From positions 62,001 through 126,000 of the forward strand of contig NZ_BMDH01000001.1 in NCBI RefSeq assembly GCF_014635685.1: a DNA stretch of 64,000 bases. The letters run 5' to 3'. Made by a program: the position numbers and the translations under genes. Source of the stretch: Galliscardovia ingluviei. GTDB lineage: Bacteria > Actinomycetota > Actinomycetes > Actinomycetales > Bifidobacteriaceae. The notes beneath the pieces are model-generated. The model was not told where the DNA came from and did no database searches. It saw only the letters and a list, made by a program, of their open reading frames with translations. This document shows positions 1 through 64,000 of this stretch, in pieces (positions within the stretch are counted from its first letter, which is position 1; each line of letters opens with the position of its first letter).

Positions 1-768
1 CAATATGGATTAGCATTTGGGTCAAATGCGCTTGGATTGTATTACAATCCACAAATACTTGAAAAAGCTGGAGTAGACCCATCAAGTATTACAGATTGGG
101 ATAGCTTAAATACCGCTATTAAGCAAGTTGTAGATTCCGGTGCTAAGGGTATTACATTCTCCGGTATCACTGGCGAAGAAGGTGTTTTCCAATTCTTGCC
201 GTGGTTCTGGGGCGCTGGGGCAAAATTGGATAAGCCAGATTCTCAAAGTGCACAAGAGGCTCAACAGTTGGTGTCAAATTGGGTCAAACAAGGATGGGCG
301 CCAAAGTCTGTTGCTACGGATAATCAGTCAGCAGCATGGGATCTATTCCTTACAGGAGAATATGGATTTGCGGAAAACGGTTCTTGGCAAGCAGCTTCGG
401 CAAAAGAAAAAGGATATAAAGTAATTCCTATTCCTGCGAAAAACGGCGGAGTAGCTCCAGTGCCTACTGGTGGAGAACTTGCGACGTTGCCACTGCATAA
501 GACGAAACAAGAGACCAAGGTAAAGGCTGCAGCACAAGTAATTACTTGTATGACCAGTGATAAGAATTTGGCTAAGACGAACGAGACACTTGGATATCTT
601 GCTGCAAAGAAATCTATTCGTGACAGCCAGGCAAAGGATAATGAACAATGGATGCCATGGATCGATTCAGTTGAATCTGCACAAGGTCGCACTACGGATG
701 TTGGGCTTGAATATGAGCAGATTTCTGCCACTCTTTCAAAGAATCTTCAAACTGCACTCAATAGCTGA
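1..768 (+). CDS. Sugar ABC transporter substrate-binding protein, C-terminal part
   Basis: This is the C-terminal 255 codons of an extracytoplasmic sugar-binding protein; the reading frame is open from base 1, so the signal peptide and N-lobe lie outside the window. The visible part has the features of group 1 (MalE-like) binding proteins: YYNPQILEKAGVDP near the left edge (the usual 'YYNKdlfekAGid' segment), an internal GEYGFAENGSWQA segment and a helical C-terminus. It would capture an oligosaccharide outside the cell and hand it to the two permeases that follow. The neighbouring GH31 glycosidase suggests an alpha-glucoside or xyloside ligand (inference). Confidence 0.9.
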   Translation, partial: QYGLAFGSNALGLYYNPQILEKAGVDPSSITDWDSLNTAIKQVVDSGAKGITFSGITGEEGVFQFLPWFWGAGAKLDKPDSQSAQEAQQLVSNWVKQGWAPKSVATDNQSAAWDLFLTGEYGFAENGSWQAASAKEKGYKVIPIPAKNGGVAPVPTGGELATLPLHKTKQETKVKAAAQVITCMTSDKNLAKTNETLGYLAAKKSIRDSQAKDNEQWMPWIDSVESAQGRTTDVGLEYEQISATLSKNLQTALNS

Positions 769-790
769 GTATTTATGAATTGATACGAAT

Positions 791-823
791 GCCACTGTGC
801 GTACGCATTGTACTCACAGTGGC
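791..823 (+). promoter_or_regulatory. Intercistronic hairpin between binding protein and permease genes
   Basis: A perfect 9-bp inverted repeat, GCCACTGTG and CACAGTGGC, surrounds a 15-base loop in the gap between the binding-protein stop and the permease RBS. No T-run follows, so it is not a typical terminator. Such hairpins behind binding-protein genes often stabilise the upstream mRNA or attenuate read-through, giving more binding protein than permease. Confidence 0.6.
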
Positions 824-838
824 GCGAAGAGAGTTATT

Positions 839-1756
839 ATGAAATCAATTGCACAACATACTCAACAGAGTACAGTAGCGCGAAAAAAGACAATCGCTGC
901 TTTAGGATTTATTGCTCCACTTATCATTTATTTTATTGCCTTCTATGTGGCTCCACTCATTCAAAATATTTCTATGAGCCTACATCATTTTACTCGAAAG
1001 AGTTTTGTGACGGGTGAAGCACCATTCGTAGGGTTTGACATTTATAAGGAGTTGTTGAGTAATACTGAATTTTGGATCACGCTTCGGCAAACATTACTTT
1101 TTGTCGTATTATCCATTATTTTCCAATACTCAATTGGATTGCTTCTTGCTGTGTTTTTTAACCAAAATTTCAAACTATCGAATTTTTTACGTGGTCTATT
1201 TTTAGTGCCATGGCTATTGCCCCCGATGATTTCTGGTACTACCTGGCAGTGGATTATGGACGCGGATAATGGCATATTAAATAAATTGATTGTGGCTTTA
1301 GGTGGCAACCCTATTTGGTGGTTACAGTCTTCACATTCGATTTGGGCTGTAATTATTGCCAATATTTGGTTAGGTATACCGTTCAATCTGGTTATTTTGT
1401 ATTCAGGCCTACAAAATATCAATAATGACCTATACGAGGCAGCATCATTAGATGGTTGTGGCCCTTGGAAACGTTTTTGGAATATTACATTTCCACTCCT
1501 CAAACCGGTAACACTTATTTGTTTGCTACTTGGTTTTGTATACACGCTAAAAACTGTAGATATTATTTGGATTATGACCCAAGGGTCAGGGACTTCTCAA
1601 ACACTGGCAACATGGTCTTATGCGATGGCATTTGGTAAAGGACATTCTTCTACTATCCAATATTCACAAGCTTCAGCGGTTGGGACAATTTTGATTCTTA
1701 TTGCGCTGGTATTTGCATGTGTATATCTTTGGGCACAACGTCAGGAGGAGCAATAA
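839..1756 (+). CDS. Sugar ABC transporter permease, MalF/UgpA type
   Basis: A 305-residue integral membrane protein of the binding-protein-dependent transport system inner membrane family. An N-terminal hydrophilic tail is followed by about six membrane segments. The cytoplasmic EAA loop is visible as YEAASLDGCGPWKRFWNITF, the contact site for the transport ATPase. I chose the ATG at 839 because GAAGAGAG lies just upstream; a TTG 42 bases earlier would run through the intergenic hairpin. The stop overlaps the next start (TAATG). No ATPase gene is present here, so a shared MsiK-type ATPase elsewhere is likely (inference from the family in actinobacteria). Confidence 0.92.
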   Translation: MKSIAQHTQQSTVARKKTIAALGFIAPLIIYFIAFYVAPLIQNISMSLHHFTRKSFVTGEAPFVGFDIYKELLSNTEFWITLRQTLLFVVLSIIFQYSIGLLLAVFFNQNFKLSNFLRGLFLVPWLLPPMISGTTWQWIMDADNGILNKLIVALGGNPIWWLQSSHSIWAVIIANIWLGIPFNLVILYSGLQNINNDLYEAASLDGCGPWKRFWNITFPLLKPVTLICLLLGFVYTLKTVDIIWIMTQGSGTSQTLATWSYAMAFGKGHSSTIQYSQASAVGTILILIALVFACVYLWAQRQEEQ

Positions 1757-2571
1757 TGAGACATCGTTCATCATGGTATAAAACTGTGATTGCTTGCGTG
1801 ATAACTGCCATAATGTTATTCCCTGTGTACTGGATGATTAACATCTCATTCACTCAGCGACGTTCGATTCGGTCTGGCTCCATTATTCCTGTTGATTTCA
1901 CCGTTGAGCACTATGAGGAAGTGTTATCAGATCAGCTGCCGTACTTGGGCACATCATTAGTTATTGCAATAAGCTGTGTTCTTGTTACGTTACTGATCGC
2001 GCTTCCTGCTTCATATGCCATTGGCATTTTGAACATTGGTGGAGTACGGTCAGTGAATTTCATTCTTGTATTGGCACAAATGATTCCTGCAGTCGTCATG
2101 GCGCTTGGGTTCTATCAAATTTTTAATAAACTTGGGATGCTAGATACTCTGCGGGGTCTTATATTAGCAGATTCAACAATTGCTGTGCCTTTTGCTGTGA
2201 TGTTATTGACTTCATATATGGTCTCTATGCCGAAATCGCTCATTGAAGCTGCAGCAATTGACGGAGCTTCACATTGGTCTATTTTTACCAAAATTGTTAT
2301 TCCGTTATCAAGAAATTCCATAGTTACAACGGCACTATTTGCCTTTTTGTGGGCTTGGTCAGACTTTATGTTTGCTTCAACACTCGACTCTGGTGGAGGT
2401 AAATTACGCCCAATCACCATGGGCATCTACGACTACATTGGTGCGCAAAACCAAGAATGGGGGCCGATGATGGCAACTGCGGTTGTTGCTTCAATACCAA
2501 CGGCAGTGCTGTTAATTGTAGCTCAAAAATATGTTGCTGCAGGAGTAACTGCTGGAGCAATTAAAGATTAA
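1756..2571 (+). CDS. Sugar ABC transporter permease, MalG/UgpE type
   Basis: A 271-residue second permease subunit with about six membrane segments and the EAA loop IEAAAIDGASHWSIFTKIVI. The start ATG overlaps the stop of the first permease gene by one base and follows CAGGAGGAG, so the two subunits are translationally coupled and probably form a heterodimer. The C-terminus AAGVTAGAIKD is typical of the family. The GH31 gene follows after ten bases, so uptake and hydrolysis genes form one operon. Confidence 0.92.
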   Translation: MRHRSSWYKTVIACVITAIMLFPVYWMINISFTQRRSIRSGSIIPVDFTVEHYEEVLSDQLPYLGTSLVIAISCVLVTLLIALPASYAIGILNIGGVRSVNFILVLAQMIPAVVMALGFYQIFNKLGMLDTLRGLILADSTIAVPFAVMLLTSYMVSMPKSLIEAAAIDGASHWSIFTKIVIPLSRNSIVTTALFAFLWAWSDFMFASTLDSGGGKLRPITMGIYDYIGAQNQEWGPMMATAVVASIPTAVLLIVAQKYVAAGVTAGAIKD

Positions 2572-2581
2572 GGATTGTGTT

Positions 2582-4645
2582 ATGGCTTTTACTATAGATA
2601 CTACTAATAATGTTATTGCTTGGACTGGCGGCGGAGAGTATGTACGCATTGAACCTTGGGGGGATAACAGTGTTCGTGTGCGTTCAAGGATGATGCATGA
2701 ACCACAAGAAGGGATTGGCGCATTAGAACCTTGCAATATTGATGTAAGCCGAGTTGTTGTTGAATATAGCGAGGAGACACAAACTGCTATATTGCGTAAT
2801 AATAATCTTATTGTTGAAGCTCGAGCCTCTGAAAAACACAATGATGCATCAGGATATAATACCAACCGCTGCGAGCTAACATTTAAAAAAGCAGATGGTA
2901 CTGTGCTATTCAAAGAAATTGATGGTGGGGGTTCGTTACAGCTGAAAGCTCGAGACTATAAACATGTTAAAGGTGGAGGTCATGAGCTTACAGTTTCATT
3001 TGAAACGCCTGAACATGAGCATCTCTATGGTATGGGGGAATACCAGCAACCAGTAATGGACCTCAAGGGAAGTACATTTGAATTGGCGCATCGGAATTCG
3101 CAAAGTTCTGTGCCATTTGTAGTTTCATCACAAGGTTATGGTTTTTTGTGGAACAATCCTGCAATTGGAGATGCAACGTTTGCGAAAAATCGCACGTCGT
3201 GGCATGCAATGGTGAGCGAACAAATTGATTATTGGGTTACCTGTGGAGACTCGCCTTCGCAAATTATCAGTCAATATGCTGATGCGACAGGACACCCTCC
3301 GATGATGCCTGAATGGGGATTAGGTTTTTGGCAGTGTAAGTTACGGTATTGGAACCAGCAGCAGGTACTAGATGTAGCTGAGCAATTCCATAAGAGAAAT
3401 ATTCCTTTAGATGTACTTGTTGTGGACTTTTTCCACTGGCCGAAAATGGGTGATTATCGTTTTGAACCAGAATTCTGGCCCAATCCAGAACTCATGGCTC
3501 GACGATTACACGAACTTGGTATTAAGCTCATGGTTTCAGTGTGGCCACAAGTTTCTCTTGAATCTGAAAACTATGATGAGATGAGATCAAAAAATCTGCT
3601 GATAAAAGCTGAACAAGGTGAAGATTTTTCGATGATGTTCGAAGGTCCAAGCCAATATTACGATGCAACGAATCCAAGAGCACGACAGTTTGTTTGGGAT
3701 TTGTGCAAACGAAATTATGTCAATAATGGTGTTGATGCGTTCTGGCTGGATGAGGCTGAGCCTGAATACGGTTCATATGACTTTGATAACTATAGGTATT
3801 ATGCGGGTTCTAATTTGCAGATTGGTAACATTTACCCACGTGAATATAATCGAGGCTTCTATGAAGGGCAGATTGCTCTGGGGCGTGAAGGACAAATTGT
3901 TAATTTAACACGTTGTGCTTGGGCTGGTTCTCAGAGATATGCGTCATTGGTGTGGTCTGGCGATGTAGGATCAACATTTGCTGATTTACGAGCACAGATT
4001 ACATGTGCTATTCATATGGGAATGGCTGGTATTCCGTGGTTTACGACAGATATGGGCGGTTTCCATGACGGAGATATTAATAGCGAACAATTTAGGGAAC
4101 TGTTCTTACGGTGGGCGCAATTTTCTTGTTTCAGTCCTGTAATGCGTAACCATGGGGATCGAAGTGCGCTCGCTGCCGACGGGAGTATGAAGGAAACTAT
4201 TACGACTGCAACGGGTGAGCATCGTTCTCCATCTGGAGCAGACAATGAGCCTTGGAGTATGGGTAAACAAGTCGAAGAAATTTTAGTGAAGTATATCCAA
4301 CTACGTGAAAAACTTCGACCATATACTCGAGAATTATTTGAGCAGGCTCATAAGTCTGGTACGCCGCTTATTCGTGGTCTATTTTTTGAGTTTCCACATG
4401 ATGAGGCTGCTGTAGATATCAGCGATGAATATATGTTTGGCCCAGATTTATTAGTAGCCCCAATAACTGAATATGCACTTCGTGAACGAGATGTTTATCT
4501 TCCGGGAGATAACAGTACTGTTTGGGTTGATCTGCATACTGGACGTTCATATGCTGGAGGTAGCACTGTGAGGGTTGATGCTCCATTAGATGTTATTCCA
4601 GTATTTGCAAGGAATAACCAGCACCATGATTTATTAGGATTGTAG
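2582..4645 (+). CDS. Glycoside hydrolase family 31 (alpha-glucosidase/alpha-xylosidase type)
   Basis: A 687-residue GH31 enzyme. Residues 1 to about 230 look like the N-terminal beta-sandwich (HLYGMGEYQQP), followed by the (beta/alpha)8 barrel (PEWGLGFWQCK, DVLVVDFFHWP). The predicted nucleophile is Asp390 in DAFWLDEAEPEYG and the acid/base Asp461 in WSGDVGSTF, assigned by position in the family motifs. A C-terminal beta-domain follows. There is no signal peptide, so it acts in the cytoplasm on the imported sugar. The barrel motifs are closer to YicI-like or glucosyltransferase-like GH31 members than to plain maltases, so the exact linkage is unknown. RBS AAGGA precedes the ATG. Confidence 0.88.
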   Translation: MAFTIDTTNNVIAWTGGGEYVRIEPWGDNSVRVRSRMMHEPQEGIGALEPCNIDVSRVVVEYSEETQTAILRNNNLIVEARASEKHNDASGYNTNRCELTFKKADGTVLFKEIDGGGSLQLKARDYKHVKGGGHELTVSFETPEHEHLYGMGEYQQPVMDLKGSTFELAHRNSQSSVPFVVSSQGYGFLWNNPAIGDATFAKNRTSWHAMVSEQIDYWVTCGDSPSQIISQYADATGHPPMMPEWGLGFWQCKLRYWNQQQVLDVAEQFHKRNIPLDVLVVDFFHWPKMGDYRFEPEFWPNPELMARRLHELGIKLMVSVWPQVSLESENYDEMRSKNLLIKAEQGEDFSMMFEGPSQYYDATNPRARQFVWDLCKRNYVNNGVDAFWLDEAEPEYGSYDFDNYRYYAGSNLQIGNIYPREYNRGFYEGQIALGREGQIVNLTRCAWAGSQRYASLVWSGDVGSTFADLRAQITCAIHMGMAGIPWFTTDMGGFHDGDINSEQFRELFLRWAQFSCFSPVMRNHGDRSALAADGSMKETITTATGEHRSPSGADNEPWSMGKQVEEILVKYIQLREKLRPYTRELFEQAHKSGTPLIRGLFFEFPHDEAAVDISDEYMFGPDLLVAPITEYALRERDVYLPGDNSTVWVDLHTGRSYAGGSTVRVDAPLDVIPVFARNNQHHDLLGL

Positions 4646-4668
4646 AAAGTGTAGGTTTCAATGTGAAG

Positions 4669-4708
4669 ATACCCCCGAACTGTGTATTAGCTCGGGGGTA
4701 TATATTTG
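4669..4708 (+). terminator. Rho-independent terminator after the GH31 operon
   Basis: A perfect 10-bp stem ATACCCCCGA/TCGGGGGTAT with a 13-base loop is followed by TATATTTGT. It lies 23 bases after the GH31 stop and closes the sugar operon. Confidence 0.85.
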
Positions 4709-4867
4709 TCCACCAACGACAAAAAAGATGACTTTGCTGCTTGTCAAGCGCATAGTGGAAGTACCGAGTCCGGCGACCTGGATCATCGCAAGATCATGGA
4801 TTCTTGTGGTGAACCATGGCTCCGCCGCGCACTAGGGCCAAAGTATGCGTTTTGGAAAGAAGATATT

Positions 4868-5404
4868 ATGGCAACGTCTCAGGCAACTATCGTATTATCC
4901 GGCAATGTTGGCACTATACCAACTAGGTATGCTCAGGAAAGTGGCACGCCATGTATTAGTTTTCGCATGGCTTCCACTGGAGGATATTGGAATCGTGCTA
5001 CGCAGCAGTGGCAAGAATTCCCAACCACTTGGGTGCGTGTAAAAGCATTTTGGTCACTCGCTACCAACGTATTGCAGTCACTGCACGTTGGAGAACCTAT
5101 TGTAGTTTCTGGCACTTTAGTAAGTGAGCAGTGGCAAAAAGACGGTGTACAGCATTCTGGTTTGGTGATTTTGGCAGATACTATTGGTCATGATTTGAAT
5201 CGCGGTGTATCAGTATTTACTAAGCGTGCCCAGCATGCCAGTAAAACAACAACTGCACAAGCAGTAGAGCAGTCGCCGTCAGCGTCCGCGCTCGATAGCA
5301 ATGCATCAAGTAGTAGTGCTGAACATTCAGGTAGTGAAGAGCATGAAGAGCAGATAACACAAGCCGCAGCATCAGAATTTGACACCGCGGCTCATGATAT
5401 CTAG
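4868..5404 (+). CDS. ssb: Single-stranded DNA-binding protein paralogue
   Basis: A 178-residue protein with an N-terminal OB-fold of the SSB family: an early VLSGNVGTIPT strand, the core segment WVRVKAFWSLATNVLQSLHVGEPIVVSG, and then a long Gln/Ser/Ala/Glu-rich tail. The ATG at 4868 is chosen because it follows GGAAAGAAG; the frame is open upstream to 4706 but that part reads unlike SSB. The canonical C-terminal acidic tip (DDIPF-like) that recruits repair proteins is missing; the tail ends in EFDTAAHDI. This suggests the second SSB of actinobacteria and not the replicative one of the rpsF-ssb-rpsR operon (inference). Confidence 0.82.
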   Translation: MATSQATIVLSGNVGTIPTRYAQESGTPCISFRMASTGGYWNRATQQWQEFPTTWVRVKAFWSLATNVLQSLHVGEPIVVSGTLVSEQWQKDGVQHSGLVILADTIGHDLNRGVSVFTKRAQHASKTTTAQAVEQSPSASALDSNASSSSAEHSGSEEHEEQITQAAASEFDTAAHDI

Positions 5405-5439
5405 CAGTACAGAGCGCATACTGCTAGAGTACAAATGTG

Positions 5440-7530
5440 TTACCAAATATGTACTCGCTCAGATGGTCCAAGCCACATAGCATGATTTGGTGTTACTGCG
5501 AATGCTTCATAGAACAAATCCACATTGCGCACAATGCCATTGGTTCTAAACTCAGCAGGTGAATGAGGGTCAATTTGTAGATACTGCTCAGCAAGCTCAT
5601 CGCGATTCTTACCGCGCCAGATAGAAGCGTAGGATAAGAAGAAGCGTTGCAAACCAGTAAACCCATCGATAATTGGCGCGTGCTCTAATGCTGCTTGCAG
5701 ATCTTGAGGATCGTTGGACTGTGCTCCAAGTGAGATAGCGTAGGCTTTCAATGCGATATTAACGCCGCCGAGATCGCCAATATTCTCGCCAATAGTAAGT
5801 GCGCCATTAACATGAGGGGCTTGGTCAGCTTGCCCTGCATCTGCATATTTTTGTGCTAGTTGGAGAGGCACAAAGGCATTATACTGTTCGATTAATGCGC
5901 GAGTGCGTTCCTCAAAGCGAGATCTATCTTCCGCAGTCCACCAATCATGTAATACGCCATCGCCATCATATTTACTGCCTTGATCGTCAAAACCATGACC
6001 AATTTCATGACCGATAACAGCACCAATACCACCATAATTAGCAGCATCTTCGGCGTCAGGATTAAAGAATGGAGGTTGTAAAATTGCTGCAGGGAACACA
6101 ATAACATTCATTGTTGGCTCGTAGTAAGCGTTGACAGTCTGTGGATTCATCAACCATTCTTCACGATCAACAGGCTTACCAGCTTTTGCCAATTGGAATC
6201 CAGCGCTGTAGATAAAAGCGTGACGCAAATTCTCAACCAGAGTATACGCATCGCTGACATCTAGCGCGCTATAGTCGCGCCAGTGATTAGTATATCCAAT
6301 CATTGGGCGGAACTTAGCCAGTTTCTCCAGTGCTTGTTCACGAGTTTGTGGGCTGAGCCAATCGCTAGCGCTAATAGACATACGATATGCGTTAATCAAA
6401 TTTTGAACTAAACGCTCCATATGCTCTTTAGAAGACTGTGGGAAGTGCCTACGCACATACTCTCGACCCACATCTTCACCACACAAACCATTGACTAAGG
6501 ATACAGCGCGCTTCCAACGGTCACGCTGTTGAGCCGTGCCAGAAAGTACTTTACCGTAGAAATTGAATCGAGCACTATCAAAATCATGGCTTAAATATCC
6601 GGCCCAAGCAATAAGCGTATGCACTCGTGCCCAAAGCTTAAGATCAGCAAGATCACTATCCTGCCAGAAAGCATCAATTCCAGTAACAAAACTAGGCTCA
6701 TGCACAATCGCATGATCAAGCACGGTATCCATGTCTATTGGCAAGAGCTTTGCCGTGTCGGTAGCATTGTATGCTTGCTGCCAGGAATTGGCCCAAGCCT
6801 CTAGGTTGAAGTGTTGGAGCTGTTCACGCAGTTGCTTGCCATCCGTAGGATTGTAAGTGCGATCCTCGTCACGAGTGGCAACAACATCCCAATGCTGTGC
6901 AGCAATCCGTGTTTCCACATCAATAAACTGTTGAGCTTGAGCAAGTGCATCATTGTCAGTATCTGCATAATGCGCTAATTGCAGCAGCTTTGCCACCATG
7001 GCTTGATAAGACTCGCGTACTGGCGCATACCGATCTTCACGATAATAGGCTTCATCAGGTAAGCCTAAACCATCTTGCACAATATGCAGCACATTGGTTT
7101 GTGGGTGTCCTGGGTCAGCAAACACTGCCATACCGATAAGATCAGGACCGCCTTGAGGATTGAGAGCGCCAAGAACTTGCGTAAGTTCCTCTTTAGTTTC
7201 AGCATGGTCAATAGCTTGCAAATCGCTGGCAATAGGCTGCAATCCTGCTTGTTCAATTGCTTCGATATTCATAAATGAGCGGTACAATACAGCAGATTTC
7301 ACTGCTGGGGATTGCTCATCTTCAACAATTTCACGGATATGCTGTTCCGCTTCTTCTGCCAAAGCATCGAATGAACCATAGCGTGCACGATCATCGGGCA
7401 TGATGTAGGTGTCAATCCAAGGGCCATTAACATAGCGGAAAAAATCATCCTGTGGACTAACTACTGAAGAAAACGACGCTGGATCAAGACCAGAATTCGT
7501 GTTCTGTGATTGAGTATGTGTTTGTTCCAT
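5440..7530 (-). CDS. pepO: M13 family zinc metalloendopeptidase (PepO/neprilysin type)
   Basis: A 696-residue zinc peptidase. The zinc/catalytic motif HEIGH is at residues 508-512, inside the family block VIGHEIGHGFDDQG, and the third ligand motif is GENIGDLGG with Glu582 and Asp586. The NAYY motif (VNAYYEP, substrate binding) lies upstream of the active site. An N-terminal M13 helical domain fills residues 30 to about 400. There is no signal peptide or membrane anchor, as in the soluble PepO of lactic acid bacteria, so it should degrade short peptides in the cytoplasm. It faces ssb (convergent), with only 35 bases between the two stops. Confidence 0.93.
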   Translation of the reverse strand: MEQTHTQSQNTNSGLDPASFSSVVSPQDDFFRYVNGPWIDTYIMPDDRARYGSFDALAEEAEQHIREIVEDEQSPAVKSAVLYRSFMNIEAIEQAGLQPIASDLQAIDHAETKEELTQVLGALNPQGGPDLIGMAVFADPGHPQTNVLHIVQDGLGLPDEAYYREDRYAPVRESYQAMVAKLLQLAHYADTDNDALAQAQQFIDVETRIAAQHWDVVATRDEDRTYNPTDGKQLREQLQHFNLEAWANSWQQAYNATDTAKLLPIDMDTVLDHAIVHEPSFVTGIDAFWQDSDLADLKLWARVHTLIAWAGYLSHDFDSARFNFYGKVLSGTAQQRDRWKRAVSLVNGLCGEDVGREYVRRHFPQSSKEHMERLVQNLINAYRMSISASDWLSPQTREQALEKLAKFRPMIGYTNHWRDYSALDVSDAYTLVENLRHAFIYSAGFQLAKAGKPVDREEWLMNPQTVNAYYEPTMNVIVFPAAILQPPFFNPDAEDAANYGGIGAVIGHEIGHGFDDQGSKYDGDGVLHDWWTAEDRSRFEERTRALIEQYNAFVPLQLAQKYADAGQADQAPHVNGALTIGENIGDLGGVNIALKAYAISLGAQSNDPQDLQAALEHAPIIDGFTGLQRFFLSYASIWRGKNRDELAEQYLQIDPHSPAEFRTNGIVRNVDLFYEAFAVTPNHAMWLGPSERVHIW

Positions 7531-7729
7531 AGCTCTAGCCTAGTCGTTTCGCTCAACAAGTGCTTATGCTTAATCTAAAAACTGAATCCCAAGTATAAAA
7601 GTATAAAAGTATAAAACTGTATAGATGTATTGGGCAGAGTATGCTGATACTTATGCCAGCTGGCGAATGTCGCGGTAAGAGCACACACTAGATACAGTTT
7701 CTTAAGTATCGATGAGTTTGGGAGTGTAT

Positions 7730-8518
7730 ATGATTGAGCTAAAAACACCTCAAGAGATTGAAGCAATGCGACCAGCAGGACGTTTTGTTGCTTCTATTTT
7801 GCATGATTTGCAAGAGATGACCCATGTAGGAACCAACTTGCTGGAAATTGATGACTTCGTGCGCCGTCGCATTGAGTCCCGCCAAGGAGCACAATCCTGC
7901 TATGTTGATTACGCTCCTGATTTTGGTACCGGTCCGTTTGCACATTATATTTGTACCTCAGTTAATGATGCAGTACTTCACGGTGTGCCATATGATTATG
8001 CTCTACAAGATGGTGATTTACTCTCCCTTGATTTAGCAATCAATGTTGATGGTTGGGTGGCAGATTCTGCTATTAGTTTCGTCGTCGGACAGAATCAAGA
8101 TCCTGAAGATTTGCGTTTGATTCGCTGTACTCAGGAGGCGCTCGCCGCAGGAATTGATCAGGCTCGTGCTGGCAATAGATTAGGTGATATTTCAGCAGCG
8201 ATTGGTGAAGTAGCTCGCTCATACGGCTATCCAATCAATCTTGAATTTGGCGGGCATGGTGTTGGTCGAATTATGCATGGCGACCCTCATGTGCCCAATG
8301 ATGGTAGAGCACATCACGGGTATCGCTTACGCCCAGGCTTGGTAATTGCTATTGAGCCATGGTTCTTAAAGACTACGGACGAAATTTATCAAGATCCTCA
8401 AGATGGTTGGACGCTTAAGGCAGAAGATGGCTCTCGTGGAGCTCATAGTGAGCACACTATTGCTATTACTGATGCAGATCCAATTATTTTAACGGATCGT
8501 TCTTTCTTGGAGCATTAA
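7730..8518 (+). CDS. map: Methionine aminopeptidase, type I
   Basis: A 262-residue metalloprotease that removes the initiator methionine. The five metal ligands can be placed: the two Asp in SLDLAINVDGWVADS, His in GHGVGRIMHGDPH, Glu in AIEPW and Glu in AHSEHTIAI. No extra N-terminal zinc-finger or SH3-like domain is present, so it is the short type Ia form. The ATG at 7730 follows GGGAG with five bases spacing and is preferred over the ATG at 7712. The gene stands alone, followed by a tandem duplication that begins at its stop codon and then a terminator. Confidence 0.93.
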   Translation: MIELKTPQEIEAMRPAGRFVASILHDLQEMTHVGTNLLEIDDFVRRRIESRQGAQSCYVDYAPDFGTGPFAHYICTSVNDAVLHGVPYDYALQDGDLLSLDLAINVDGWVADSAISFVVGQNQDPEDLRLIRCTQEALAAGIDQARAGNRLGDISAAIGEVARSYGYPINLEFGGHGVGRIMHGDPHVPNDGRAHHGYRLRPGLVIAIEPWFLKTTDEIYQDPQDGWTLKAEDGSRGAHSEHTIAITDADPIILTDRSFLEH

Positions 8519-8551
8519 GATTTTAGAGTACTAAGATTTTAGAGTACTAAG
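8516..8551 (+). repeat. 16-bp tandem duplication starting at the map stop codon
   Basis: Two perfect copies of TAAGATTTTAGAGTAC (8516-8531 and 8532-8547) are followed by TAAG. The first three bases are the map stop codon, so the repeat supplies further TAA triplets downstream. Confidence 0.85.
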
Positions 8552-8572
8552 TAACGAAGTTACAATAGTGAT

Positions 8573-8604
8573 AACGCGCGCAGTGAAGGCTGTGCGCGTT
8601 TTGC
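8573..8604 (+). terminator. Terminator after map
   Basis: The stem AACGCGCGCAG/CTGTGCGCGTT (11 bp with one G-U pair) has a 6-base loop and is followed by TTTTG. Confidence 0.8.
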
Positions 8605-8726
8605 ATACGTTATTTATGCACATTATGTATGTCTACACATCAAAACTGCATAAGTATGCAGTATGCGACATATTGTATTACTACGTGGACAGTGCAACAT
8701 AACTGTAACCTAAAGTGCGCTAACGT

Positions 8727-10109
8727 ATGGTTATGGAGCGTCAAGAACAGTCAACACACAAGCAAAGCACAAGTAATGCTAATAGCGCATTGTCTGCATC
8801 GCAATCTCATATTAGTGAAAGTGATCGTGCAAAATTAAGTATTGCTGGGCATGACTACCAATTGCCTGTAGTGCATGCGACGCAAGGTCCTGATGGCATT
8901 GTGGTGTCAGGATTACGCAATGATGGATGGGTGACGCTTGACCCTGGATTCCTTACCACAGCACAGTGCGAGTCAAAAATTACCTTTATCGATGGTAAAA
9001 ACTCAATTTTGCGCTATCGTGGATACCCTATTGAAGAGCTTTGTGCAGAATCCAACTTCCTTGAAGTTGCTATGCTGTTGCAACGCGGCGAATTACCAAC
9101 ACGCCTTGAATATGGTGATTTTCGAGAGCGGATTTTACGCAATACGATGGTTGGTGAAGATTTTCGCGCGTTTTTAGGCTCCTTCCCAAGATCTTCTCAT
9201 CCAATGAGTGTGCTGGCTTCCGCAGTCAATGCATTGGCAGCGTTTTACCCTGACACTACTGCTATTGATGAAGATAGTTTGCATGAAGCCTCTGCAATTA
9301 TTATGGCAAAAGTACGTACCATTGTGTCACTGATTCACCGTAGAAGTCGTAATGAGCCGTTGCTGTATCCTGATCATTCACGCGGATATGTTGATGACTT
9401 TTTGCGCATGAGTTTTGCTGTGCCATACACGCATTATGAATCGGATCCGCTGATGGTCGATGCTTTAGATAAGTTGCTGATTATTCACGCTGATCATGAG
9501 CAGAATTGTTCTACATCAGTAGTGCGTATTGCTGGAAGTGCTCATGCCAATTTGTATGCTGCTGTTGCCGCAGGTATTAATGCCTTATCTGGTCCGCTCC
9601 ATGGTGGTGCTAACGAGCGTGTATTGCGTCAGTTGCAAGCAATTCGAGAAAGTGACGGCACGGTTCGTGATTATGTAGAGCAAGCTAAACAAGAAGGTCG
9701 TAAGATTTCTGGTTTGGGTCATCGCGTCTATAAATCGTATGATCCAAGGGCTGCTATTGCAAAAAGCTATTTAGAGCGCATTGTGGCTGACCGCGGTGAG
9801 CAGAATCAAGAGCTGCAAGCCTTGCTTGATGTGGCATTAGAATTAGAAGATATTGCATTGCACGATGACTATTTTGTGTCGCGGCATCTGTATCCTAATG
9901 TGGACTTCTATACAGGACTTATTTATCGCATTATTGGATTCGATCCACAAATGTTTACCACATTATTTGCGCTTGGTCGTATTCCGGGTTGGATTGCGCA
10001 ATATCGGGAATTGCTGGCGGATCCTGCCACCAAGATTGGTCGTCCGCGACAGGTGTATACCGGTGAGCCATTACGCCATGTAGTGCCATTAAGTGAACGA
10101 CCGGAATAA
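8727..10109 (+). CDS. gltA: Citrate synthase
   Basis: A 460-residue type II citrate synthase that condenses oxaloacetate and acetyl-CoA. The catalytic triad is visible: His292 in LHGGANE, His332 in GLGHRVYKSYDPRA and Asp393 in PNVDFYTG. After an N-terminal hydrophilic stretch of about 30 residues comes a segment (ITFIDGKNSILRYRGYPIEEL) that matches the family. Bifidobacteria have an incomplete citric acid cycle, so its role is probably oxoglutarate and glutamate supply (established for the group). The start is uncertain: ATGs at 8727 and 8733 both lack a strong RBS. Confidence 0.94.
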   Translation: MVMERQEQSTHKQSTSNANSALSASQSHISESDRAKLSIAGHDYQLPVVHATQGPDGIVVSGLRNDGWVTLDPGFLTTAQCESKITFIDGKNSILRYRGYPIEELCAESNFLEVAMLLQRGELPTRLEYGDFRERILRNTMVGEDFRAFLGSFPRSSHPMSVLASAVNALAAFYPDTTAIDEDSLHEASAIIMAKVRTIVSLIHRRSRNEPLLYPDHSRGYVDDFLRMSFAVPYTHYESDPLMVDALDKLLIIHADHEQNCSTSVVRIAGSAHANLYAAVAAGINALSGPLHGGANERVLRQLQAIRESDGTVRDYVEQAKQEGRKISGLGHRVYKSYDPRAAIAKSYLERIVADRGEQNQELQALLDVALELEDIALHDDYFVSRHLYPNVDFYTGLIYRIIGFDPQMFTTLFALGRIPGWIAQYRELLADPATKIGRPRQVYTGEPLRHVVPLSERPE

Positions 10110-10215
10110 GTACGGTAGCACGGTAGTGATGGCATAGTGATCATCGGCATGATAATCAGCATTCGCGATACATCATGCGGCATATCAGTGGAAGCTAGCG
10201 CGCAGACATACGAAA

Positions 10216-10249
10216 GGGCTTATAACATCACGTTATAAGCCCAGTTTTA
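10216..10249. terminator. Bidirectional terminator between gltA and dapD
   Basis: A perfect 11-bp stem GGGCTTATAAC/GTTATAAGCCC with a 5-base loop is followed by AGTTTTAT on the plus strand. It sits between two convergent genes. Confidence 0.8.
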
Positions 10250-10273
10250 TATGCCTTTTGACTATTGCTCAAT

Positions 10274-10299
10274 GTAGCTATTTACGGTAGCTATTTACG
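10274..10299. repeat. 13-bp tandem repeat
   Basis: Two perfect adjacent copies of GTAGCTATTTACG, with a partial third (GTAGCTAT) 15 bases later. The repeat lies in the convergent gap between gltA and dapD. Confidence 0.8.
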
Positions 10300-10349
10300 T
10301 CTAATGTAGCTATATATGCTCAGCACAGATGAAATAGCCGTACCAGCAA

Positions 10350-11327
10350 TTAGTTCTTATGCAAGTCAGCATTTAATTCAATACCACTTGCACGGTGACG
10401 AGCCTCAATAGCACCAGTAACACTATTGCGAATAAAGAGAATATTATTCTTTCCCGATAGCTCAGCACCCTTAACGATTTCAAGTGGCAGCCCTTGAGCG
10501 ACCTTTTCCTTATCATATAGAGTGACTTTGGTGCCAGCGGTAACATACAAACCAGCTTCAACCACGCAGTGATCACCCAAAGAAATACCAATGCCAGCAT
10601 TAGCGCCAAGCAAGCTGTGCTCGCCAATAGTGACGCGATGCTTACCGCCGCCAGAGAGTGTGCCCATAATGGAAGCACCGCCGCCAATATCAGAACCATC
10701 GCCAACGACAACACCCTGAGAAATACGACCTTCAACCATGGATGTGCCAAGGGTACCTGCATTAAAGTTAATAAAACCTTCATGCATAATCGTTGTTCCA
10801 GGAGCAACATACGCACCCAAGCGCACACGATCAGCATTGGCAATACGCACGCCAGTTGGTACCACATAGTCCACCATGCGTGGAATCTTATCGATAGCCA
10901 ACACCGTTACGTTATTTGCTGGCAGACCTGCACGAGCCATACTTGCCATAAATTCAAGGCGACGATTAGCAAAATTAGCTACTGGGAATGGTCCGCAATT
11001 GGTCCACACTACATTAGCTAAACTGCCAAAAATTCCGTCCAAATTGATGCTATTAGGCAATGCTAAACGCATACTCAATGCATGTAAACGCAAATAGGCA
11101 TCAGCTGCATCGCGCACAGGCTCATCGAAATCACTGACTGTAAATACAGGCTGACGTTTCACACCACGGGCATCAAATGTTTGCGAAGCAAGATCGCCAA
11201 AACTATGTGCTGGTTGTTCTCCCTCAGATGGAGCCTGACCAACGGTAAGCTGTGGATACCATACATCAAGTACAGTGCCTGCCTCATCTACGCTGGCAAG
11301 TCCCCAGCCCCATGCGGTTCGTGTCAT
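10350..11327 (-). CDS. dapD: 2,3,4,5-tetrahydropyridine-2,6-dicarboxylate N-succinyltransferase
   Basis: A 325-residue acyltransferase of the lysine/diaminopimelate pathway that succinylates tetrahydrodipicolinate. The second half is a left-handed beta-helix made of hexapeptide repeats ([20 protein letters not shown], then [20 protein letters not shown]). The segment [10 protein letters not shown] and the [23 protein letters not shown] block are typical of actinobacterial DapD. GAGGAGG stands seven bases before the ATG. It is a single gene, convergent with gltA and divergent from prfB. Confidence 0.93.
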
Positions 11328-11530
11328 TTTGCCTCCTCAATTCGCACATAAGTTGTGCATTACGCTCTATGAGTATAATGGATTATTGCAAGAGCTGTGT
11401 AAGATTTTCTATAAAATGAATACCTATTGTTGCGACTAACCAGTACAATTTGTGCCTTAGGGTAAGAAGCTGTATACGTGCCAGCTGCACACCAAACGCG
11501 GCGCACAAATTCAAGATAGGTATGGAGATA

Positions 11531-12649
11531 ATGGCAGATTTTGATTTTTCTCAAGAAATCAACGCATTGCATGCAACATATGACACTATTGCCAAAGCCA
11601 TTGATCTCGATGATTTACAGCAGCGTATCAAGCAGTTAGAGCAAGAAGCCAGTGCGCCAGGTCTTTGGGATGATCCAGATCATGCCCAACAAGTGACTAG
11701 TAAACTTTCAGCTGCTGAATCCCAGCTGAAGCGTTTAACAACAGTTGCCTCTCGTATTGCTGATGTAGAAACTTTGGTTGAGCTTGGTAGGGAAGAAGCT
11801 GATCAGGAAACTCTTGCGGAGGCACAAACAGAAATCCAGGCAGTGCATCAGACTTTAGCTGATATTGAAATTCAAACACTACTCGATGGTGAATATGATG
11901 AGCGTAGTGCTGTGGTGACTATTCGCTCTGGTGCTGGCGGCGTGGATGCTGCCGATTGGGCACAAATGTTGTTGCGTATGTATTTACGCTGGGCTGAGCG
12001 CCACGGCTACAAGGCTAAGGTTATGGATACCTCGTATGCCGAAGAAGCAGGTATTAAATCAGCAACATTCCAAGTGGATGCGCCATATGCGTACGGTCGT
12101 CTTTCAGTAGAGGGTGGTACACACCGTTTGGTTCGTATTTCACCATTTGATAATCAGAGTAGGCGCCAAACGAGTTTTGCAGCTGTTGAAGTAGTGCCTT
12201 TGGTTGAGCCAACAGATCATATTGATATTCCAGATACTGATATTCGTGTAGATACCTATATGTCGTCTGGTCCAGGTGGTCAGGGTGTTAATACTACGTA
12301 TTCTGCTGTACGCATTACGCATTTGCCAACTGGCATTGTGGTTACCATGCAAGATGAGCGTAGCCAGATTCAAAATCGTGCTGCAGCAATGTCTGTTCTG
12401 CAATCGCGATTGCTGGTAATTCGTCATGAAGAAGAAGCGCGTAAAAAGAAAGAACTTGCTGGCGATATTAAGGCCAGCTGGGGCGATCAGATGCGCTCAT
12501 ATGTGTTGCACCCATATCAAATGGTAAAAGATTTGCGTACTGGATATGAAACTTCACAAACCCAAGCGGTATTTGATGGCGATATCGATGGGTTTATTGA
12601 TGCGGGTATTCGTTGGCGTCATCAGCAGCGCAAACAAGAAGAGGCATAA
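11531..12649 (+). CDS. prfB: Peptide chain release factor 2
   Basis: A 372-residue class I release factor that reads UGA and UAA. The recognition tripeptide SPF is in [16 protein letters not shown], and the peptidyl-hydrolysis motif GGQ is in [14 protein letters not shown]. The N-terminal domain is helical. The frame is continuous, so the +1 programmed frameshift at an early UGA known from many bacterial prfB genes is absent. The ATG at 11531 follows GGAGATA; an ATG nine bases earlier is in the same frame. The gene is 13 bases upstream of ftsE. Confidence 0.95.
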
Positions 12650-12662
12650 GTAAGGAGTACTT

Positions 12663-14066
12663 ATGGCATTAATCAGTCTCGATCAGGTGAGCAAAATATA
12701 TCCGCGTGGTTCAAGACCAGCGCTTGATGCAATTTCGCTTGATATTGAGCGTGGTGAATTTGTGTTTTTAGTAGGCGCTTCTGGCTCTGGTAAAACATCA
12801 TTATTGCGTTTGTTGTTGCACGAAGAACAAGCCACTGAAGGTGATATTCGCGTCGCGGGCAATGATTTGCGCCGTATGAGCAATCGCCAAGTGCCACATT
12901 ACCGCAGGTCTATTGGATTCGTATTTCAAGATTACAAGTTATTGCCCAATAAAACAGTTTGGGAAAATGTAGCATTTGCTCTTGAAGTGATTGGTGCCAA
13001 GCGTTCTACTATTAAGACGCTTGTGCCGCAGGTATTGGAAACAGTTGGTCTTACTGGCAAAGAAGATCGCAGACCGCAAGAGCTTTCCGGCGGTGAGCAG
13101 CAGCGTGTGGCTATTGCCCGTGCTTATGTGAATCACCCAAGCCTACTGCTTGCTGATGAGCCAACAGGAAATTTGGATCCGACGACTTCTGTGGGCATTA
13201 TGGAAGTGTTGGAGGCTATTAACCGCACTGGCACTACTATTGTGATGGCTACGCATAATGAGGAAATTGTGAACTCGATGCGCAAGCGTGTAATCGAATT
13301 GCATAATGGCAAAATTGTGCGTGATGAGCGTCAAGGATCCTATGATTCTACTCGCTACTTCCCAGATGCTGAGGTTGAGGCAAAAGCACAGCGCGTTATT
13401 GGCGTTGATCATAGTTTGCGCAAACAAGTACTTGCTGATGCTCATGGAGAGACAAACGATACCAAAGGAAGCCTTCCTACACGCGAACAAGAAGTTACGG
13501 GATCGGTACAAGCCGTTGCTCAAGCTGCACAGTTAGTGGAGCAAGATGAGGGCATTGCTAGGCTCGCCCAGAGTGTGCATACTGGTAGAAAAGGTCGCTA
13601 CGGAGAAATATTTGTATCTCTTGAAGATACTTTAACGTGGGGTAAAGGGCTTAAACTCGATCAGTTGCATGAAGGCTCTGGGGTTGCTGATCAGGCGCAG
13701 TCAACTGTTGGAAATAATTCAGATGTGCAAGAAGCCACAGAAGCCAACAAAACTGCCAAAGATACTGTAGATACTACGGATACTACTGGTGCTGCATCAG
13801 CTCCAGCTCATTCCGATGATGCCGACGCTGTAGCTTCTACGGATGGTACAACTACACAGTCTACGTCAGCTGTTCCATCTGCTCCAGCAGAGCATGCGAA
13901 GTTCATGCCGCCTGCGCCGCCTAAGGCTCCAAGTCAGCGTGAACAGCACGATGCCAGTGATCACGATGGCAACAGTGCAGATAGAGGGGCAGTGCAGCAT
14001 TCTGGTGATACTAAGCAACATACCCCACAAGAGCAGCATTCAGACCAAGATCACGAGGAGCGATAA
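12663..14066 (+). CDS. ftsE: Cell division ATP-binding protein FtsE with a long C-terminal extension
   Basis: A 467-residue protein. Residues 1 to about 225 are the FtsE ABC ATPase: Walker [10 protein letters not shown], signature [15 protein letters not shown], Walker [14 protein letters not shown] and switch His in MATHNEE. About 240 residues follow that are acidic, rich in Ala, Ser, Thr, Gln and Asp, and end in a His/Asp/Gln-rich segment; this part looks disordered. Standard FtsE is about 220-230 residues, so the protein is roughly doubled. With FtsX it gates peptidoglycan hydrolysis at the septum. RBS AAGGAG; the stop overlaps the ftsX start by one base (TAATG). Confidence 0.93.
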
Positions 14067-14992
14067 TGCGATTTCGCTTTATACTTTCAGAAACATGGAC
14101 CAATATTCGTAGAAATGGTTCCATGATTCTTTCAGTAATGTTAGTAACATTTATTTCGTTCCTATTTATTGGTGCTTCTGTGCTGATGCAAGCACAAATC
14201 ACTCAGGCCAAAGGTGATTGGTACGACAAAGTTGAGGTAGTGGTTTGGCTTTGCCCGGATGGCAGTAGTCAGTCTGCGAATTGTGCTTCTGGCAAGGCGC
14301 CTACGCAGGAAGAGATTGTAGATATTGAGCAAACTATTACTACACAACTTCCTAAAGTAGTTTCTTCTGATATCAGCTATGTTTCTCGTCAAGAATTTTT
14401 TGATAACACGTTTACCAAACGGTATCCAGGAGGCGTGTATCAAGGTCGTACTATGACTCCTGCTGATATGCAAGATTCTTTGCGACTACAGCTAACTGAT
14501 CCTTCAAAATACACACAGGTTTCAGAAGTGCTTTCTGGTGTTAATGGTGTCGAAGATGTACAAGACCAGCGTCAGATTTTTGACCCAGTATTCGCCGTAC
14601 TGAACAGGGCAACAGCAGTAACAGTAGCTCTTGCAGTAGTTATGATTGTCGTTGCCGTACTTCTGACGGGCACCACGATTCGTATGTCAGCAGCTTCTAG
14701 GCGCAATGAAACTGAGATTATGCGTTTTGTTGGTGCCTCTAATCTCGTTATTCGCTTGCCATTCGTACTAGAAGGCGCGTTAGCAGCATTCCTAGGCTCG
14801 TTGCTTTCTGGAGCTGTACTCGCTGGCATGGTAGAAGTGTTCATTACACGGTGGTTAGCGCAAACAATTTCCTGGATGCCATTTATTACAATGCGTACAG
14901 TAGCTGTGATCACTCCTGGATTAGTGCTGGGAGCAGTACTGCTTTCAGTTGTCGTTTCTGCGATTTCATTGCGTCGATATTTGAAAGCGTAA
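14066..14992 (+). CDS. ftsX: Cell division permease-like protein FtsX
   Basis: A 308-residue membrane partner of FtsE. An N-terminal membrane segment (ILSVMLVTFISFLFIGASVL) is followed by an extracellular domain of about 130 residues containing DISYVSRQEFFDNTF, and then three membrane segments. The family motif IRMSAASRRNETEIMRFVGA lies between the second and third membrane segments. The extracellular domain contains two Cys (WLCPDG, SANCAS), which could form a disulfide. It is translationally coupled to ftsE and followed by the probable client hydrolase. Confidence 0.94.
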   Translation: MRFRFILSETWTNIRRNGSMILSVMLVTFISFLFIGASVLMQAQITQAKGDWYDKVEVVVWLCPDGSSQSANCASGKAPTQEEIVDIEQTITTQLPKVVSSDISYVSRQEFFDNTFTKRYPGGVYQGRTMTPADMQDSLRLQLTDPSKYTQVSEVLSGVNGVEDVQDQRQIFDPVFAVLNRATAVTVALAVVMIVVAVLLTGTTIRMSAASRRNETEIMRFVGASNLVIRLPFVLEGALAAFLGSLLSGAVLAGMVEVFITRWLAQTISWMPFITMRTVAVITPGLVLGAVLLSVVVSAISLRRYLKA

Positions 14993-15105
14993 GTTAACAT
15001 ACGCGTATCGTATGAAACGTAGTCAGCATCAATATGGGGTGTAGGCAAAGCGACATAAATACGCTATAGTTACAGATAGTGTTTGTCACAACGTAAGGAG
15101 ACGGA

Positions 15106-16482
15106 ATGCGAAGCACAGGACAGGTGTGGACTCGAAGGGCCATTGGTGCACTGTTAGCACTAGGGTTAGGTCTCACTCTTGCTGTTGCACAGTTAGGTGT
15201 TACACAAACCGCCTCAGCTGTTTCTTGGTCGCAACTACAGCAAACTAAGGCACATCATGCTGACTTGAAAGCGCAACTTGCTGGGGTTAATGCTGAGCTG
15301 GCTCAAAAAATTATTGAACTTGATGATTTAACATCAAATCAGATTCCTGCAGCCCAACAGGCGTTAGATAATGCTAATCAGCAGGCACAGCAGGCTAAAG
15401 ATGCTGCTCAAGCTGCAACGGAACGCTTGAAGGCTGCACAACAAGATAAAGCCACGTTGGAAGAACAAATTAAGCAAACTGGTGCAGACTATGATGATGC
15501 GCATGCTGCGGTAGCGCAGATCGCGCGCGATAGTTTCCATAGCTCGCAAGCAGGCAATATTTTGAGTATTGCTACAGGGTCTGCAGATACTGATGATTTT
15601 ATCAATTCTATGCAATCTCAGGCTGCGCTAAGTCGTTCAGAAGCTAGTGTTGCTAATGATGCAGCAAATGAGCAGAATTTGCAGATGAATCGCAAAGATC
15701 GTTTGGATGCTATTGAACGTCAAATCGCACAGTTGAAAGATCAGGCTGAACAGCAGGCAGCTCAAGCCCAGCAAGCTGCCGATGACGCAGCGCAGAAAAA
15801 GAGTGAGCTGGACGCACTGCGTACACAAAGTGAGCAGCGACGCAAGGATTTGGAATCTCAGCAAGGAGAATTAAAAACTCAAGCAGCGCAGGAAGCAGCG
15901 GCAATTGTTTCTATGCAGGCTGAGATTGATTCTTGGAATCAGCAGCATCTTGGCGGACAAGCAGATGCATCGAGTGGCGGTAAGCAGCAGATTGGTAATG
16001 GTGGCGGATCATCATCTAATACCGGCGGTACCAACTATGGTTCGGCTAGTGGTATGAATTATGGCGTCCCTGGTCAATGTCCAGAAGGTGCAGGATTCTG
16101 CTACGGTCACGCAACTGGTAATACTGTTGGCGGTAGTGCTTATCCGGAACGACAGTGCACACTGTGGGCATATATTCGACGCTCTCAGCTTGGGCTTCCA
16201 GTAGGTTCCTATATGGGCAATGGTGCTGACTGGGCTAATACTGCACGTAGACTCGGATATGTTGTCAATAGAACACCACATGTCGGTGCCGTTATGGTAT
16301 TTGCACGTGGACAGTGGACTGGATCTTGGGCAGCTGACCCAACGTATGGGCATGTTGCCGTTGTCGAGCGTGTGAATGCTGACGGTTCAGTACTGATTTC
16401 TCAAGGTGGTACTGGATTTGCGACATTCCCTGCATATCAGACAATTTACAATACTGGAGCCTACGAATACGTGCACTACTAA
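15106..16482 (+). CDS. Secreted coiled-coil CHAP-domain peptidoglycan hydrolase (PcsB-like, FtsEX client)
   Basis: A 458-residue exported protein. A signal peptide covers roughly residues 1-37 (hydrophobic LLALGLGLTLAVAQLGV, then TASA). A long Gln/Ala-rich coiled coil covers about residues 40-285, followed by a Gly/Ser/Asn linker and a C-terminal CHAP domain. The catalytic Cys is Cys351 in PERQCTLWAY and His is His416 in YGHVAVVE. Signal peptide, coiled coil, flexible linker and CHAP match streptococcal PcsB and related FtsX-activated hydrolases; the position directly after ftsEX supports that role (inference). The RBS AAGGAGA is strong. Confidence 0.9.
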   Translation: MRSTGQVWTRRAIGALLALGLGLTLAVAQLGVTQTASAVSWSQLQQTKAHHADLKAQLAGVNAELAQKIIELDDLTSNQIPAAQQALDNANQQAQQAKDAAQAATERLKAAQQDKATLEEQIKQTGADYDDAHAAVAQIARDSFHSSQAGNILSIATGSADTDDFINSMQSQAALSRSEASVANDAANEQNLQMNRKDRLDAIERQIAQLKDQAEQQAAQAQQAADDAAQKKSELDALRTQSEQRRKDLESQQGELKTQAAQEAAAIVSMQAEIDSWNQQHLGGQADASSGGKQQIGNGGGSSSNTGGTNYGSASGMNYGVPGQCPEGAGFCYGHATGNTVGGSAYPERQCTLWAYIRRSQLGLPVGSYMGNGADWANTARRLGYVVNRTPHVGAVMVFARGQWTGSWAADPTYGHVAVVERVNADGSVLISQGGTGFATFPAYQTIYNTGAYEYVHY

Positions 16483-16520
16483 AGTTCTCTTGTAGTGCGC
16501 AATACAGTACGTGTTTTGTT

Positions 16521-16548
16521 ACCGCTGGCTTCGGTCAGCGGTTTTTTC
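16521..16548 (+). terminator. Terminator with UUCG tetraloop after the CHAP hydrolase gene
   Basis: The stem ACCGCTGGC/GTCAGCGGT (one G-U pair) is closed by a C(UUCG)G tetraloop and followed by six T. It separates the hydrolase gene from smpB. Confidence 0.9.
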
Positions 16549-16711
16549 TATGACATAGCTTGGTGGCATAGAGAATTTCTAGTTGAGGTGTACGAAGAAG
16601 TTTTGTACAGAACTGCACACTGAGTGTATGATACATACAGGTTATACGAGTGTTGCAAAAGTACTAAAAGACGTGCAGCTAGGACTGCGTACATGGTAGA
16701 AATCGGGAGCA

Positions 16712-17191
16712 ATGGCAAAAGATACAAGTACAGGAATAGTGCTTATCGCACAAAATCGTAAAGCACGCCATGATTACACAATTGAAGATCGCTACGAAGC
16801 AGGCATCTCACTATGGGGTACAGAGGTTAAATCCTTACGTATGGGACGTGCGTCATTGAGTGAGAGCTTTGTCTCTATTGATAAGCGCGGGGAAGTGTGG
16901 CTTGAAGGCGCCAATATTCCAGAATACCTCAATGGCACATGGACGAATCATAGTCCGAAGCGTAAGCGTAAACTCTTACTTCAAGCTCAGGAAATTCTCA
17001 AAATGTCACGTGCTATTGAAGCAAAAGGCTACACGATTGTTCCTTTGAGTTTGTATTTCAAAGATGGCAGAGTGAAAGTTGAGATTGCAGTAGCTAAAGG
17101 TAAGCGCGAATATGATAAGCGTCAGGCTTTGCGTGAAGAGCAAGATAAGCGCGATGCACTGCGTGCTATGCGTGCGGTAAATCGGCGCTAG
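16712..17191 (+). CDS. smpB: SsrA-binding protein SmpB
   Basis: A 159-residue partner of tmRNA in trans-translation, which frees stalled ribosomes. Family motifs are the N-terminal NRKARHDYTIEDRYEAGISL, the GTEVKSLRMGRASLSESF core and the basic tail KGKREYDKRQALREEQDK, which mimics a codon-anticodon stem. RBS GGGAG before ATG 16712. I found no tmRNA gene next to it. Confidence 0.95.
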   Translation: MAKDTSTGIVLIAQNRKARHDYTIEDRYEAGISLWGTEVKSLRMGRASLSESFVSIDKRGEVWLEGANIPEYLNGTWTNHSPKRKRKLLLQAQEILKMSRAIEAKGYTIVPLSLYFKDGRVKVEIAVAKGKREYDKRQALREEQDKRDALRAMRAVNRR

Positions 17192-17298
17192 TGTATTCGT
17201 CAGGTATGTTCAATCCCACATATTCCAGTATTTGAACATCAGCATAGCAATGTAGTGTCAATACTCCAATATGGCATAGGAACTATTGAGGAGGACGA

Positions 17299-18225
17299 GT
17301 GACAACAAGAAGGCATTGGCTAAAATCTCTGATGCGTACAGGGCGAGCAATGTGTGCAAGTCTGTTAAGCATCGTATGTGTTGTAGCATTAAGTTCGTGC
17401 GGTACTGTAGATGAGTCGAGTTTCCGAGCATATGATGTTTCACATATTAGCCGTGTAGATGATATTGCGCGATTAGTTCCTGAATCAGTGGCACGTGATG
17501 GCAAGCTTTCTGTTGGTATGAATGCTTCATATGCGCCAGCGGAGTTTCTTGCGAGCGATGGGCAAACGCCAGTTGGTTATGATGTAGATTTATCTCGTGC
17601 TATGGCACAGGTGCTTGGGCTCAAGGCTCAGTTTGTTAATGCTTCTTTTGACTCTATTATTCCTTCTATTGGCTCTAAATTTGATATTGGTATGTCAGCA
17701 TTTTCTATTACTCCAGAGCGTATAGAAACAGTAGATTTTGTCAGCTATTTCAAGGCTGGTGAAAAATTTGTAGTGCGTAAGGGCAATCCAGAGCGTGTCA
17801 ATCGTGATCAACTGTGTGGTCGAAAAATTGGTGTGCAGACGGGCACTATTGAAGAACAACACCTACTAACTGCTAGTGAACAATGTGAAGCACAAGATAA
17901 ACCTGATATTGAGGTTATGTCTTTTAAGCAGCAAGCAACAGTTACTACGGCAGTTATGACTGGTAAAATCGACGCATTTTATGCAGACTCACCTGTTGCA
18001 GGATATGCTATGAGTCAAACTGGGGATGCCCTTGAATCTCTCGGTCAAGATATTGGGGTCGCACACCACGGTATTGCTATTACTAAAGGTGATGAGCAGA
18101 CTGTTGAGGCAATCCAGCAAGCTATGCAATGGTTGATGGATAGTGGTGATTATCAAAAGATATTGCATATGTGGGGTGCTGACGATGGTGCAGAGCATCA
18201 GGCGCTTATTAATCCTCAAGAGTGA
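17299..18225 (+). CDS. Amino-acid ABC transporter substrate-binding lipoprotein (family 3)
   Basis: A 308-residue lipoprotein. A basic start and hydrophobic stretch lead to a lipobox around ALSSC, so the mature N-terminus would be the Cys at about residue 34. The rest is a family 3 solute-binding fold (GKLSVGMNASYAPAEFLA, YDVDLSRAMAQVLG, FDIGMSAFSITPERIETVDF, IGVQTGTIEEQHL). It probably binds a polar amino acid. It starts with GTG after a strong GAGGAGG. It heads a three-gene importer operon. There is a 106-base gap before the permease gene. Confidence 0.92.
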   Translation: MTTRRHWLKSLMRTGRAMCASLLSIVCVVALSSCGTVDESSFRAYDVSHISRVDDIARLVPESVARDGKLSVGMNASYAPAEFLASDGQTPVGYDVDLSRAMAQVLGLKAQFVNASFDSIIPSIGSKFDIGMSAFSITPERIETVDFVSYFKAGEKFVVRKGNPERVNRDQLCGRKIGVQTGTIEEQHLLTASEQCEAQDKPDIEVMSFKQQATVTTAVMTGKIDAFYADSPVAGYAMSQTGDALESLGQDIGVAHHGIAITKGDEQTVEAIQQAMQWLMDSGDYQKILHMWGADDGAEHQALINPQE

Positions 18226-18331
18226 TTGCATGATTATAGTAATTAAGCAGCACTAACTTTTATAACTAGCTTCCAATAGAAAACTCAAACATATACAGAG
18301 CAAAGACACACGCGAGCATGTAAGGTGAATA

Positions 18332-19330
18332 ATGGCACGGTTAAAAACTGCACAGCAAAACTCGCCAATAGACGAGCTCAATATTGACAATCGAATTGAA
18401 GCGCTTCCAGTGCGCAAAGCAGGTCCCGTTGTAGCAGGTGTTATTGTTGTGATACTTGCTGCTGCCTTACTGTGGGGTGTGGCTACCAATCCGCGGTTTG
18501 AATGGAATATCGTCTGGAAGTATTTATTTAACGAAAACGTGCTTTCTGGCATTGGCTACACGTTGCTGCTGACGGTTATTGCTATGGTAGTGGCTTTAGT
18601 GCTGGCAGTGATTCTTGCTATTATGCGCCAATCTAGCAATATTGTGCTCAGGGCAGTTAGCTGGTTCTTTATCTGGTTTTTCCGTGGCACACCAGTGTAT
18701 ACACAGTTGGTGTTTTGGGGGCTGTTTGCCGTGTTGATTCCGCGCATTTCTCTTGGAATTCCTTTTACTGATATTACATTTTGGAGTATTGACTCTGCCG
18801 ATGTTATTACTGCATTTAATGCAGCATGGATCGGGTTGTCGTTAAATGAGGCTGCTTATTTAAGTGAGATTGTGCGTGCTGGTCTTGATGCTGTCGATAA
18901 GGGGCAAAGTGAGGCAGCTCAGGCTTTGGGTATGCCTAGATCGTTAATTCTGCGCCGCGTGGTTTTGCCTCAGGCTATGCGTATTATTATTCCTCCTACA
19001 GGCAATGAAGCTATTAGTATGCTGAAAACCACGTCATTAGTACTTGCTGTGCCTTTTACTTTAGAATTGCAATTTGCTACTGATGCCATTGCAAACCGTA
19101 TTTATAAGCCTATTCCTTTGCTGATTGTGGCATGCTTCTGGTATCTGCTTATTACTTCTATTTTGATGGTTATTCAGGCTAGGCTGGAGCAGCATTTTGG
19201 TAAAGGTTTTGATGTGCGACCTATTGGTGCGCGTGCTAAGCATCCAGTAGATGCCTCTTCAAAGGCTGATGATTCTCAAGATGAGATTGTGCACAAAAAT
19301 AACGTAACATTTGCAGGGCTTAATGCGTAA
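18332..19330 (+). CDS. Amino-acid ABC transporter permease (HisM/GlnP type)
   Basis: A 332-residue permease of the polar amino-acid uptake family. A hydrophilic N-terminus of about 45 residues precedes the membrane segments. Key motifs are WFFIWFFRGTPVYTQL and the EAA-like region LSEIVRAGLDAVDKGQSEAA followed by ALGMPRSLILRRVVLPQAMR. It is expected to form a homodimer with the ATPase encoded nine bases downstream. The C-terminal 40 residues are hydrophilic and poorly conserved. Confidence 0.93.
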   Translation: MARLKTAQQNSPIDELNIDNRIEALPVRKAGPVVAGVIVVILAAALLWGVATNPRFEWNIVWKYLFNENVLSGIGYTLLLTVIAMVVALVLAVILAIMRQSSNIVLRAVSWFFIWFFRGTPVYTQLVFWGLFAVLIPRISLGIPFTDITFWSIDSADVITAFNAAWIGLSLNEAAYLSEIVRAGLDAVDKGQSEAAQALGMPRSLILRRVVLPQAMRIIIPPTGNEAISMLKTTSLVLAVPFTLELQFATDAIANRIYKPIPLLIVACFWYLLITSILMVIQARLEQHFGKGFDVRPIGARAKHPVDASSKADDSQDEIVHKNNVTFAGLNA

Positions 19331-19339
19331 GGCGGGACA

Positions 19340-20122
19340 ATGAATACTCAGCAAATACCAGCAGTTGCAATGCATCAAGTGCATAAGGCCTTTGGTTCAT
19401 TGCATGTCTTAAAAGGCGTTGATTTAACGGTAATGCCAGGTAGCGTAACAGTTATTTTAGGTCCTTCTGGATCAGGTAAATCTACACTATTGCGCTTAAT
19501 TAATCAGTTGGAAACTTTGACTGGCGGTAGTTTAGAGGTCAATGGTGAACTTATGGGATACCGCAAAGTGATACATCAAGGGCGTCAAGTGTTGCAGACG
19601 CTGGATGATAAAGCTATTGCCCGTCAGCGTGCGCAGTTAGGTATGGTGTTCCAGCGCTTTAACCTGTTTCCTCATATGACGGCTCTTGAGAATGTGATGG
19701 AAGCTCCAGTGCATGTAGCGCATATTCCTAAAGCACAGGCTAAACAAGAGGCTATTGAGCAGTTAACTCGAGTAGGTTTGGCTGACAGACTGGATCATTA
19801 TCCTGTAGAGCTTTCGGGTGGTCAGCAGCAGCGTGTGGCTATTGCGCGTGCTCTTGCTATGCACCCTAAGATTATGCTGTTTGATGAGCCGACTTCTGCA
19901 CTCGATCCTGAGCTTGTCGGGGAAGTGCTTGCTGTTATGAAGCAGCTGGCTCGTGAGGGCATGACTATGGTTATTGTTACTCATGAAATCGGGTTTGCTC
20001 GTGAAGTAGCAGACCAAGTAGTGTTTATGGCTGACGGTGTGGTGGTAGAGCGTGGTTCTGCCGATATTATTGATCATCCAACCCAGCCGCGTTTCCAAGA
20101 GTTTTTGCAGCATGTACTCTAG
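19340..20122 (+). CDS. Amino-acid ABC transporter ATP-binding protein (GlnQ type)
   Basis: A 260-residue ABC ATPase: Walker [11 protein letters not shown]-loop [13 protein letters not shown], signature [15 protein letters not shown], Walker [15 protein letters not shown] and switch [14 protein letters not shown]. The MFQ/HMT region is typical of the polar amino-acid (GlnQ/HisP) branch. A 12-residue insertion around [17 protein letters not shown] before the Q-loop is shared by many actinobacterial members. It energises the upstream permease. Confidence 0.94.
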
Positions 20123-20237
20123 CTGGTAAGGTCAGTAGCAATAGTATTAGCAGTAGTTATGTAGCGATAGTTGCAAGTGTAGCTGTAATAGGTGTAGTAG
20201 GCCTTGTATCTTCCTTATAGCTGTAGCTATGGTGTGA

Positions 20238-20261
20238 ATATGCGCTTCGCGTAGCGCATAT
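20238..20261 (+). promoter_or_regulatory. Hairpin in the glmS upstream region
   Basis: The inverted repeat ATATGCGC/GCGCATAT has an 8-base loop and ends 29 bases before the glmS start. No T-run follows. It may sit in the glmS leader. The 168-base gap before glmS also holds many degenerate GTAG repeats. Confidence 0.4.
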
Positions 20262-20290
20262 CGCTACACTTTGTAATACACTAGGGTGTT

Positions 20291-22183
20291 ATGTGTGGAA
20301 TTGTAGGATATGCTGGCTCTGTACACACAGCATGTGGGAAACCTTTGGAAGTGTGTTTACAGGGCTTAGGGCGTCTTGAATATCGAGGATATGATTCTGC
20401 AGGAGTTGCGCTCAGCGCTCCTGGTATGAATCAAGTAGCTGTGCGAAAAAAAGCAGGTCGCTTATCAAATTTAGTTGGTGATATTGAGCAACACCCTATG
20501 CCACAGGCTACGGTTGCTATTGGTCATACCCGTTGGGCAACGAATGGCGTGCCAAGCGATAGCAATGCGCATCCGCATACTTCAGCCGATGGGAAAGTGG
20601 CTATTATTCACAATGGCATTATTGAAAATGCTTCCCAACTGCGCCTTGATTTGCAAGCTGAAGGCTACCATTTTTCATCGAGTACGGATACTGAGGTAGC
20701 TGCCAAGCTTTTGGGTAAGATTGTTGATGCGATTATTGAGCAAGATGGTAAGCCTGACTTATCTAAAGCTGTGCGCCGTCTTGCTCGTATGCTCACGGGC
20801 GCGTTTACTATCTTGGCAACTGATTGCCGCCAGCCTGATATTATTGTCGGCGCTCGCCATGATTCTCCACTAGTTGTTGGTTTGGGCGATGGCGAGAACT
20901 TCCTCGGTTCTGATGTGGCTGCATTCGTGGCATATACCAAGCGAGCTTTAGAAATTGGGCAAGATCAAGTAGTGTGCGTAAGCGCTACTAATGTGGAAGT
21001 TACTGATTTTGACGGCAATGTTATTCATGACTGCCCAACATTTGAGGTTAATTGGGATGCCTCTGCTGCCGAAAAGGGTGGATGGGATTCCTTTATGGAT
21101 AAGGAAATCCATGAAGATCCATCTGCTGTACAACGCACATTGCTTGGCCGCTTAGATGAGCAGGGCGAGTTGAATCTTGATGAAGTGCGTATTGATGAGC
21201 ATGATATTAAAGCTATTGACAAGATTGTGGTTATTGCTTGCGGTACGGCGGCTTATGCAGGCATGGTTGCTAAGTATGCGATTGAACATTGGGTGCGTAT
21301 TCCAGTAGAAGTGGAATTGGCACATGAATTTAGGTATCGTGATCCAATTTTGACACCACGCACACTGGTAGTGGCGATTTCACAATCTGGTGAAACTATG
21401 GATACGTTAATGGCATTGCGTCACGCCCGTGAGCAAGGTTCACGTGTATTAGCTATTTGCAATACGCAGGGTGCGAGTATTCCACGAGAATCTGATGCAG
21501 TGCTGTACACCCATGCAGGTCCTGAGGTTGCTGTGGCATCCACAAAGGCTTTTGTGGCGCAGATTACTGCCGCATATGTGCTGGGGCTTTTCTTGGCGCA
21601 GGTTAAGGGTGCCATGTTTAAGGATGAGATTCACCAGATGTTGCAGTCATTGCAGTCTATGCCGCAGAAAATTCAGTGGATTTTAGATACACAAACACAA
21701 ACAGTCCAGCGTGCGGCGGCACAGATGGTGGATGCAAAGTCATTCTTATTCCTAGGGCGCCATGTCGGCTATCCTGTGGCAATGGAAGGCGCACTCAAGC
21801 TGAAAGAAATTGCGTACACCTTTACTGAAGGTTTTGCAGCGGGTGAGCTTAAACATGGACCTATTGCTTTAGTAGATGAGGGTGAGCCAGTGGTCTTCAT
21901 TGTGCCTCCTGAGCGGGGACGCAATATTTTGCATGCCAAAGTGATCTCTGGTATTGAAGAAGTTAAGGCTCGTGGCGCTTCTATTATTGCTGTGGCAGAA
22001 GAAGGCGATAAGGATGTGGAACGCTACGCGGATATTGTATTCTGGCGTCCACAATGCCATACGTTGCTTTCTCCTTTAGTAGATGTTGTTCCTTTGCAGC
22101 TTTTTGCTATGTATATGGCACAAAGCAAGGGGTACGATGTTGATAAGCCGCGCAATTTAGCAAAGTCAGTTACTGTAGAGTAG
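20291..22183 (+). CDS. glmS: Glutamine--fructose-6-phosphate aminotransferase (isomerizing)
   Basis: A 630-residue enzyme making glucosamine-6-phosphate, the first step to UDP-GlcNAc for cell wall. The N-terminal glutaminase domain starts MCGIVGYAG with Cys2 as nucleophile, with GRLEYRGYDSAG and GHTRWATNG motifs. Two SIS sugar-isomerase domains follow (VIACGTAAYAGMVAKYAIE, ISQSGETMDTLMALRHARE, FLGRHVGYPVAMEGALKLKE). It ends in DKPRNLAKSVTVE, the conserved C-terminal loop. Full length for the family. A glmS ribozyme is not evident in the short leader. Confidence 0.96.
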   Translation: MCGIVGYAGSVHTACGKPLEVCLQGLGRLEYRGYDSAGVALSAPGMNQVAVRKKAGRLSNLVGDIEQHPMPQATVAIGHTRWATNGVPSDSNAHPHTSADGKVAIIHNGIIENASQLRLDLQAEGYHFSSSTDTEVAAKLLGKIVDAIIEQDGKPDLSKAVRRLARMLTGAFTILATDCRQPDIIVGARHDSPLVVGLGDGENFLGSDVAAFVAYTKRALEIGQDQVVCVSATNVEVTDFDGNVIHDCPTFEVNWDASAAEKGGWDSFMDKEIHEDPSAVQRTLLGRLDEQGELNLDEVRIDEHDIKAIDKIVVIACGTAAYAGMVAKYAIEHWVRIPVEVELAHEFRYRDPILTPRTLVVAISQSGETMDTLMALRHAREQGSRVLAICNTQGASIPRESDAVLYTHAGPEVAVASTKAFVAQITAAYVLGLFLAQVKGAMFKDEIHQMLQSLQSMPQKIQWILDTQTQTVQRAAAQMVDAKSFLFLGRHVGYPVAMEGALKLKEIAYTFTEGFAAGELKHGPIALVDEGEPVVFIVPPERGRNILHAKVISGIEEVKARGASIIAVAEEGDKDVERYADIVFWRPQCHTLLSPLVDVVPLQLFAMYMAQSKGYDVDKPRNLAKSVTVE

Positions 22184-22231
22184 CTGGTGATACAAGTAGT
22201 AGCATTACGAGTAATACATAATTACTAGGTT

Positions 22232-23002
22232 ATGAGTGTCTTAATGCGTTCGTCACATCGGTGGGTTCGTCAAGAGCCAACTATTCCGTTTACCGGAACA
22301 ATACTGTATGTTGATGAACGCATTATTGTTATTGATAAACCGCATTTTTTGCCAACTACGCCGCGTGGTATGTGGTATCGATCGACAGCGCTTATGCGTT
22401 TGCGTCATGCATTTGATGAGCCGCACATTACCCCAGCGCATCGTCTTGACCGTGACACCGCTGGTATTGTGTTGTTTGTGCGTGATCCGCAATATCGTGG
22501 CGCTTATCAGTTGATGTTTGAACATCGCCAAGTGCACAAAACTTATGATTGTTTAGCGCCAATGAAGCCGATATGCAGACCGCAGCATGGTGTTGTGCGC
22601 AGTCTTGAAGCGCCAGAAGTATTTCCACTAGAGCGTATGTCTCGTATTGAAAAATATCGTGGAGTATTGCAAGCTCAAGAGGTTGCAGGAGTATGTAATG
22701 CGCGAACGCTGATTGATTTGCCAGACGCTGCGCCGTTATGTGTACGTGATATGGCAGGGGTAGTGTGGCGTAAGTATGTGCTGACCCCTTATACCGGCAA
22801 AACGCACCAATTACGTGTACATATGAATGCGCTAGGTTTGCCAATTGCAGGCGATGTGCTCTATCCTCAGGTGGTGCAGCGTTCTGTGGATGATTTTTCA
22901 CATCCTTTGCAGCTAGTAGCGCGTACTCTTAGATTTACTGATCCTGTTGATGGTACTGCACGCCAATTTACGTCAACTATTCCTCTGGGTTGGTACGCAT
23001 AA
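22232..23002 (+). CDS. RluA-family RNA pseudouridine synthase
   Basis: A 256-residue pseudouridine synthase. The catalytic Asp is Asp73 in the family motif AHRLDRDTAGIVLF. Other RluA blocks are ILYVDERIIVIDKPHFLPTTP near the start and YTGKTHQLRVHMNALGLPIAGD near the end. No S4 domain is present, so it is a short form; target positions in rRNA or tRNA cannot be inferred. It lies 48 bases after glmS and has no strong RBS. Confidence 0.9.
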   Translation: MSVLMRSSHRWVRQEPTIPFTGTILYVDERIIVIDKPHFLPTTPRGMWYRSTALMRLRHAFDEPHITPAHRLDRDTAGIVLFVRDPQYRGAYQLMFEHRQVHKTYDCLAPMKPICRPQHGVVRSLEAPEVFPLERMSRIEKYRGVLQAQEVAGVCNARTLIDLPDAAPLCVRDMAGVVWRKYVLTPYTGKTHQLRVHMNALGLPIAGDVLYPQVVQRSVDDFSHPLQLVARTLRFTDPVDGTARQFTSTIPLGWYA

Positions 23003-23020
23003 GTATAAGCATAAGTGATA
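22999..23020 (+). repeat. Short TAAGNN tandem repeats at the pseudouridine synthase stop
   Basis: Beginning at the stop codon, the six-base units TAAGTA, TAAGCA and TAAGTG follow each other directly. Confidence 0.6.
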
Positions 23021-23119
23021 GGTGTGCGTGAGTCCGCGTACTCATATCGCTCATACGCTTTTGCTCGTATCCCTCATGTATGTATCGCTCATACACGTAT
23101 CTCTTATATAGTTATATAT

Positions 23120-24127
23120 TTATATTGACTGTACAGAACCTCGGATTATCAATGTTCCTTGAATTGTGTTATGCGTAATTGGTCGGTTTGGGTGTTCTAT
23201 AGCATCAATTGTTGTTTCTACAGCTGCTTTGCCAACTTGTCCAAAATGCAATCGCATAGTCGTAAGATCAAGCCGCGGAACAGTATCTTGCAAAGAATCA
23301 TCCACACCGATAACGCTAATATCTTCTGGTACCCGCTTGCCAGCAGCGCGTAAGCCTTGTATTACGCCATATGCCATATTGTCGTTGGCTGCATACACGG
23401 CAGTGCAATCAGGAGTTGCAGCTAAGCGCAATCCTGCATCATAGCCACTTTCTGCAGTCCAATTTCCCCGAATAATTGGAGGAATAGGGAGATGCTTGCG
23501 CTCCATTGCTGCAGTATAGCCTTGCTCTCGGTAGGTATTAGCAACTGAATCAGCAGGCCCGGATACATAATGAATATGGCGATGCCCATTCTTGAAAAAG
23601 TACTCCATAATAGTTGATGAAATATGTGCTTGGTCAGAGTCAACTGTTGCATACTTGTCTGATGGCTCTGTAGTGATTACAGTAATTGCCATATCTTGAG
23701 GCGGTGTAAATGTATGATAATCAGACACTAGGTGTTCCAAAATTACGATAGCTCCATCAACTGGCATGGTTTTTACTCGCTCAAGTGCTTGAGCCAGTGT
23801 TGGCTTCTCATTCCAATCCAGCATCACCAGTGTGATAACGTATCCTAATTCAGCGGCAACGGTTGTAATACCTTGTAAAGTACGTAAGTTCCCAGTAGCA
23901 CCAATATCAAACAGAATAACAGCGATAGCGTTGAATTTGCCACGTTTGAGCGCGCGCGCTGCAAAATTTGGTCGGTAGCCTAGTTCTTCCATAGCGGTGA
24001 GCACTTTGGCTTTGGTTTCTGGGCGTACTGCATCAGAACCATTGGATACGCGGGAGACAGTTTGCGATGATACTCCTGCTGCTTTGGCGACGTCGGCCAT
24101 GGATACGATACGGGGTGTTGTACTCAT
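23120..24127 (-). CDS. LacI-family transcriptional repressor
   Basis: A 335-residue regulator. The N-terminal helix-turn-helix reads SMADVAKAAGVSSQTVSRVS, followed by the hinge-helix region and a periplasmic-binding-protein-like effector domain (AVILFDIGATGNLRTLQGIT, VYAANDNMAYGVIQGLRAAG, VIGVDDSLQDTVPRLDLTTM). I chose the ATG at 24127, which follows GAGGACCTGAA and gives the standard N-terminus; the frame is open for 31 more codons. It is divergent from the GH42 operon and is the natural candidate to control it, sensing a galactoside. Confidence 0.93.
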   Translation of the reverse strand: MSTTPRIVSMADVAKAAGVSSQTVSRVSNGSDAVRPETKAKVLTAMEELGYRPNFAARALKRGKFNAIAVILFDIGATGNLRTLQGITTVAAELGYVITLVMLDWNEKPTLAQALERVKTMPVDGAIVILEHLVSDYHTFTPPQDMAITVITTEPSDKYATVDSDQAHISSTIMEYFFKNGHRHIHYVSGPADSVANTYREQGYTAAMERKHLPIPPIIRGNWTAESGYDAGLRLAATPDCTAVYAANDNMAYGVIQGLRAAGKRVPEDISVIGVDDSLQDTVPRLDLTTMRLHFGQVGKAAVETTIDAIEHPNRPITHNTIQGTLIIRGSVQSI

Positions 24128-24260
24128 TTCAGGTCCTCTTTTGAGTGTGCAGCAGGCTTCAATAGCATAGCTACTATGCTTATGCTTTGCTTTACTGTTT
24201 CCAGTATGTCGTATGACCACAGTCTACAACAGTTTTCGTTCATAGTATGGATTACACGCC

Positions 24261-24274
24261 TGTTTGCGATGCCA
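24261..24274. promoter_or_regulatory. Possible LacI half-operator in the lacI-type gene upstream region
   Basis: TGTTTGCGATGCCA matches the left half of the palindrome TGTTTNCGNAAACA found at the two promoters of the neighbouring sugar genes. It could allow autoregulation. Weak, as only one half is conserved. Confidence 0.3.
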
Positions 24275-24403
24275 TTATTGAAAAATCAATAGTTTTTATT
24301 GATATTTGAATGGCGACACGCCGCTATTAAAATACAAATAAAACGAAAAGTGGCGAAAAATAACCAATAATCCATCAAAGATTGTGCACAAATGTTCGTC
24401 TAC

Positions 24404-24444
24404 TTGCACAAAATGTTGTAAGCACTATAATGGTTGCGTAAACA
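24404..24444 (+). promoter_or_regulatory. Promoter and LacI operator of the GH42 operon
   Basis: A -35 element TTGCAC (24404-24409) and a -10 TATAAT (24426-24431) are 16 bases apart. The element TGGTTGCGTAAACA (24431-24444) begins on the last base of the -10 box and matches TGTTTNCGNAAACA with one mismatch, so a bound repressor would block the start site. The rest of the 387-base gap 24128-24514 shows no other gene. Confidence 0.65.
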
Positions 24445-24514
24445 TTTTTGAGCAGCGTAGCTCAAATAAGCGAGTTGCGCGCTAGGAACCCACACTCAAG
24501 GAAGAGGTGTTGAG

Positions 24515-25426
24515 ATGGGTGTTTCAACACATACTGCTCGCCAGGGCATACAACAACGTCATCGCGCTGACTGGCGCGGATGGAAATTCATGTGGCCATT
24601 CGCACTGGTATTCGTCTTCGTATTCATTGTTCCAATTGTCTACGCCATTTATATTAGCTTCTTCCAAAAACGCATGATTGGTGGCACTGTTTTTGCAGGT
24701 TTAGCTAATTATCAACGTCTCTTTGCTGACCCTAATTTCTGGGGATCAGTTGGCAGGGTAGCGCTCTTCACTATCGTACAGGTTCCTATTATGCTGGCGC
24801 TGTCTGCACTGATGGCATTAGCACTTGACTCCATGAAACTGCATGGCACCAAGTTCTTCCGCATTGTCACTTTCTTGCCATACGCCGTTCCAGCAGTAGT
24901 TTCTACGTTGATTTGGGGCTTCATGTATGGCGCCCGCTATGGTTTAGTAGCTTCTATTAACAGCACCTTTGGTCTTAATCTTGATGTGATGGCACCTAAT
25001 GTATTGCTTGCATCTATCGGCAATATTGTGACTTGGGAATTTGTCGGCTACAACATGCTGATTTTCTACAGCGCATTATCCACTATTCCACATTCTCTTT
25101 ATGAAGCTGCTGCTATTGATGGTGCAACAGAATGGCAGATTGTGCGTCGTATTAAGATGCCAGAATTGCGAGGCAGTCTCGCGGTAACCGTGATCTTCTC
25201 TATTATCGGCTCTTTCCAGCTGTTCAACGAACCAAGCGTTATGAAGTCCATGGTTCCAGGCAATGCTATTTCTACGTACTACACTCCAAATCTCTACGCC
25301 TACAACTTGAGCTTCGTAGGTAACCAGGCGAACTATGCGGCTGCGCTCGCTATTGTTATGGCAGTAATCACTATGGCTATTGCGTATGCAGTGCAGCTGC
25401 GCAGTATGCGTGAACAAATGAAGTAA
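24515..25426 (+). CDS. Sugar ABC transporter permease, MalF type
   Basis: A 303-residue permease with about six membrane segments; the EAA loop is YEAAAIDGATEWQIVRRIKM. First gene of the beta-galactoside operon. GAAGAGG precedes the ATG. Downstream come the second permease, the GH42 enzyme and, under a separate promoter, the binding protein. As for the first importer, no ATPase is encoded nearby. Confidence 0.93.
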   Translation: MGVSTHTARQGIQQRHRADWRGWKFMWPFALVFVFVFIVPIVYAIYISFFQKRMIGGTVFAGLANYQRLFADPNFWGSVGRVALFTIVQVPIMLALSALMALALDSMKLHGTKFFRIVTFLPYAVPAVVSTLIWGFMYGARYGLVASINSTFGLNLDVMAPNVLLASIGNIVTWEFVGYNMLIFYSALSTIPHSLYEAAAIDGATEWQIVRRIKMPELRGSLAVTVIFSIIGSFQLFNEPSVMKSMVPGNAISTYYTPNLYAYNLSFVGNQANYAAALAIVMAVITMAIAYAVQLRSMREQMK

Positions 25427-25521
25427 TTCGAGTTGGTATCACTACATACATATCGCTATATACACAACGTAATTAAGGCTTGAAAGGATATGAAGCATCG
25501 ACTTCATCGGGGGTGAGTGTG

Positions 25522-28661
<3,140 letters not shown>

Positions 28662-28782
28662 CAATTTGATAACAGTTTAATACGGCATAAGGTGGGCTCT
28701 TCTGGTTGCGTTGCTCTTAATGCTTTGCAGTATCTAGGAGAGCCAATGCATGCACATAATTGAATAGGTATAACTTAAACGT

Positions 28783-28818
28783 CGTATTTACAAGGGTTTG
28801 AACCATTGAGTAAATACG
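28783..28818. promoter_or_regulatory. Nested inverted repeats between GH42 and binding-protein genes
   Basis: The arms CGTATTTAC (28783-28791) and GTAAATACG (28810-28818) enclose a second palindrome-like core GGTTTGAACC. There is no T-run. It may be a hairpin in read-through RNA or a protein-binding site. Confidence 0.4.
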
Positions 28819-28880
28819 AAAATACGCAAGCAAGGATACTGCATGGTTGATATGAAACCGTGGATGCGAGCAACATTCAT

Positions 28881-28959
28881 TGTTTGCGTAAACACGCTGA
28901 TATGATGCGCTTTTGTTGCATGATAAAGATGTGTATAATACAAAATGTTTACGTTACCA
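28881..28959 (+). promoter_or_regulatory. Promoter and two LacI operator candidates before the binding-protein gene
   Basis: TGTTTGCGTAAACA (28881-28894) is a full palindromic match to TGTTTNCGNAAACA. A -10 TATAAT lies at 28934-28939 with a weak TTTGTT-like -35. A second, imperfect element TGTTTACGTTACCA (28946-28959) sits just behind the -10. Two sites 65 bases apart could loop. The 362-base gap 28662-29023 otherwise has no gene. Confidence 0.6.
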
Positions 28960-29023
28960 TTAAGGTATATGGCTTAATGGAACGCCAAGCATTCGATGAA
29001 TGCTTATGGAAGGAGAACGAACG

Positions 29024-30379
29024 ATGAAGTTCAATACAGTGAAGAAGACCATCGCAATGGTCGGTGCTGTAGCTATGTTGGGCTCACTCGCTGCATGCGG
29101 TGGCTCAGATGCTAAGAGCAGCTCATCTAGCAACTCAGATGAAAAAGTAAACCTGACCGTATGGGCATGGGATTCTACAGTGCCACGTACTGTCGAAGGC
29201 TTTGAAAAGGCCAATCCAAATATCAAGGTCAAGATTGATAACGTTGGTACGAACACCAAGGAATATCAGGCACTTGATAATGCATTGCAGGCAGGTAGCG
29301 GCGCTCCAGATGTTGCTCAGGTAGAGTACTACGCATTGCCACAGTATGCTATTGGCGAGCATTTGCAAGACCTCACCCAGTATGGAGCAGATAAGTTCTC
29401 TGACTTCTTCACTACTGGTACTTGGAACTCAGTCAACGTCCAAGGCGGCGTTTTTGGTCTGCCAATCGATTCAGGCCCAATGGCGTTCTACTACAATAAG
29501 GAAGTCTTCGACAAGGCTGGTGTAGACGCTACCCAGATTAAGACTTGGGATGACTTCTACGAGGCAGCAAAGAAGATTAAGGCTGTTGGCAGCTACATTA
29601 CTTCTGACTCTGGCGATGCTGGTTTCTATGATTCTATGGTATGGGCTTCTGGCGGTCACCCATTCTCCATCGGTAGCGATGGTCAGTCAGTCAAGATTGA
29701 TTTGACAGGTGATGAAGGCGCTAAGAAGTGGAATGAATACTGGCAGAAGATGATTGACGAAGGTCTGATCGACACCAAGACTGTTGGTTGGACTGATGAC
29801 TGGAACCGCGGTCTGAATGATGGTTCTATTGCCGCTCTGCTCACTGGTGCATGGATGCCATACAACCTGCTCTCCGGCGCTCCAGATGCAACGGGTAAGT
29901 GGCGCATTACCCAGATGCCAAGCTGGGATGCTTCCAAGCCAATGAACGCAGAAAGTGGTGGCTCTTCACTCGCAGTTATTAAGACGGATGATGCTGCAAA
30001 GGCAGAAGCTGCATACAAGTTTGTTGAATATGTAGCTCACAACAAGGACGGTATTAAGGTTCGTGTTGATGGCGGCGCATTCCCAGCCGATAAGGAAACT
30101 TTGGCTGATAAGGACTTCCTTGCTATGACCGCTCTGAAGGATAAGGACGGCAAGGACGTTGAATACTTCGGTGGACAGAAGTACAACGAAGAGCTTGCAA
30201 AGGCTGCTGAGAACGTGCTTCCTGGCTACAACTTCCTGCCATACGAAGTATATGCTCGCGGTAAGTATGGTGACTTCGTGACCGCATTTGCTGGCAAGGG
30301 CACCATTGCTGACGGCGTGGCAGCATGGCAAAAGGATTTGGTTGACTACGGCACTCAGCAGGGCTTCAAGGTTAACTAA
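29024..30379 (+). CDS. Sugar-binding lipoprotein of the GH42-linked ABC transporter
   Basis: A 451-residue lipoprotein. The signal peptide ends in a lipobox LAAC, with the modified Cys at about residue 26, followed by a Ser-rich linker. The fold is a group 1 sugar-binding protein (VNLTVWAWDSTVPRTVEGFE, GAPDVAQVEYYALPQY, DSGPMAFYYNKEVFDKAGVD). Codon use is stricter here than in its neighbours (many AAG and GGT/GGC), as expected for a highly expressed binding protein. AAGGAGA precedes the ATG. Its own promoter lets it exceed the permeases. Confidence 0.94.
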   Translation: MKFNTVKKTIAMVGAVAMLGSLAACGGSDAKSSSSSNSDEKVNLTVWAWDSTVPRTVEGFEKANPNIKVKIDNVGTNTKEYQALDNALQAGSGAPDVAQVEYYALPQYAIGEHLQDLTQYGADKFSDFFTTGTWNSVNVQGGVFGLPIDSGPMAFYYNKEVFDKAGVDATQIKTWDDFYEAAKKIKAVGSYITSDSGDAGFYDSMVWASGGHPFSIGSDGQSVKIDLTGDEGAKKWNEYWQKMIDEGLIDTKTVGWTDDWNRGLNDGSIAALLTGAWMPYNLLSGAPDATGKWRITQMPSWDASKPMNAESGGSSLAVIKTDDAAKAEAAYKFVEYVAHNKDGIKVRVDGGAFPADKETLADKDFLAMTALKDKDGKDVEYFGGQKYNEELAKAAENVLPGYNFLPYEVYARGKYGDFVTAFAGKGTIADGVAAWQKDLVDYGTQQGFKVN

Positions 30380-30414
30380 TCTCTATTCATAATCTCTCTC
30401 TTCTCGTTGGGTAT

Positions 30415-30448
30415 AGGTCTAGAGTTCGCAAGGGCTCTAGACCTTTTT
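30415..30448 (+). terminator. Terminator after the binding-protein gene
   Basis: A perfect stem AGGTCTAGAG/CTCTAGACCT with a 10-base loop is followed by TTTTTCG (the first T pairs in the stem). Confidence 0.9.
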
Positions 30449-30643
30449 CGTATGTAATTTGAACGATTCTCAAATAAATAGTCGATGACGTACTATGAGC
30501 TCTAAATAATCATGTAACGGATTCAAGTACTTGCACTGATAAATACAGGATTAATTAACCTAATAGTTTGTTCGGTAATCAGTTTTTCAGAATATGAAGT
30601 GCTTTAGACCTAGCGAATATGATTCAAATAACATATTGATACG

Positions 30644-30649
30644 TATAAT
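30644..30649 (+). promoter_or_regulatory. Probable -10 box of the ABC exporter gene
   Basis: TATAAT stands 83 bases before the chosen exporter start, with only a weak -35 (ATTCAA) 16 bases upstream. The remaining 352-base gap 30380-30731 is AT-rich and shows no gene apart from the terminator. Confidence 0.45.
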
Positions 30650-30731
30650 TCTCTATCTATAAAAAGAGAACACTATGAAAACCTCCCTTAGTGCAAAGAG
30701 TGGGGCTGGTGAAGAGAGAAGGAGATCATTG

Positions 30732-32654
30732 ATGCGAAACACTCAAACTGATGATGTTAAGGATAGCTCTTCTTCATTAGCAAGTCATCATGCGGCTCCT
30801 TTAGGTGTCTCTTTGAAGCGCGCATTAAGTATGCTATATGCAACTGGTCGTTTCTCGTTATTAGCTCTGATAGTGATGACTTTGATACGAGGTTTGCTAC
30901 CTGCTGTGCAAGTATCATCGATTAGTGAGCTAGTATCTGCTGTTGCTCACGATGCTACTCGGACAGAATCTGGTTCGGATTCGCATTTCTATCCGAATGG
31001 TTTATGGGCTCTAGCACTATTTGCAGGTGCATTAATCGGCGCTTATGTGTTAGAAAATGTAATAAAATATGTTAGCGATCAGCTAACACTGCGCTTATCT
31101 TATGACACAGATGTTGACCTAGTTCATAAATTACGTACGTTTGAAGTACAAGATTTCGAGTCGTCAACAACATATGATGCAATACAACGCGTTGATTCAT
31201 CTACTGGATCACATATTTTTGGTTTGTTTGATTCTGCACGTTCTGCAATTCAGGGTGTTATTGCTATTCTTGGTGTCGTAACAGTTATTGCCTCATGGAA
31301 TATCTGGATTGCTCTGATGCTACTTGTTGCTCCGATTCCGGCTGCTATTGCAACATTTCAGATGCAAACTAAAGCATACGATATTGAGTACGCGCGTGCT
31401 CCTAAGTTAAGGCTTGCTGCGTATTTCCGAGCGTTATTGACATCTGATGCTGCGCGTAAAGAAATAAAAATATTTAGTTTAGAGAAACTGTTTGAGCAAG
31501 GGTATATCAAATTGCGCAAAATTTTTCTGCAGCAGGATCGTGCTTTAACTGTTTGGAATCTCAAGGCATCAGGCGGGCTAGGTTTGATTTCAGTATTTGC
31601 CAATGTTGGCGCGGTTATTGTCGCAACTTTTATTGCGTTACAAGGAAATGGCGTAGGTGAACTTGCAGGTTTTATTTCTGCTACGTCGCAGATGAATGGG
31701 CTAGTGCTGTCGGCATTTTTAGGTGTAACGGGCATCTATCAACATTTACTCTATGTGTCGAATTGGGTTGCAGTTATGGAAATGAATCCTAGCAATATCA
31801 CTGAGGGCACGTGCACTATGTATGATTCAGAAACGACAGAAAAGAGTGATGCAGAAGATAGTATAAAAAATCGTAATGCGATATCTGTTGAGTTTCGGAA
31901 TGTGAGTTTTACATACCCAGGTACTGATAGACAAGTGCTCGACAATGTGTCGTTTACTATTGAGAAAGGTACTACAACAGCGCTTGTTGGACTTAATGGT
32001 TCTGGGAAAACAACCGTTTGTAAACTCATATTACGTTTTTATGAACCGACAAAGGGTGAAATATTACTTAATACAATACCCATTCAAAAACTCAGTAGAA
32101 AAGAGATATATGAACACTGTTCTGCACTTTTTCAGGACTTTGTTAAGTTTGAGAGATCTTTAGGTGATAACATCACTTTTGGACGTGGTCATGTTTTTGA
32201 TGATGCTGATAACAGTGATACTAGTAATAGCTTGGAAGATGTCCGTGCTAGCCTTAAAGCAGTGGGTCTGTTTTCACTTGAACAGCAATTACCACAAGGT
32301 TTTCATACGTTATTAGGAAGGCGATTTGAAGGTGGACGACAGCTGTCCATTGGACAATGGCAACGTCTTGCGACTGCGCGTGCTTTATATAAGAATCCAA
32401 GCTTACTAGTGCTAGATGAGCCGACTGCATCGGTTGATGCAGTATCTGAGCAGGCAATGTTCGAAGCGATTGCTGATATTGATCGTCCTATGACTGTGCT
32501 TCTCGTTGCTCATCGCTTTACGACGATAAGCCATGCACAACATATTATTGTGCTTGATCAAGGTAGAGTTGTAGGTGATGGTGACCACCATACTTTGCTG
32601 GACAGCTGCAAGTTCTATGCTGATATGTATGCTGCCCAGCAAGGCTATTATTAG
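30732..32654 (+). CDS. ABC exporter, fused membrane and ATPase domains (LanT-like, no peptidase domain)
   Basis: A 640-residue half-transporter. Residues about 30-310 are a type I exporter membrane domain; the C-terminal part is the ATPase with Walker A GLNGSGKTT (Lys426), signature LSIGQWQRLATARAL, Walker B LLVLDEPTASVDA and switch His in LVAHRFTT. There is no C39 peptidase at the N-terminus. The ATG at 30732 follows AAGGAGA with seven bases spacing; an in-frame ATG at 30675 has a poor RBS. This layout resembles exporters of modified bacteriocins. It precedes the bacteriocin cluster by 376 bases, but its own promoter and the GH51 relic behind it leave open whether it belongs to the system. 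Confidence 0.85.
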   Translation: MRNTQTDDVKDSSSSLASHHAAPLGVSLKRALSMLYATGRFSLLALIVMTLIRGLLPAVQVSSISELVSAVAHDATRTESGSDSHFYPNGLWALALFAGALIGAYVLENVIKYVSDQLTLRLSYDTDVDLVHKLRTFEVQDFESSTTYDAIQRVDSSTGSHIFGLFDSARSAIQGVIAILGVVTVIASWNIWIALMLLVAPIPAAIATFQMQTKAYDIEYARAPKLRLAAYFRALLTSDAARKEIKIFSLEKLFEQGYIKLRKIFLQQDRALTVWNLKASGGLGLISVFANVGAVIVATFIALQGNGVGELAGFISATSQMNGLVLSAFLGVTGIYQHLLYVSNWVAVMEMNPSNITEGTCTMYDSETTEKSDAEDSIKNRNAISVEFRNVSFTYPGTDRQVLDNVSFTIEKGTTTALVGLNGSGKTTVCKLILRFYEPTKGEILLNTIPIQKLSRKEIYEHCSALFQDFVKFERSLGDNITFGRGHVFDDADNSDTSNSLEDVRASLKAVGLFSLEQQLPQGFHTLLGRRFEGGRQLSIGQWQRLATARALYKNPSLLVLDEPTASVDAVSEQAMFEAIADIDRPMTVLLVAHRFTTISHAQHIIVLDQGRVVGDGDHHTLLDSCKFYADMYAAQQGYY

Positions 32655-32671
32655 TGGACAGAGTGCAACCT

Positions 32672-32706
32672 TTAGGCTACGTGGAATGCGAATCCGGCCC
32701 AGCTTT
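32672..32706 (-). pseudogene. Relic of a GH51 arabinofuranosidase 3' end
   Basis: On the minus strand ten codons read SWAGFAFHVA and end in TAA. They match the C-terminus SWAGFAFHLV of the intact GH51 gene at 36999-38579. The 26-base core 32681-32706 is identical to 37008-37033 except for one synonymous base (Ala GCC versus GCT). The codon preceding the relic is already a stop. It marks a duplication or recombination boundary on the left of the bacteriocin cluster. Confidence 0.8.
32681..32706. repeat. Left 26-bp direct repeat flanking the bacteriocin cluster
   Basis: GTGGAATGCGAATCC, then G, then GCCCAGCTTT. The right copy is at 37008-37033 in the same orientation, 25 of 26 bases equal. Together they enclose the whole bacteriocin gene set. 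Confidence 0.85.
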
Positions 32707-32761
32707 ATGTATCGATTACTTTTCTATATACATAGATGAATTGATTGTTAAAACAAGAGAC

Positions 32762-32780
32762 ATATGCAGAGAGTGCATAT
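32762..32780. promoter_or_regulatory. Palindrome upstream of the bacteriocin promoter
   Basis: A perfect inverted repeat ATATGCA-GAGAG-TGCATAT lies 29 bases before the -35 box. Candidate binding site for a regulator of bacteriocin production; no regulator gene lies in the cluster itself. Confidence 0.45.
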
Positions 32781-32809
32781 ATAAAATCTGTATGTCTGAC
32801 TACTCTGAT

Positions 32810-32838
32810 TTGACATAGCTTCATTAAGTCTCTAGAAT
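32810..32838 (+). promoter_or_regulatory. Promoter of the bacteriocin operon
   Basis: A consensus -35 TTGACA (32810-32815) and -10 TAGAAT (32833-32838) are 17 bases apart, leaving a leader of about 185 bases before the precursor gene. A second -10-like TATAAT is at 32955-32960 with a weak -35. The 376-base gap 32655-33030 thus holds the GH51 relic and the control region, and no further gene. Confidence 0.65.
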
Positions 32839-33030
32839 GAATTCTACGTTGTTGCTACAGATTGTAGTGGGTAGCGTATCCTACTCTGGTTTAGCGATTA
32901 TAGATTTTTCCTCAGCAGGTGTGTATATTCAGTTTATATTGGGTATCTTGTAAGTATAATAATTTTGCCTTATTACCACGCATCGAGTAAAAGGCATAGA
33001 TTTACACAATGTTGTGTATGGAGTTACATA

Positions 33031-33315
33031 ATGAATAGATCAGTAAATGATATTATAAAAACGACTCTGATCACGGTTACTGCAATTAGCCTTTCTATTA
33101 TTGGTCTAGCTGTTACTGGTCTATCAGCAGCATATATCGCAGGTATGTTTGGGATTTCGACCGCTGCAGCTTCTCAAATTGTGAATGCTATTTCCGTTGG
33201 TGGTGCAGCACTAGGTATAGCTATGGCTGTAACATCAGGAGGTCTTGCGGGAGTGGCAGTTGCAACTGCGAAATGGGCAATAAAAAAGTGGGGAACAAGT
33301 GTTGCAGTAGCATAA
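33031..33315 (+). CDS. Circular bacteriocin precursor (AS-48/circularin A type)
   Basis: A 94-residue hydrophobic, Cys-free, cationic peptide. From about residue 36 it reads IAGMFGISTAAASQIVNAI, which I align with the start of mature circularin A (VAGALGVQTAAATTIVNVI, from memory), and the SGG turn plus following helices resemble enterocin AS-48. A basic stretch AKWAIKKWG lies near the end and the last residues are hydrophobic (SVAVA), as needed for head-to-tail closure inside a helix. The leader would be about 34-35 residues, as in AS-48, leaving a ring of 59-60. The ATG at 33031 has GGAG seven bases before it. Codons are AT-rich. Confidence 0.82.
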   Translation: MNRSVNDIIKTTLITVTAISLSIIGLAVTGLSAAYIAGMFGISTAAASQIVNAISVGGAALGIAMAVTSGGLAGVAVATAKWAIKKWGTSVAVA

Positions 33316-33336
33316 GAATGCATTATGAGAGGTCAT

Positions 33337-33894
33337 ATGGAAATAAGTACCATCCGAGATGAAATTAATCTAGCGATTATTATTTCATCTCTAGTGCTTG
33401 CTCTATCTGTTGGAGTTTCATATTGCACTCTAATCGGTCACATGAGGGGTGGTGGAGGAATGCTTGCTGCCCCTTTGGACAGTACTATAAACCCGTTGTT
33501 TTTATCTATTCTACTACGGAATTCAGTAGTAGCATTGGGTTTGTTTTCTGGAGTGCTAACATTTGGACTTAGTTCTTTATTAAACATTGCATTTATTGGA
33601 TTTACAGTAGGATCTACTACAGCTGCCGCGATAATGGAGGTGGGAGCAAAGTCGGTTATTATTTCTGTTGCGGGTTATGCGATAATCGAGATAATTGGGT
33701 ATATACTTGCTGCCGCATCTGGTCTAGTTCCTGTACTCTCAATCCTTAATTATCAGCATGGAATTGCTGGTACTACAAAATTTGCTATTTATATTCGAAG
33801 GATAAGATGTTCATTTATTCTTTTGATGATATCGCTGGTATTTATTTTTAGTGGAGCGATATTAGAGACGCTGATAATTGTTTCGAGGTCATAA
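33337..33894 (+). CDS. SpoIIM/DUF95-family membrane protein (As-48C-like)
   Basis: A 185-residue protein with about five membrane segments. The family block LFLSILLRNSVVALGLFSGV matches the 'ilxNNxxva' element of SpoIIM/DUF95 proteins, and AGYAIIEIIGYILAAASGL matches the later 'HGifElpa' element. DUF95 proteins are a constant part of circular bacteriocin clusters and are thought to act in maturation, export or immunity (established knowledge; exact role unresolved). The ATG at 33337 follows GAGAGG; an ATG at 33325 is in frame. It lies 21 bases behind the precursor gene. Confidence 0.75.
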   Translation: MEISTIRDEINLAIIISSLVLALSVGVSYCTLIGHMRGGGGMLAAPLDSTINPLFLSILLRNSVVALGLFSGVLTFGLSSLLNIAFIGFTVGSTTAAAIMEVGAKSVIISVAGYAIIEIIGYILAAASGLVPVLSILNYQHGIAGTTKFAIYIRRIRCSFILLMISLVFIFSGAILETLIIVSRS

Positions 33895-33895
33895 T

Positions 33896-34498
33896 ATGAG
33901 AAGTATTCTCAACCGAAAAGACACTGTACTTCAACACGCTGTATCTGAACGTAATACAGTTGATCGACGTATTGTTATGGTGGGAGTGATATCTTTTGTC
34001 GCAGTTATGGTTTCAAGGTTGTCTATGCAAGCTTCACAACAAATTGAAGAAAATATCCAGCAATATGGGCTGAGTGCATCTATATCAGATCCTACTCTCA
34101 TGCAGCTTGCTGTACGAATTGGCATAACGTTAGCAATAATTATTTCTACTGCATTTCAAATCCTATACCTGTATCTTTGTGTAGATGTTGACGAGAAGAT
34201 ATTGAATTCTCTTATTTTGCCAATCGGCAAGGTGAGTAGTAGAGAAAAATACACTGGATTAGGCATGGCAACACTGTCAGGTTTATTAGTTACTGTACCT
34301 GTACAGGTAGCTGCACTTGTGCTTAATCAGACTTCACCTAAAAATTCGATATGGTTTTACGCATGGATAGTAACCGTGGTCATCACCATGACTATGTTTT
34401 CGTGGAATCGTATTAGTGCTGGAAAAAATAACACCAAATCTCGAATCTCAGTAATGGCAATATTATTTTGCATCGTTGCTATTTCGATTTTATTGTAA
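33896..34498 (+). CDS. Bacteriocin-cluster membrane protein, 200 residues
   Basis: I do not recognise a named family. After a charged N-terminus of about 30 residues there are around five membrane segments, with one extracytoplasmic-looking loop (SMQASQQIEENIQQYGLS) between the first two. The arrangement (four to five helices, long first loop) is like Yip1-type membrane proteins, which occur in some circular bacteriocin clusters, but this is a guess. The ATG at 33896 follows GAGG and starts two bases after the previous stop, so it is co-translated with the DUF95 gene. Confidence 0.7.
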   Translation: MRSILNRKDTVLQHAVSERNTVDRRIVMVGVISFVAVMVSRLSMQASQQIEENIQQYGLSASISDPTLMQLAVRIGITLAIIISTAFQILYLYLCVDVDEKILNSLILPIGKVSSREKYTGLGMATLSGLLVTVPVQVAALVLNQTSPKNSIWFYAWIVTVVITMTMFSWNRISAGKNNTKSRISVMAILFCIVAISILL

Positions 34499-34508
34499 TG
34501 ATTGGGGA

Positions 34509-34871
34509 ATGATGACCAAGATATATATGCAATTGAGGAAGAGAATTGCATTAGTAATGATGTTTTGCATAATCTTATTGGGAGTTATTTCGCTAAATAA
34601 GCGAAATATAACTATTTTAGTATTCTCTTGTGCACTAATACTTGTTACATTGTGTTTATTAGCGATTGTGGTTATCTCAAACAAGCTTATACTAAATATT
34701 GATATGGTTGCGTTTTTCTTGAACGGTGTTACGACCGCTATTTGTTGGTCGGTAGGAAAAATGAGTGTTATTGCTGTCCTCCCTATCGTTCTTGCATCGA
34801 TTCTTATGGCAACTGTAGCCTTAGTGATACAAACCGAGAAAAAGAGTAAAATCACTAAGGACCGCATGTGA
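34509..34871 (+). CDS. Small membrane protein, candidate immunity protein
   Basis: A 119-120 residue protein, basic at both ends (MQLRKR near the start, EKKSKITKDRM at the end), with four hydrophobic segments between. It has no family I can name. Small, cationic, very hydrophobic proteins serve as immunity factors in circular bacteriocin clusters (As-48D1 type), though those are usually shorter, so this is the best candidate here by position and character. ATGs at 34509 and 34512 both follow GGGG. Its last codon overlaps the next start (ATGTGA). Confidence 0.68.
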   Translation: MMTKIYMQLRKRIALVMMFCIILLGVISLNKRNITILVFSCALILVTLCLLAIVVISNKLILNIDMVAFFLNGVTTAICWSVGKMSVIAVLPIVLASILMATVALVIQTEKKSKITKDRM

Positions 34872-36331
34872 ATTGGAATACTCTGACATGGAAAGTAGCC
34901 CGTAAAATAAATGATTCAGTGGTCTTAGATAATCTTGGCTGGAATATATCTATCCCATTATTTCGTGGTTGTCGCATTGCTGCATTGATATGTATTCTTT
35001 GTAGTTCGTCGCTAATATCGACATTATTATTTAGCTATATAACAATCGAGTTGGGAGAACATCGTGCGCTAATCAGTACTGTATTGTTTTCACTGTACAT
35101 GCCCATTGCATACTCTATAAAAGAATTATTCTCAATTAGAACAGTCTACTTAACGATGCATCCGCTACGCAATTTTTATAAAACATTAGGCATACCGAGA
35201 GTTCAAGTGGTATGTGCGGAAAGCATGGACAAAATTGTGCTATCGCTGATGGTGACTGGTGGATGGTGTTACAGTGCTGCGATACAAGAAATCTTTTTAG
35301 AGTCGGATGTCGTCGCGGCTGTCATTCTGTTCATATTCCCCTTTTTGATTTGCTTATTGGAATTACTGGTTACACTCAGTGTTGCGACGAGAGAAAAGAT
35401 AAGAGGGAATAAAAAATATTCGCTGCTTTACTTTGTATTAATAGCACTTTGTATAATCGGTATTGTTGAACTCGGAAGTTCATATCGGGGCATGAAGTCT
35501 TGGTATATATATTCACTTAATGTTTTCCTTATCCTCACCGTTACTGTTTTGTCAATGTGTCTGGTATTGGTATTGTCTGTATCCCGTCTCCTTTCAGAAA
35601 TAGATTTTTCACTTAACAATGAAGTGTGGAATAGTAACGATGCTATATTGCGACATTCTCAGAACCTGATATTACATTGGACAAGAATTATCAGTAAAGA
35701 TCTTTTTGATCCATGGCGAATAGGATATTTTTCCCATCTAATATGCGTAGCATGGTTATTGTTGTTCGCTCTTCTCGGTGCGAAAACTTTCTTACCAATC
35801 AACATGATAATGGTAAGTTCATCCATGATAATTGATCAATTATCTGCAGTGATTGTGTTTGGTATTACTATTACGTCCTCGGAAGTAATAATAAACAGGG
35901 TTGGATCGTATGCTCTCTTGTATCAGAATAGATTTGTTTGGGAAATGGGAGAGCATGCCGTATTAGTTTCGCTAGTGCCTATATTGATTGCAGCCGTAAT
36001 TTGCTTGCCAATAGTAATACCGATTGCAGTAATCTCATCTATTTTAGGCGGTCATTGGCTTATCGTAATGAGTGTTGAATGCTGCGTCCTATCCAGCTCA
36101 TGGATAGCCTCTGCAATACTTTCGGATGGAACGAAATTTCCTGATGGGTCAATAACTAGTTCAATGTCTACAGGTATTGTGTCCGTAATTATTTCTAGTG
36201 CGTCAATAGCATTACTACTGTATTGTTCTCAATTAAGTATGCCTATTTTGGAAGTAGTAATTTCATTGATATTATTTGGAGGTGCGATATGGGCAGGGGT
36301 GAATCGAGTCCTTTACCTTCCTTTGAAGTGA
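34868..36331 (+). CDS. Large polytopic membrane protein of the bacteriocin cluster (ABC permease-like)
   Basis: A 487-residue protein with roughly ten to twelve membrane segments and no recognisable soluble domain. Size and position agree with the large membrane protein found in circular bacteriocin clusters (As-48B/CirB role) or with an ABC-2-type permease paired with the ATPase encoded next. It starts with GTG after AAGGA and overlaps the upstream gene by four bases; its 3' end overlaps the ATPase gene by 43 bases. These overlaps show one translationally coupled unit. ATA and AGA codons are frequent, unlike the flanking genes. Confidence 0.72.
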   Translation: MNWNTLTWKVARKINDSVVLDNLGWNISIPLFRGCRIAALICILCSSSLISTLLFSYITIELGEHRALISTVLFSLYMPIAYSIKELFSIRTVYLTMHPLRNFYKTLGIPRVQVVCAESMDKIVLSLMVTGGWCYSAAIQEIFLESDVVAAVILFIFPFLICLLELLVTLSVATREKIRGNKKYSLLYFVLIALCIIGIVELGSSYRGMKSWYIYSLNVFLILTVTVLSMCLVLVLSVSRLLSEIDFSLNNEVWNSNDAILRHSQNLILHWTRIISKDLFDPWRIGYFSHLICVAWLLLFALLGAKTFLPINMIMVSSSMIIDQLSAVIVFGITITSSEVIINRVGSYALLYQNRFVWEMGEHAVLVSLVPILIAAVICLPIVIPIAVISSILGGHWLIVMSVECCVLSSSWIASAILSDGTKFPDGSITSSMSTGIVSVIISSASIALLLYCSQLSMPILEVVISLILFGGAIWAGVNRVLYLPLK

Positions 36332-36924
36332 ATAATCTAACATTGGCATATTCATCAGAGTATACCGTTCTGAAAGATCTGAACCTTTCGATTAACGGGA
36401 GTGGAATAGTACATATCACTGCCCCAAATGGATACGGCAAATCGACACTTATTGAAGCAGCTTCTGGGTATCTACATCCAATCTATGGGAAAATTCTTAT
36501 CAACGGAGTCGATGCAAGTTCGCCGGAAACGAGAAAATACAGGAGGATTTGTCGAGCTACGCCGGCATTACATCCGAATCTAAGTTTGGTTGACCATCTT
36601 GTATTGTCATCACAATTAACTGGAGTGAGTAAAGATGAAGCAATACAGCGCGCCATTCGTTTTGGGTTAAATATATGGTTTGGGAAACGAACTGATGCAC
36701 TATCTACCGGAACGAGGAAGAAACTGTGGTACATAATGTGTACTACTGGTAAATTCAATGTAGCATTTCTTGATGAGCCATTCAATGGAGTCGATAAAGA
36801 ATCGGTAGAGTTGATGTCAGAAGAAATATGTCGATGGTCTTCACGGTCATTAATATTCATCTCAAGTCATGTTATTCCACAGTCATTGCATATAGATATG
36901 ACACTTGATTTAACAAAATATTAG
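36289..36924 (+). CDS. ABC transporter ATP-binding protein of the bacteriocin cluster
   Basis: A 211-residue ABC ATPase, shorter than usual. Walker A is APNGYGKST (Ala instead of the first Gly), the signature region is degenerate (LSTGTRKKLWYIM in place of LSGGQ) and Walker B is VAFLDEPFNGVD; the switch His is in ISSHVIP. The same LSTG-KK type of signature occurs in ATPases of bacteriocin immunity/export pairs. The ATG at 36289 follows GGAGGTG, which is far better than the upstream TTG, and lies inside the preceding gene. It probably powers export or self-protection together with the 487-residue membrane protein. Confidence 0.85.
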   Translation: MGRGESSPLPSFEVNNLTLAYSSEYTVLKDLNLSINGSGIVHITAPNGYGKSTLIEAASGYLHPIYGKILINGVDASSPETRKYRRICRATPALHPNLSLVDHLVLSSQLTGVSKDEAIQRAIRFGLNIWFGKRTDALSTGTRKKLWYIMCTTGKFNVAFLDEPFNGVDKESVELMSEEICRWSSRSLIFISSHVIPQSLHIDMTLDLTKY

Positions 36925-36931
36925 TTATTAA

Positions 36932-36974
36932 GTAGGATGTGCCCCTACGCTAGAGATCATTGGACACATCCTAC
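36932..36974. terminator. Stem-loop closing the bacteriocin operon
   Basis: A perfect 10-bp inverted repeat GTAGGATGTG/CACATCCTAC has a 23-base loop and is followed by AGCTTTATT. It lies in the 74-base gap between convergent genes. The T-run is short, so terminator activity is moderate at best. Confidence 0.55.
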
Positions 36975-36998
36975 AGCTTTATTATGGTTAGCAGGCGA

Positions 36999-38579
36999 TT
37001 ACACAAGGTGGAATGCGAATCCAGCCCAGCTTTCTTCAGGCAAAGTGACAGTAAACTGTGCAGGATGCTCTGCGCTTGCAGTAATATCGAGTGTGCGCAG
37101 CTTCACACGATCAGGATGCTCAATAGTATTCGTAGCATATGGATCATCATCGTGTAGCAGTACTTGCTCATCAGCAATAATCTCAGTGAATTGCGTATTG
37201 GAGAGCAAATCCTGTAAATCAAGGTGAAGCTCTGTAGCCTGCTGCATATCGCGGTTGACCATCAGCACGCAGCCAGAGTGTGTTTGCTGGTCGAAGGTAA
37301 CTACTGCGCGTACAGCATCGACATCGCCATAGCTTTCAGTATGTACTTGACTACTATGGATCGTTGGAGCAAAGGCGTCGCCTACAGCATGGTGTGCAGC
37401 AAAAGCAAATGGGTAGAATACGGTCTGTTTCCATGCAGGACCGCCATTTTGGGTCATAATTGGCGCAATAACATTTACTAGTTGTGCTCGTGAAGCTGAG
37501 CGAACGCGATCGCAATGGGCGAGTAATTCAATCATTAACGCACCCTCTACCACAGCATCACGTACCGTATACGTATCTTCTAAAAGATGTGGCGCTGTAG
37601 GCCATGGCTCGTTATGTAGCACGCGATTTTGTGCTTTCCACTCTGCTTCTTGGCGGTTCCAATCATCTTGATACCACACGCCCCACTCGTCAAAGGAGAG
37701 GGCAATATCATGATCGCCTTGATGTGCAGCTTTTGCATCGTCAGCTTGAGCTGCAACCGTTGCAATGAAATGCTTCATGTTTTCGCCGCTTGCCAAAAAG
37801 TCTTGTGGTGACTTGGCTCCTCGCTCAAAGTAATATGCGTGGCAAGAGACGAAGTCGAGATAATCATAGGCGCGTGTAAGCACGGTGCGTTCCCATGTGC
37901 CGAAGGTAGGCATGCTGGCACTACTTGAACCACAAGCCACTAACTCAAGACCGGGTTCTGCCAATTTCATCGCATGCGCAGTACGCTCCACGGCCACAGC
38001 ATATTCCTCAGCACTCATATGCCCGACTTGCCAAGGTCCATCCATTTCATTGCCAATACACCACATGCGAATATCCATAGGCTCACGAATACCGTTAGCT
38101 ACACGCCAGTCGGCAAGTGCTGTGCCTGGAGCGCCATTGGCATACTCAATTTCATCCAAAGCACTTTGCAAACCTTGTGTGCCCATATTTACGGCCATCA
38201 TAATCTCTGTACCAGCTGCTTTACTCCAGTGGTAGAAATCATCAAGTCCTACTTGGTTTGGCTCAGTAGTATGCCATGCTAAATCTCTGCGGACTGGGCG
38301 TTGGCTTTTAGGTCCTACGCCATCTTGCCAACGATAGTTGGAGACAAAATTGCCGCCCGGATAGCGTACGCAGGTGACACCAAGTTCTTTTACTAAATCA
38401 AGCACATCGCCGCGGAAACCATGCTCGTCGGCGGTTTCATGCTCTGGCTCGTAAATACCGCCATAGACGCTACGCCCTAAATGCTCGATAAATGAGCCGA
38501 ATATTCTACGCGGGACATCGGCTATACGTTGTGCTCCATGTAATGAAATGGTGCCTCGTTTGACTTCGTTGTCGTTCAC
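36999..38579 (-). CDS. abfA: Alpha-L-arabinofuranosidase, GH51
   Basis: A 526-residue GH51 enzyme, cytoplasmic (no signal peptide), releasing arabinose from arabinan or arabinoxylan oligosaccharides. The N-terminus IFGSFIEHLGRSVYGGIYEP is the family signature. The acid/base is Glu178 in WCIGNEMDGPW and the nucleophile Glu298 in SFDEWGVWY. The C-terminal beta-domain ends in SWAGFAFHLV. It starts with GTG after GGAGG. A LacI-type operator lies upstream. Its 3' end carries the right copy of the 26-bp repeat that flanks the bacteriocin cluster. Confidence 0.94.
   Translation of the reverse strand: MNDNEVKRGTISLHGAQRIADVPRRIFGSFIEHLGRSVYGGIYEPEHETADEHGFRGDVLDLVKELGVTCVRYPGGNFVSNYRWQDGVGPKSQRPVRRDLAWHTTEPNQVGLDDFYHWSKAAGTEIMMAVNMGTQGLQSALDEIEYANGAPGTALADWRVANGIREPMDIRMWCIGNEMDGPWQVGHMSAEEYAVAVERTAHAMKLAEPGLELVACGSSSASMPTFGTWERTVLTRAYDYLDFVSCHAYYFERGAKSPQDFLASGENMKHFIATVAAQADDAKAAHQGDHDIALSFDEWGVWYQDDWNRQEAEWKAQNRVLHNEPWPTAPHLLEDTYTVRDAVVEGALMIELLAHCDRVRSASRAQLVNVIAPIMTQNGGPAWKQTVFYPFAFAAHHAVGDAFAPTIHSSQVHTESYGDVDAVRAVVTFDQQTHSGCVLMVNRDMQQATELHLDLQDLLSNTQFTEIIADEQVLLHDDDPYATNTIEHPDRVKLRTLDITASAEHPAQFTVTLPEESWAGFAFHLV
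37008..37033. repeat. Right 26-bp direct repeat, inside the GH51 3' end
   Basis: GTGGAATGCGAATCC, then A, then GCCCAGCTTT; equal to 32681-32706 at 25 of 26 positions. Here it encodes part of the intact C-terminus. Confidence 0.85.
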
Positions 38580-38650
38580 TGCAATTGCCTCCAGATAATG
38601 TATGGTTACGTGCGATTATCGCTCTACTGCTTAGTGTAGTATACGAATAA

Positions 38651-38664
38651 TGTTAGCGCTATCA
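38651..38664. promoter_or_regulatory. LacI-family operator upstream of the GH51 gene
   Basis: TGTTAGCGCTATCA differs by one base from the perfect palindrome TGTTAGCGCTAACA, a form typical of LacI-family sites for arabinose genes in bifidobacteria (from memory). It lies about 70 bases before the GTG, upstream of a minus-strand -10-like TATACT (38643-38638). The matching regulator is not in this window. Confidence 0.55.
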
Positions 38665-38700
38665 TTGTAAGAAAAAATATAAGTTCTTTTGAGCGCAATA

Positions 38701-38740
38701 CGCGAAAAGGTTGCGAGCATGCTAGTTGCCCGCAACCTTT
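38701..38740 (-). terminator. Terminator of the pan operon
   Basis: AAAGGTTGCG (38706-38715) and CGCAACCTTT (38731-38740) form a perfect 10-bp stem; on the minus strand the right arm runs into CTTTTCGCG. It lies 76 bases behind the panD stop. Confidence 0.75.
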
Positions 38741-38815
38741 ATCTTAACCCAAACAGTGCTATTGCGTAGATATACCTACTACAATGACTGCATCATGATT
38801 TTTTGTGGTACATGG

Positions 38816-39199
38816 CTATGCAATCTGCCCATGACGCTCATAATGCGTAATGCGTGTGGCATGGTTTTGCTCATCTACAAACACCACTTTTGGCTCATGG
38901 TTTTTCGCTTCCTGCTCATCCATCTGCGCATAGCACATAATAATGGCTTTGTCTCCTGGCGCAAAGTAATGAGCAGCAGCTCCATTCAAACAAATAACGC
39001 CGCTACCAGCCTCACCTGCAATGGTGTATGTTTCTAAACGATTGCCGTTATTGACATTCACAACATGTACTAGTTCATATTCTTCAATACCAGCTGCTTT
39101 CAACAAGTCGGCATCCACAGTAATAGAACCAACATAGTCCACGCGAGCCTCAGTAACAGTAACGCGATGAATTTTGCCTTTAAGCTTGGTTAATAACAT
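38816..39199 (-). CDS. panD: Aspartate 1-decarboxylase
   Basis: A 127-residue proenzyme that makes beta-alanine from aspartate. Self-cleavage between Gly24 and Ser25 in YVGSIT gives the pyruvoyl group. The [17 protein letters not shown] and NGAAAH motifs are typical. Last gene of the coaBC-to-panD run, 18 bases after panC. Confidence 0.96.
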
Positions 39200-39217
39200 G
39201 GGTATGCTCAGTACTCC

Positions 39218-40090
39218 TTATAGCTCATCTGGGAAGAAGAAATTATCAATCAGACGGGTTGTTCCTAATCGCACTGCAAGTGCCACTAACACTGGTTGAT
39301 CAAGGGTTGGCACAGGATGTACAGTTTCTAAATCAACAATTTCCACGTACTCAGTATCAGTTAATGGCTCACTATCTAATACTTCACGAATAGCGGCAAT
39401 AATAACTTCACTGCTGCGCTCGCCAGATTCAGCAAGCATGCGACCGCGTTCCAATGCGCGATGTAATACCGGAGCTGCAGCACGTTCTGCCTCAGTTAAA
39501 TATGTATTGCGCGAACTTTTTGCCAAGCCATCAGCTTCGCGAATAATAGGGCAGCCAATAATTTCAATATTAAAATTCAAATCGCGCACCATGCGACGAA
39601 TCACCAACAACTGCTGAGCGTCTTTTTTACCAAAATAGGCGCGATCAGGAGTGACAATATTGAATAATTTAGCAACTACTGTGCAGACACCACCAAAGTG
39701 TACTGGGCGAGTTTTACCGCAAAGCTCCTCAGTAATAGTGCTCATAGTAATGGCAGTGGTACGGTTAGGGAAATACATTTCTGCAGGAGTTGGATTAAAT
39801 AGTACGCTACCGCCTGCACGCTCTACTAATGCGGTATCGCGTTGCAAATCACGAGGGTAGCTTTCTAGATCTTCACTTGGTCCAAATTGGATAGGGTTGA
39901 CAAAATCAGAAACCACAACGCGATCATTGTCTTGTGCAGCACGCTCAATCAAACTTTGATGGCCCTCATGCAAATAACCCATAGTTGGCACTAAGCCTAC
40001 AGAAAGTCCTTGTCGCTTCCACTCTTGGACAAGTTCTCGGATAGCATCAATAGTATGTACGACTGGAATTGGTGATAATTGTTCACTCAT
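39218..40090 (-). CDS. panC: Pantoate--beta-alanine ligase
   Basis: A 290-residue ATP-dependent ligase joining pantoate and beta-alanine. The nucleotidyltransferase motif is VPTMGYLHEGHQSLIERA, and the second ATP loop is AKSSRNTYL. FFGKKD-like block seen as YFGKKDAQQLLVI. GAGGAGA precedes the ATG. It lies between panB and panD. Confidence 0.96.
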   Translation of the reverse strand: MSEQLSPIPVVHTIDAIRELVQEWKRQGLSVGLVPTMGYLHEGHQSLIERAAQDNDRVVVSDFVNPIQFGPSEDLESYPRDLQRDTALVERAGGSVLFNPTPAEMYFPNRTTAITMSTITEELCGKTRPVHFGGVCTVVAKLFNIVTPDRAYFGKKDAQQLLVIRRMVRDLNFNIEIIGCPIIREADGLAKSSRNTYLTEAERAAAPVLHRALERGRMLAESGERSSEVIIAAIREVLDSEPLTDTEYVEIVDLETVHPVPTLDQPVLVALAVRLGTTRLIDNFFFPDEL

Positions 40091-40208
40091 AGTAATCTCC
40101 TCAAGTATGCCAATAGCGCAGTAAACACGTCATATTAGCGACCCGTTATGTTCGTGAGCACGTCATATTCGTGAAGACAGCACAAATTGAGCTAGTGTAA
40201 TTAGTGAG

Positions 40209-41039
40209 CTAGTGTAGACCTTCTAACTGCGTGCCATCCATGGTGTAGCCTTCAGCTTCATTATTAGGGAAATCACCAGATTGCACATCAGCGATGTATG
40301 CACTAATAGCTTGAGTAATCTGTTGACCAATATTGGCATATCGGCGCACAAACTTAGGGGAGAGCTCGCCATACATGCCTAACATATCTTGTGCAACTAA
40401 AATTTGACCGTCAGTAACATCGCCAGCACCAATACCAATAGTTGGAATGCTGATAGTTTGAGCAATACGCTGCGCAAGTTGCGTTGGAATCCCCTCCAGT
40501 ACTACAGCAAACGCGCCAGCACGCTCAATAGCACGTGCATCATCAAGCACACGTTGTGCAGCTTCTTGTGTCTTTCCTTGAATCTTAAAACCACCAAAAG
40601 CGTTTACGGATTGAGGAGTCAGTCCAATATGTCCCATTACCGGAATTGAAGCGCGTACAATAGCGGCAATTTGCTCTTCAAAAGCTACGCCGCCTTCAAG
40701 TTTGACAGCGCTTGCACCGCCTTCTTGGATCAGTCTACCGGCATTGGCTACAGCCTGTTCGGTAGAAACTTGATATGCCATAAATGGTAAATCGGCAACA
40801 ACCAGCGCATGCTTAGCGCCACGGGTTACTGCGCGCGTGTGATGAATCATATCTTCCATCGTCACTGGCAGGGTGGAGTCGTACCCGAGCATCACCATGC
40901 CGAGCGAGTCTCCAACTAAAATGCCATCAACACCAGCCTCGTCAACAAGACGAGCCGTTGTATAATCGTAGGCGGTAAGCATCGTGAGCTTACGGCCTTG
41001 TGCTTTAGCTTTGGCAAAGCTAGCTGTTGTAATTGCCAT
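40209..41039 (-). CDS. panB: 3-methyl-2-oxobutanoate hydroxymethyltransferase
   Basis: A 276-residue enzyme forming ketopantoate from ketoisovalerate and methylene-tetrahydrofolate. Motifs are TMLTAYDYTTARLVDEAGVD, GDSLGMVMLGYDSTLPVTM, EGGASAVKLEGG and GIGAG. The ATG at 41039 is preferred because AAGGAGA stands before it; 22 further upstream codons are open but non-conserved. Confidence 0.96.
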   Translation of the reverse strand: MAITTASFAKAKAQGRKLTMLTAYDYTTARLVDEAGVDGILVGDSLGMVMLGYDSTLPVTMEDMIHHTRAVTRGAKHALVVADLPFMAYQVSTEQAVANAGRLIQEGGASAVKLEGGVAFEEQIAAIVRASIPVMGHIGLTPQSVNAFGGFKIQGKTQEAAQRVLDDARAIERAGAFAVVLEGIPTQLAQRIAQTISIPTIGIGAGDVTDGQILVAQDMLGMYGELSPKFVRRYANIGQQITQAISAYIADVQSGDFPNNEAEGYTMDGTQLEGLH

Positions 41040-41129
41040 AATTCTCCTTTTGGTCACAGCCCATACAAGTGCGTTGCTGCGCTCTAGGGTCCATGCCGAT
41101 TGCAACTGTATTCAAATTGCAACTGTATT

Positions 41130-42098
41130 CTAATGTTGAGGGTTGTACAGATCTCGCAATTGCTCAGTGAGCATAGTGTAGATCGGTAACAGTCGGTGTA
41201 TTGCACGGTTTTGAGCATGCTGTTGCTCATCTATAGCGTGCTGTTGCTCATTCGTAAGTGATTCTTGATGCTGCTGCTGTTTATCCCATGCTGCTGTGCA
41301 CGCACTGATAGCTTGAATATGCTTCTCAATAGTGGTCCAATCTTCTCTAGAAACAGGACCAGTTAAAGCACTTATGCCTTGCTCTGCCCAACTATACGCA
41401 TTTGTTTGAATCAGTGGAGCCAATGCACGTCGAGCTTGCTCTCGACTAAACCCACATTGCTCAAACATCATAACAGCACTTTGGAATAGTGCCATGCTGA
41501 GATTAGCGGCAACAGAAGTAGCAGCATGGTAGAGTGCTTTGTTATCGCTAGAAATAGGGATAACGGTATTGCCTAATGCACTCAGCACATTTGTACACCA
41601 TTGACACGCACTGTCGTCGCCTTGAACACTAAACGTAATAGGCGTAAAAGTTGCAATAGCGTGGCTTGGTGATTGGGCTGCTTCTGCACTAATCGCCTGA
41701 ATAGGATGGCACGCCACCGTTACAGCTCCCGCCTCTGCTGCGCTATCGAGCACATCGGCAGCGCAGGCGCCAGAAAGATGCATAACCAGACGTGATTGCA
41801 ACGTAATGCCTTGGCTGGCACAATCCTCGACCATTGCACTACACACGCGCTCAAGTGCGCCATCGGCAACAGCAATAATAATAACATTGCATGCTTGCAC
41901 TAATGCGGGGATAGTAGCAAAACACTGCGTATCAGGATTGCATTGCATAAATCGTTGCTGGTGATCTGCGCTTCCTAAAGCACAGCCAATAATACGCACG
42001 TCGGTATGCGTGCCCAAATATGCTGCCATGGCGGTTCCTGCTCTGCCAGGACCTATAACGCCTATTGTGTATGGGGGTTCTGGAGTGCTTTTATGCAT
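41130..42098 (-). CDS. panG: Rossmann-fold/DUF2520 protein, probable ketopantoate reductase PanG
   Basis: A 322-residue protein with an N-terminal NAD(P)-binding motif TIGVIGPGRAGTAMAAYLG and a helical C-terminal part with NKALYHAATSVAANLSMALF, the pattern of the Rossmann-like plus DUF2520 family. PanG, the alternative ketopantoate reductase, belongs to this family as I recall. Here it sits in a run with coaX, panB, panC and panD, and no PanE gene is visible, so reduction of ketopantoate to pantoate is the obvious role (inference). The C-terminus has a Gln/His-rich low-complexity insertion. It overlaps the end of coaX by eight bases; RBS GAGG. Confidence 0.8.
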   Translation of the reverse strand: MHKSTPEPPYTIGVIGPGRAGTAMAAYLGTHTDVRIIGCALGSADHQQRFMQCNPDTQCFATIPALVQACNVIIIAVADGALERVCSAMVEDCASQGITLQSRLVMHLSGACAADVLDSAAEAGAVTVACHPIQAISAEAAQSPSHAIATFTPITFSVQGDDSACQWCTNVLSALGNTVIPISSDNKALYHAATSVAANLSMALFQSAVMMFEQCGFSREQARRALAPLIQTNAYSWAEQGISALTGPVSREDWTTIEKHIQAISACTAAWDKQQQHQESLTNEQQHAIDEQQHAQNRAIHRLLPIYTMLTEQLRDLYNPQH

Positions 42099-42888
42099 GA
42101 GTGCCTCGTGGTTTGAAATTCCGTCCACGCATACGCGCGTAAATAATCGCTAACCCCTTGAAAATAAGCTCACGATCATAAATATCAATGGCGTCAGTTT
42201 CGTCATAGAGCACATTGCCAAGTCCGCCAGTGGCTACTACTTTGAAATCGGTACCAAGTTCTTGTCTAAAGCGGTTAATGGTGTATTCCACGCCGCCTAA
42301 GAATCCGTAATACAATCCAGCTTGCATTGCAGTTTTGGTGCCTGTAGCAAGAATAGTGTCAGGTCGGGTGATTTCAATTTCTGGTAACTGTGCTGTTTGA
42401 CTCCACAAACTATTAGCACCTGTTTCAATACCTACACCAATAACACCTGCACAAAAACTTCCAGTGCTATCAACATAGTCATATGTGGTAGCCGTGCCAA
42501 AATCAATCACGAGCACAGGACCGCCATATAAATGGTAAGCGCCTGCGCAGTCGGCAATGCGGTCAGCGCCAACAGTCTTTGGATTATCCACTTTCAAATT
42601 GATGCCGCTTTTTACCCCAGGGCCTACGATAATTGGTTCTAGCCCCAAGAATTTGACAATACTTGCCCTAAATGCATACATCACTTTTGGCACTACAGAG
42701 GAAATAATCACATCATCAACATCGCGCGGATTAACCTGCGACATCGACATAAAAGTAGAGAGCATCATGGCATATTCATCGCTTGTGCGACGAGTGCCAG
42801 TGGTTAAACGATAAGTGCCAATAATATCAGTGCCGTCAATAAAGCCAATAACAATATTGGTATTGCCAATATCTACTGCAACAAGCAT
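42091..42888 (-). CDS. coaX: Type III pantothenate kinase
   Basis: A 265-residue ASKHA-fold kinase that phosphorylates pantothenate. The phosphate loop is VDIGNTNIVIGF, with the catalytic block VIDFGTATTYDYVDSTG and the GAGIETGANSL-like segment GVGIETGANSL. Type III enzymes are not feedback-inhibited by CoA (established). It is downstream of coaBC and overlaps panG. Confidence 0.95.
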   Translation of the reverse strand: MLVAVDIGNTNIVIGFIDGTDIIGTYRLTTGTRRTSDEYAMMLSTFMSMSQVNPRDVDDVIISSVVPKVMYAFRASIVKFLGLEPIIVGPGVKSGINLKVDNPKTVGADRIADCAGAYHLYGGPVLVIDFGTATTYDYVDSTGSFCAGVIGVGIETGANSLWSQTAQLPEIEITRPDTILATGTKTAMQAGLYYGFLGGVEYTINRFRQELGTDFKVVATGGLGNVLYDETDAIDIYDRELIFKGLAIIYARMRGRNFKPRGTHA

Positions 42889-42999
42889 AATTCCTCCAAA
42901 ATAATGCAGTTAGTTGAGATGTTTAGTCTAGATGCAGTCGGTTTTGTACATGAATGAGTGCATATTTTGCACATAGTTCAGCACAGGTAATGCTTCTCG

Positions 43000-44400
43000 C
43001 TAGTTGCCATAGCAATCCATAAGTTCATGCAAAATCGCTTGTGCTACTTGCGGTTTGCTCATACGGTCAAATTGAGTCAGATACACGCCATCGCCTGCTA
43101 GTGTGCTGTTGGCACTAGCAGTAGGGGAAAGCAGTGTGACGATATTAGTGCCGGTGCCAAAACCAGCACCTTCTTCGCGCAGTGAATTAGCCACAATCAT
43201 ATCGGCATGCTTGGCGCGAAGTTTCGTGCTTGCGTTAGCGATAAGATCCTGTGTTTCCATGGCAAAACCGCAGAGGATTTGAGGATGTTGCTCACGCTTA
43301 TGTGCTCCTGCCCATGCCAAAATATCAGGATTAGCAACCAAAGTGAGCTCTAGTGTAGTTTTACCGTGTTTTTTGATTTTTTCTTTACTTACATACTCTG
43401 GTCGAAAATCGCCAACTGCTGCTGCCATAATTGCTAAATCGCAGTGTGCGTAGTGTTCTTGCACAGCTGCAAACATGTCTTGAGCGCTGACCACATGAAT
43501 AACATGTACACCTGCTGGTTCGTTTATTGATACGGGACCTGAAATCAGCGTGACTTTGGCACCTAGGTCGCGGGCTTGCTCGGCAAGGGCATAGCCCATA
43601 GTGCCCGTAGAATGATTGGTAATATAGCGTACTGGATCAAGGGCTTCTTGCGTTGGTCCTGCTGTAATCAGTACGCGCTTACCAGCAAGAGGCAAATCGT
43701 GTGACTGGTGTTGCGACTCTTGTGCTTGCTGCTGTGCTGTTAGCGCTGGTGCCGTTGAGGCTTGCTCATTTGGCATAGTTGGTACATTTGTCGCATTTGG
43801 CGTATTGGTACTCAGGAGTTCTTCAATAGCGTGCTCAATATCCGCTAATGCCGCAAGCCGTCCCTTACCAACCTCATTGCATGCCAATATACCGCTATCT
43901 GGTTCAACGATATGCATGCCATAGCTTTGGCATAAGGACAAGTTGCGCTGCGTTGCAGGATGCTCATACATATGAGTATTCATAGCAGGGGCAATAAGCA
44001 CCGGACAGGTGACGGCTAATAATGTACTAGTTACGTAGTTATCAGCAATACCATGAGCAAGTTTCGCAAGTGTATTGGCACTTGCTGGGACAACAACAGC
44101 AATATCAGCCCAGCGAGCATCATCAATATGACTAATACCAACATGAGGATGCCCATCAGCATCAACAGACTGAGAGTATTCATGCTCTGGAAACATATCG
44201 GTGCGTACTGCAGTATGTGCGAGCGCTTCAAATGATAATGGAGTAACAAATTGCTGAGCGGACTGAGTAAGCATCACACGAACGTCATAGCCGCGATGCA
44301 CTAAATCGCTAGTGAGTCTGAGTGCTTTGAAGGCAGCTATAGAGCCAGTAACTGCTAATAGAATATGAGGTGTACGTGATGTGTCGGTAGTCGCTTCCAT
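43000..44400 (-). CDS. coaBC: Bifunctional phosphopantothenoylcysteine decarboxylase/synthetase
   Basis: A 466-residue fusion. The N-terminal CoaC flavoprotein part has VTGSIAAFKALRLTSDLVHR, APAMNTHMYEHPAT and the substrate loop GILACNEVGKGRL. A Gln/Asn/Thr-rich linker of about 40 residues follows. The C-terminal CoaB part has VLITAGPTQEALDPVRYITN and GFAMET. Together they turn 4'-phosphopantothenate and cysteine into 4'-phosphopantetheine. First gene of the CoA run and divergent from luxS. Confidence 0.95.
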   Translation of the reverse strand: MEATTDTSRTPHILLAVTGSIAAFKALRLTSDLVHRGYDVRVMLTQSAQQFVTPLSFEALAHTAVRTDMFPEHEYSQSVDADGHPHVGISHIDDARWADIAVVVPASANTLAKLAHGIADNYVTSTLLAVTCPVLIAPAMNTHMYEHPATQRNLSLCQSYGMHIVEPDSGILACNEVGKGRLAALADIEHAIEELLSTNTPNATNVPTMPNEQASTAPALTAQQQAQESQHQSHDLPLAGKRVLITAGPTQEALDPVRYITNHSTGTMGYALAEQARDLGAKVTLISGPVSINEPAGVHVIHVVSAQDMFAAVQEHYAHCDLAIMAAAVGDFRPEYVSKEKIKKHGKTTLELTLVANPDILAWAGAHKREQHPQILCGFAMETQDLIANASTKLRAKHADMIVANSLREEGAGFGTGTNIVTLLSPTASANSTLAGDGVYLTQFDRMSKPQVAQAILHELMDCYGN

Positions 44401-44572
44401 AAATCCTCCGTAGCCCTACTCTGGGCATTTTGCGGTCTATGCACATTGGATTGTGTCATAGCCGTATGTAGTGTACGACATTATCACGCGCACACATCGT
44501 AATTGCATCACTTTGTCATATGCGTGAGCAAGGTCACATTATTGGCTGGACTTCGAGCAACTGTTTTACACT

Positions 44573-45082
44573 ATGAATATGACTACACCACATGAACAAG
44601 TACAGCCTGAAAGTTTCCAACTTGACCACACTGCAGTGGTAGCGCCATACGTACGCTTTATCGATACTCAGCGTGGTCCACATGGCGATGTGATTTCCAA
44701 TTATGATTTGCGATTAGTGCAACCCAATCAAGCAGCTATTGATACTGCTGCATTGCATACTATTGAGCATACGTTAGCAGTACTATTGCGCCAGCGCATT
44801 ACTGGGTATATTGATTGTTCTCCTTTTGGATGCCGCACAGGTTTCCACTTACTGACATGGGGAGAGCATACTACCGAAGAGATTGCGCAAGCCTTGCAAG
44901 AATCGCTTGAGTATATTGCATACCAAGCAACGTGGGAGGATGTACCAGCGACTACAGCACGCAGCTGTGGCAATTATCGAGATCATTCTCTGTTCGGTGC
45001 GCAAGAATGGTGCAAGCGTATTGTGGCTCAGGGTATTAGCGCTGATCCTTTTGAACGCCGCGGACCGAACTGTGTGCAATAA
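44573..45082 (+). CDS. luxS: S-ribosylhomocysteine lyase LuxS
   Basis: A 169-residue metalloenzyme that splits S-ribosylhomocysteine into homocysteine and the AI-2 precursor DPD. Metal ligands are His62 and His66 in LHTIEHT and Cys132 in [11 protein letters not shown]; the second Cys is in [10 protein letters not shown]. Two in-frame ATGs (44573, 44579) exist and no clear RBS is visible. A TACACT -10-like hexamer abuts the first ATG, so a leaderless message is possible. Confidence 0.95.
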
Positions 45083-45109
45083 GTATCTTTAAGTATCTCT
45101 AAGGTTCTC
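45080..45109 (+). repeat. 10-bp imperfect triple repeat at the luxS stop
   Basis: TAAGTATCTT, TAAGTATCTC and TAAGGTTCTC follow each other directly, the first beginning with the luxS stop codon. Confidence 0.7.
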
Positions 45110-45151
45110 TGTAAGCGCCTGTATTAAGTCGCTTGATTGCGAATACTATGT

Positions 45152-45188
45152 AAGTGCCGCTAACAAAATAGGTTAGCGGCACTTCTCT
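45152..45188. terminator. Bidirectional terminator between luxS and the amino-acid permease
   Basis: A perfect 13-bp stem AAGTGCCGCTAAC/GTTAGCGGCACTT with a 7-base loop lies in the gap between two convergent genes. T-runs are short on both sides. Confidence 0.8.
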
Positions 45189-45212
45189 ATGGACTATGTT
45201 GTATTTTGTAAC

Positions 45213-46670
45213 TTACTGCTGTGTTTGCGTTGCAGCTTTAGCAGAAGTTTTATTCTTTGCTAGTGCTGAATGTTTTCTGGAATACACAAAGTAAATAGCA
45301 ATGCCTATTCCAGACCAGATTAAGAAGCGTACCCAAGTTTCCCAATTCAGTCCTGCAATTAACACAAAGCAGAATACAATGGCAATAAGAGGAGTGAATG
45401 GTACGCCGGGAGCTTTGAAACCGCGATGTGCGTCAGGCTGAGTTTTGCGCATCCACAAAATACCGGCAGAAACGATAATAAAGGCAGAAAGTGTACCAAT
45501 ATTAACCATCTCAAAAAGCACATTAATATTGATAAAACCGCCAGCTAGTGCTGTAGCAATACCAAAGAACCATGTGCCCTTAAATGGAGTGAGATACTTC
45601 TTATGAACTTCACCGAAAAGCGGAGGGAACAGTCCGTCGCGGCTCATGGCATAGCAGATACGTGACTGACCATACAATTGCACTAGCATAACGGTTGTCA
45701 TACCAACCAGAGCGCCAATATTGACAATAACAGCAAGCCAATTTAATCCTGTTGCCAAAATAACACCTGCCACAGGAGCATTGATAAACTTAGCAAAATC
45801 AGGGTAGTGCACAATACCAGTCATAATCAGCGTCATGGCAATATAGAGCACTGTAGAAACTGCAAGCGAATAGAGAATACCGCGAGGCAGTGTGCGGTTA
45901 GGGTTGACTGTCTCTTCTGCAGATGAGGATACGGCATCAAAACCAATAAAGCTAAAGAATACAATAGAAGCAGCTGGCAGAATACCCATCGGTTGTGTGG
46001 AACCAGGTTGGAAAGTGTACCAGCCATATGGCGAAAATGGCTTCCAATGAGCTGGATTGACGTACCAAACAGTACACACAATAAAAAGCACAATAATGGC
46101 AATTTTAATCATCACCATAATGTCATTCATGCGCTTGGTTTGATTAATACCAGTAGAAAGAATCCACGTAATAACGAGCACAATAACAAATCCGGGTAGA
46201 TTAAAGTATGTAGTAACCCCCGGAGTAGTGCCATATGCTGCGGTAAGCTCTACAGGTAGGTTAATACCAAAACCTTGTAATAGCTTAGTAAAATAGCCGC
46301 TCCAGCCAGCTGATACCGTTGCCGCTTGCAAGGCGTATTCCAAAATCAAATCCCAGCCAATTACAAAAGCTAGTAATTCTCCGAATGCCAAATATGCATA
46401 CGAATACGCGGAGCCAGAAACTGGTGCCATAGAAGCAAACTCGGCATAGCATAATCCTGCAAAACCGCAACAGATTGCTGCTAACAGAAATGAAACTGAT
46501 AATGCAGGGCCTGCAGTAAGAGCGCCTTTTCCAGTAAGTACAAAAATACCGGTACCAATAATGGCTCCGATACCAAGCATAGTAAGGTCAAATGTGCGCA
46601 TGGTGCGCTTTAATGGTGTGGCTTGCGCTACAACAGTGGCAAGGTCTTTTTTGCGCATCAAATCATTCAT
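45213..46670 (-). CDS. APC-family amino-acid permease (cationic amino-acid transporter type)
   Basis: A 485-residue transporter with about twelve to thirteen membrane segments. The first helix motif GIGAIIGTGIFVLTG is the APC substrate-binding break. LCYAEFASMAPVSGSAYSYAY is the second family signature, and FIGFDAVSSSAEETVNPNRT lies in the helix 6 region. These blocks are nearest to the CAT/YfnA branch; substrate unknown. The start is uncertain, since the RBS is weak and an ATG four codons later is possible. Confidence 0.9.
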   Translation of the reverse strand: MNDLMRKKDLATVVAQATPLKRTMRTFDLTMLGIGAIIGTGIFVLTGKGALTAGPALSVSFLLAAICCGFAGLCYAEFASMAPVSGSAYSYAYLAFGELLAFVIGWDLILEYALQAATVSAGWSGYFTKLLQGFGINLPVELTAAYGTTPGVTTYFNLPGFVIVLVITWILSTGINQTKRMNDIMVMIKIAIIVLFIVCTVWYVNPAHWKPFSPYGWYTFQPGSTQPMGILPAASIVFFSFIGFDAVSSSAEETVNPNRTLPRGILYSLAVSTVLYIAMTLIMTGIVHYPDFAKFINAPVAGVILATGLNWLAVIVNIGALVGMTTVMLVQLYGQSRICYAMSRDGLFPPLFGEVHKKYLTPFKGTWFFGIATALAGGFININVLFEMVNIGTLSAFIIVSAGILWMRKTQPDAHRGFKAPGVPFTPLIAIVFCFVLIAGLNWETWVRFLIWSGIGIAIYFVYSRKHSALAKNKTSAKAATQTQQ

Positions 46671-46856
46671 AAGATTTCAGATTCCTAACGTGCCCTGATA
46701 CGGATGTGTGCTTGTGTACACTGTATACGGTGTCTTACCATGGCAATGTTTTACGCTAAATGCACATTCCAAACTGTAAGACAGCTGTAACATGAGCGAG
46801 CATACTATACGGTTAGGGCAATGTTAGGGCATATGCGCTCGTGTATGACGTGTGCT

Positions 46857-46905
46857 GTGCTGTGTGATGTTATATGTGCTGTGTGATGCTATATGCTGCT
46901 ATATG
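46857..46905 (+). repeat. 19-bp tandem repeat upstream of alr
   Basis: GTGCTGTGTGATGTTATAT (46857-46875) and GTGCTGTGTGATGCTATAT (46876-46894) differ at one position; GCTGCTATAT follows as a partial third unit. Each copy ends in a TATAT -10-like string, so copy number could alter the promoter. The rest of the 306-base gap 46671-46976 shows nothing else I can name. Confidence 0.8.
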
Positions 46906-46976
46906 CGTTGCTATGTGCGCAATATGATGTTATGTATGCACACGAGACACTTCGCTTGTCTGCGAATTGGGACACA

Positions 46977-48344
46977 ATGGGGCACATGAGCATGACAGCT
47001 GCTGGTGTATGGGAATTTTCGTCACCACAAGGATTAGCACATTACCGCAACGCACTTGAATCATATCCGGCGCAATGCATTGTTGATTTACGCGCATTAC
47101 GCGATAATATGCGCCATTTAGTAAGCGTTTCTGGTGATGCTGCCGTGATGGGCGTAGTAAAAGCTGACGCTTATGGTCATGGTCTTATTCCTTCAGCACT
47201 TGCGGCTCTGGCAGGTGGTGCCACATGGTTAGGCACTGCGCAAGCGCGTGAAGCCTTGGCATTGCGTCGAAGTGGTATCGGTGTTGATCGGTGCCATATT
47301 TTAACTTGGGTCTACAACGGTACTCAGGTGCCTTTTGAGCAGCTTATTGAACAGGATATTGATATTTCCGTTGGCTCTTTTGCAGGTATTACTCGCATCG
47401 CACAAGCGGCACGTCATACTGTTGCATCCTGTGGTAAGCGCGCTCGTATCCATGTAAAAGTAGATTCTGGTTTCGGACGCAATGGCTTTACTCCTGAATC
47501 ATTTGATCAAGCGCTTGCCGCATTAGTGCCACTTGTCGAAGAGGGATTGATTGAGATTATCGGGCAGTGGAGCCACTTAGCTGTTGCTGATTCTCCAGAT
47601 GTGCCTGAATTCGTGGCATCTACTGATAAACAAATTGCCACATTCCATGAATTTACCGCTCGTATGAAGCAGGCTGGTATTGAAGCCCCTATCAGGCATT
47701 TAGCCAATACTGCGGCAACACTAGATCGTCCAGATATTCATTTTGAATTAACACGCCCAGGTGTAGGTTTGTATGGCTACGAGCCAGATCCTGCTATGGG
47801 TACGCCGCAAACCTATCGCCTGCGCCCGGCAATGACATTACAGGCACAGCTTGGCACAGTAAAAGATGTGGCTGCTGGTCATGGTATCTCTTACGGTCGT
47901 ACTTATTTAACTCCTGATAATACTTCTACAGCCATAGTACCTATTGGATATGCCGATGGTATTCATCGCTCTGCTTCTGGCTTTGATATGCAAGGCGCAC
48001 AGCACGTGAATAAGCCGGGAGGACCTGTTCGTATTATGACACGTGAAGGTGCTCGCGTACTGCATGTCTCTGGTCGAGTATGTATGGATCAGTTTATTGT
48101 GGATTTGCATGGAAAAGCTAGTGAGCTTGGTGTGCAAGAAGGCGACACTGTGGTATTGTTCGGCCCTGGTCGCGGCGAGCAGGCTGGGGAACCAACTGCT
48201 GATGATTGGGCACGTGCTGCCGATACGATTAGCTACGAGATTTTCACATGTCTGCGCAATCGTATTCCGCGATTATATGTGCATGCGCCTGAAGTATTAG
48301 ATGACGCTGATTTGGCGTTGCTTGATCCGCAAACCATATTATAA
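46977..48344 (+). CDS. alr: Alanine racemase
   Basis: A PLP enzyme making D-alanine for peptidoglycan, about 455 residues with this start. The cofactor Lys is Lys62 in VVKADAYGHG. The second-half motifs are GHGISYGRTYL, VPIGYADGIHR and RVCMDQFIVDL. Several in-frame ATGs lie close together (46932, 46977, 46986, 46992); GGGA-type RBS sequences favour 46977 or 46986. The protein is longer than many alanine racemases (about 370) because of its N-terminus and C-terminal tail. Confidence 0.92.
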   Translation: MGHMSMTAAGVWEFSSPQGLAHYRNALESYPAQCIVDLRALRDNMRHLVSVSGDAAVMGVVKADAYGHGLIPSALAALAGGATWLGTAQAREALALRRSGIGVDRCHILTWVYNGTQVPFEQLIEQDIDISVGSFAGITRIAQAARHTVASCGKRARIHVKVDSGFGRNGFTPESFDQALAALVPLVEEGLIEIIGQWSHLAVADSPDVPEFVASTDKQIATFHEFTARMKQAGIEAPIRHLANTAATLDRPDIHFELTRPGVGLYGYEPDPAMGTPQTYRLRPAMTLQAQLGTVKDVAAGHGISYGRTYLTPDNTSTAIVPIGYADGIHRSASGFDMQGAQHVNKPGGPVRIMTREGARVLHVSGRVCMDQFIVDLHGKASELGVQEGDTVVLFGPGRGEQAGEPTADDWARAADTISYEIFTCLRNRIPRLYVHAPEVLDDADLALLDPQTIL

Positions 48345-48440
48345 ACTGCATGACTTTGCGAGGCTTATACAGCGCATAGTGTGTACTACCTTATACTTAA
48401 GTATGCTTGCAAGTTGTGCGGGTAGCGAACTGATAGTCGC

Positions 48441-48446
48441 TACAAT
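48441..48446 (+). promoter_or_regulatory. -10 box directly before the dgt start
   Basis: TACAAT ends six bases before the dgt ATG and there is no Shine-Dalgarno sequence between them, which fits transcription of a leaderless message. Confidence 0.4.
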
Positions 48447-48452
48447 ACAAGT

Positions 48453-49829
48453 ATGGCAATACGCGCAGCACAATACACGAAGCACTCCCAGCACAGTCAG
48501 TCCAACCTGCAGGCATCTGGAAGTAATAGCAATCAGGATGGCTATACAGCTAGGGATATGGAACGCTGGGTGCCAGAGCCACCAAAATCGCAAGAGCGTA
48601 CCGCTTTTGAACGCGATAGAGCGCGGCTTATCCACGCTTCAAGTTTGCGTAGACTTGGTGCCAAAACACAGATTTTAGTTGCAGGAACTGACGATTTTTC
48701 ACGTACCAGACTTACTCATACCTTAGAGGTGGCGCAGATTGGCAGACAAATTGGAGCCATGCTCGGTTGTGATCCCGATGTTGTGGATTGCGCATGCCTC
48801 GCTCATGATTTAGGACACCCTCCATTTGGGCATAATGGCGAGCGTGCGCTGGCAAGTTTTGCTGAAGAGATTGGTGGATTTGAAGGCAATGCGCAAACGC
48901 TGCGTATTCTTACACGGCTAGAGCCTAAAGTATTCAACGCACAAGGTCGGTGTGTGGGGGTGAATCTTACTAGAGCTTCTCTTGACGCTGCAGTGAAGTA
49001 TCCGTGGACTTGGCAGGATGCGCCAACGAATCCAGACGGTTCCAAATCTAATAAATTCTGCGTATACCCTGATGATGTGCCAGTATTCACATGGTTAAAA
49101 CAGGGCGCTCCTGCACGCACGAAGCCTATGGAAGCGCAGGTTATGGACTTAGCTGATGATATTGCCTACAGTGTGCATGATGTTGAAGATGCTATTGTGG
49201 CAGGATCATGTGATCCTGCGCTATTAGCGAGTAGCGCCACACTTGATGCCATGATTAGTGAGACGCGGCAATGGTATGGAGATACTTGGCAGCCAGAGTT
49301 ACTGGTACAAGCCTTTGAACGGTTACGCGCTCAAGCATTACTGCCTGCGTCCTTCGATGGATCACGCAGGGCATTAGCTCAGCTTAAAAATGCTACAAGT
49401 GCATTGATTGGTAGATTCGCGATTGCTGTGGAGCGTGCTACACGTCAGGCACATGGGCAAGGCAATCTGACGCGATACAGTGCGCATGTTGTTATTCCTC
49501 AAGAAACATCGTATGAGATTATGGCATTAAAAGGTATTGCTGTGCATTTTGTTATGCAACCGCGCTCGCTGATGCAATCTCATCGAGATCAGCAGCATAT
49601 TATTGGCTCATGTGTGCAGATGCTGATGGAGGGTGCCAGCATAGTTGGAGGCAGTAAACTTGACCCAAGTCCAGCGCTTGACCCAGTGTTTATTGAAGAT
49701 TGGCGTAGGGCAACGAATGATCATGAGCGGTTGCGTGTGGCTATTGATCAGGTAGCCAGTTTAACTGATGGTTCTGTAGTGAGTATGGGGAACCGCTATG
49801 TGCGTCAACTTGCGCACACGCTACGGTAA
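48453..49829 (+). CDS. dgt: Deoxyguanosinetriphosphate triphosphohydrolase-like protein
   Basis: A 458-residue HD-domain phosphohydrolase that splits dNTPs to nucleoside and triphosphate. The metal site is RLTHTLEVAQIG and CLAHDLGHPPFGHNGE, with the third Asp in DLADDIAYSVHDVEDA. It is nine bases upstream of dnaG; the dgt-dnaG pair is common in actinobacteria. No RBS is evident. Confidence 0.93.
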   Translation: MAIRAAQYTKHSQHSQSNLQASGSNSNQDGYTARDMERWVPEPPKSQERTAFERDRARLIHASSLRRLGAKTQILVAGTDDFSRTRLTHTLEVAQIGRQIGAMLGCDPDVVDCACLAHDLGHPPFGHNGERALASFAEEIGGFEGNAQTLRILTRLEPKVFNAQGRCVGVNLTRASLDAAVKYPWTWQDAPTNPDGSKSNKFCVYPDDVPVFTWLKQGAPARTKPMEAQVMDLADDIAYSVHDVEDAIVAGSCDPALLASSATLDAMISETRQWYGDTWQPELLVQAFERLRAQALLPASFDGSRRALAQLKNATSALIGRFAIAVERATRQAHGQGNLTRYSAHVVIPQETSYEIMALKGIAVHFVMQPRSLMQSHRDQQHIIGSCVQMLMEGASIVGGSKLDPSPALDPVFIEDWRRATNDHERLRVAIDQVASLTDGSVVSMGNRYVRQLAHTLR

Positions 49830-49838
49830 GGTACAAGT

Positions 49839-51896
49839 ATGCCAGGTCTGATTAAGCACGAAGATATTGAAAAGGTACGCGCGACAGCGGATTTATATGA
49901 TGTTATCTCTGCTGATGTAACGCTTAAACCGGCTGGAACTGGTACATTCATGGGACTATGCCCGTTCCATGATGAAAAAACAGCTAGTTTTTCTGTGCGC
50001 CCATCATTAGGTACCTGGCATTGTTTTGGATGCGGGCTCGGCGGCGATATTTTTGGCTATGTTGAACAAGCTGAGGATGTTGGTTTTGCCGACGCTGTGG
50101 AAATTTTGGCGGATCGCTACCATATTGAACTACACTATGAAAATGCTGCCGGCGGTGTAGAGCGTAAAGGTTCTACACGCTCTCGGTTGCTTGAAGCCAA
50201 TGATGAAGCACAGCGGTTTTTTACGGCGCAAATGATGACCGCTGAGGCATTGCCAGCACGTCAGTTGCTTGCTGGCAGGAATTTTACTCAGGCCGATAGT
50301 GAGCGCTTCGGGTGTGGATATGCTCCCCAAGGATGGGATAATTTAGTTCGACATTTATCAGATAAGGGCTTTACCCAACAAGAAATGGTTGATGCAGGGC
50401 TTGCGCGCCGTGGCAATCGCGGGATTTATGACTATTTCCGCGGGAGACTAACGTGGCCTATTCGTGACGCCACTGGGCGTACGCTAGGTTTTGGAGCGCG
50501 TAAACTCTATGATGACGACTCTATTCAGGCGAAATATATCAATACGCCTGACACTACGTTGTACCACAAAAACCAAGTATTATATGGGCTTGATTTAGCG
50601 AAACCGGAAATTTCAAAAACGCATGCCATTGTGATTGTTGAAGGCTATACCGATGTGATGGCATGCCATATAGCTGGCATCACGAATGCGGTAGCAACAT
50701 GTGGTACTGCTTTTGGCGCAGAACATGTGAAAATAGTGCGCCGTTTTATTTCTGATAATGTGTTAAGTGGCATGCAACTGCGCGGTACGCTCAAAGGCGG
50801 TACAGCACGTGTAACGTTTACTTTTGATGGGGATTCTGCAGGACAAAAAGCCGCTATGCACGCTTTTGGTCTTGATAATGCATTTTTAATGCAAGCATTT
50901 GTTGCAGTTGCAGACAATAACATGGATCCATGTGATTTGCGTATTGCTCAAGGCGATGAGGCTATTCGTGCGCTTATTCGCCACGCTACGCCAATCTATG
51001 ATTTCACTATTCGCACAGTGCTCGCCAAGTTTGATACAAATTATGCTCCGGGTCAGATTGGCGCAGTGCAGGCAGTAGCGCCAATTATCGCACAAATTCG
51101 TGATGAATCGTTGCGCTTTGTCTACGCGCAGCGCGTTGCTCGCAGCGTGGGCGTGGATATCAATATGCTATTTCGAGAGGTTAATAAAGCTCATGAACAA
51201 CTACGTATCCGCGATATGAACCCATATGTGCAGCGTCAGCCTAATGTCGGATCAAATGCTGGTCAGCTTTCTTCTGCACAGCGCGCGTATGTGGCAATGC
51301 TGGCTCGCTATGATGCTTTAAGTTCGCAGCAATATGTCAAGCTGCCAGTTGATGACACAGTGCTTATGTGCGAACAAGAGCTGCTGGCAATGATTATCCA
51401 AGTGCCATTGGCTATAAACCCGCAAATATTTGCCCATATTAGTGAGCAAAGTTTTTCCGTGCCAGTATTTAAGTCAATTTATACAGCTATTATTGCTGCC
51501 GGTGGTTTGCCAAGTCGAGGCACTGAGCTTTCACAAGGGCTGTGGATACACCAGATTACTAAAGCAGGTGGGGCAGTATTAGAGAATCCTATTTCGCATC
51601 TTGCCGCTATGCCTTTGCCGCTTCCGCAGCAAGTTAGCGATGAAGTTGTAGAGCAAACACAGCATATGTCAGCTTCTTCGCCACTACGTGAACCGTTAGA
51701 AGCAGAAGTGCAGTTTGCCACAGAACTTTTAGTGCGACTTTTGGATCTAGGATATATGCGTGCTATTGCTCGCGCTCGCCAAGGTATGAGTAATTTGCCA
51801 CAAGAGCAGCAAATTGAATTGCTTGGTGAAATTACCAGACTTGAGGCCAATAGGAAAAACTTACAGGCTGAGGTTTTTGGCAATACCGTAGGATAA
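49839..51896 (+). CDS. dnaG: DNA primase
   Basis: A 685-residue replicative primase. The zinc-binding domain has CPFHDEKTASFSV followed by WHCFGCGLGGD (Cys-His-Cys-Cys). The central catalytic core contains the Toprim acidic residues in VIVEGYTDVMACH, TFDGDSAGQKAA and DPCDL. The C-terminal DnaB-interacting region begins near residue 490. AAGG lies before the ATG. Confidence 0.96.
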   Translation: MPGLIKHEDIEKVRATADLYDVISADVTLKPAGTGTFMGLCPFHDEKTASFSVRPSLGTWHCFGCGLGGDIFGYVEQAEDVGFADAVEILADRYHIELHYENAAGGVERKGSTRSRLLEANDEAQRFFTAQMMTAEALPARQLLAGRNFTQADSERFGCGYAPQGWDNLVRHLSDKGFTQQEMVDAGLARRGNRGIYDYFRGRLTWPIRDATGRTLGFGARKLYDDDSIQAKYINTPDTTLYHKNQVLYGLDLAKPEISKTHAIVIVEGYTDVMACHIAGITNAVATCGTAFGAEHVKIVRRFISDNVLSGMQLRGTLKGGTARVTFTFDGDSAGQKAAMHAFGLDNAFLMQAFVAVADNNMDPCDLRIAQGDEAIRALIRHATPIYDFTIRTVLAKFDTNYAPGQIGAVQAVAPIIAQIRDESLRFVYAQRVARSVGVDINMLFREVNKAHEQLRIRDMNPYVQRQPNVGSNAGQLSSAQRAYVAMLARYDALSSQQYVKLPVDDTVLMCEQELLAMIIQVPLAINPQIFAHISEQSFSVPVFKSIYTAIIAAGGLPSRGTELSQGLWIHQITKAGGAVLENPISHLAAMPLPLPQQVSDEVVEQTQHMSASSPLREPLEAEVQFATELLVRLLDLGYMRAIARARQGMSNLPQEQQIELLGEITRLEANRKNLQAEVFGNTVG

Positions 51897-51955
51897 CGGG
51901 TAATCATCAAGGTAGTTGTAGAGAGTAGTAGGCAAGAGTAGGATCGTGGTGCATA

Positions 51956-53251
51956 GTGGCCAATAGGGGTGTGGCACAGCAAACAAGCAAGCCGTTGCAT
52001 GGCAAAACACGATTAGGCAAAGCGCCTGAGGATAAACTGATTACGCGAGATGTTGCTTTAGTAATGGCAGCGACTTTCTTCTTTATGGCCAGTAATATGC
52101 TGGTAACGCCTCTGGTTGCTGGTTTTGCACAATCTCTTGGCGCGGGTGGAGCGCTCATGGGGCTTGTCTCTGGAATGATGAGTATTGTTTCCCTATTTTG
52201 CAGACCTATTGCAGGGGCGCTGTCTGATAAAACATCTAAGCGGGTATTGGTTGGCGTAGGAGCATCACTCTACCTGATTGCTAATGTGTGGTATGCCTGC
52301 TCTAGCTCGCCAGCCTCACTCATTGCAGCTCGCATGGTTAATGGTGTTGGTTTTGCTTGCTGTTCAGTGTGCTTGGCAACGTGGATGTCTTTGCTTTTGC
52401 CGCTGCGTCATATGGGTGCCGGTATGGGATTATATGGCACGATGAATGCGTTGGCGATGGCAGTTGGCCCATCAATTGGTATCGGTGTGCATCAGGCTGT
52501 GGGATATCGCCCGGCTTTTGGAGTGTCAATTGCTATGGCACTGGCTATGGTGTGCTCGGTGATGCTCGTGCGTAATGGTGGCAATCCATATCGAGCAGGG
52601 CAATCTGATAATAGTGGCAAAGCAGCAGATAGTAGTAAAGCAGCAGGTAGTGGTGTGAGCCACACGTGGAGTATTCGCAAGGTTATTGAGCCTAAAGTAA
52701 TACCGTTATCGCTGATTTTCATGCTTTTTGCTATTCCGTATTTTGCTAATCAGTCATTTATTGCCTCATTTGCCGCTGGCCTTCATTTGCGCGTGCATGT
52801 GAGCTTATTTTTCCCCATGTATGCCATTATTTTGCTGATTATGCGTTTAACATTACGCGATTTATTCGATAGTAAACCATTTACGTTCTGGCTTGTTATT
52901 GGCACCTTTGGTATGGCGCTCACCTTAGTGTTTTTGCAGTATATGGTCCATGATGTTATGTTGCTGTTAGCGGCGTTTATGATGGCAGCGAGTTATGGTT
53001 TGATGAGCTCGGCTACGCAATCTCAAGCAGTAATTATTGCGGGGAAGGCGCGTAGTGGAGTAGCAAATAGTACCTATTACATTGGTATTGATTTGGGAAT
53101 GTCATTGGGACCACTTATGGGTGGATTCTTGTATGCGCATGTGAGTTTGCATTGGTTCTACTTGGCATTCTTGGTGACATTGCCACTCATGTGGCTGATT
53201 TATGCGCTAAGTCATACGTATACACAATCTGCTCGTCAATCTGCACGGTAG
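51956..53251 (+). CDS. Major facilitator superfamily transporter
   Basis: A 431-residue twelve-helix transporter. The loop 2-3 motif is CRPIAGALSDKTSKR, and LIAARMVNGVGFACCSVCLAT follows. A central hydrophilic loop has a Ser/Lys/Ala repeat (SGKAADSSKAAGSG). It resembles drug- or sugar-efflux MFS proteins; no substrate can be given. The GTG at 51956 is a plausible start, though an ATG at about 52064 would remove the charged N-terminus. Confidence 0.85.
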   Translation: MANRGVAQQTSKPLHGKTRLGKAPEDKLITRDVALVMAATFFFMASNMLVTPLVAGFAQSLGAGGALMGLVSGMMSIVSLFCRPIAGALSDKTSKRVLVGVGASLYLIANVWYACSSSPASLIAARMVNGVGFACCSVCLATWMSLLLPLRHMGAGMGLYGTMNALAMAVGPSIGIGVHQAVGYRPAFGVSIAMALAMVCSVMLVRNGGNPYRAGQSDNSGKAADSSKAAGSGVSHTWSIRKVIEPKVIPLSLIFMLFAIPYFANQSFIASFAAGLHLRVHVSLFFPMYAIILLIMRLTLRDLFDSKPFTFWLVIGTFGMALTLVFLQYMVHDVMLLLAAFMMAASYGLMSSATQSQAVIIAGKARSGVANSTYYIGIDLGMSLGPLMGGFLYAHVSLHWFYLAFLVTLPLMWLIYALSHTYTQSARQSAR

Positions 53252-53362
53252 TTTTATAGTAGGCTATGCGGGCAACACGCACACTATCCTGTCGGCGGTT
53301 ATGTGTCTAGGTTGCGGTACAATACTTGAGTTTGCACAGCCACCTCGGCAGTGCACGCATAT

Positions 53363-53439
53363 GGCCCCGTAGCTCAGCTGGATAGAGCATGTGACTTCTA
53401 ATCTCAAGGTCGCCGGTTCGAGCCCGGCCGGGGTCACCA
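53363..53439 (+). tRNA. tRNA-Arg(UCU)
   Basis: The 77-base cloverleaf can be drawn: acceptor GGCCCCG with CGGGGTC, D-arm with GCTCAGCTGGATAGAGC, anticodon loop CTTCTAA with anticodon TCT, T-arm GCCGG-TTCGAGC-CCGGC, and an encoded CCA end. It reads AGA codons. The anticodon stem has one T-T mismatch. Confidence 0.9.
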
Positions 53440-53496
53440 GATGTTGTGCGTGGTATTTGTAGTGGTGCAAATTTTACGCTATACTGAGAGATAGTG

Positions 53497-53564
53497 CCTT
53501 CCACCTGCGGGTAGGAATGGAAGTAAGACCGGTGACCCTGTGTTATGATAGGGCCCGGTTTTGC
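53497..53564 (+). other. Two adjacent stem-loops, the second a terminator
   Basis: The first stem pairs CTTCCA (about 53497) with TGGAAG (to about 53522), with an inner ACC/GGT. The second pairs ACCGG (53528-53532) with CCGGT (53555-53559), with an inner CCCT/AGGG, and is followed by TTTTG, so it can terminate the tRNA transcript. The pair could be a tRNA trailer or a small RNA; I match it to no known family. Confidence 0.5.
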
Positions 53565-53577
53565 GTTATTTAGTGAA

Positions 53578-54138
53578 TCATAGTGTAATGTATTCATCTA
53601 AAATTTTGTTAGTAATAAACTCACTACAGTCAAGTGTGTGAGTTCTTGTATCGCCGTATGCTCCAAGTACTTGATCTGGGAGCCATAGACAAGGTTCATT
53701 AACTCCTCTAATGTGGTCTATACGAATTGAGGAAATAGTATGATTTGTGCGTAGATAGGATAATAACTGCCTGTCTAAGTTATCTTGTGTTGGCGTCCTA
53801 CTTTCCAAAATGAGTTGATCAATTTCAAAATGTTCTAGATTATTGAGTAACCGTCGTAATACTGACCTTCGAGCACGCTCAGCTGGAGTAGGATTCATTT
53901 GTTCAGCTGCAACAATCAACGATATTGAATTAAGTGTTGATAGTGATGATAGCGTATGAAGTTTTTCTTTAGTGGTCATATTGCGCCAATGGAGTTTATT
54001 TGCATGGATAGGCTTGAGAGAAAGCATAAGCTCACGTAATTGGTTGTTATCATCAACGATGCATGCACACATGAAATATGTAGGGAATGGCATGTTTTTG
54101 TGGCGAATGCTTTCATCGGCCCATGCAATATGTTCCAT
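53578..54138 (-). CDS. DUF3800-like protein
   Basis: A 186-residue protein. The N-terminus MEHIAWADES and the segment TYFMCACIVDD recall the 'yIDESG' start of DUF3800 proteins, and LPDQVLGAYGD resembles the later 'QlADlia' block with a conserved Asp. These features suggest an RNase H-like fold; function is unknown, but the family is often found near mobile or defence genes. AGGAG precedes the ATG. It lies next to a tRNA gene and in antisense to its flank, which hints at an acquired gene. Confidence 0.65.
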   Translation of the reverse strand: MEHIAWADESIRHKNMPFPTYFMCACIVDDNNQLRELMLSLKPIHANKLHWRNMTTKEKLHTLSSLSTLNSISLIVAAEQMNPTPAERARRSVLRRLLNNLEHFEIDQLILESRTPTQDNLDRQLLSYLRTNHTISSIRIDHIRGVNEPCLWLPDQVLGAYGDTRTHTLDCSEFITNKILDEYITL

Positions 54139-54253
54139 AAAGTAACTCCTATAACATCAGATATAATGTGGCTCCTATCTACATAACGCTTTAGTATACG
54201 GGATTACAACTCGGATGAGGGCGATTTGTGGTTCTTGTGGAAAAGTGAAAAAA

Positions 54254-54296
54254 CTAGGGTATTGCACTGGATAACATCCTAAGCGCAATACCCTAG
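54254..54296 (-). terminator. Terminator of the oleate hydratase gene
   Basis: A perfect 12-bp stem CTAGGGTATTGC/GCAATACCCTAG has a 19-base loop. On the minus strand it is followed by TTTTTTCACTT, as expected for a gene ending at 54333. Confidence 0.9.
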
Positions 54297-54332
54297 ACCC
54301 CCAATTATTCAAGCGACGCTCGATACCCAACA

Positions 54333-56210
54333 CTAGGATTCGATAACGCCGTATCGACGCAGTAGCATTGGAATTTCAGTGCCTTCAAGTTTATGAAGTA
54401 CTTTCTTTAATACTGTTTTCTCAATGAAATTCAAATGCATATCAGTAATAGGTTTACCGTCACGCAATTTCACAGATGCATTCAGTAAATTACGCACGTC
54501 ATAGACTGAACCCCAAACTTCAGGAACACCTCGATCCACGCGAGCCAGCGTATAGACGGCCTCCATACCAGTGCGCATCGAGTACTCAGTGGTGAAAATC
54601 GTGTCGCGTGGAGTTTGTGCAAACTGACCGATAAAGGCAAAGTTTACGGCTCCATCTGGGACGACATCTGGGCGGTCTCCTGCAGCACGAGGCATGAAGA
54701 AAGCAGTAATATACGGCATCATAACAGGCACGGTATTGGCATGATCCCGAGCTAGTGTTGGAATCTGATCAATAGGAACACCCATATGATAGAGCCATTC
54801 TTGGCAGATTTCTTCACCAGTGCACTCCTGCATTGGCTTCTTAACAAAATTACCAGGCTTGTCCGGGAACAAACCATACACCCATACACACAGTTGCTCT
54901 TTTGGCTGGTTCTTGAACTGCTGCTGGCGGTTAAGTGTCCAGCTCATAAGCCAATTCGAATCAGTGCAAGTAACAATACCGCCAGTAACCACATGCCCGG
55001 TAAATGGATCACGCTTGCAAATACGCTGAATATATGGAGGAATCTCCCCGTCAAGCGTCGTCACGGTTGCGCTCATCCACTTAGTTGCTTGAGGGTCTGA
55101 GCAGAATACTTCTGGATGACCAAAACTTGGATCCTGCTTAGCAATGCGCTTCCACATATCCCAGCCGCCGCCAGGCTTTAATTCAGGATTCCACGCCGCT
55201 GGAGTTGTTTGGCTACCCATAGAAGAATTCTCCACGCAGCCACCATTAGTGATAAATACGAGATCATCTTCGGTCAAATCAATGGCCTGCATTGTGCCAT
55301 CATGCGCAATAATAATGCGCTGTGCCATTTTGCGATTTGGCGTGGAATATGGGTTGCGCGGTACTGCTGCTTGAGCAATCTTCAAAATAGTATCCTGACC
55401 AGTGCCAGTTACCTCACGAACTGGGCCTGTAGCAGAGTCAATAGTAAACTCAATATTTTCCACTTTCGTATTGAAATGGAATTGCACGCCAGCGTTTTCC
55501 AAGTACCGTACCATTGGCAAAATCATGGACTCATACTGGTTATAGCGGGTAAAACGCAAAGCAGAGAAATCTGGGAGTCCTCCAATATGGTGAATATAAC
55601 GCTGAATATATAACTTCATTTCTAGCGCAGAATGCCAGTTTTCAAAAGCAAACATGGTACGCCAATACATCCAGAAGTTTGAATTGAGTACTTCATCATC
55701 AAAGAAATCAGTAATAGGCTTATTATAGAGTTCCTCGTCTGGGGTGAAGAACAGCTTCATAATTTCCTGAGCAGCTTTGTCGCTTAACCCAAACTTGCCA
55801 TCAGTGCCTGCATCATGACCACGATCCTTGGTAGCACGACAGAGTGAATAATTAGGATCCTCCTTATTCAGCCAATAGTACTCATCAAGCACTGATACAC
55901 CTTCGGTTTCAATAGAAGGTATTGAACGGAAAAGATCCCACATGACTTCAAAATGGTTATCCATTTCTCGTCCGCCACGCATTACGTATCCAAGTCCTGG
56001 AATATTCAAGCCATCACATGCGCCACCAGCAGTAGCGTCTTTTTCAAAAATATGAATATGCTCTCCTGGCATTTGTGCGTCACGGACCAGATAGCATGCT
56101 GCAGAGAGTGCCGCAAGTCCGGTGCCAACAATATACGCGCTTTTATGATCAATACCCAGTGGCTTCTTTGGCCGAGCAAATGCTTCATAGTTACCGTTGG
56201 AATAATACAT
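54333..56210 (-). CDS. ohyA: Oleate hydratase (MCRA family)
   Basis: A 625-residue FAD protein that adds water to cis-9 unsaturated fatty acids (oleate to 10-hydroxystearate). The dinucleotide motif is YIVGTGLAALSAACYLV and the FAD/active-site loop is GYVMRGGREMDNHFEVMWDL with the conserved Glu. NYSLCRATKDRGH and the later TRYNQYESMILP block are typical. It detoxifies host or milk fatty acids in gut and vaginal bacteria (established for the family). AGGAGG precedes the ATG. It is divergent in control from, and probably repressed by, the TetR protein encoded upstream. Confidence 0.95.
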   Translation of the reverse strand: MYYSNGNYEAFARPKKPLGIDHKSAYIVGTGLAALSAACYLVRDAQMPGEHIHIFEKDATAGGACDGLNIPGLGYVMRGGREMDNHFEVMWDLFRSIPSIETEGVSVLDEYYWLNKEDPNYSLCRATKDRGHDAGTDGKFGLSDKAAQEIMKLFFTPDEELYNKPITDFFDDEVLNSNFWMYWRTMFAFENWHSALEMKLYIQRYIHHIGGLPDFSALRFTRYNQYESMILPMVRYLENAGVQFHFNTKVENIEFTIDSATGPVREVTGTGQDTILKIAQAAVPRNPYSTPNRKMAQRIIIAHDGTMQAIDLTEDDLVFITNGGCVENSSMGSQTTPAAWNPELKPGGGWDMWKRIAKQDPSFGHPEVFCSDPQATKWMSATVTTLDGEIPPYIQRICKRDPFTGHVVTGGIVTCTDSNWLMSWTLNRQQQFKNQPKEQLCVWVYGLFPDKPGNFVKKPMQECTGEEICQEWLYHMGVPIDQIPTLARDHANTVPVMMPYITAFFMPRAAGDRPDVVPDGAVNFAFIGQFAQTPRDTIFTTEYSMRTGMEAVYTLARVDRGVPEVWGSVYDVRNLLNASVKLRDGKPITDMHLNFIEKTVLKKVLHKLEGTEIPMLLRRYGVIES

Positions 56211-56238
56211 GATAACCTCCTGAACTTGGGGTCAATGC

Positions 56239-56356
56239 ACTTAAACATTGTTAAGTACACAGTGTGGTTGGTGAACCAACACTGCTGATTCTAGGAGGGT
56301 TATGCAGGTGTGTCATTAAACACTGAGCCGCAAGTGTATAAAAATTAAACACTGAG
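56239..56356. promoter_or_regulatory. Repeated TTAAACAYTG elements and palindromes upstream of ohyA
   Basis: TTAAACATTG (56241-56250) and two identical copies of ATTAAACACTGAG (56315-56327, 56344-56356) share a core. Two palindromes are present: ACTTAA-ACATTG-TTAAGT (56239-56256) and GTTGGT-GA-ACCAAC (56269-56282). These are the likely sites for the TetR-family regulator encoded next door. Confidence 0.5.
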
Positions 56357-56382
56357 TGGCAATTGATAAAAATGCGCAATAT

Positions 56383-56937
56383 TTAGTATGCGAAACGTTC
56401 TAACGCTCGCCTAAAATCGCCTTCAATAACCGTATTCAAATGATTAACTAGCTCCTGCTCATCATCGCGCATATCATGAGCAATCCAATCAAGCATCAGC
56501 CCTACAAACGCATACTTAAATAAATTTGCAATAAACTGCTGATCTTCTTGTCTCACGCGCAATCCGCGAGCTTCTTCCTGAACTACACCAATAAGTAAAT
56601 CATAGGTAATGTCATACAAATACTGCTCCACACGTTTGCGGCTAACACAATGATACACATTCATAATAAATGGTTTATTGGCGCGTACTGCCTTAAAAAT
56701 AGCTAAAAACCCAGTCTGCCATGTATCAGCAGTACGATTGCCTGCAAGCGCTCGACCCGCATCTTCTTGGCAAGCCCATTCCACGAGGTCGTATATATCT
56801 TTGAAATGGTAATAGAAAGTCATGCGACTAATGCCGCAGTCTTGGGCAATATCAGTTACTGTGATTTTATCAAGCGGCTTAGTAAGTAGTAGTCGCTTTA
56901 ATGACAGTTCCAATGCAAGCTTCGTGGTTTGAGCCAT
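56383..56937 (-). CDS. TetR-family transcriptional regulator
   Basis: A 184-residue regulator. The helix-turn-helix is KITVTDIAQDCGISRMTFYYHFKDIYDLVEW, a variant common in the DhaS-like branch; the C-terminal half is a helical ligand domain. The ATG at 56937 is preferred, giving the usual N-terminus MAQTTKLAL; no Shine-Dalgarno lies before it but a TATACT -10-like hexamer is ten bases upstream, so the message may be leaderless. It probably controls ohyA and perhaps the divergent MFS gene. Confidence 0.9.
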   Translation of the reverse strand: MAQTTKLALELSLKRLLLTKPLDKITVTDIAQDCGISRMTFYYHFKDIYDLVEWACQEDAGRALAGNRTADTWQTGFLAIFKAVRANKPFIMNVYHCVSRKRVEQYLYDITYDLLIGVVQEEARGLRVRQEDQQFIANLFKYAFVGLMLDWIAHDMRDDEQELVNHLNTVIEGDFRRALERFAY

Positions 56938-57061
56938 GGACTTAAGTATAAAACATGCGAGGAGCAATCGATGGAGCCACCAGTGAGATTGTGGAATATG
57001 GTGCAGTATCTGATGTTGCAGCGCGTATACTGCTAGGCATTACGGAAGGTCGGTGTATGCG

Positions 57062-58378
57062 ATGAGTAAGCGTAGGGCTGTAATGCAGGGTAATGCTACT
57101 ACTACTTCATTATTTGCTTATCCTCAGTATCCAGCTTGGTTGAGTGCTGATACTGCACTTGCTGCAGGGTTGGCGTTGCGTACGCTGGCTTTGAGTTTAC
57201 TGGGATTTGCACTTACTGGCTCTACTTTGCAGGCCGGTTGGCTGGCTACTGGATCTACGATTGTGGGGTTGGCAGCACAAGTTTTTGGTGGCACACTGGT
57301 TGACCGAGTAAATCGTGTGTTTTGTATTGCGCTGAATGCTGGCATTGGTATAGGAATTTGGACTCTAGTTGCACTACTGTGTGCACTGAATATGTTGCCG
57401 TTTTCAGTATTGATGACACTTGCTTGTATCGCTGCTGGTGTGCATGGACTATTTGGTACGGCGACAGATGCTATGCTGCGCTCCATTGTGCCTATAGAGG
57501 CTTATCCTCGCGCTCGCAGTTTGAACGAAGGTCGCGATGCTACAGTAAGTATGCTCGGTGGACCGGTGAGCGGTATGTTGTATAGCATGGCGCCTTGGGT
57601 TCCTTTTGCTGGTTCAGCGGTGTTGTATGCCATAGCTGCAATAAGCTGTTTTCCACTGCGTGCGCAATCTCGTTCGCATGCCCTGCGGGTTGTCACAGAG
57701 CAGGATGATAGTGATGAAATTCATGCCAAAACTGCCGTGCCGCACCATACCAGCTTCATGCACGATATGGTAGAGGGCTGGCAGTGGTCGCTTACAAAAC
57801 CGCGCGTAGTGCTGATAGTAAGTATTGCTGCTCTTGCCAACTTTGGTATCAACGGTGTGCAATACGCCATCGAGCTTGATTTTGTTGCACAAGGTATTAG
57901 TGCTACACGCATTGGCTATATCAGCGGTACGATTGCCTTGGCTATGCTTGTAGGTTCACTGATTGCAGGAAAACTCAGCACTCGCGTGCATGTGGGAGCT
58001 GCTGCCTGCATAAGTTTGATATGGATAGCGGTATGTGGTTTATTGCTGATAGTGGTTCATCAATACTGGTTGATATTGCTGGTAAATGCTGGTTTAGGAC
58101 TGCCTATTGCCATGATGAATGCGACGCTTCTAGGGTTTGTTTTTGCTAAAGCCCCACATCATATGCAAGGTCGTGTGACTGTGACGTTAACTATGCCAGC
58201 ACAAATACTATCTGCAACATGTGGTGCATTAGCTGGTTGGCTGCTTGCCGCATCTTCATATACGGTTGCTATAAGTGTGTTTGCGACGGTATTATGCTGT
58301 GCAGCCGTATTAGCAGCTAGTACTCGCATAGTACGCAACATTCCAAATGCTCAGCAGTGGCGCACCGTGGCACTGTAA
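57062..58378 (+). CDS. Major facilitator superfamily transporter (MFS_3-like)
   Basis: A 438-residue twelve-helix protein; the loop 2-3 motif GGTLVDRVNRVFCIALNAG and RSLNEGRDATVSMLGGPVSG are typical of the enterobactin-exporter/macrolide-efflux-like branch. A hydrophilic loop of about 35 residues divides the two halves. The ATG at 57062 is chosen over the GTG at 57053. It is divergent from the TetR gene, which suggests control by it. Confidence 0.85.
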   Translation: MSKRRAVMQGNATTTSLFAYPQYPAWLSADTALAAGLALRTLALSLLGFALTGSTLQAGWLATGSTIVGLAAQVFGGTLVDRVNRVFCIALNAGIGIGIWTLVALLCALNMLPFSVLMTLACIAAGVHGLFGTATDAMLRSIVPIEAYPRARSLNEGRDATVSMLGGPVSGMLYSMAPWVPFAGSAVLYAIAAISCFPLRAQSRSHALRVVTEQDDSDEIHAKTAVPHHTSFMHDMVEGWQWSLTKPRVVLIVSIAALANFGINGVQYAIELDFVAQGISATRIGYISGTIALAMLVGSLIAGKLSTRVHVGAAACISLIWIAVCGLLLIVVHQYWLILLVNAGLGLPIAMMNATLLGFVFAKAPHHMQGRVTVTLTMPAQILSATCGALAGWLLAASSYTVAISVFATVLCCAAVLAASTRIVRNIPNAQQWRTVAL

Positions 58379-58531
58379 CATCGAATGCCTGAGCGCTGTC
58401 ATGTTATAAGGCACAGTTTGGTAAGTACTTACTTGATAAGCGCAGTAGTTAGCTTTTCCAACGTATAATGTGCGATAGGTAATCAGATAATACAATAATC
58501 AGGCAACAAGATAGGTACGTGGGAGGAGCCA

Positions 58532-59533
58532 ATGAAGGCTATTAGTGCACAATCCATTCATCCAGATAATCCTTTGGCAGGTTTGCAAGTTACACAAATT
58601 GCTGATTTGGATACAGCAAATACATTCGGTCAGCATGGCGCGCGCATACGCATTGCAGCTAATAGTGTGAATCACCACGATATCTGGTCACTGATGGGTG
58701 GGGGGTTAAGCGAACGGCAATTGCCGATGACACTTGGTACTGATGGTGCTGGCGTGCTGGTAGACGCAGGGAGTGGAGTTCCTGGCTGTGCTATAGGCGA
58801 TGAAGTAGTGATATACAGTGTTTTTGGCGCTGATCATGCAGGAGTTGGAGCTGGCGCTCGCCGCACGCTGCCTTCGGAATATTATCCGGGGTTGATGCAG
58901 GAATATGTTGATGTACCATGTGCTCATGTATTTGCTAAGCCGAATAATCTCAGTATGAGTGAGGTGGCGGCACTTGGCACTGGTTGGCTTACTGCATATA
59001 CCATGCTGTTTGAGGCGGCACAAGTCAAACCGGGTGATAGTGTGCTTATTCAAGGGGCAGGCGGATCAGTTGCTACAGCAGCTATTCAGATGGCACATGC
59101 TGCCGGTTTAGAAGTATTAGTAACTTCACGCAGTACAGAGCGTCAGAATCGAGCGTTAGCACTTGGTGCTGATGTGGCAGTGGATAGCGGCGCTCGATTG
59201 CTGCATAAAGTTGATGCTGTACTTGATAGCGTAGGGCAGGCAACGTGGTCACATTCCATAAAAAGTGTGCGACAGGGCGGTACTGTAGTTACCTGTGGCG
59301 CAACAAGTGGAGATCAGCCAGGTGCTGAGCTGACGCGTGTATTTTTCCAAGAGATTCGCGTTCAGGGTGTTACTATGGGCAGCCCTGAGAATTTTGCTCG
59401 TATGCTGCGTTTTGTAGAGCATGCTGATTTGCATCCTGTTATTGATGGTGTTTACGATGTTGATCACGCGTCGGTGGCTTTTGACCGCGTTGTGCAGGGG
59501 AGCATGTTTGGCAATGTAGTTGTGCAATGGTGA
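58532..59533 (+). CDS. Medium-chain dehydrogenase/reductase (zinc-binding/quinone oxidoreductase type)
   Basis: A 333-residue NAD(P)H-dependent oxidoreductase. The N-terminal GroES-like domain has LGTDGAGVLVDAGSGV, and the nucleotide fold has the AXXGXG-like motif IQGAGGSVATAAIQMAHAA. The catalytic-zinc Cys and the four-Cys structural zinc lobe are not evident, so it may be a zinc-free quinone-reductase-like member in spite of the 'zinc-binding dehydrogenase' naming. Strong GGAGG before the ATG. Confidence 0.88.
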   Translation: MKAISAQSIHPDNPLAGLQVTQIADLDTANTFGQHGARIRIAANSVNHHDIWSLMGGGLSERQLPMTLGTDGAGVLVDAGSGVPGCAIGDEVVIYSVFGADHAGVGAGARRTLPSEYYPGLMQEYVDVPCAHVFAKPNNLSMSEVAALGTGWLTAYTMLFEAAQVKPGDSVLIQGAGGSVATAAIQMAHAAGLEVLVTSRSTERQNRALALGADVAVDSGARLLHKVDAVLDSVGQATWSHSIKSVRQGGTVVTCGATSGDQPGAELTRVFFQEIRVQGVTMGSPENFARMLRFVEHADLHPVIDGVYDVDHASVAFDRVVQGSMFGNVVVQW

Positions 59534-59568
59534 CATCATTATGTAATGGTGACATCATTATGTAATGG
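59531..59568 (+). repeat. 19-bp tandem duplication starting at a stop codon
   Basis: Two perfect copies of TGACATCATTATGTAATGG (59531-59549 and 59550-59568); the first three bases are the stop codon of the dehydrogenase gene, and the next unit begins with TAG. Confidence 0.9.
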
Positions 59569-59727
59569 TAGCGCAATTGTGCAATGATGAAGTAGTCTTG
59601 CAATGACGATGTAGTTGTGCGTCTCATTATTTGTGGCACGCTGCGTTCTCGTGTAATGTGCGTCCGCAAGACTTCGTACAGTAGTATTGGTACTTGAATT
59701 ACTTTCAGGCACTGGCAAACCGTCCAC

Positions 59728-59743
59728 TTTGACATAAGTCAAA
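59728..59743. promoter_or_regulatory. Palindrome upstream of purE
   Basis: TTTGAC-ATAA-GTCAAA is a perfect 6-bp inverted repeat ending 19 bases before the purE start. Its TTGACA could be read as a -35, but no -10 lies at the right place; a purine-responsive site is possible. The gap 59534-59762 otherwise holds degenerate CAATG repeats. Confidence 0.35.
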
Positions 59744-59762
59744 CCTTACGTAAAGAGGTAAG

Positions 59763-60260
59763 ATGTCAGAACGTAAGCCACAAGTTGCAGTAGTTATGGG
59801 GTCGTCAAGTGACTGGCCAACCATGGCTCATGCCTGTGAAATCCTCGATCAATTCCATGTCCCTTATATGAAGCAGGTTATTTCTGCTCACCGCACTCCA
59901 GAGCTTATGGCTGAGTTTGCTCATGGTGCGCGTGAGGCAGGATTGCGTGTAATTATTGCTGGCGCGGGTGGGGCAGCGCATTTACCGGGTATGATTGCTG
60001 CACAAACAACATTGCCAGTCATCGGTGTTCCAGTACAGTCACGCGCATTAAGCGGGCTGGATTCTCTACTATCTATTGTGCAAATGCCAGGTGGTATTCC
60101 AGTTGCAACCACAGCTATTGGCAATTCTGGTGCAACAAATGCTGGTTTGCTTGCAGTGAGCATGCTGTCTACTACTGATAGTGAGTTAGCTCAGGCACTT
60201 GAAGACTATCGTGCCGGATTGAAAGACAAAGTGGAGGAATCGAATGCCGAGCTTGTCTGA
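59763..60260 (+). CDS. purE: N5-carboxyaminoimidazole ribonucleotide mutase
   Basis: A 165-residue class I PurE moving the carboxyl group in purine synthesis. Motifs are [19 protein letters not shown], the catalytic His in [11 protein letters not shown], and [15 protein letters not shown]. The end overlaps purK by 17 bases. Confidence 0.96.
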
Positions 60261-61401
60261 AAGTACACAAGGTAAGATACAAGCATTGCAGCCTGGAGAT
60301 ACGATTGGTATTGTTGGTGGCGGTCAGCTTGGTCGCATGATGGCGCTTGCAGCAAAATATATGGGGTTGCGCATTGGTGTGCTTGATCCTACCCCTGATT
60401 GCCCAACCGCACAGGTTGCAGATTTTCAAATTATTGCCGACTACGATGATCAGGACGCTATTCGGGAATTAGCAGACCGTAGTGATGTGCTGACCTATGA
60501 GTTTGAGAATGTTGATGCGGATGCTTTGGACGCTGTAAGCGATATTGTGGCTATTCCGCAAGGTACGGATTTACTTCGTGTGACACAGAATCGCATTCGT
60601 GAGAAATCGTTTATTAATGGGCTTGGTATTGCAACTGCTCCTTGGCGAGAGGTACATAGTCAAGCTGAAGTTCGCACAGCTGTGAGTGAGCTTGGTCTGC
60701 CTTGTGTGCTCAAAACTGCTGAGGGCGGCTATGATGGACACGGTCAGCTGGTATTGCGCGAAGAAGCTGATTTTGATCGTGTTTGGTCAGACGATAACTT
60801 CCCACAATCTATTGTCGAAGGCTTTGTCGATTTTGCTTTTGAAGCTTCGATTATGGTTTCTGGCGACGGTGATCATTATGTTACGTTCCCAGTAGTACGC
60901 AATGAGCATCGCAATAATATTTTGCACATGACCATAGCGCCTGCTGATGTTGATACTGAAGTTGATGCTATTGCTCATCAATTGGCCACTACGCTTGCAC
61001 AAGGGTTCAAACTGGCGGGAACGTTAGGTATTGAGCTGTTTGTGACCTGCGATGGTCGCGTGTTGGTCAATGAGCTTGCACCTCGTCCGCATAATTCTGC
61101 GCATTACACAATTGAAGCGTGCTCAATTGATCAGTTTGCAGCACATATTCGTGGTATTAGCGGTTGGCCTCTTCCGCAGCCTCGACTACTAGAGCCGGCG
61201 GTTATGGTTAATGTGCTCGGGCAGCATATTCCAGCAGTGCGTGCTGCTGCATTAACTCATGCTGATTGGTTTGTTCATGATTATGGCAAGGCACAGGCTA
61301 AGCATAATCGCAAAATGGGGCATGTTACTGTGCTATGTGGTGATCGCAATCCAGTCGATGTTGCGAGCGAACTTGAGCGCACCGGTATTTGGGAGCAATA
61401 G
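60244..61401 (+). CDS. purK: N5-carboxyaminoimidazole ribonucleotide synthase
   Basis: A 385-residue ATP-grasp enzyme that carboxylates aminoimidazole ribonucleotide using bicarbonate. The N-terminal motif is [23 protein letters not shown]-grasp blocks are [16 protein letters not shown] and [20 protein letters not shown]. Together with PurE it provides the two-step route to CAIR. GGAGGAATCG precedes the ATG within purE. Confidence 0.96.
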
Positions 61402-61440
61402 CTGCCTAGTGCGGATATCATCGTGCTAGTAATACGTATG

Positions 61441-61478
61441 AGGCTGCAACGCTTGAGTTGCAGCCTTTTCTTATTTTT
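61441..61478 (+). terminator. Terminator after purK
   Basis: A perfect 10-bp stem AGGCTGCAAC/GTTGCAGCCT with a 6-base loop is followed by TTTCTTATTTTT. Confidence 0.92.
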
Positions 61479-61783
61479 GGGATTTGGTAGTGGTTGGGTG
61501 GTTGAATGCTTGAACTGTGTTTTGTATGTTTAGGCTAGTAACTTATACATGCTGAATTTTTCAGAAGAACTTTCAAACCTTAATTGCTATAAACCAAAAT
61601 CATGACGTAAATACATGCAAGTGCACACCATATTGGTGTTATTGCTATCGATATCTGACGATTGTATTGCAAAGCAAAAAGAAAGCATGATATGCGAACG
61701 ACGCTGTTCGTATAGATGCTCATTCACTGATATTTGTTTATCTATACATAACAATAGCCATATGCTATTGGAGTGAGTGAGAT

Positions 61784-61906
61784 CTAGCGCTGGTTGGCGA
61801 TGTCAAGAGCGTTTTCAATAACACGCTCATTAGCACCTGCGTTAGAAATCATCATAGATGCACCGGAAAGAGAAAGTCCGCGAAGAATTGCCTTCTTAAT
61901 ATTCAT
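61784..61906 (-). CDS. Small peptide A, 40 residues, unknown
   Basis: A short reading frame with AAGGAG seven bases before its ATG. The product starts MNIKKAILRGLSLSGASMM and ends VIENALDIANQR. It has a basic N-terminus, a small-residue middle part, an amphipathic-looking C-terminal helix and no Cys. It is similar in length, first residues (MN-I/L-K) and C-terminal pattern to peptide B just upstream, so the two are probably paralogues. No known family is recognised; a secreted signal, toxin-like or bacteriocin-like peptide is conceivable. Confidence 0.6.
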   Translation of the reverse strand: MNIKKAILRGLSLSGASMMISNAGANERVIENALDIANQR

Positions 61907-61964
61907 TTTGTACTCCTTGTTATTTGTAATTTAGATTTTTGTATGGTTAGTTTTAGTTTTAGCT

Positions 61965-62081
61965 TTAGCGCTTTTCGGTTTCACGCAATGTGTCGATAAG
62001 TGCCTGTGCGACAGCTGGTGAGCTGGTCTGAGACAGAGTGTACAAAGTTGCGCTGCGAATGAATGCTTGCTTGAGATTCAT
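61965..62081 (-). CDS. Small peptide B, 38 residues, unknown
   Basis: A short frame with AAAGGA before its ATG. The product starts MNLKQAFIRSATLYTLSQ and ends ALIDTLRETEKR. It lies 58 bases upstream of peptide A on the same strand and resembles it. A promoter can be drawn on the minus strand with -35 TTGCGC (62149-62144) and -10 TATAGT (62126-62121), 17 bases apart, and the -35 lies inside the TTGCGCAA element. The RBS, promoter and paralogous neighbour make it a real gene in my view; function unknown. Confidence 0.6.
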   Translation of the reverse strand: MNLKQAFIRSATLYTLSQTSSPAVAQALIDTLRETEKR

Positions 62082-62141
62082 TGTTGTTCCTTTCTTGTGT
62101 ATTTCTTCCTGACGATTATTACTATAGCGCAACCACAAGAT

Positions 62142-62161
62142 TTGCGCAAGCGTTTGTGCAA
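62142..62161. promoter_or_regulatory. TTGCGCAA direct-repeat element, site 1
   Basis: TTGCGCAA-GCGT-TTGTGCAA: two half-elements 12 bases apart (one turn-plus), each nearly a palindrome. It covers the proposed -35 box of the small-peptide promoter. Confidence 0.6.
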
Positions 62162-62344
62162 AGTACTTACCGGTTGGTTGGTACTATTGATGTTTACGGC
62201 GTGTCGTATATAGAATTGTTGAAATATATGGGTTCTATTTATGAATATAAGATGAACTACAATAAACATGGCAGTGAGATACTGGAGAAAATGAGCTGTT
62301 AATTACTTCACAAATACTTCTATTTAATAGTGGGTTATCAGTAA

Positions 62345-62364
62345 TTGCGCAATCGTTTGCGCAA
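62345..62364. promoter_or_regulatory. TTGCGCAA direct-repeat element, site 2
   Basis: TTGCGCAA-TCGT-TTGCGCAA has the same layout as site 1, 203 bases away. On the minus strand its second TTGCGC stands 17 bases before TATTAA, again promoter-like. A further single TTGTGCAA is at 62399-62406. The stretch 62165-62340 has no gene I can support. Confidence 0.6.
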
Positions 62365-62439
62365 CATGAGTATGGAAACGAAATATTGAAGTACGAGTTT
62401 GTGCAAGCTTCTGCAGTTCGATAATACAGTTCAACGGTC

Positions 62440-62467
62440 TTGTATCAAACTGATAAATGTTTATAAT
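62440..62467 (+). promoter_or_regulatory. Promoter of the zur-like gene
   Basis: -35 TTGTAT (62440-62445) and -10 TATAAT (62462-62467) are 16 bases apart. Transcription would begin near 62474, downstream of the ATG at 62457, which favours the GTG start at 62505. Confidence 0.6.
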
Positions 62468-62504
62468 CTCAAGTAGTACAAGACGATTGATAAGGGTGAG
62501 TGTA

Positions 62505-62939
62505 GTGGCGGAACGTAAAGGGAATACAACATCTCCATCAAATACTAGCGTTGGATCATCGAGAACAACTGCTCAAAAAACAGCAATACATAATCAACTG
62601 CGTCAAACACAAGACTTTATTTCGGCTCAAGAACTCCATAAACAATTGCAAGAACAAGGCATACGCATCGGCTTGGCGACGGTGTATCGTCAGCTCAATG
62701 CGTTAGCTGCAAGTGGTCATGCGGATACTTTGCGCATGGGTGGAGAGCAGCTGTTTCGAGATTGCGCAGAGCGCTCTCCGGAACATCACCATCATTTAGT
62801 GTGCGAACAATGTGGTAAAACGGTAGATATAGAGCCGCCTGAGGAGCAATGGTTTACTCAAGTGGCACAGCATCATGGGTTCAAAGTGCGTACGCATGTT
62901 ATAGAAATATTTGGTATATGCCAAGAGTGCGCACAATAG
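62505..62939 (+). CDS. zur: Fur-family regulator, Zur (FurB) type
   Basis: A 144-residue metal-sensing repressor. The winged helix contains FISAQELHKQLQ and IGLATVYRQLNALAASGHAD. The metal segments are EHHHHLVCEQCGKTVDIEPP and the C-terminal CQECA, giving the structural four-Cys zinc site. The HHHHLVCxxCGxTV-EPP arrangement is closest to actinobacterial FurB/Zur, so zinc is the likely signal (inference). The GTG at 62505 follows AAGGGTGAG and lies downstream of the promoter. Confidence 0.88.
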   Translation: MAERKGNTTSPSNTSVGSSRTTAQKTAIHNQLRQTQDFISAQELHKQLQEQGIRIGLATVYRQLNALAASGHADTLRMGGEQLFRDCAERSPEHHHHLVCEQCGKTVDIEPPEEQWFTQVAQHHGFKVRTHVIEIFGICQECAQ

Positions 62940-63047
62940 TGTATTTGCGTATGGTAGAAATACGGTAGAAGTAGTGCTTAGTGTTCTTTGGTGATAGTGT
63001 TAAGGCGCTAGGAAGAGTGTATTTATAACATAAGCAATTGAGGCAAT

Positions 63048-64000
63048 ATGGCACTGACGCAACGCGAAGAAGAAATATTGGCATGCATTGAGCAAAATCC
63101 AATGATTTCGCAACAGGAGCTTGCATCCATGCTTGGTATTACTCGTTCTGGTACTGCAGCACATATTTTTAATCTGATGCGCAAAGGATATATTCAAGGT
63201 AAGGGGTATATCGTCTCTCCAGCGCAGTATGTTGCCGTTGTTGGTGGTGTAAATATTGATATTCATGGTATGGCCAGTGAACACGTAGTGGGCTTAAGTT
63301 CAAATGTCGGGCATTTGGTTACTTCTGTTGGTGGTATTGCACGCAATGTTGCCTACAATTTAACAAGTTTTGGGATTAAGAATTATCTTGTGGCACTGTA
63401 CGGCGATGATGCCAATGGTAAATTATTTAAGGAAGATGCGCGGCATCACAATATTGATATTACTCGATCGTTGCAGGTGCATGATAAAGCCAGTCAGTAT
63501 CTATCGGTGGTTTCCGCTAGTGGAGAGCAGATTGTAGCGCTTGATGATATGGGGATTAGTTCGGGGATTACTCCTCAGTTTCTTCAGCAACGGTTAGGGT
63601 TGTTTACCCAAGCTGCGATCACTGTACTTGATACCAGTCTTTCGCAGGAAGCCATTGCATGGTTGTGTGAGCATGTGCATAAGCCAATATATGCGCGTGT
63701 AGTTTCTGTTAATAAGGCACAGCGATTAGTTTCGGTGCTTGACCGTATTGATACGTTAGTGTTAGCAGCTACAGAAGCGCAGCTTGTTTCTGGTATTGAT
63801 GTGCGCAGTGTAGATGATGCTGTGCAGTGTGTACGCGTGCTGTGTGAAGCTGGTGTACGCACAGTAGCGCTATTGCTTAATGCAAGCACTGCTGTTTTTG
63901 CTCAAGAACATGAAGTATGGTTGGCTCGTATTCCTGAGGAATTGCTCGGAAAGCATTTAAGTAATGGTGCGCCGACTGCAATATTGAGTACATTAGCATG
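63048..64000 (+). CDS. HTH plus PfkB-type carbohydrate kinase-like protein, 5' part
   Basis: The frame starts at ATG 63048 after TGAGG and remains open to the window edge (317 codons). Residues 1-60 are a winged helix-turn-helix (QREEEILACIEQNPMISQQE, LGITRSGTAAHIFNLMRKGY). A PfkB-family fold follows: YVAVVGGVNIDIHGMA, and the sugar site SVGGIARNVAYNLTSFG. This architecture is known from pseudouridine-kinase-like proteins. Near the edge, where the catalytic GAGD motif is expected, NGAPTAILSTLA is seen, without the Asp, so the kinase may be inactive; the missing C-terminus limits this reading. Confidence 0.85.
   Translation, partial: MALTQREEEILACIEQNPMISQQELASMLGITRSGTAAHIFNLMRKGYIQGKGYIVSPAQYVAVVGGVNIDIHGMASEHVVGLSSNVGHLVTSVGGIARNVAYNLTSFGIKNYLVALYGDDANGKLFKEDARHHNIDITRSLQVHDKASQYLSVVSASGEQIVALDDMGISSGITPQFLQQRLGLFTQAAITVLDTSLSQEAIAWLCEHVHKPIYARVVSVNKAQRLVSVLDRIDTLVLAATEAQLVSGIDVRSVDDAVQCVRVLCEAGVRTVALLLNASTAVFAQEHEVWLARIPEELLGKHLSNGAPTAILSTLA

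Follow-up and report, generated by a model that had tools for sequence, protein, structure and literature searches.

The two short open reading frames between positions 61784 and 62081 of the window (the whole 64,000-nt stretch of Galliscardovia ingluviei DNA analysed here) are real conserved genes, not chance frames, and they belong to a hitherto unnamed family of microproteins of approximately 40 residues that is restricted to some bifidobacteria. We tentatively propose that these are carbohydrate-derepressed microproteins under LacI-type control that act in trans on a conserved protein partner. Both frames were found where the original prediction had placed them, in tandem on the minus strand with the 38-aa gene first, between the convergent purE-purK genes and a divergent Fur-like gene:

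61965..62081, minus strand: microprotein gene 1, 38 aa, MNLKQAFIRSATLYTLSQTSSPAVAQALIDTLRETEKR; homology over its length to same-genus peptides
61784..61906, minus strand: microprotein gene 2, 40 aa, MNIKKAILRGLSLSGASMMISNAGANERVIENALDIANQR; independent-profile match (E = 2e-10)
61752..61770, minus strand: terminator-like hairpin 3' of gene 2, with a weak T tail

The Shine-Dalgarno sequences are strong and well spaced, as predicted, being AAAGGA for the 38-aa frame and AAGGAG for the 40-aa frame, approximately 6-8 nt upstream of the ATG. The evidence for the terminator-like hairpin is weak, because two were seen in the region and 0.7 were expected by shuffling.

A profile was built from relatives only, with the window peptides excluded, and 2,868 candidate window frames were ranked. 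The 40-aa frame came first of the 2,868 (E = 2e-10), and the 38-aa frame came second with the genus profile lacking the window peptides (E = 0.047). Because the relatives-only profile ranks the two frames first and second in the window, they are not chance frames. Both show full-length profile similarity to the family, including the MN/S-[FILM]-K...R-G/S...terminal Arg pattern. For the 38-aa frame, the weaker of the two, a single-sequence match to a relative covered 36 of 38 residues (E = 0.0026), and its tandem position and a promoter kept base for base across the genus add further support. Among syntenic orthologue pairs, pS was 0.108 and pN was 0.029; the ratio of 0.27 indicates that selection acts on the encoded peptide. 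The proposal of paralogous, translated and conserved small genes is supported: family copies occur in 9/9 genomes of the genus and in 23 others, with the low non-synonymous/synonymous ratio that had been anticipated.

The family has the form M-x-[FILM]-K-x-S-[MIL]-[LIM]-R-G-[LM]-A-[LM]-Y-G...R, and its members are helical, Cys-poor, Trp-free peptides of 37-44 aa, encoded by single genes or tandem arrays in which each frame has its own Shine-Dalgarno sequence and ATG. Arg is the C-terminal residue in 75 of 77 peptides and Lys in the other 2; Trp occurs in none of the 77 and Cys in 3. The peptides are hydrophilic (mean net charge: +1.2; mean hydrophobicity: about zero), and no membrane-spanning stretch was found in them. 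The N-terminal part is conserved and the C-terminal part is more variable. The hydrophobic moment was near shuffled values in the N-terminal part (mean z: 0.4) and above them in the C-terminal 16 residues. The predicted structure is all-helical, and both fold models gave a single helix with modest confidence (pLDDT: 73-74; pTM: 0.29). NCBIfam and PADLOC gave no match for the family peptides, and the single matches in Pfam (HEAT_2, E = 0.048, below its cut-off), PHROGs (E = 0.29) and PDB (E = 0.2) were taken as chance. The peptide motif was not found in the literature searched. The novel 57-aa B. longum protein BL1 of the SIHUMIx community (PMC7903761) was considered as a member, but it is probably something else, because no start codon yields 57 aa in either frame of a B. 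longum-like genome.

A single-sequence search of 59 relatives returned full-length matches in same-genus genomes. In those loci, frames of 37-44 aa follow one another in tandem, and every one starts with ATG after a strong ribosome-binding site. Based on profile searching, family copies occur in all 9 genomes of the window's genus. Among 189 genomes of the bacterial family, two genera had the peptides, this one and a second with 23 carrier genomes, and the remaining 14 genera had none; a few further genomes of the second genus gave weak or partial matches alone (for example, G160, G097 and G126). No match was found in the 394 other genomes of a sample of 395 Actinomycetia that included the window's genome, or in viral contigs and plasmids. 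The named loci belong to Bifidobacterium species, many of them from primates (callitrichos, saguini, stellenboschense, aesculapii, ramosum, myosotis and others), with B. pluvialisilvae as a named carrier inside the window's own genus. The peptide-bearing sister clade presumably includes B. longum and B. breve.

Several same-genus genomes likewise have a peptide gene after purE-purK and on the strand opposite to it; the two are directly adjacent on contig 5 of one relative (G004) and approximately 1.3 kb apart in B. pluvialisilvae. The conserved unit consists of the repressor and the microprotein, and the other neighbours vary between loci. Besides the LacI gene, no neighbour was kept across the loci of relatives, and no linked exporter, immunity gene or RiPP modifying enzyme was found. 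Seven loci (L099, L102, L105, L106, L108, L110 and L111) have an ABC ATPase and a TetR gene, and most of them an FtsX-type permease as well, no more than approximately 6 kb from the peptide gene on either side; this cluster is possibly an exporter or possibly a mere neighbourhood. A Fur-like gene lies near the peptide gene in L055 and a metal-binding lipoprotein gene in L061. Additionally, these genomes encode, at other loci and behind another promoter, a diverged subgroup of single-copy genes, M[GS]FKKN[LM]MRG[LM]A[LM]AGF... (L064 and L067-L071).

Upstream of the two window genes, the following elements were identified:

62121..62149, minus strand: sigma-70-type promoter, -35 TTGCGC (62149-62144), 17-bp spacer, -10 TATAGT (62126-62121); conserved in same-genus promoters
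62142..62161, no strand assigned: LacI-type operator 1, TTGCACAAACGCTTGCGCAA (minus strand), overlapping the -35 box; conserved before peptide arrays in relatives
62165..62182, no strand assigned: imperfect inverted repeat ACCAACCAACCGGTAAGT of the ACC-N-ACC-N4-GGT-N-GGT type, TetR-like, just upstream of operator 1; from the promoter alignment
62197..62206, minus strand: conserved upstream box CGACACGCCG, a possible activator site; GAMACGCCGA precedes most promoters of the family, whichever of the two clades they are from
62345..62364, no strand assigned: LacI-type operator 2, TTGCGCAATCGTTTGCGCAA, a near-identical palindrome 203 bp from operator 1

The striking repeated element noted in the original prediction of this promoter proved to be an operator of the LacI type that overlaps the -35 box and is conserved across the genus. 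Matches to this palindrome of approximately 20 nt, at no more than 3 mismatches, occurred twice in the window, versus 0.10 expected by chance. The promoters of the genus share one order: the CGACACGCCG box, the ACCNACC-N4-GGTA repeat, the operator TTGCGCCAGCGCTTGCGCAA (in the window, TTGCACAAACGCTTGCGCAA), a TATNGT -10 box and GTCAG. The -35 box TTGCGC is the second half of the operator, with TATNGT 17 bp after it, and the core ACCNACC...GGTA of the inverted repeat is invariant in 12 aligned promoters. Both clades share a GA[AC]ACGCCG box ahead of the -35 element. Operator 2 might serve as a looping partner or control the Fur/Zur-like gene (62345-62939 region), which may be co-controlled because the operator lies 93 bp before its ATG.

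Operator scans of genomes, allowing up to 2 mismatches, returned sites before peptide arrays; in relatives, the matches with 0-1 mismatch all lie before peptide arrays, except one before the glycogen phosphorylase gene glgP in G004. Sites before glgP were seen in two relatives (1 mismatch in G004 and 3 mismatches in G008). In the window's genome, one further perfect site precedes a GH13 alpha-glucosidase gene, and the other, weak sites lie in or near unrelated genes. The composite promoter pattern (box, -35 and -10) was too strict for regulon mapping. Alpha-glucosidase and glgP are typical MalR-regulon genes (PMC4746261); because these genes share the operator, the repressor reading it in the window is probably of the MalR (maltose) type, and TTGCGCAAACGCTTGCGCAA is the putative MalR-binding site sequence of the window. 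Some single-copy same-genus members carry TTGTGAGCGCTAACAA at their promoters (L055, 6730-6861; L057, 9015-9146; L059, 10379-10510). It is close to the published AraQ consensus, TGTGAGCGCTCACA (PMC4746261), which suggests a second sugar regulator for these paralogues.

The sister clade has a dedicated repressor with Pfam LacI and Peripla_BP_3 domains, and in most of its loci the LacI gene is divergent from the peptide gene and adjoins it. Among the 189 genomes, LacI at 67% identity or more was found in exactly the 23 sister-clade genomes with strong peptide matches, and LacI at 57-61% identity in all 8 genomes that the window's genus has besides the window's own; one of these 8 also has a 77% partial copy. 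LacI at 57% or more without the peptides occurred in none of the 189. The dedicated LacI is thus present in all 31 other peptide-bearing genomes, and the window's genome alone has peptides without it (best match: 28% identity). Co-occurrence of repressor and peptides was strong (Fisher's exact p ~1e-34 over 189 genomes that are related and hence not independent), and it may reflect few evolutionary events because the pattern follows clade boundaries.

Of 20 named sister-clade loci, 19 have the operator GAAACCGGTTTC directly before their first peptide gene, and all 20 of its occurrences in 238 kb are at those peptide-gene positions; GAAACCGGTTTCA is the site sequence putatively bound by the adjacent LacI. 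In 7 genomes, the perfect 14-mer TGAAACCGGTTTCA was found 9 times, always ahead of a frame of approximately 40 aa: 7 sites precede members of this family and 2 a further 38-aa frame. The latter (MTNKNIFGDILNYCADNMFPESIAREKMAESARRHGNR and its relative) probably represents a further subfamily; it too has a C-terminal Arg, and it is similar to the 'YAADNM' subgroup that the window's genus has. The two extra perfect sites lie in L210 and L211, around 1501-1850.

We therefore favour, as a tentative explanation, a sugar-responsive switch for peptides that are probably cytosolic. A LacI-family repressor on the -35 box, in the window probably of the MalR type, would block one strong promoter upstream of both frames; in the B. 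longum-like clade, the dedicated LacI repressor would act at the -10 region. Arrival of the right carbohydrate, or of its metabolite, would release the repressor from the promoter, and several paralogous peptides would be produced at once, each translated from a ribosome-binding site of its own. As trans-acting regulatory microproteins, they might bind a conserved partner, for example, a sugar transporter or a central-carbon enzyme, and so couple carbohydrate supply to that partner. Action in trans is suggested because the peptide units stand alone with varying neighbours. It is also possible, though slightly less likely, that the LacI regulon consists, where checked, of microprotein genes only, forming a sugar switch with peptides of approximately 40 residues as its sole output, with sister-clade paralogues answering to other sugar repressors through MalR-like, AraQ-like and dedicated LacI operators.

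The main rival holds that these are leaderless secreted antimicrobial or surface-active peptides, made from an induced array, exported by an unlinked ABC transporter and acting on the membranes of competitors. The multi-copy tandem layout of leaderless peptides of approximately 40 aa is like that of leaderless bacteriocins and phenol-soluble modulins, the prediction is helical, and approximately 7 of 20 sister-clade loci have an ABC ATPase and a TetR regulator no more than a few kb away, in most cases together with an FtsX-type permease. However, the low net charge, the near-shuffled N-terminal hydrophobic moment and the lack of Trp do not suit such an activity, no exporter or immunity gene is consistently linked, and no peptide family in Pfam or NCBIfam was matched; we consider this reading unlikely. 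The earlier suggestion of membrane-active peptides is likewise possible but weakly supported, given a charge of about +1, modest amphipathicity and no Trp. A quorum-type signal had also been put forward. A pheromone cut from the C-terminal part would suit the conserved N-terminal and more variable C-terminal parts, as in some precursor peptides, but neither a signal peptide nor a double-Gly site was found, no receptor, protease or exporter is kept alongside the peptide genes, the near-invariant Arg is the C-terminal residue itself and all copies differ within one genome, so that a signal seems improbable.

Two other readings, like the pheromone, fit poorly. The product might be the transcript, as a regulatory RNA or leader, and the hairpin at the transcript end (z = -2.1) is compatible with this; against it stand the pN/pS ratio, the independent Shine-Dalgarno sequence and ATG repeated for each frame, a coding part without excess structure (z = -0.6), and the absence of an Rfam match at the locus and of a same-orientation gene downstream, and we regard it as highly improbable. 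The type I toxins named in the original prediction would likewise be short tandem paralogues without a family match, but a hydrophobicity near zero, the lack of a membrane-spanning stretch, the absence of a visible antitoxin RNA or of a convincing antisense promoter (not above shuffles) and an atypical LacI-controlled promoter make this idea scarcely credible.

Through this family, a connection of sugar sensing with the function of microproteins can be tested directly. Sugar control in bifidobacteria is closely studied, because infant-gut colonisation and the use of prebiotics depend on it. Regulon reconstructions are based on annotated genes; the genes of this family are as a rule too short for annotation, yet they are under the same repressor class and might be targets for a regulator without an assigned role.

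Among known systems, leaderless bacteriocins and phenol-soluble modulins are similarly leaderless, tandem and approximately 40 aa long, with a ribosome-binding site each. Unlike the bacteriocins, which are strongly cationic, amphipathic and often Trp-rich, the present family is weakly charged, little amphipathic and Trp-free, and unlike both groups it ends in Arg and has no immunity gene and no Pfam match. The MalR1/2/3 maltose regulon of Bifidobacterium (PMC4746261) shares the LacI-type operator, the same 20-bp site lying before alpha-glucosidase and glgP; no microprotein target is named in the parts of that work consulted, and the MalR link of the window family is a probable one. The enterobacterial sugar-stress microproteins such as SgrT are comparable in having approximately 40 aa, control by sugar status, no catalytic domain and a presumed protein partner, whereas no sequence relation was seen (no Pfam or NCBIfam match). 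SgrT is a single-copy peptide encoded on a small RNA that SgrR controls; the window family, by contrast, forms tandem arrays under LacI-family repressors.
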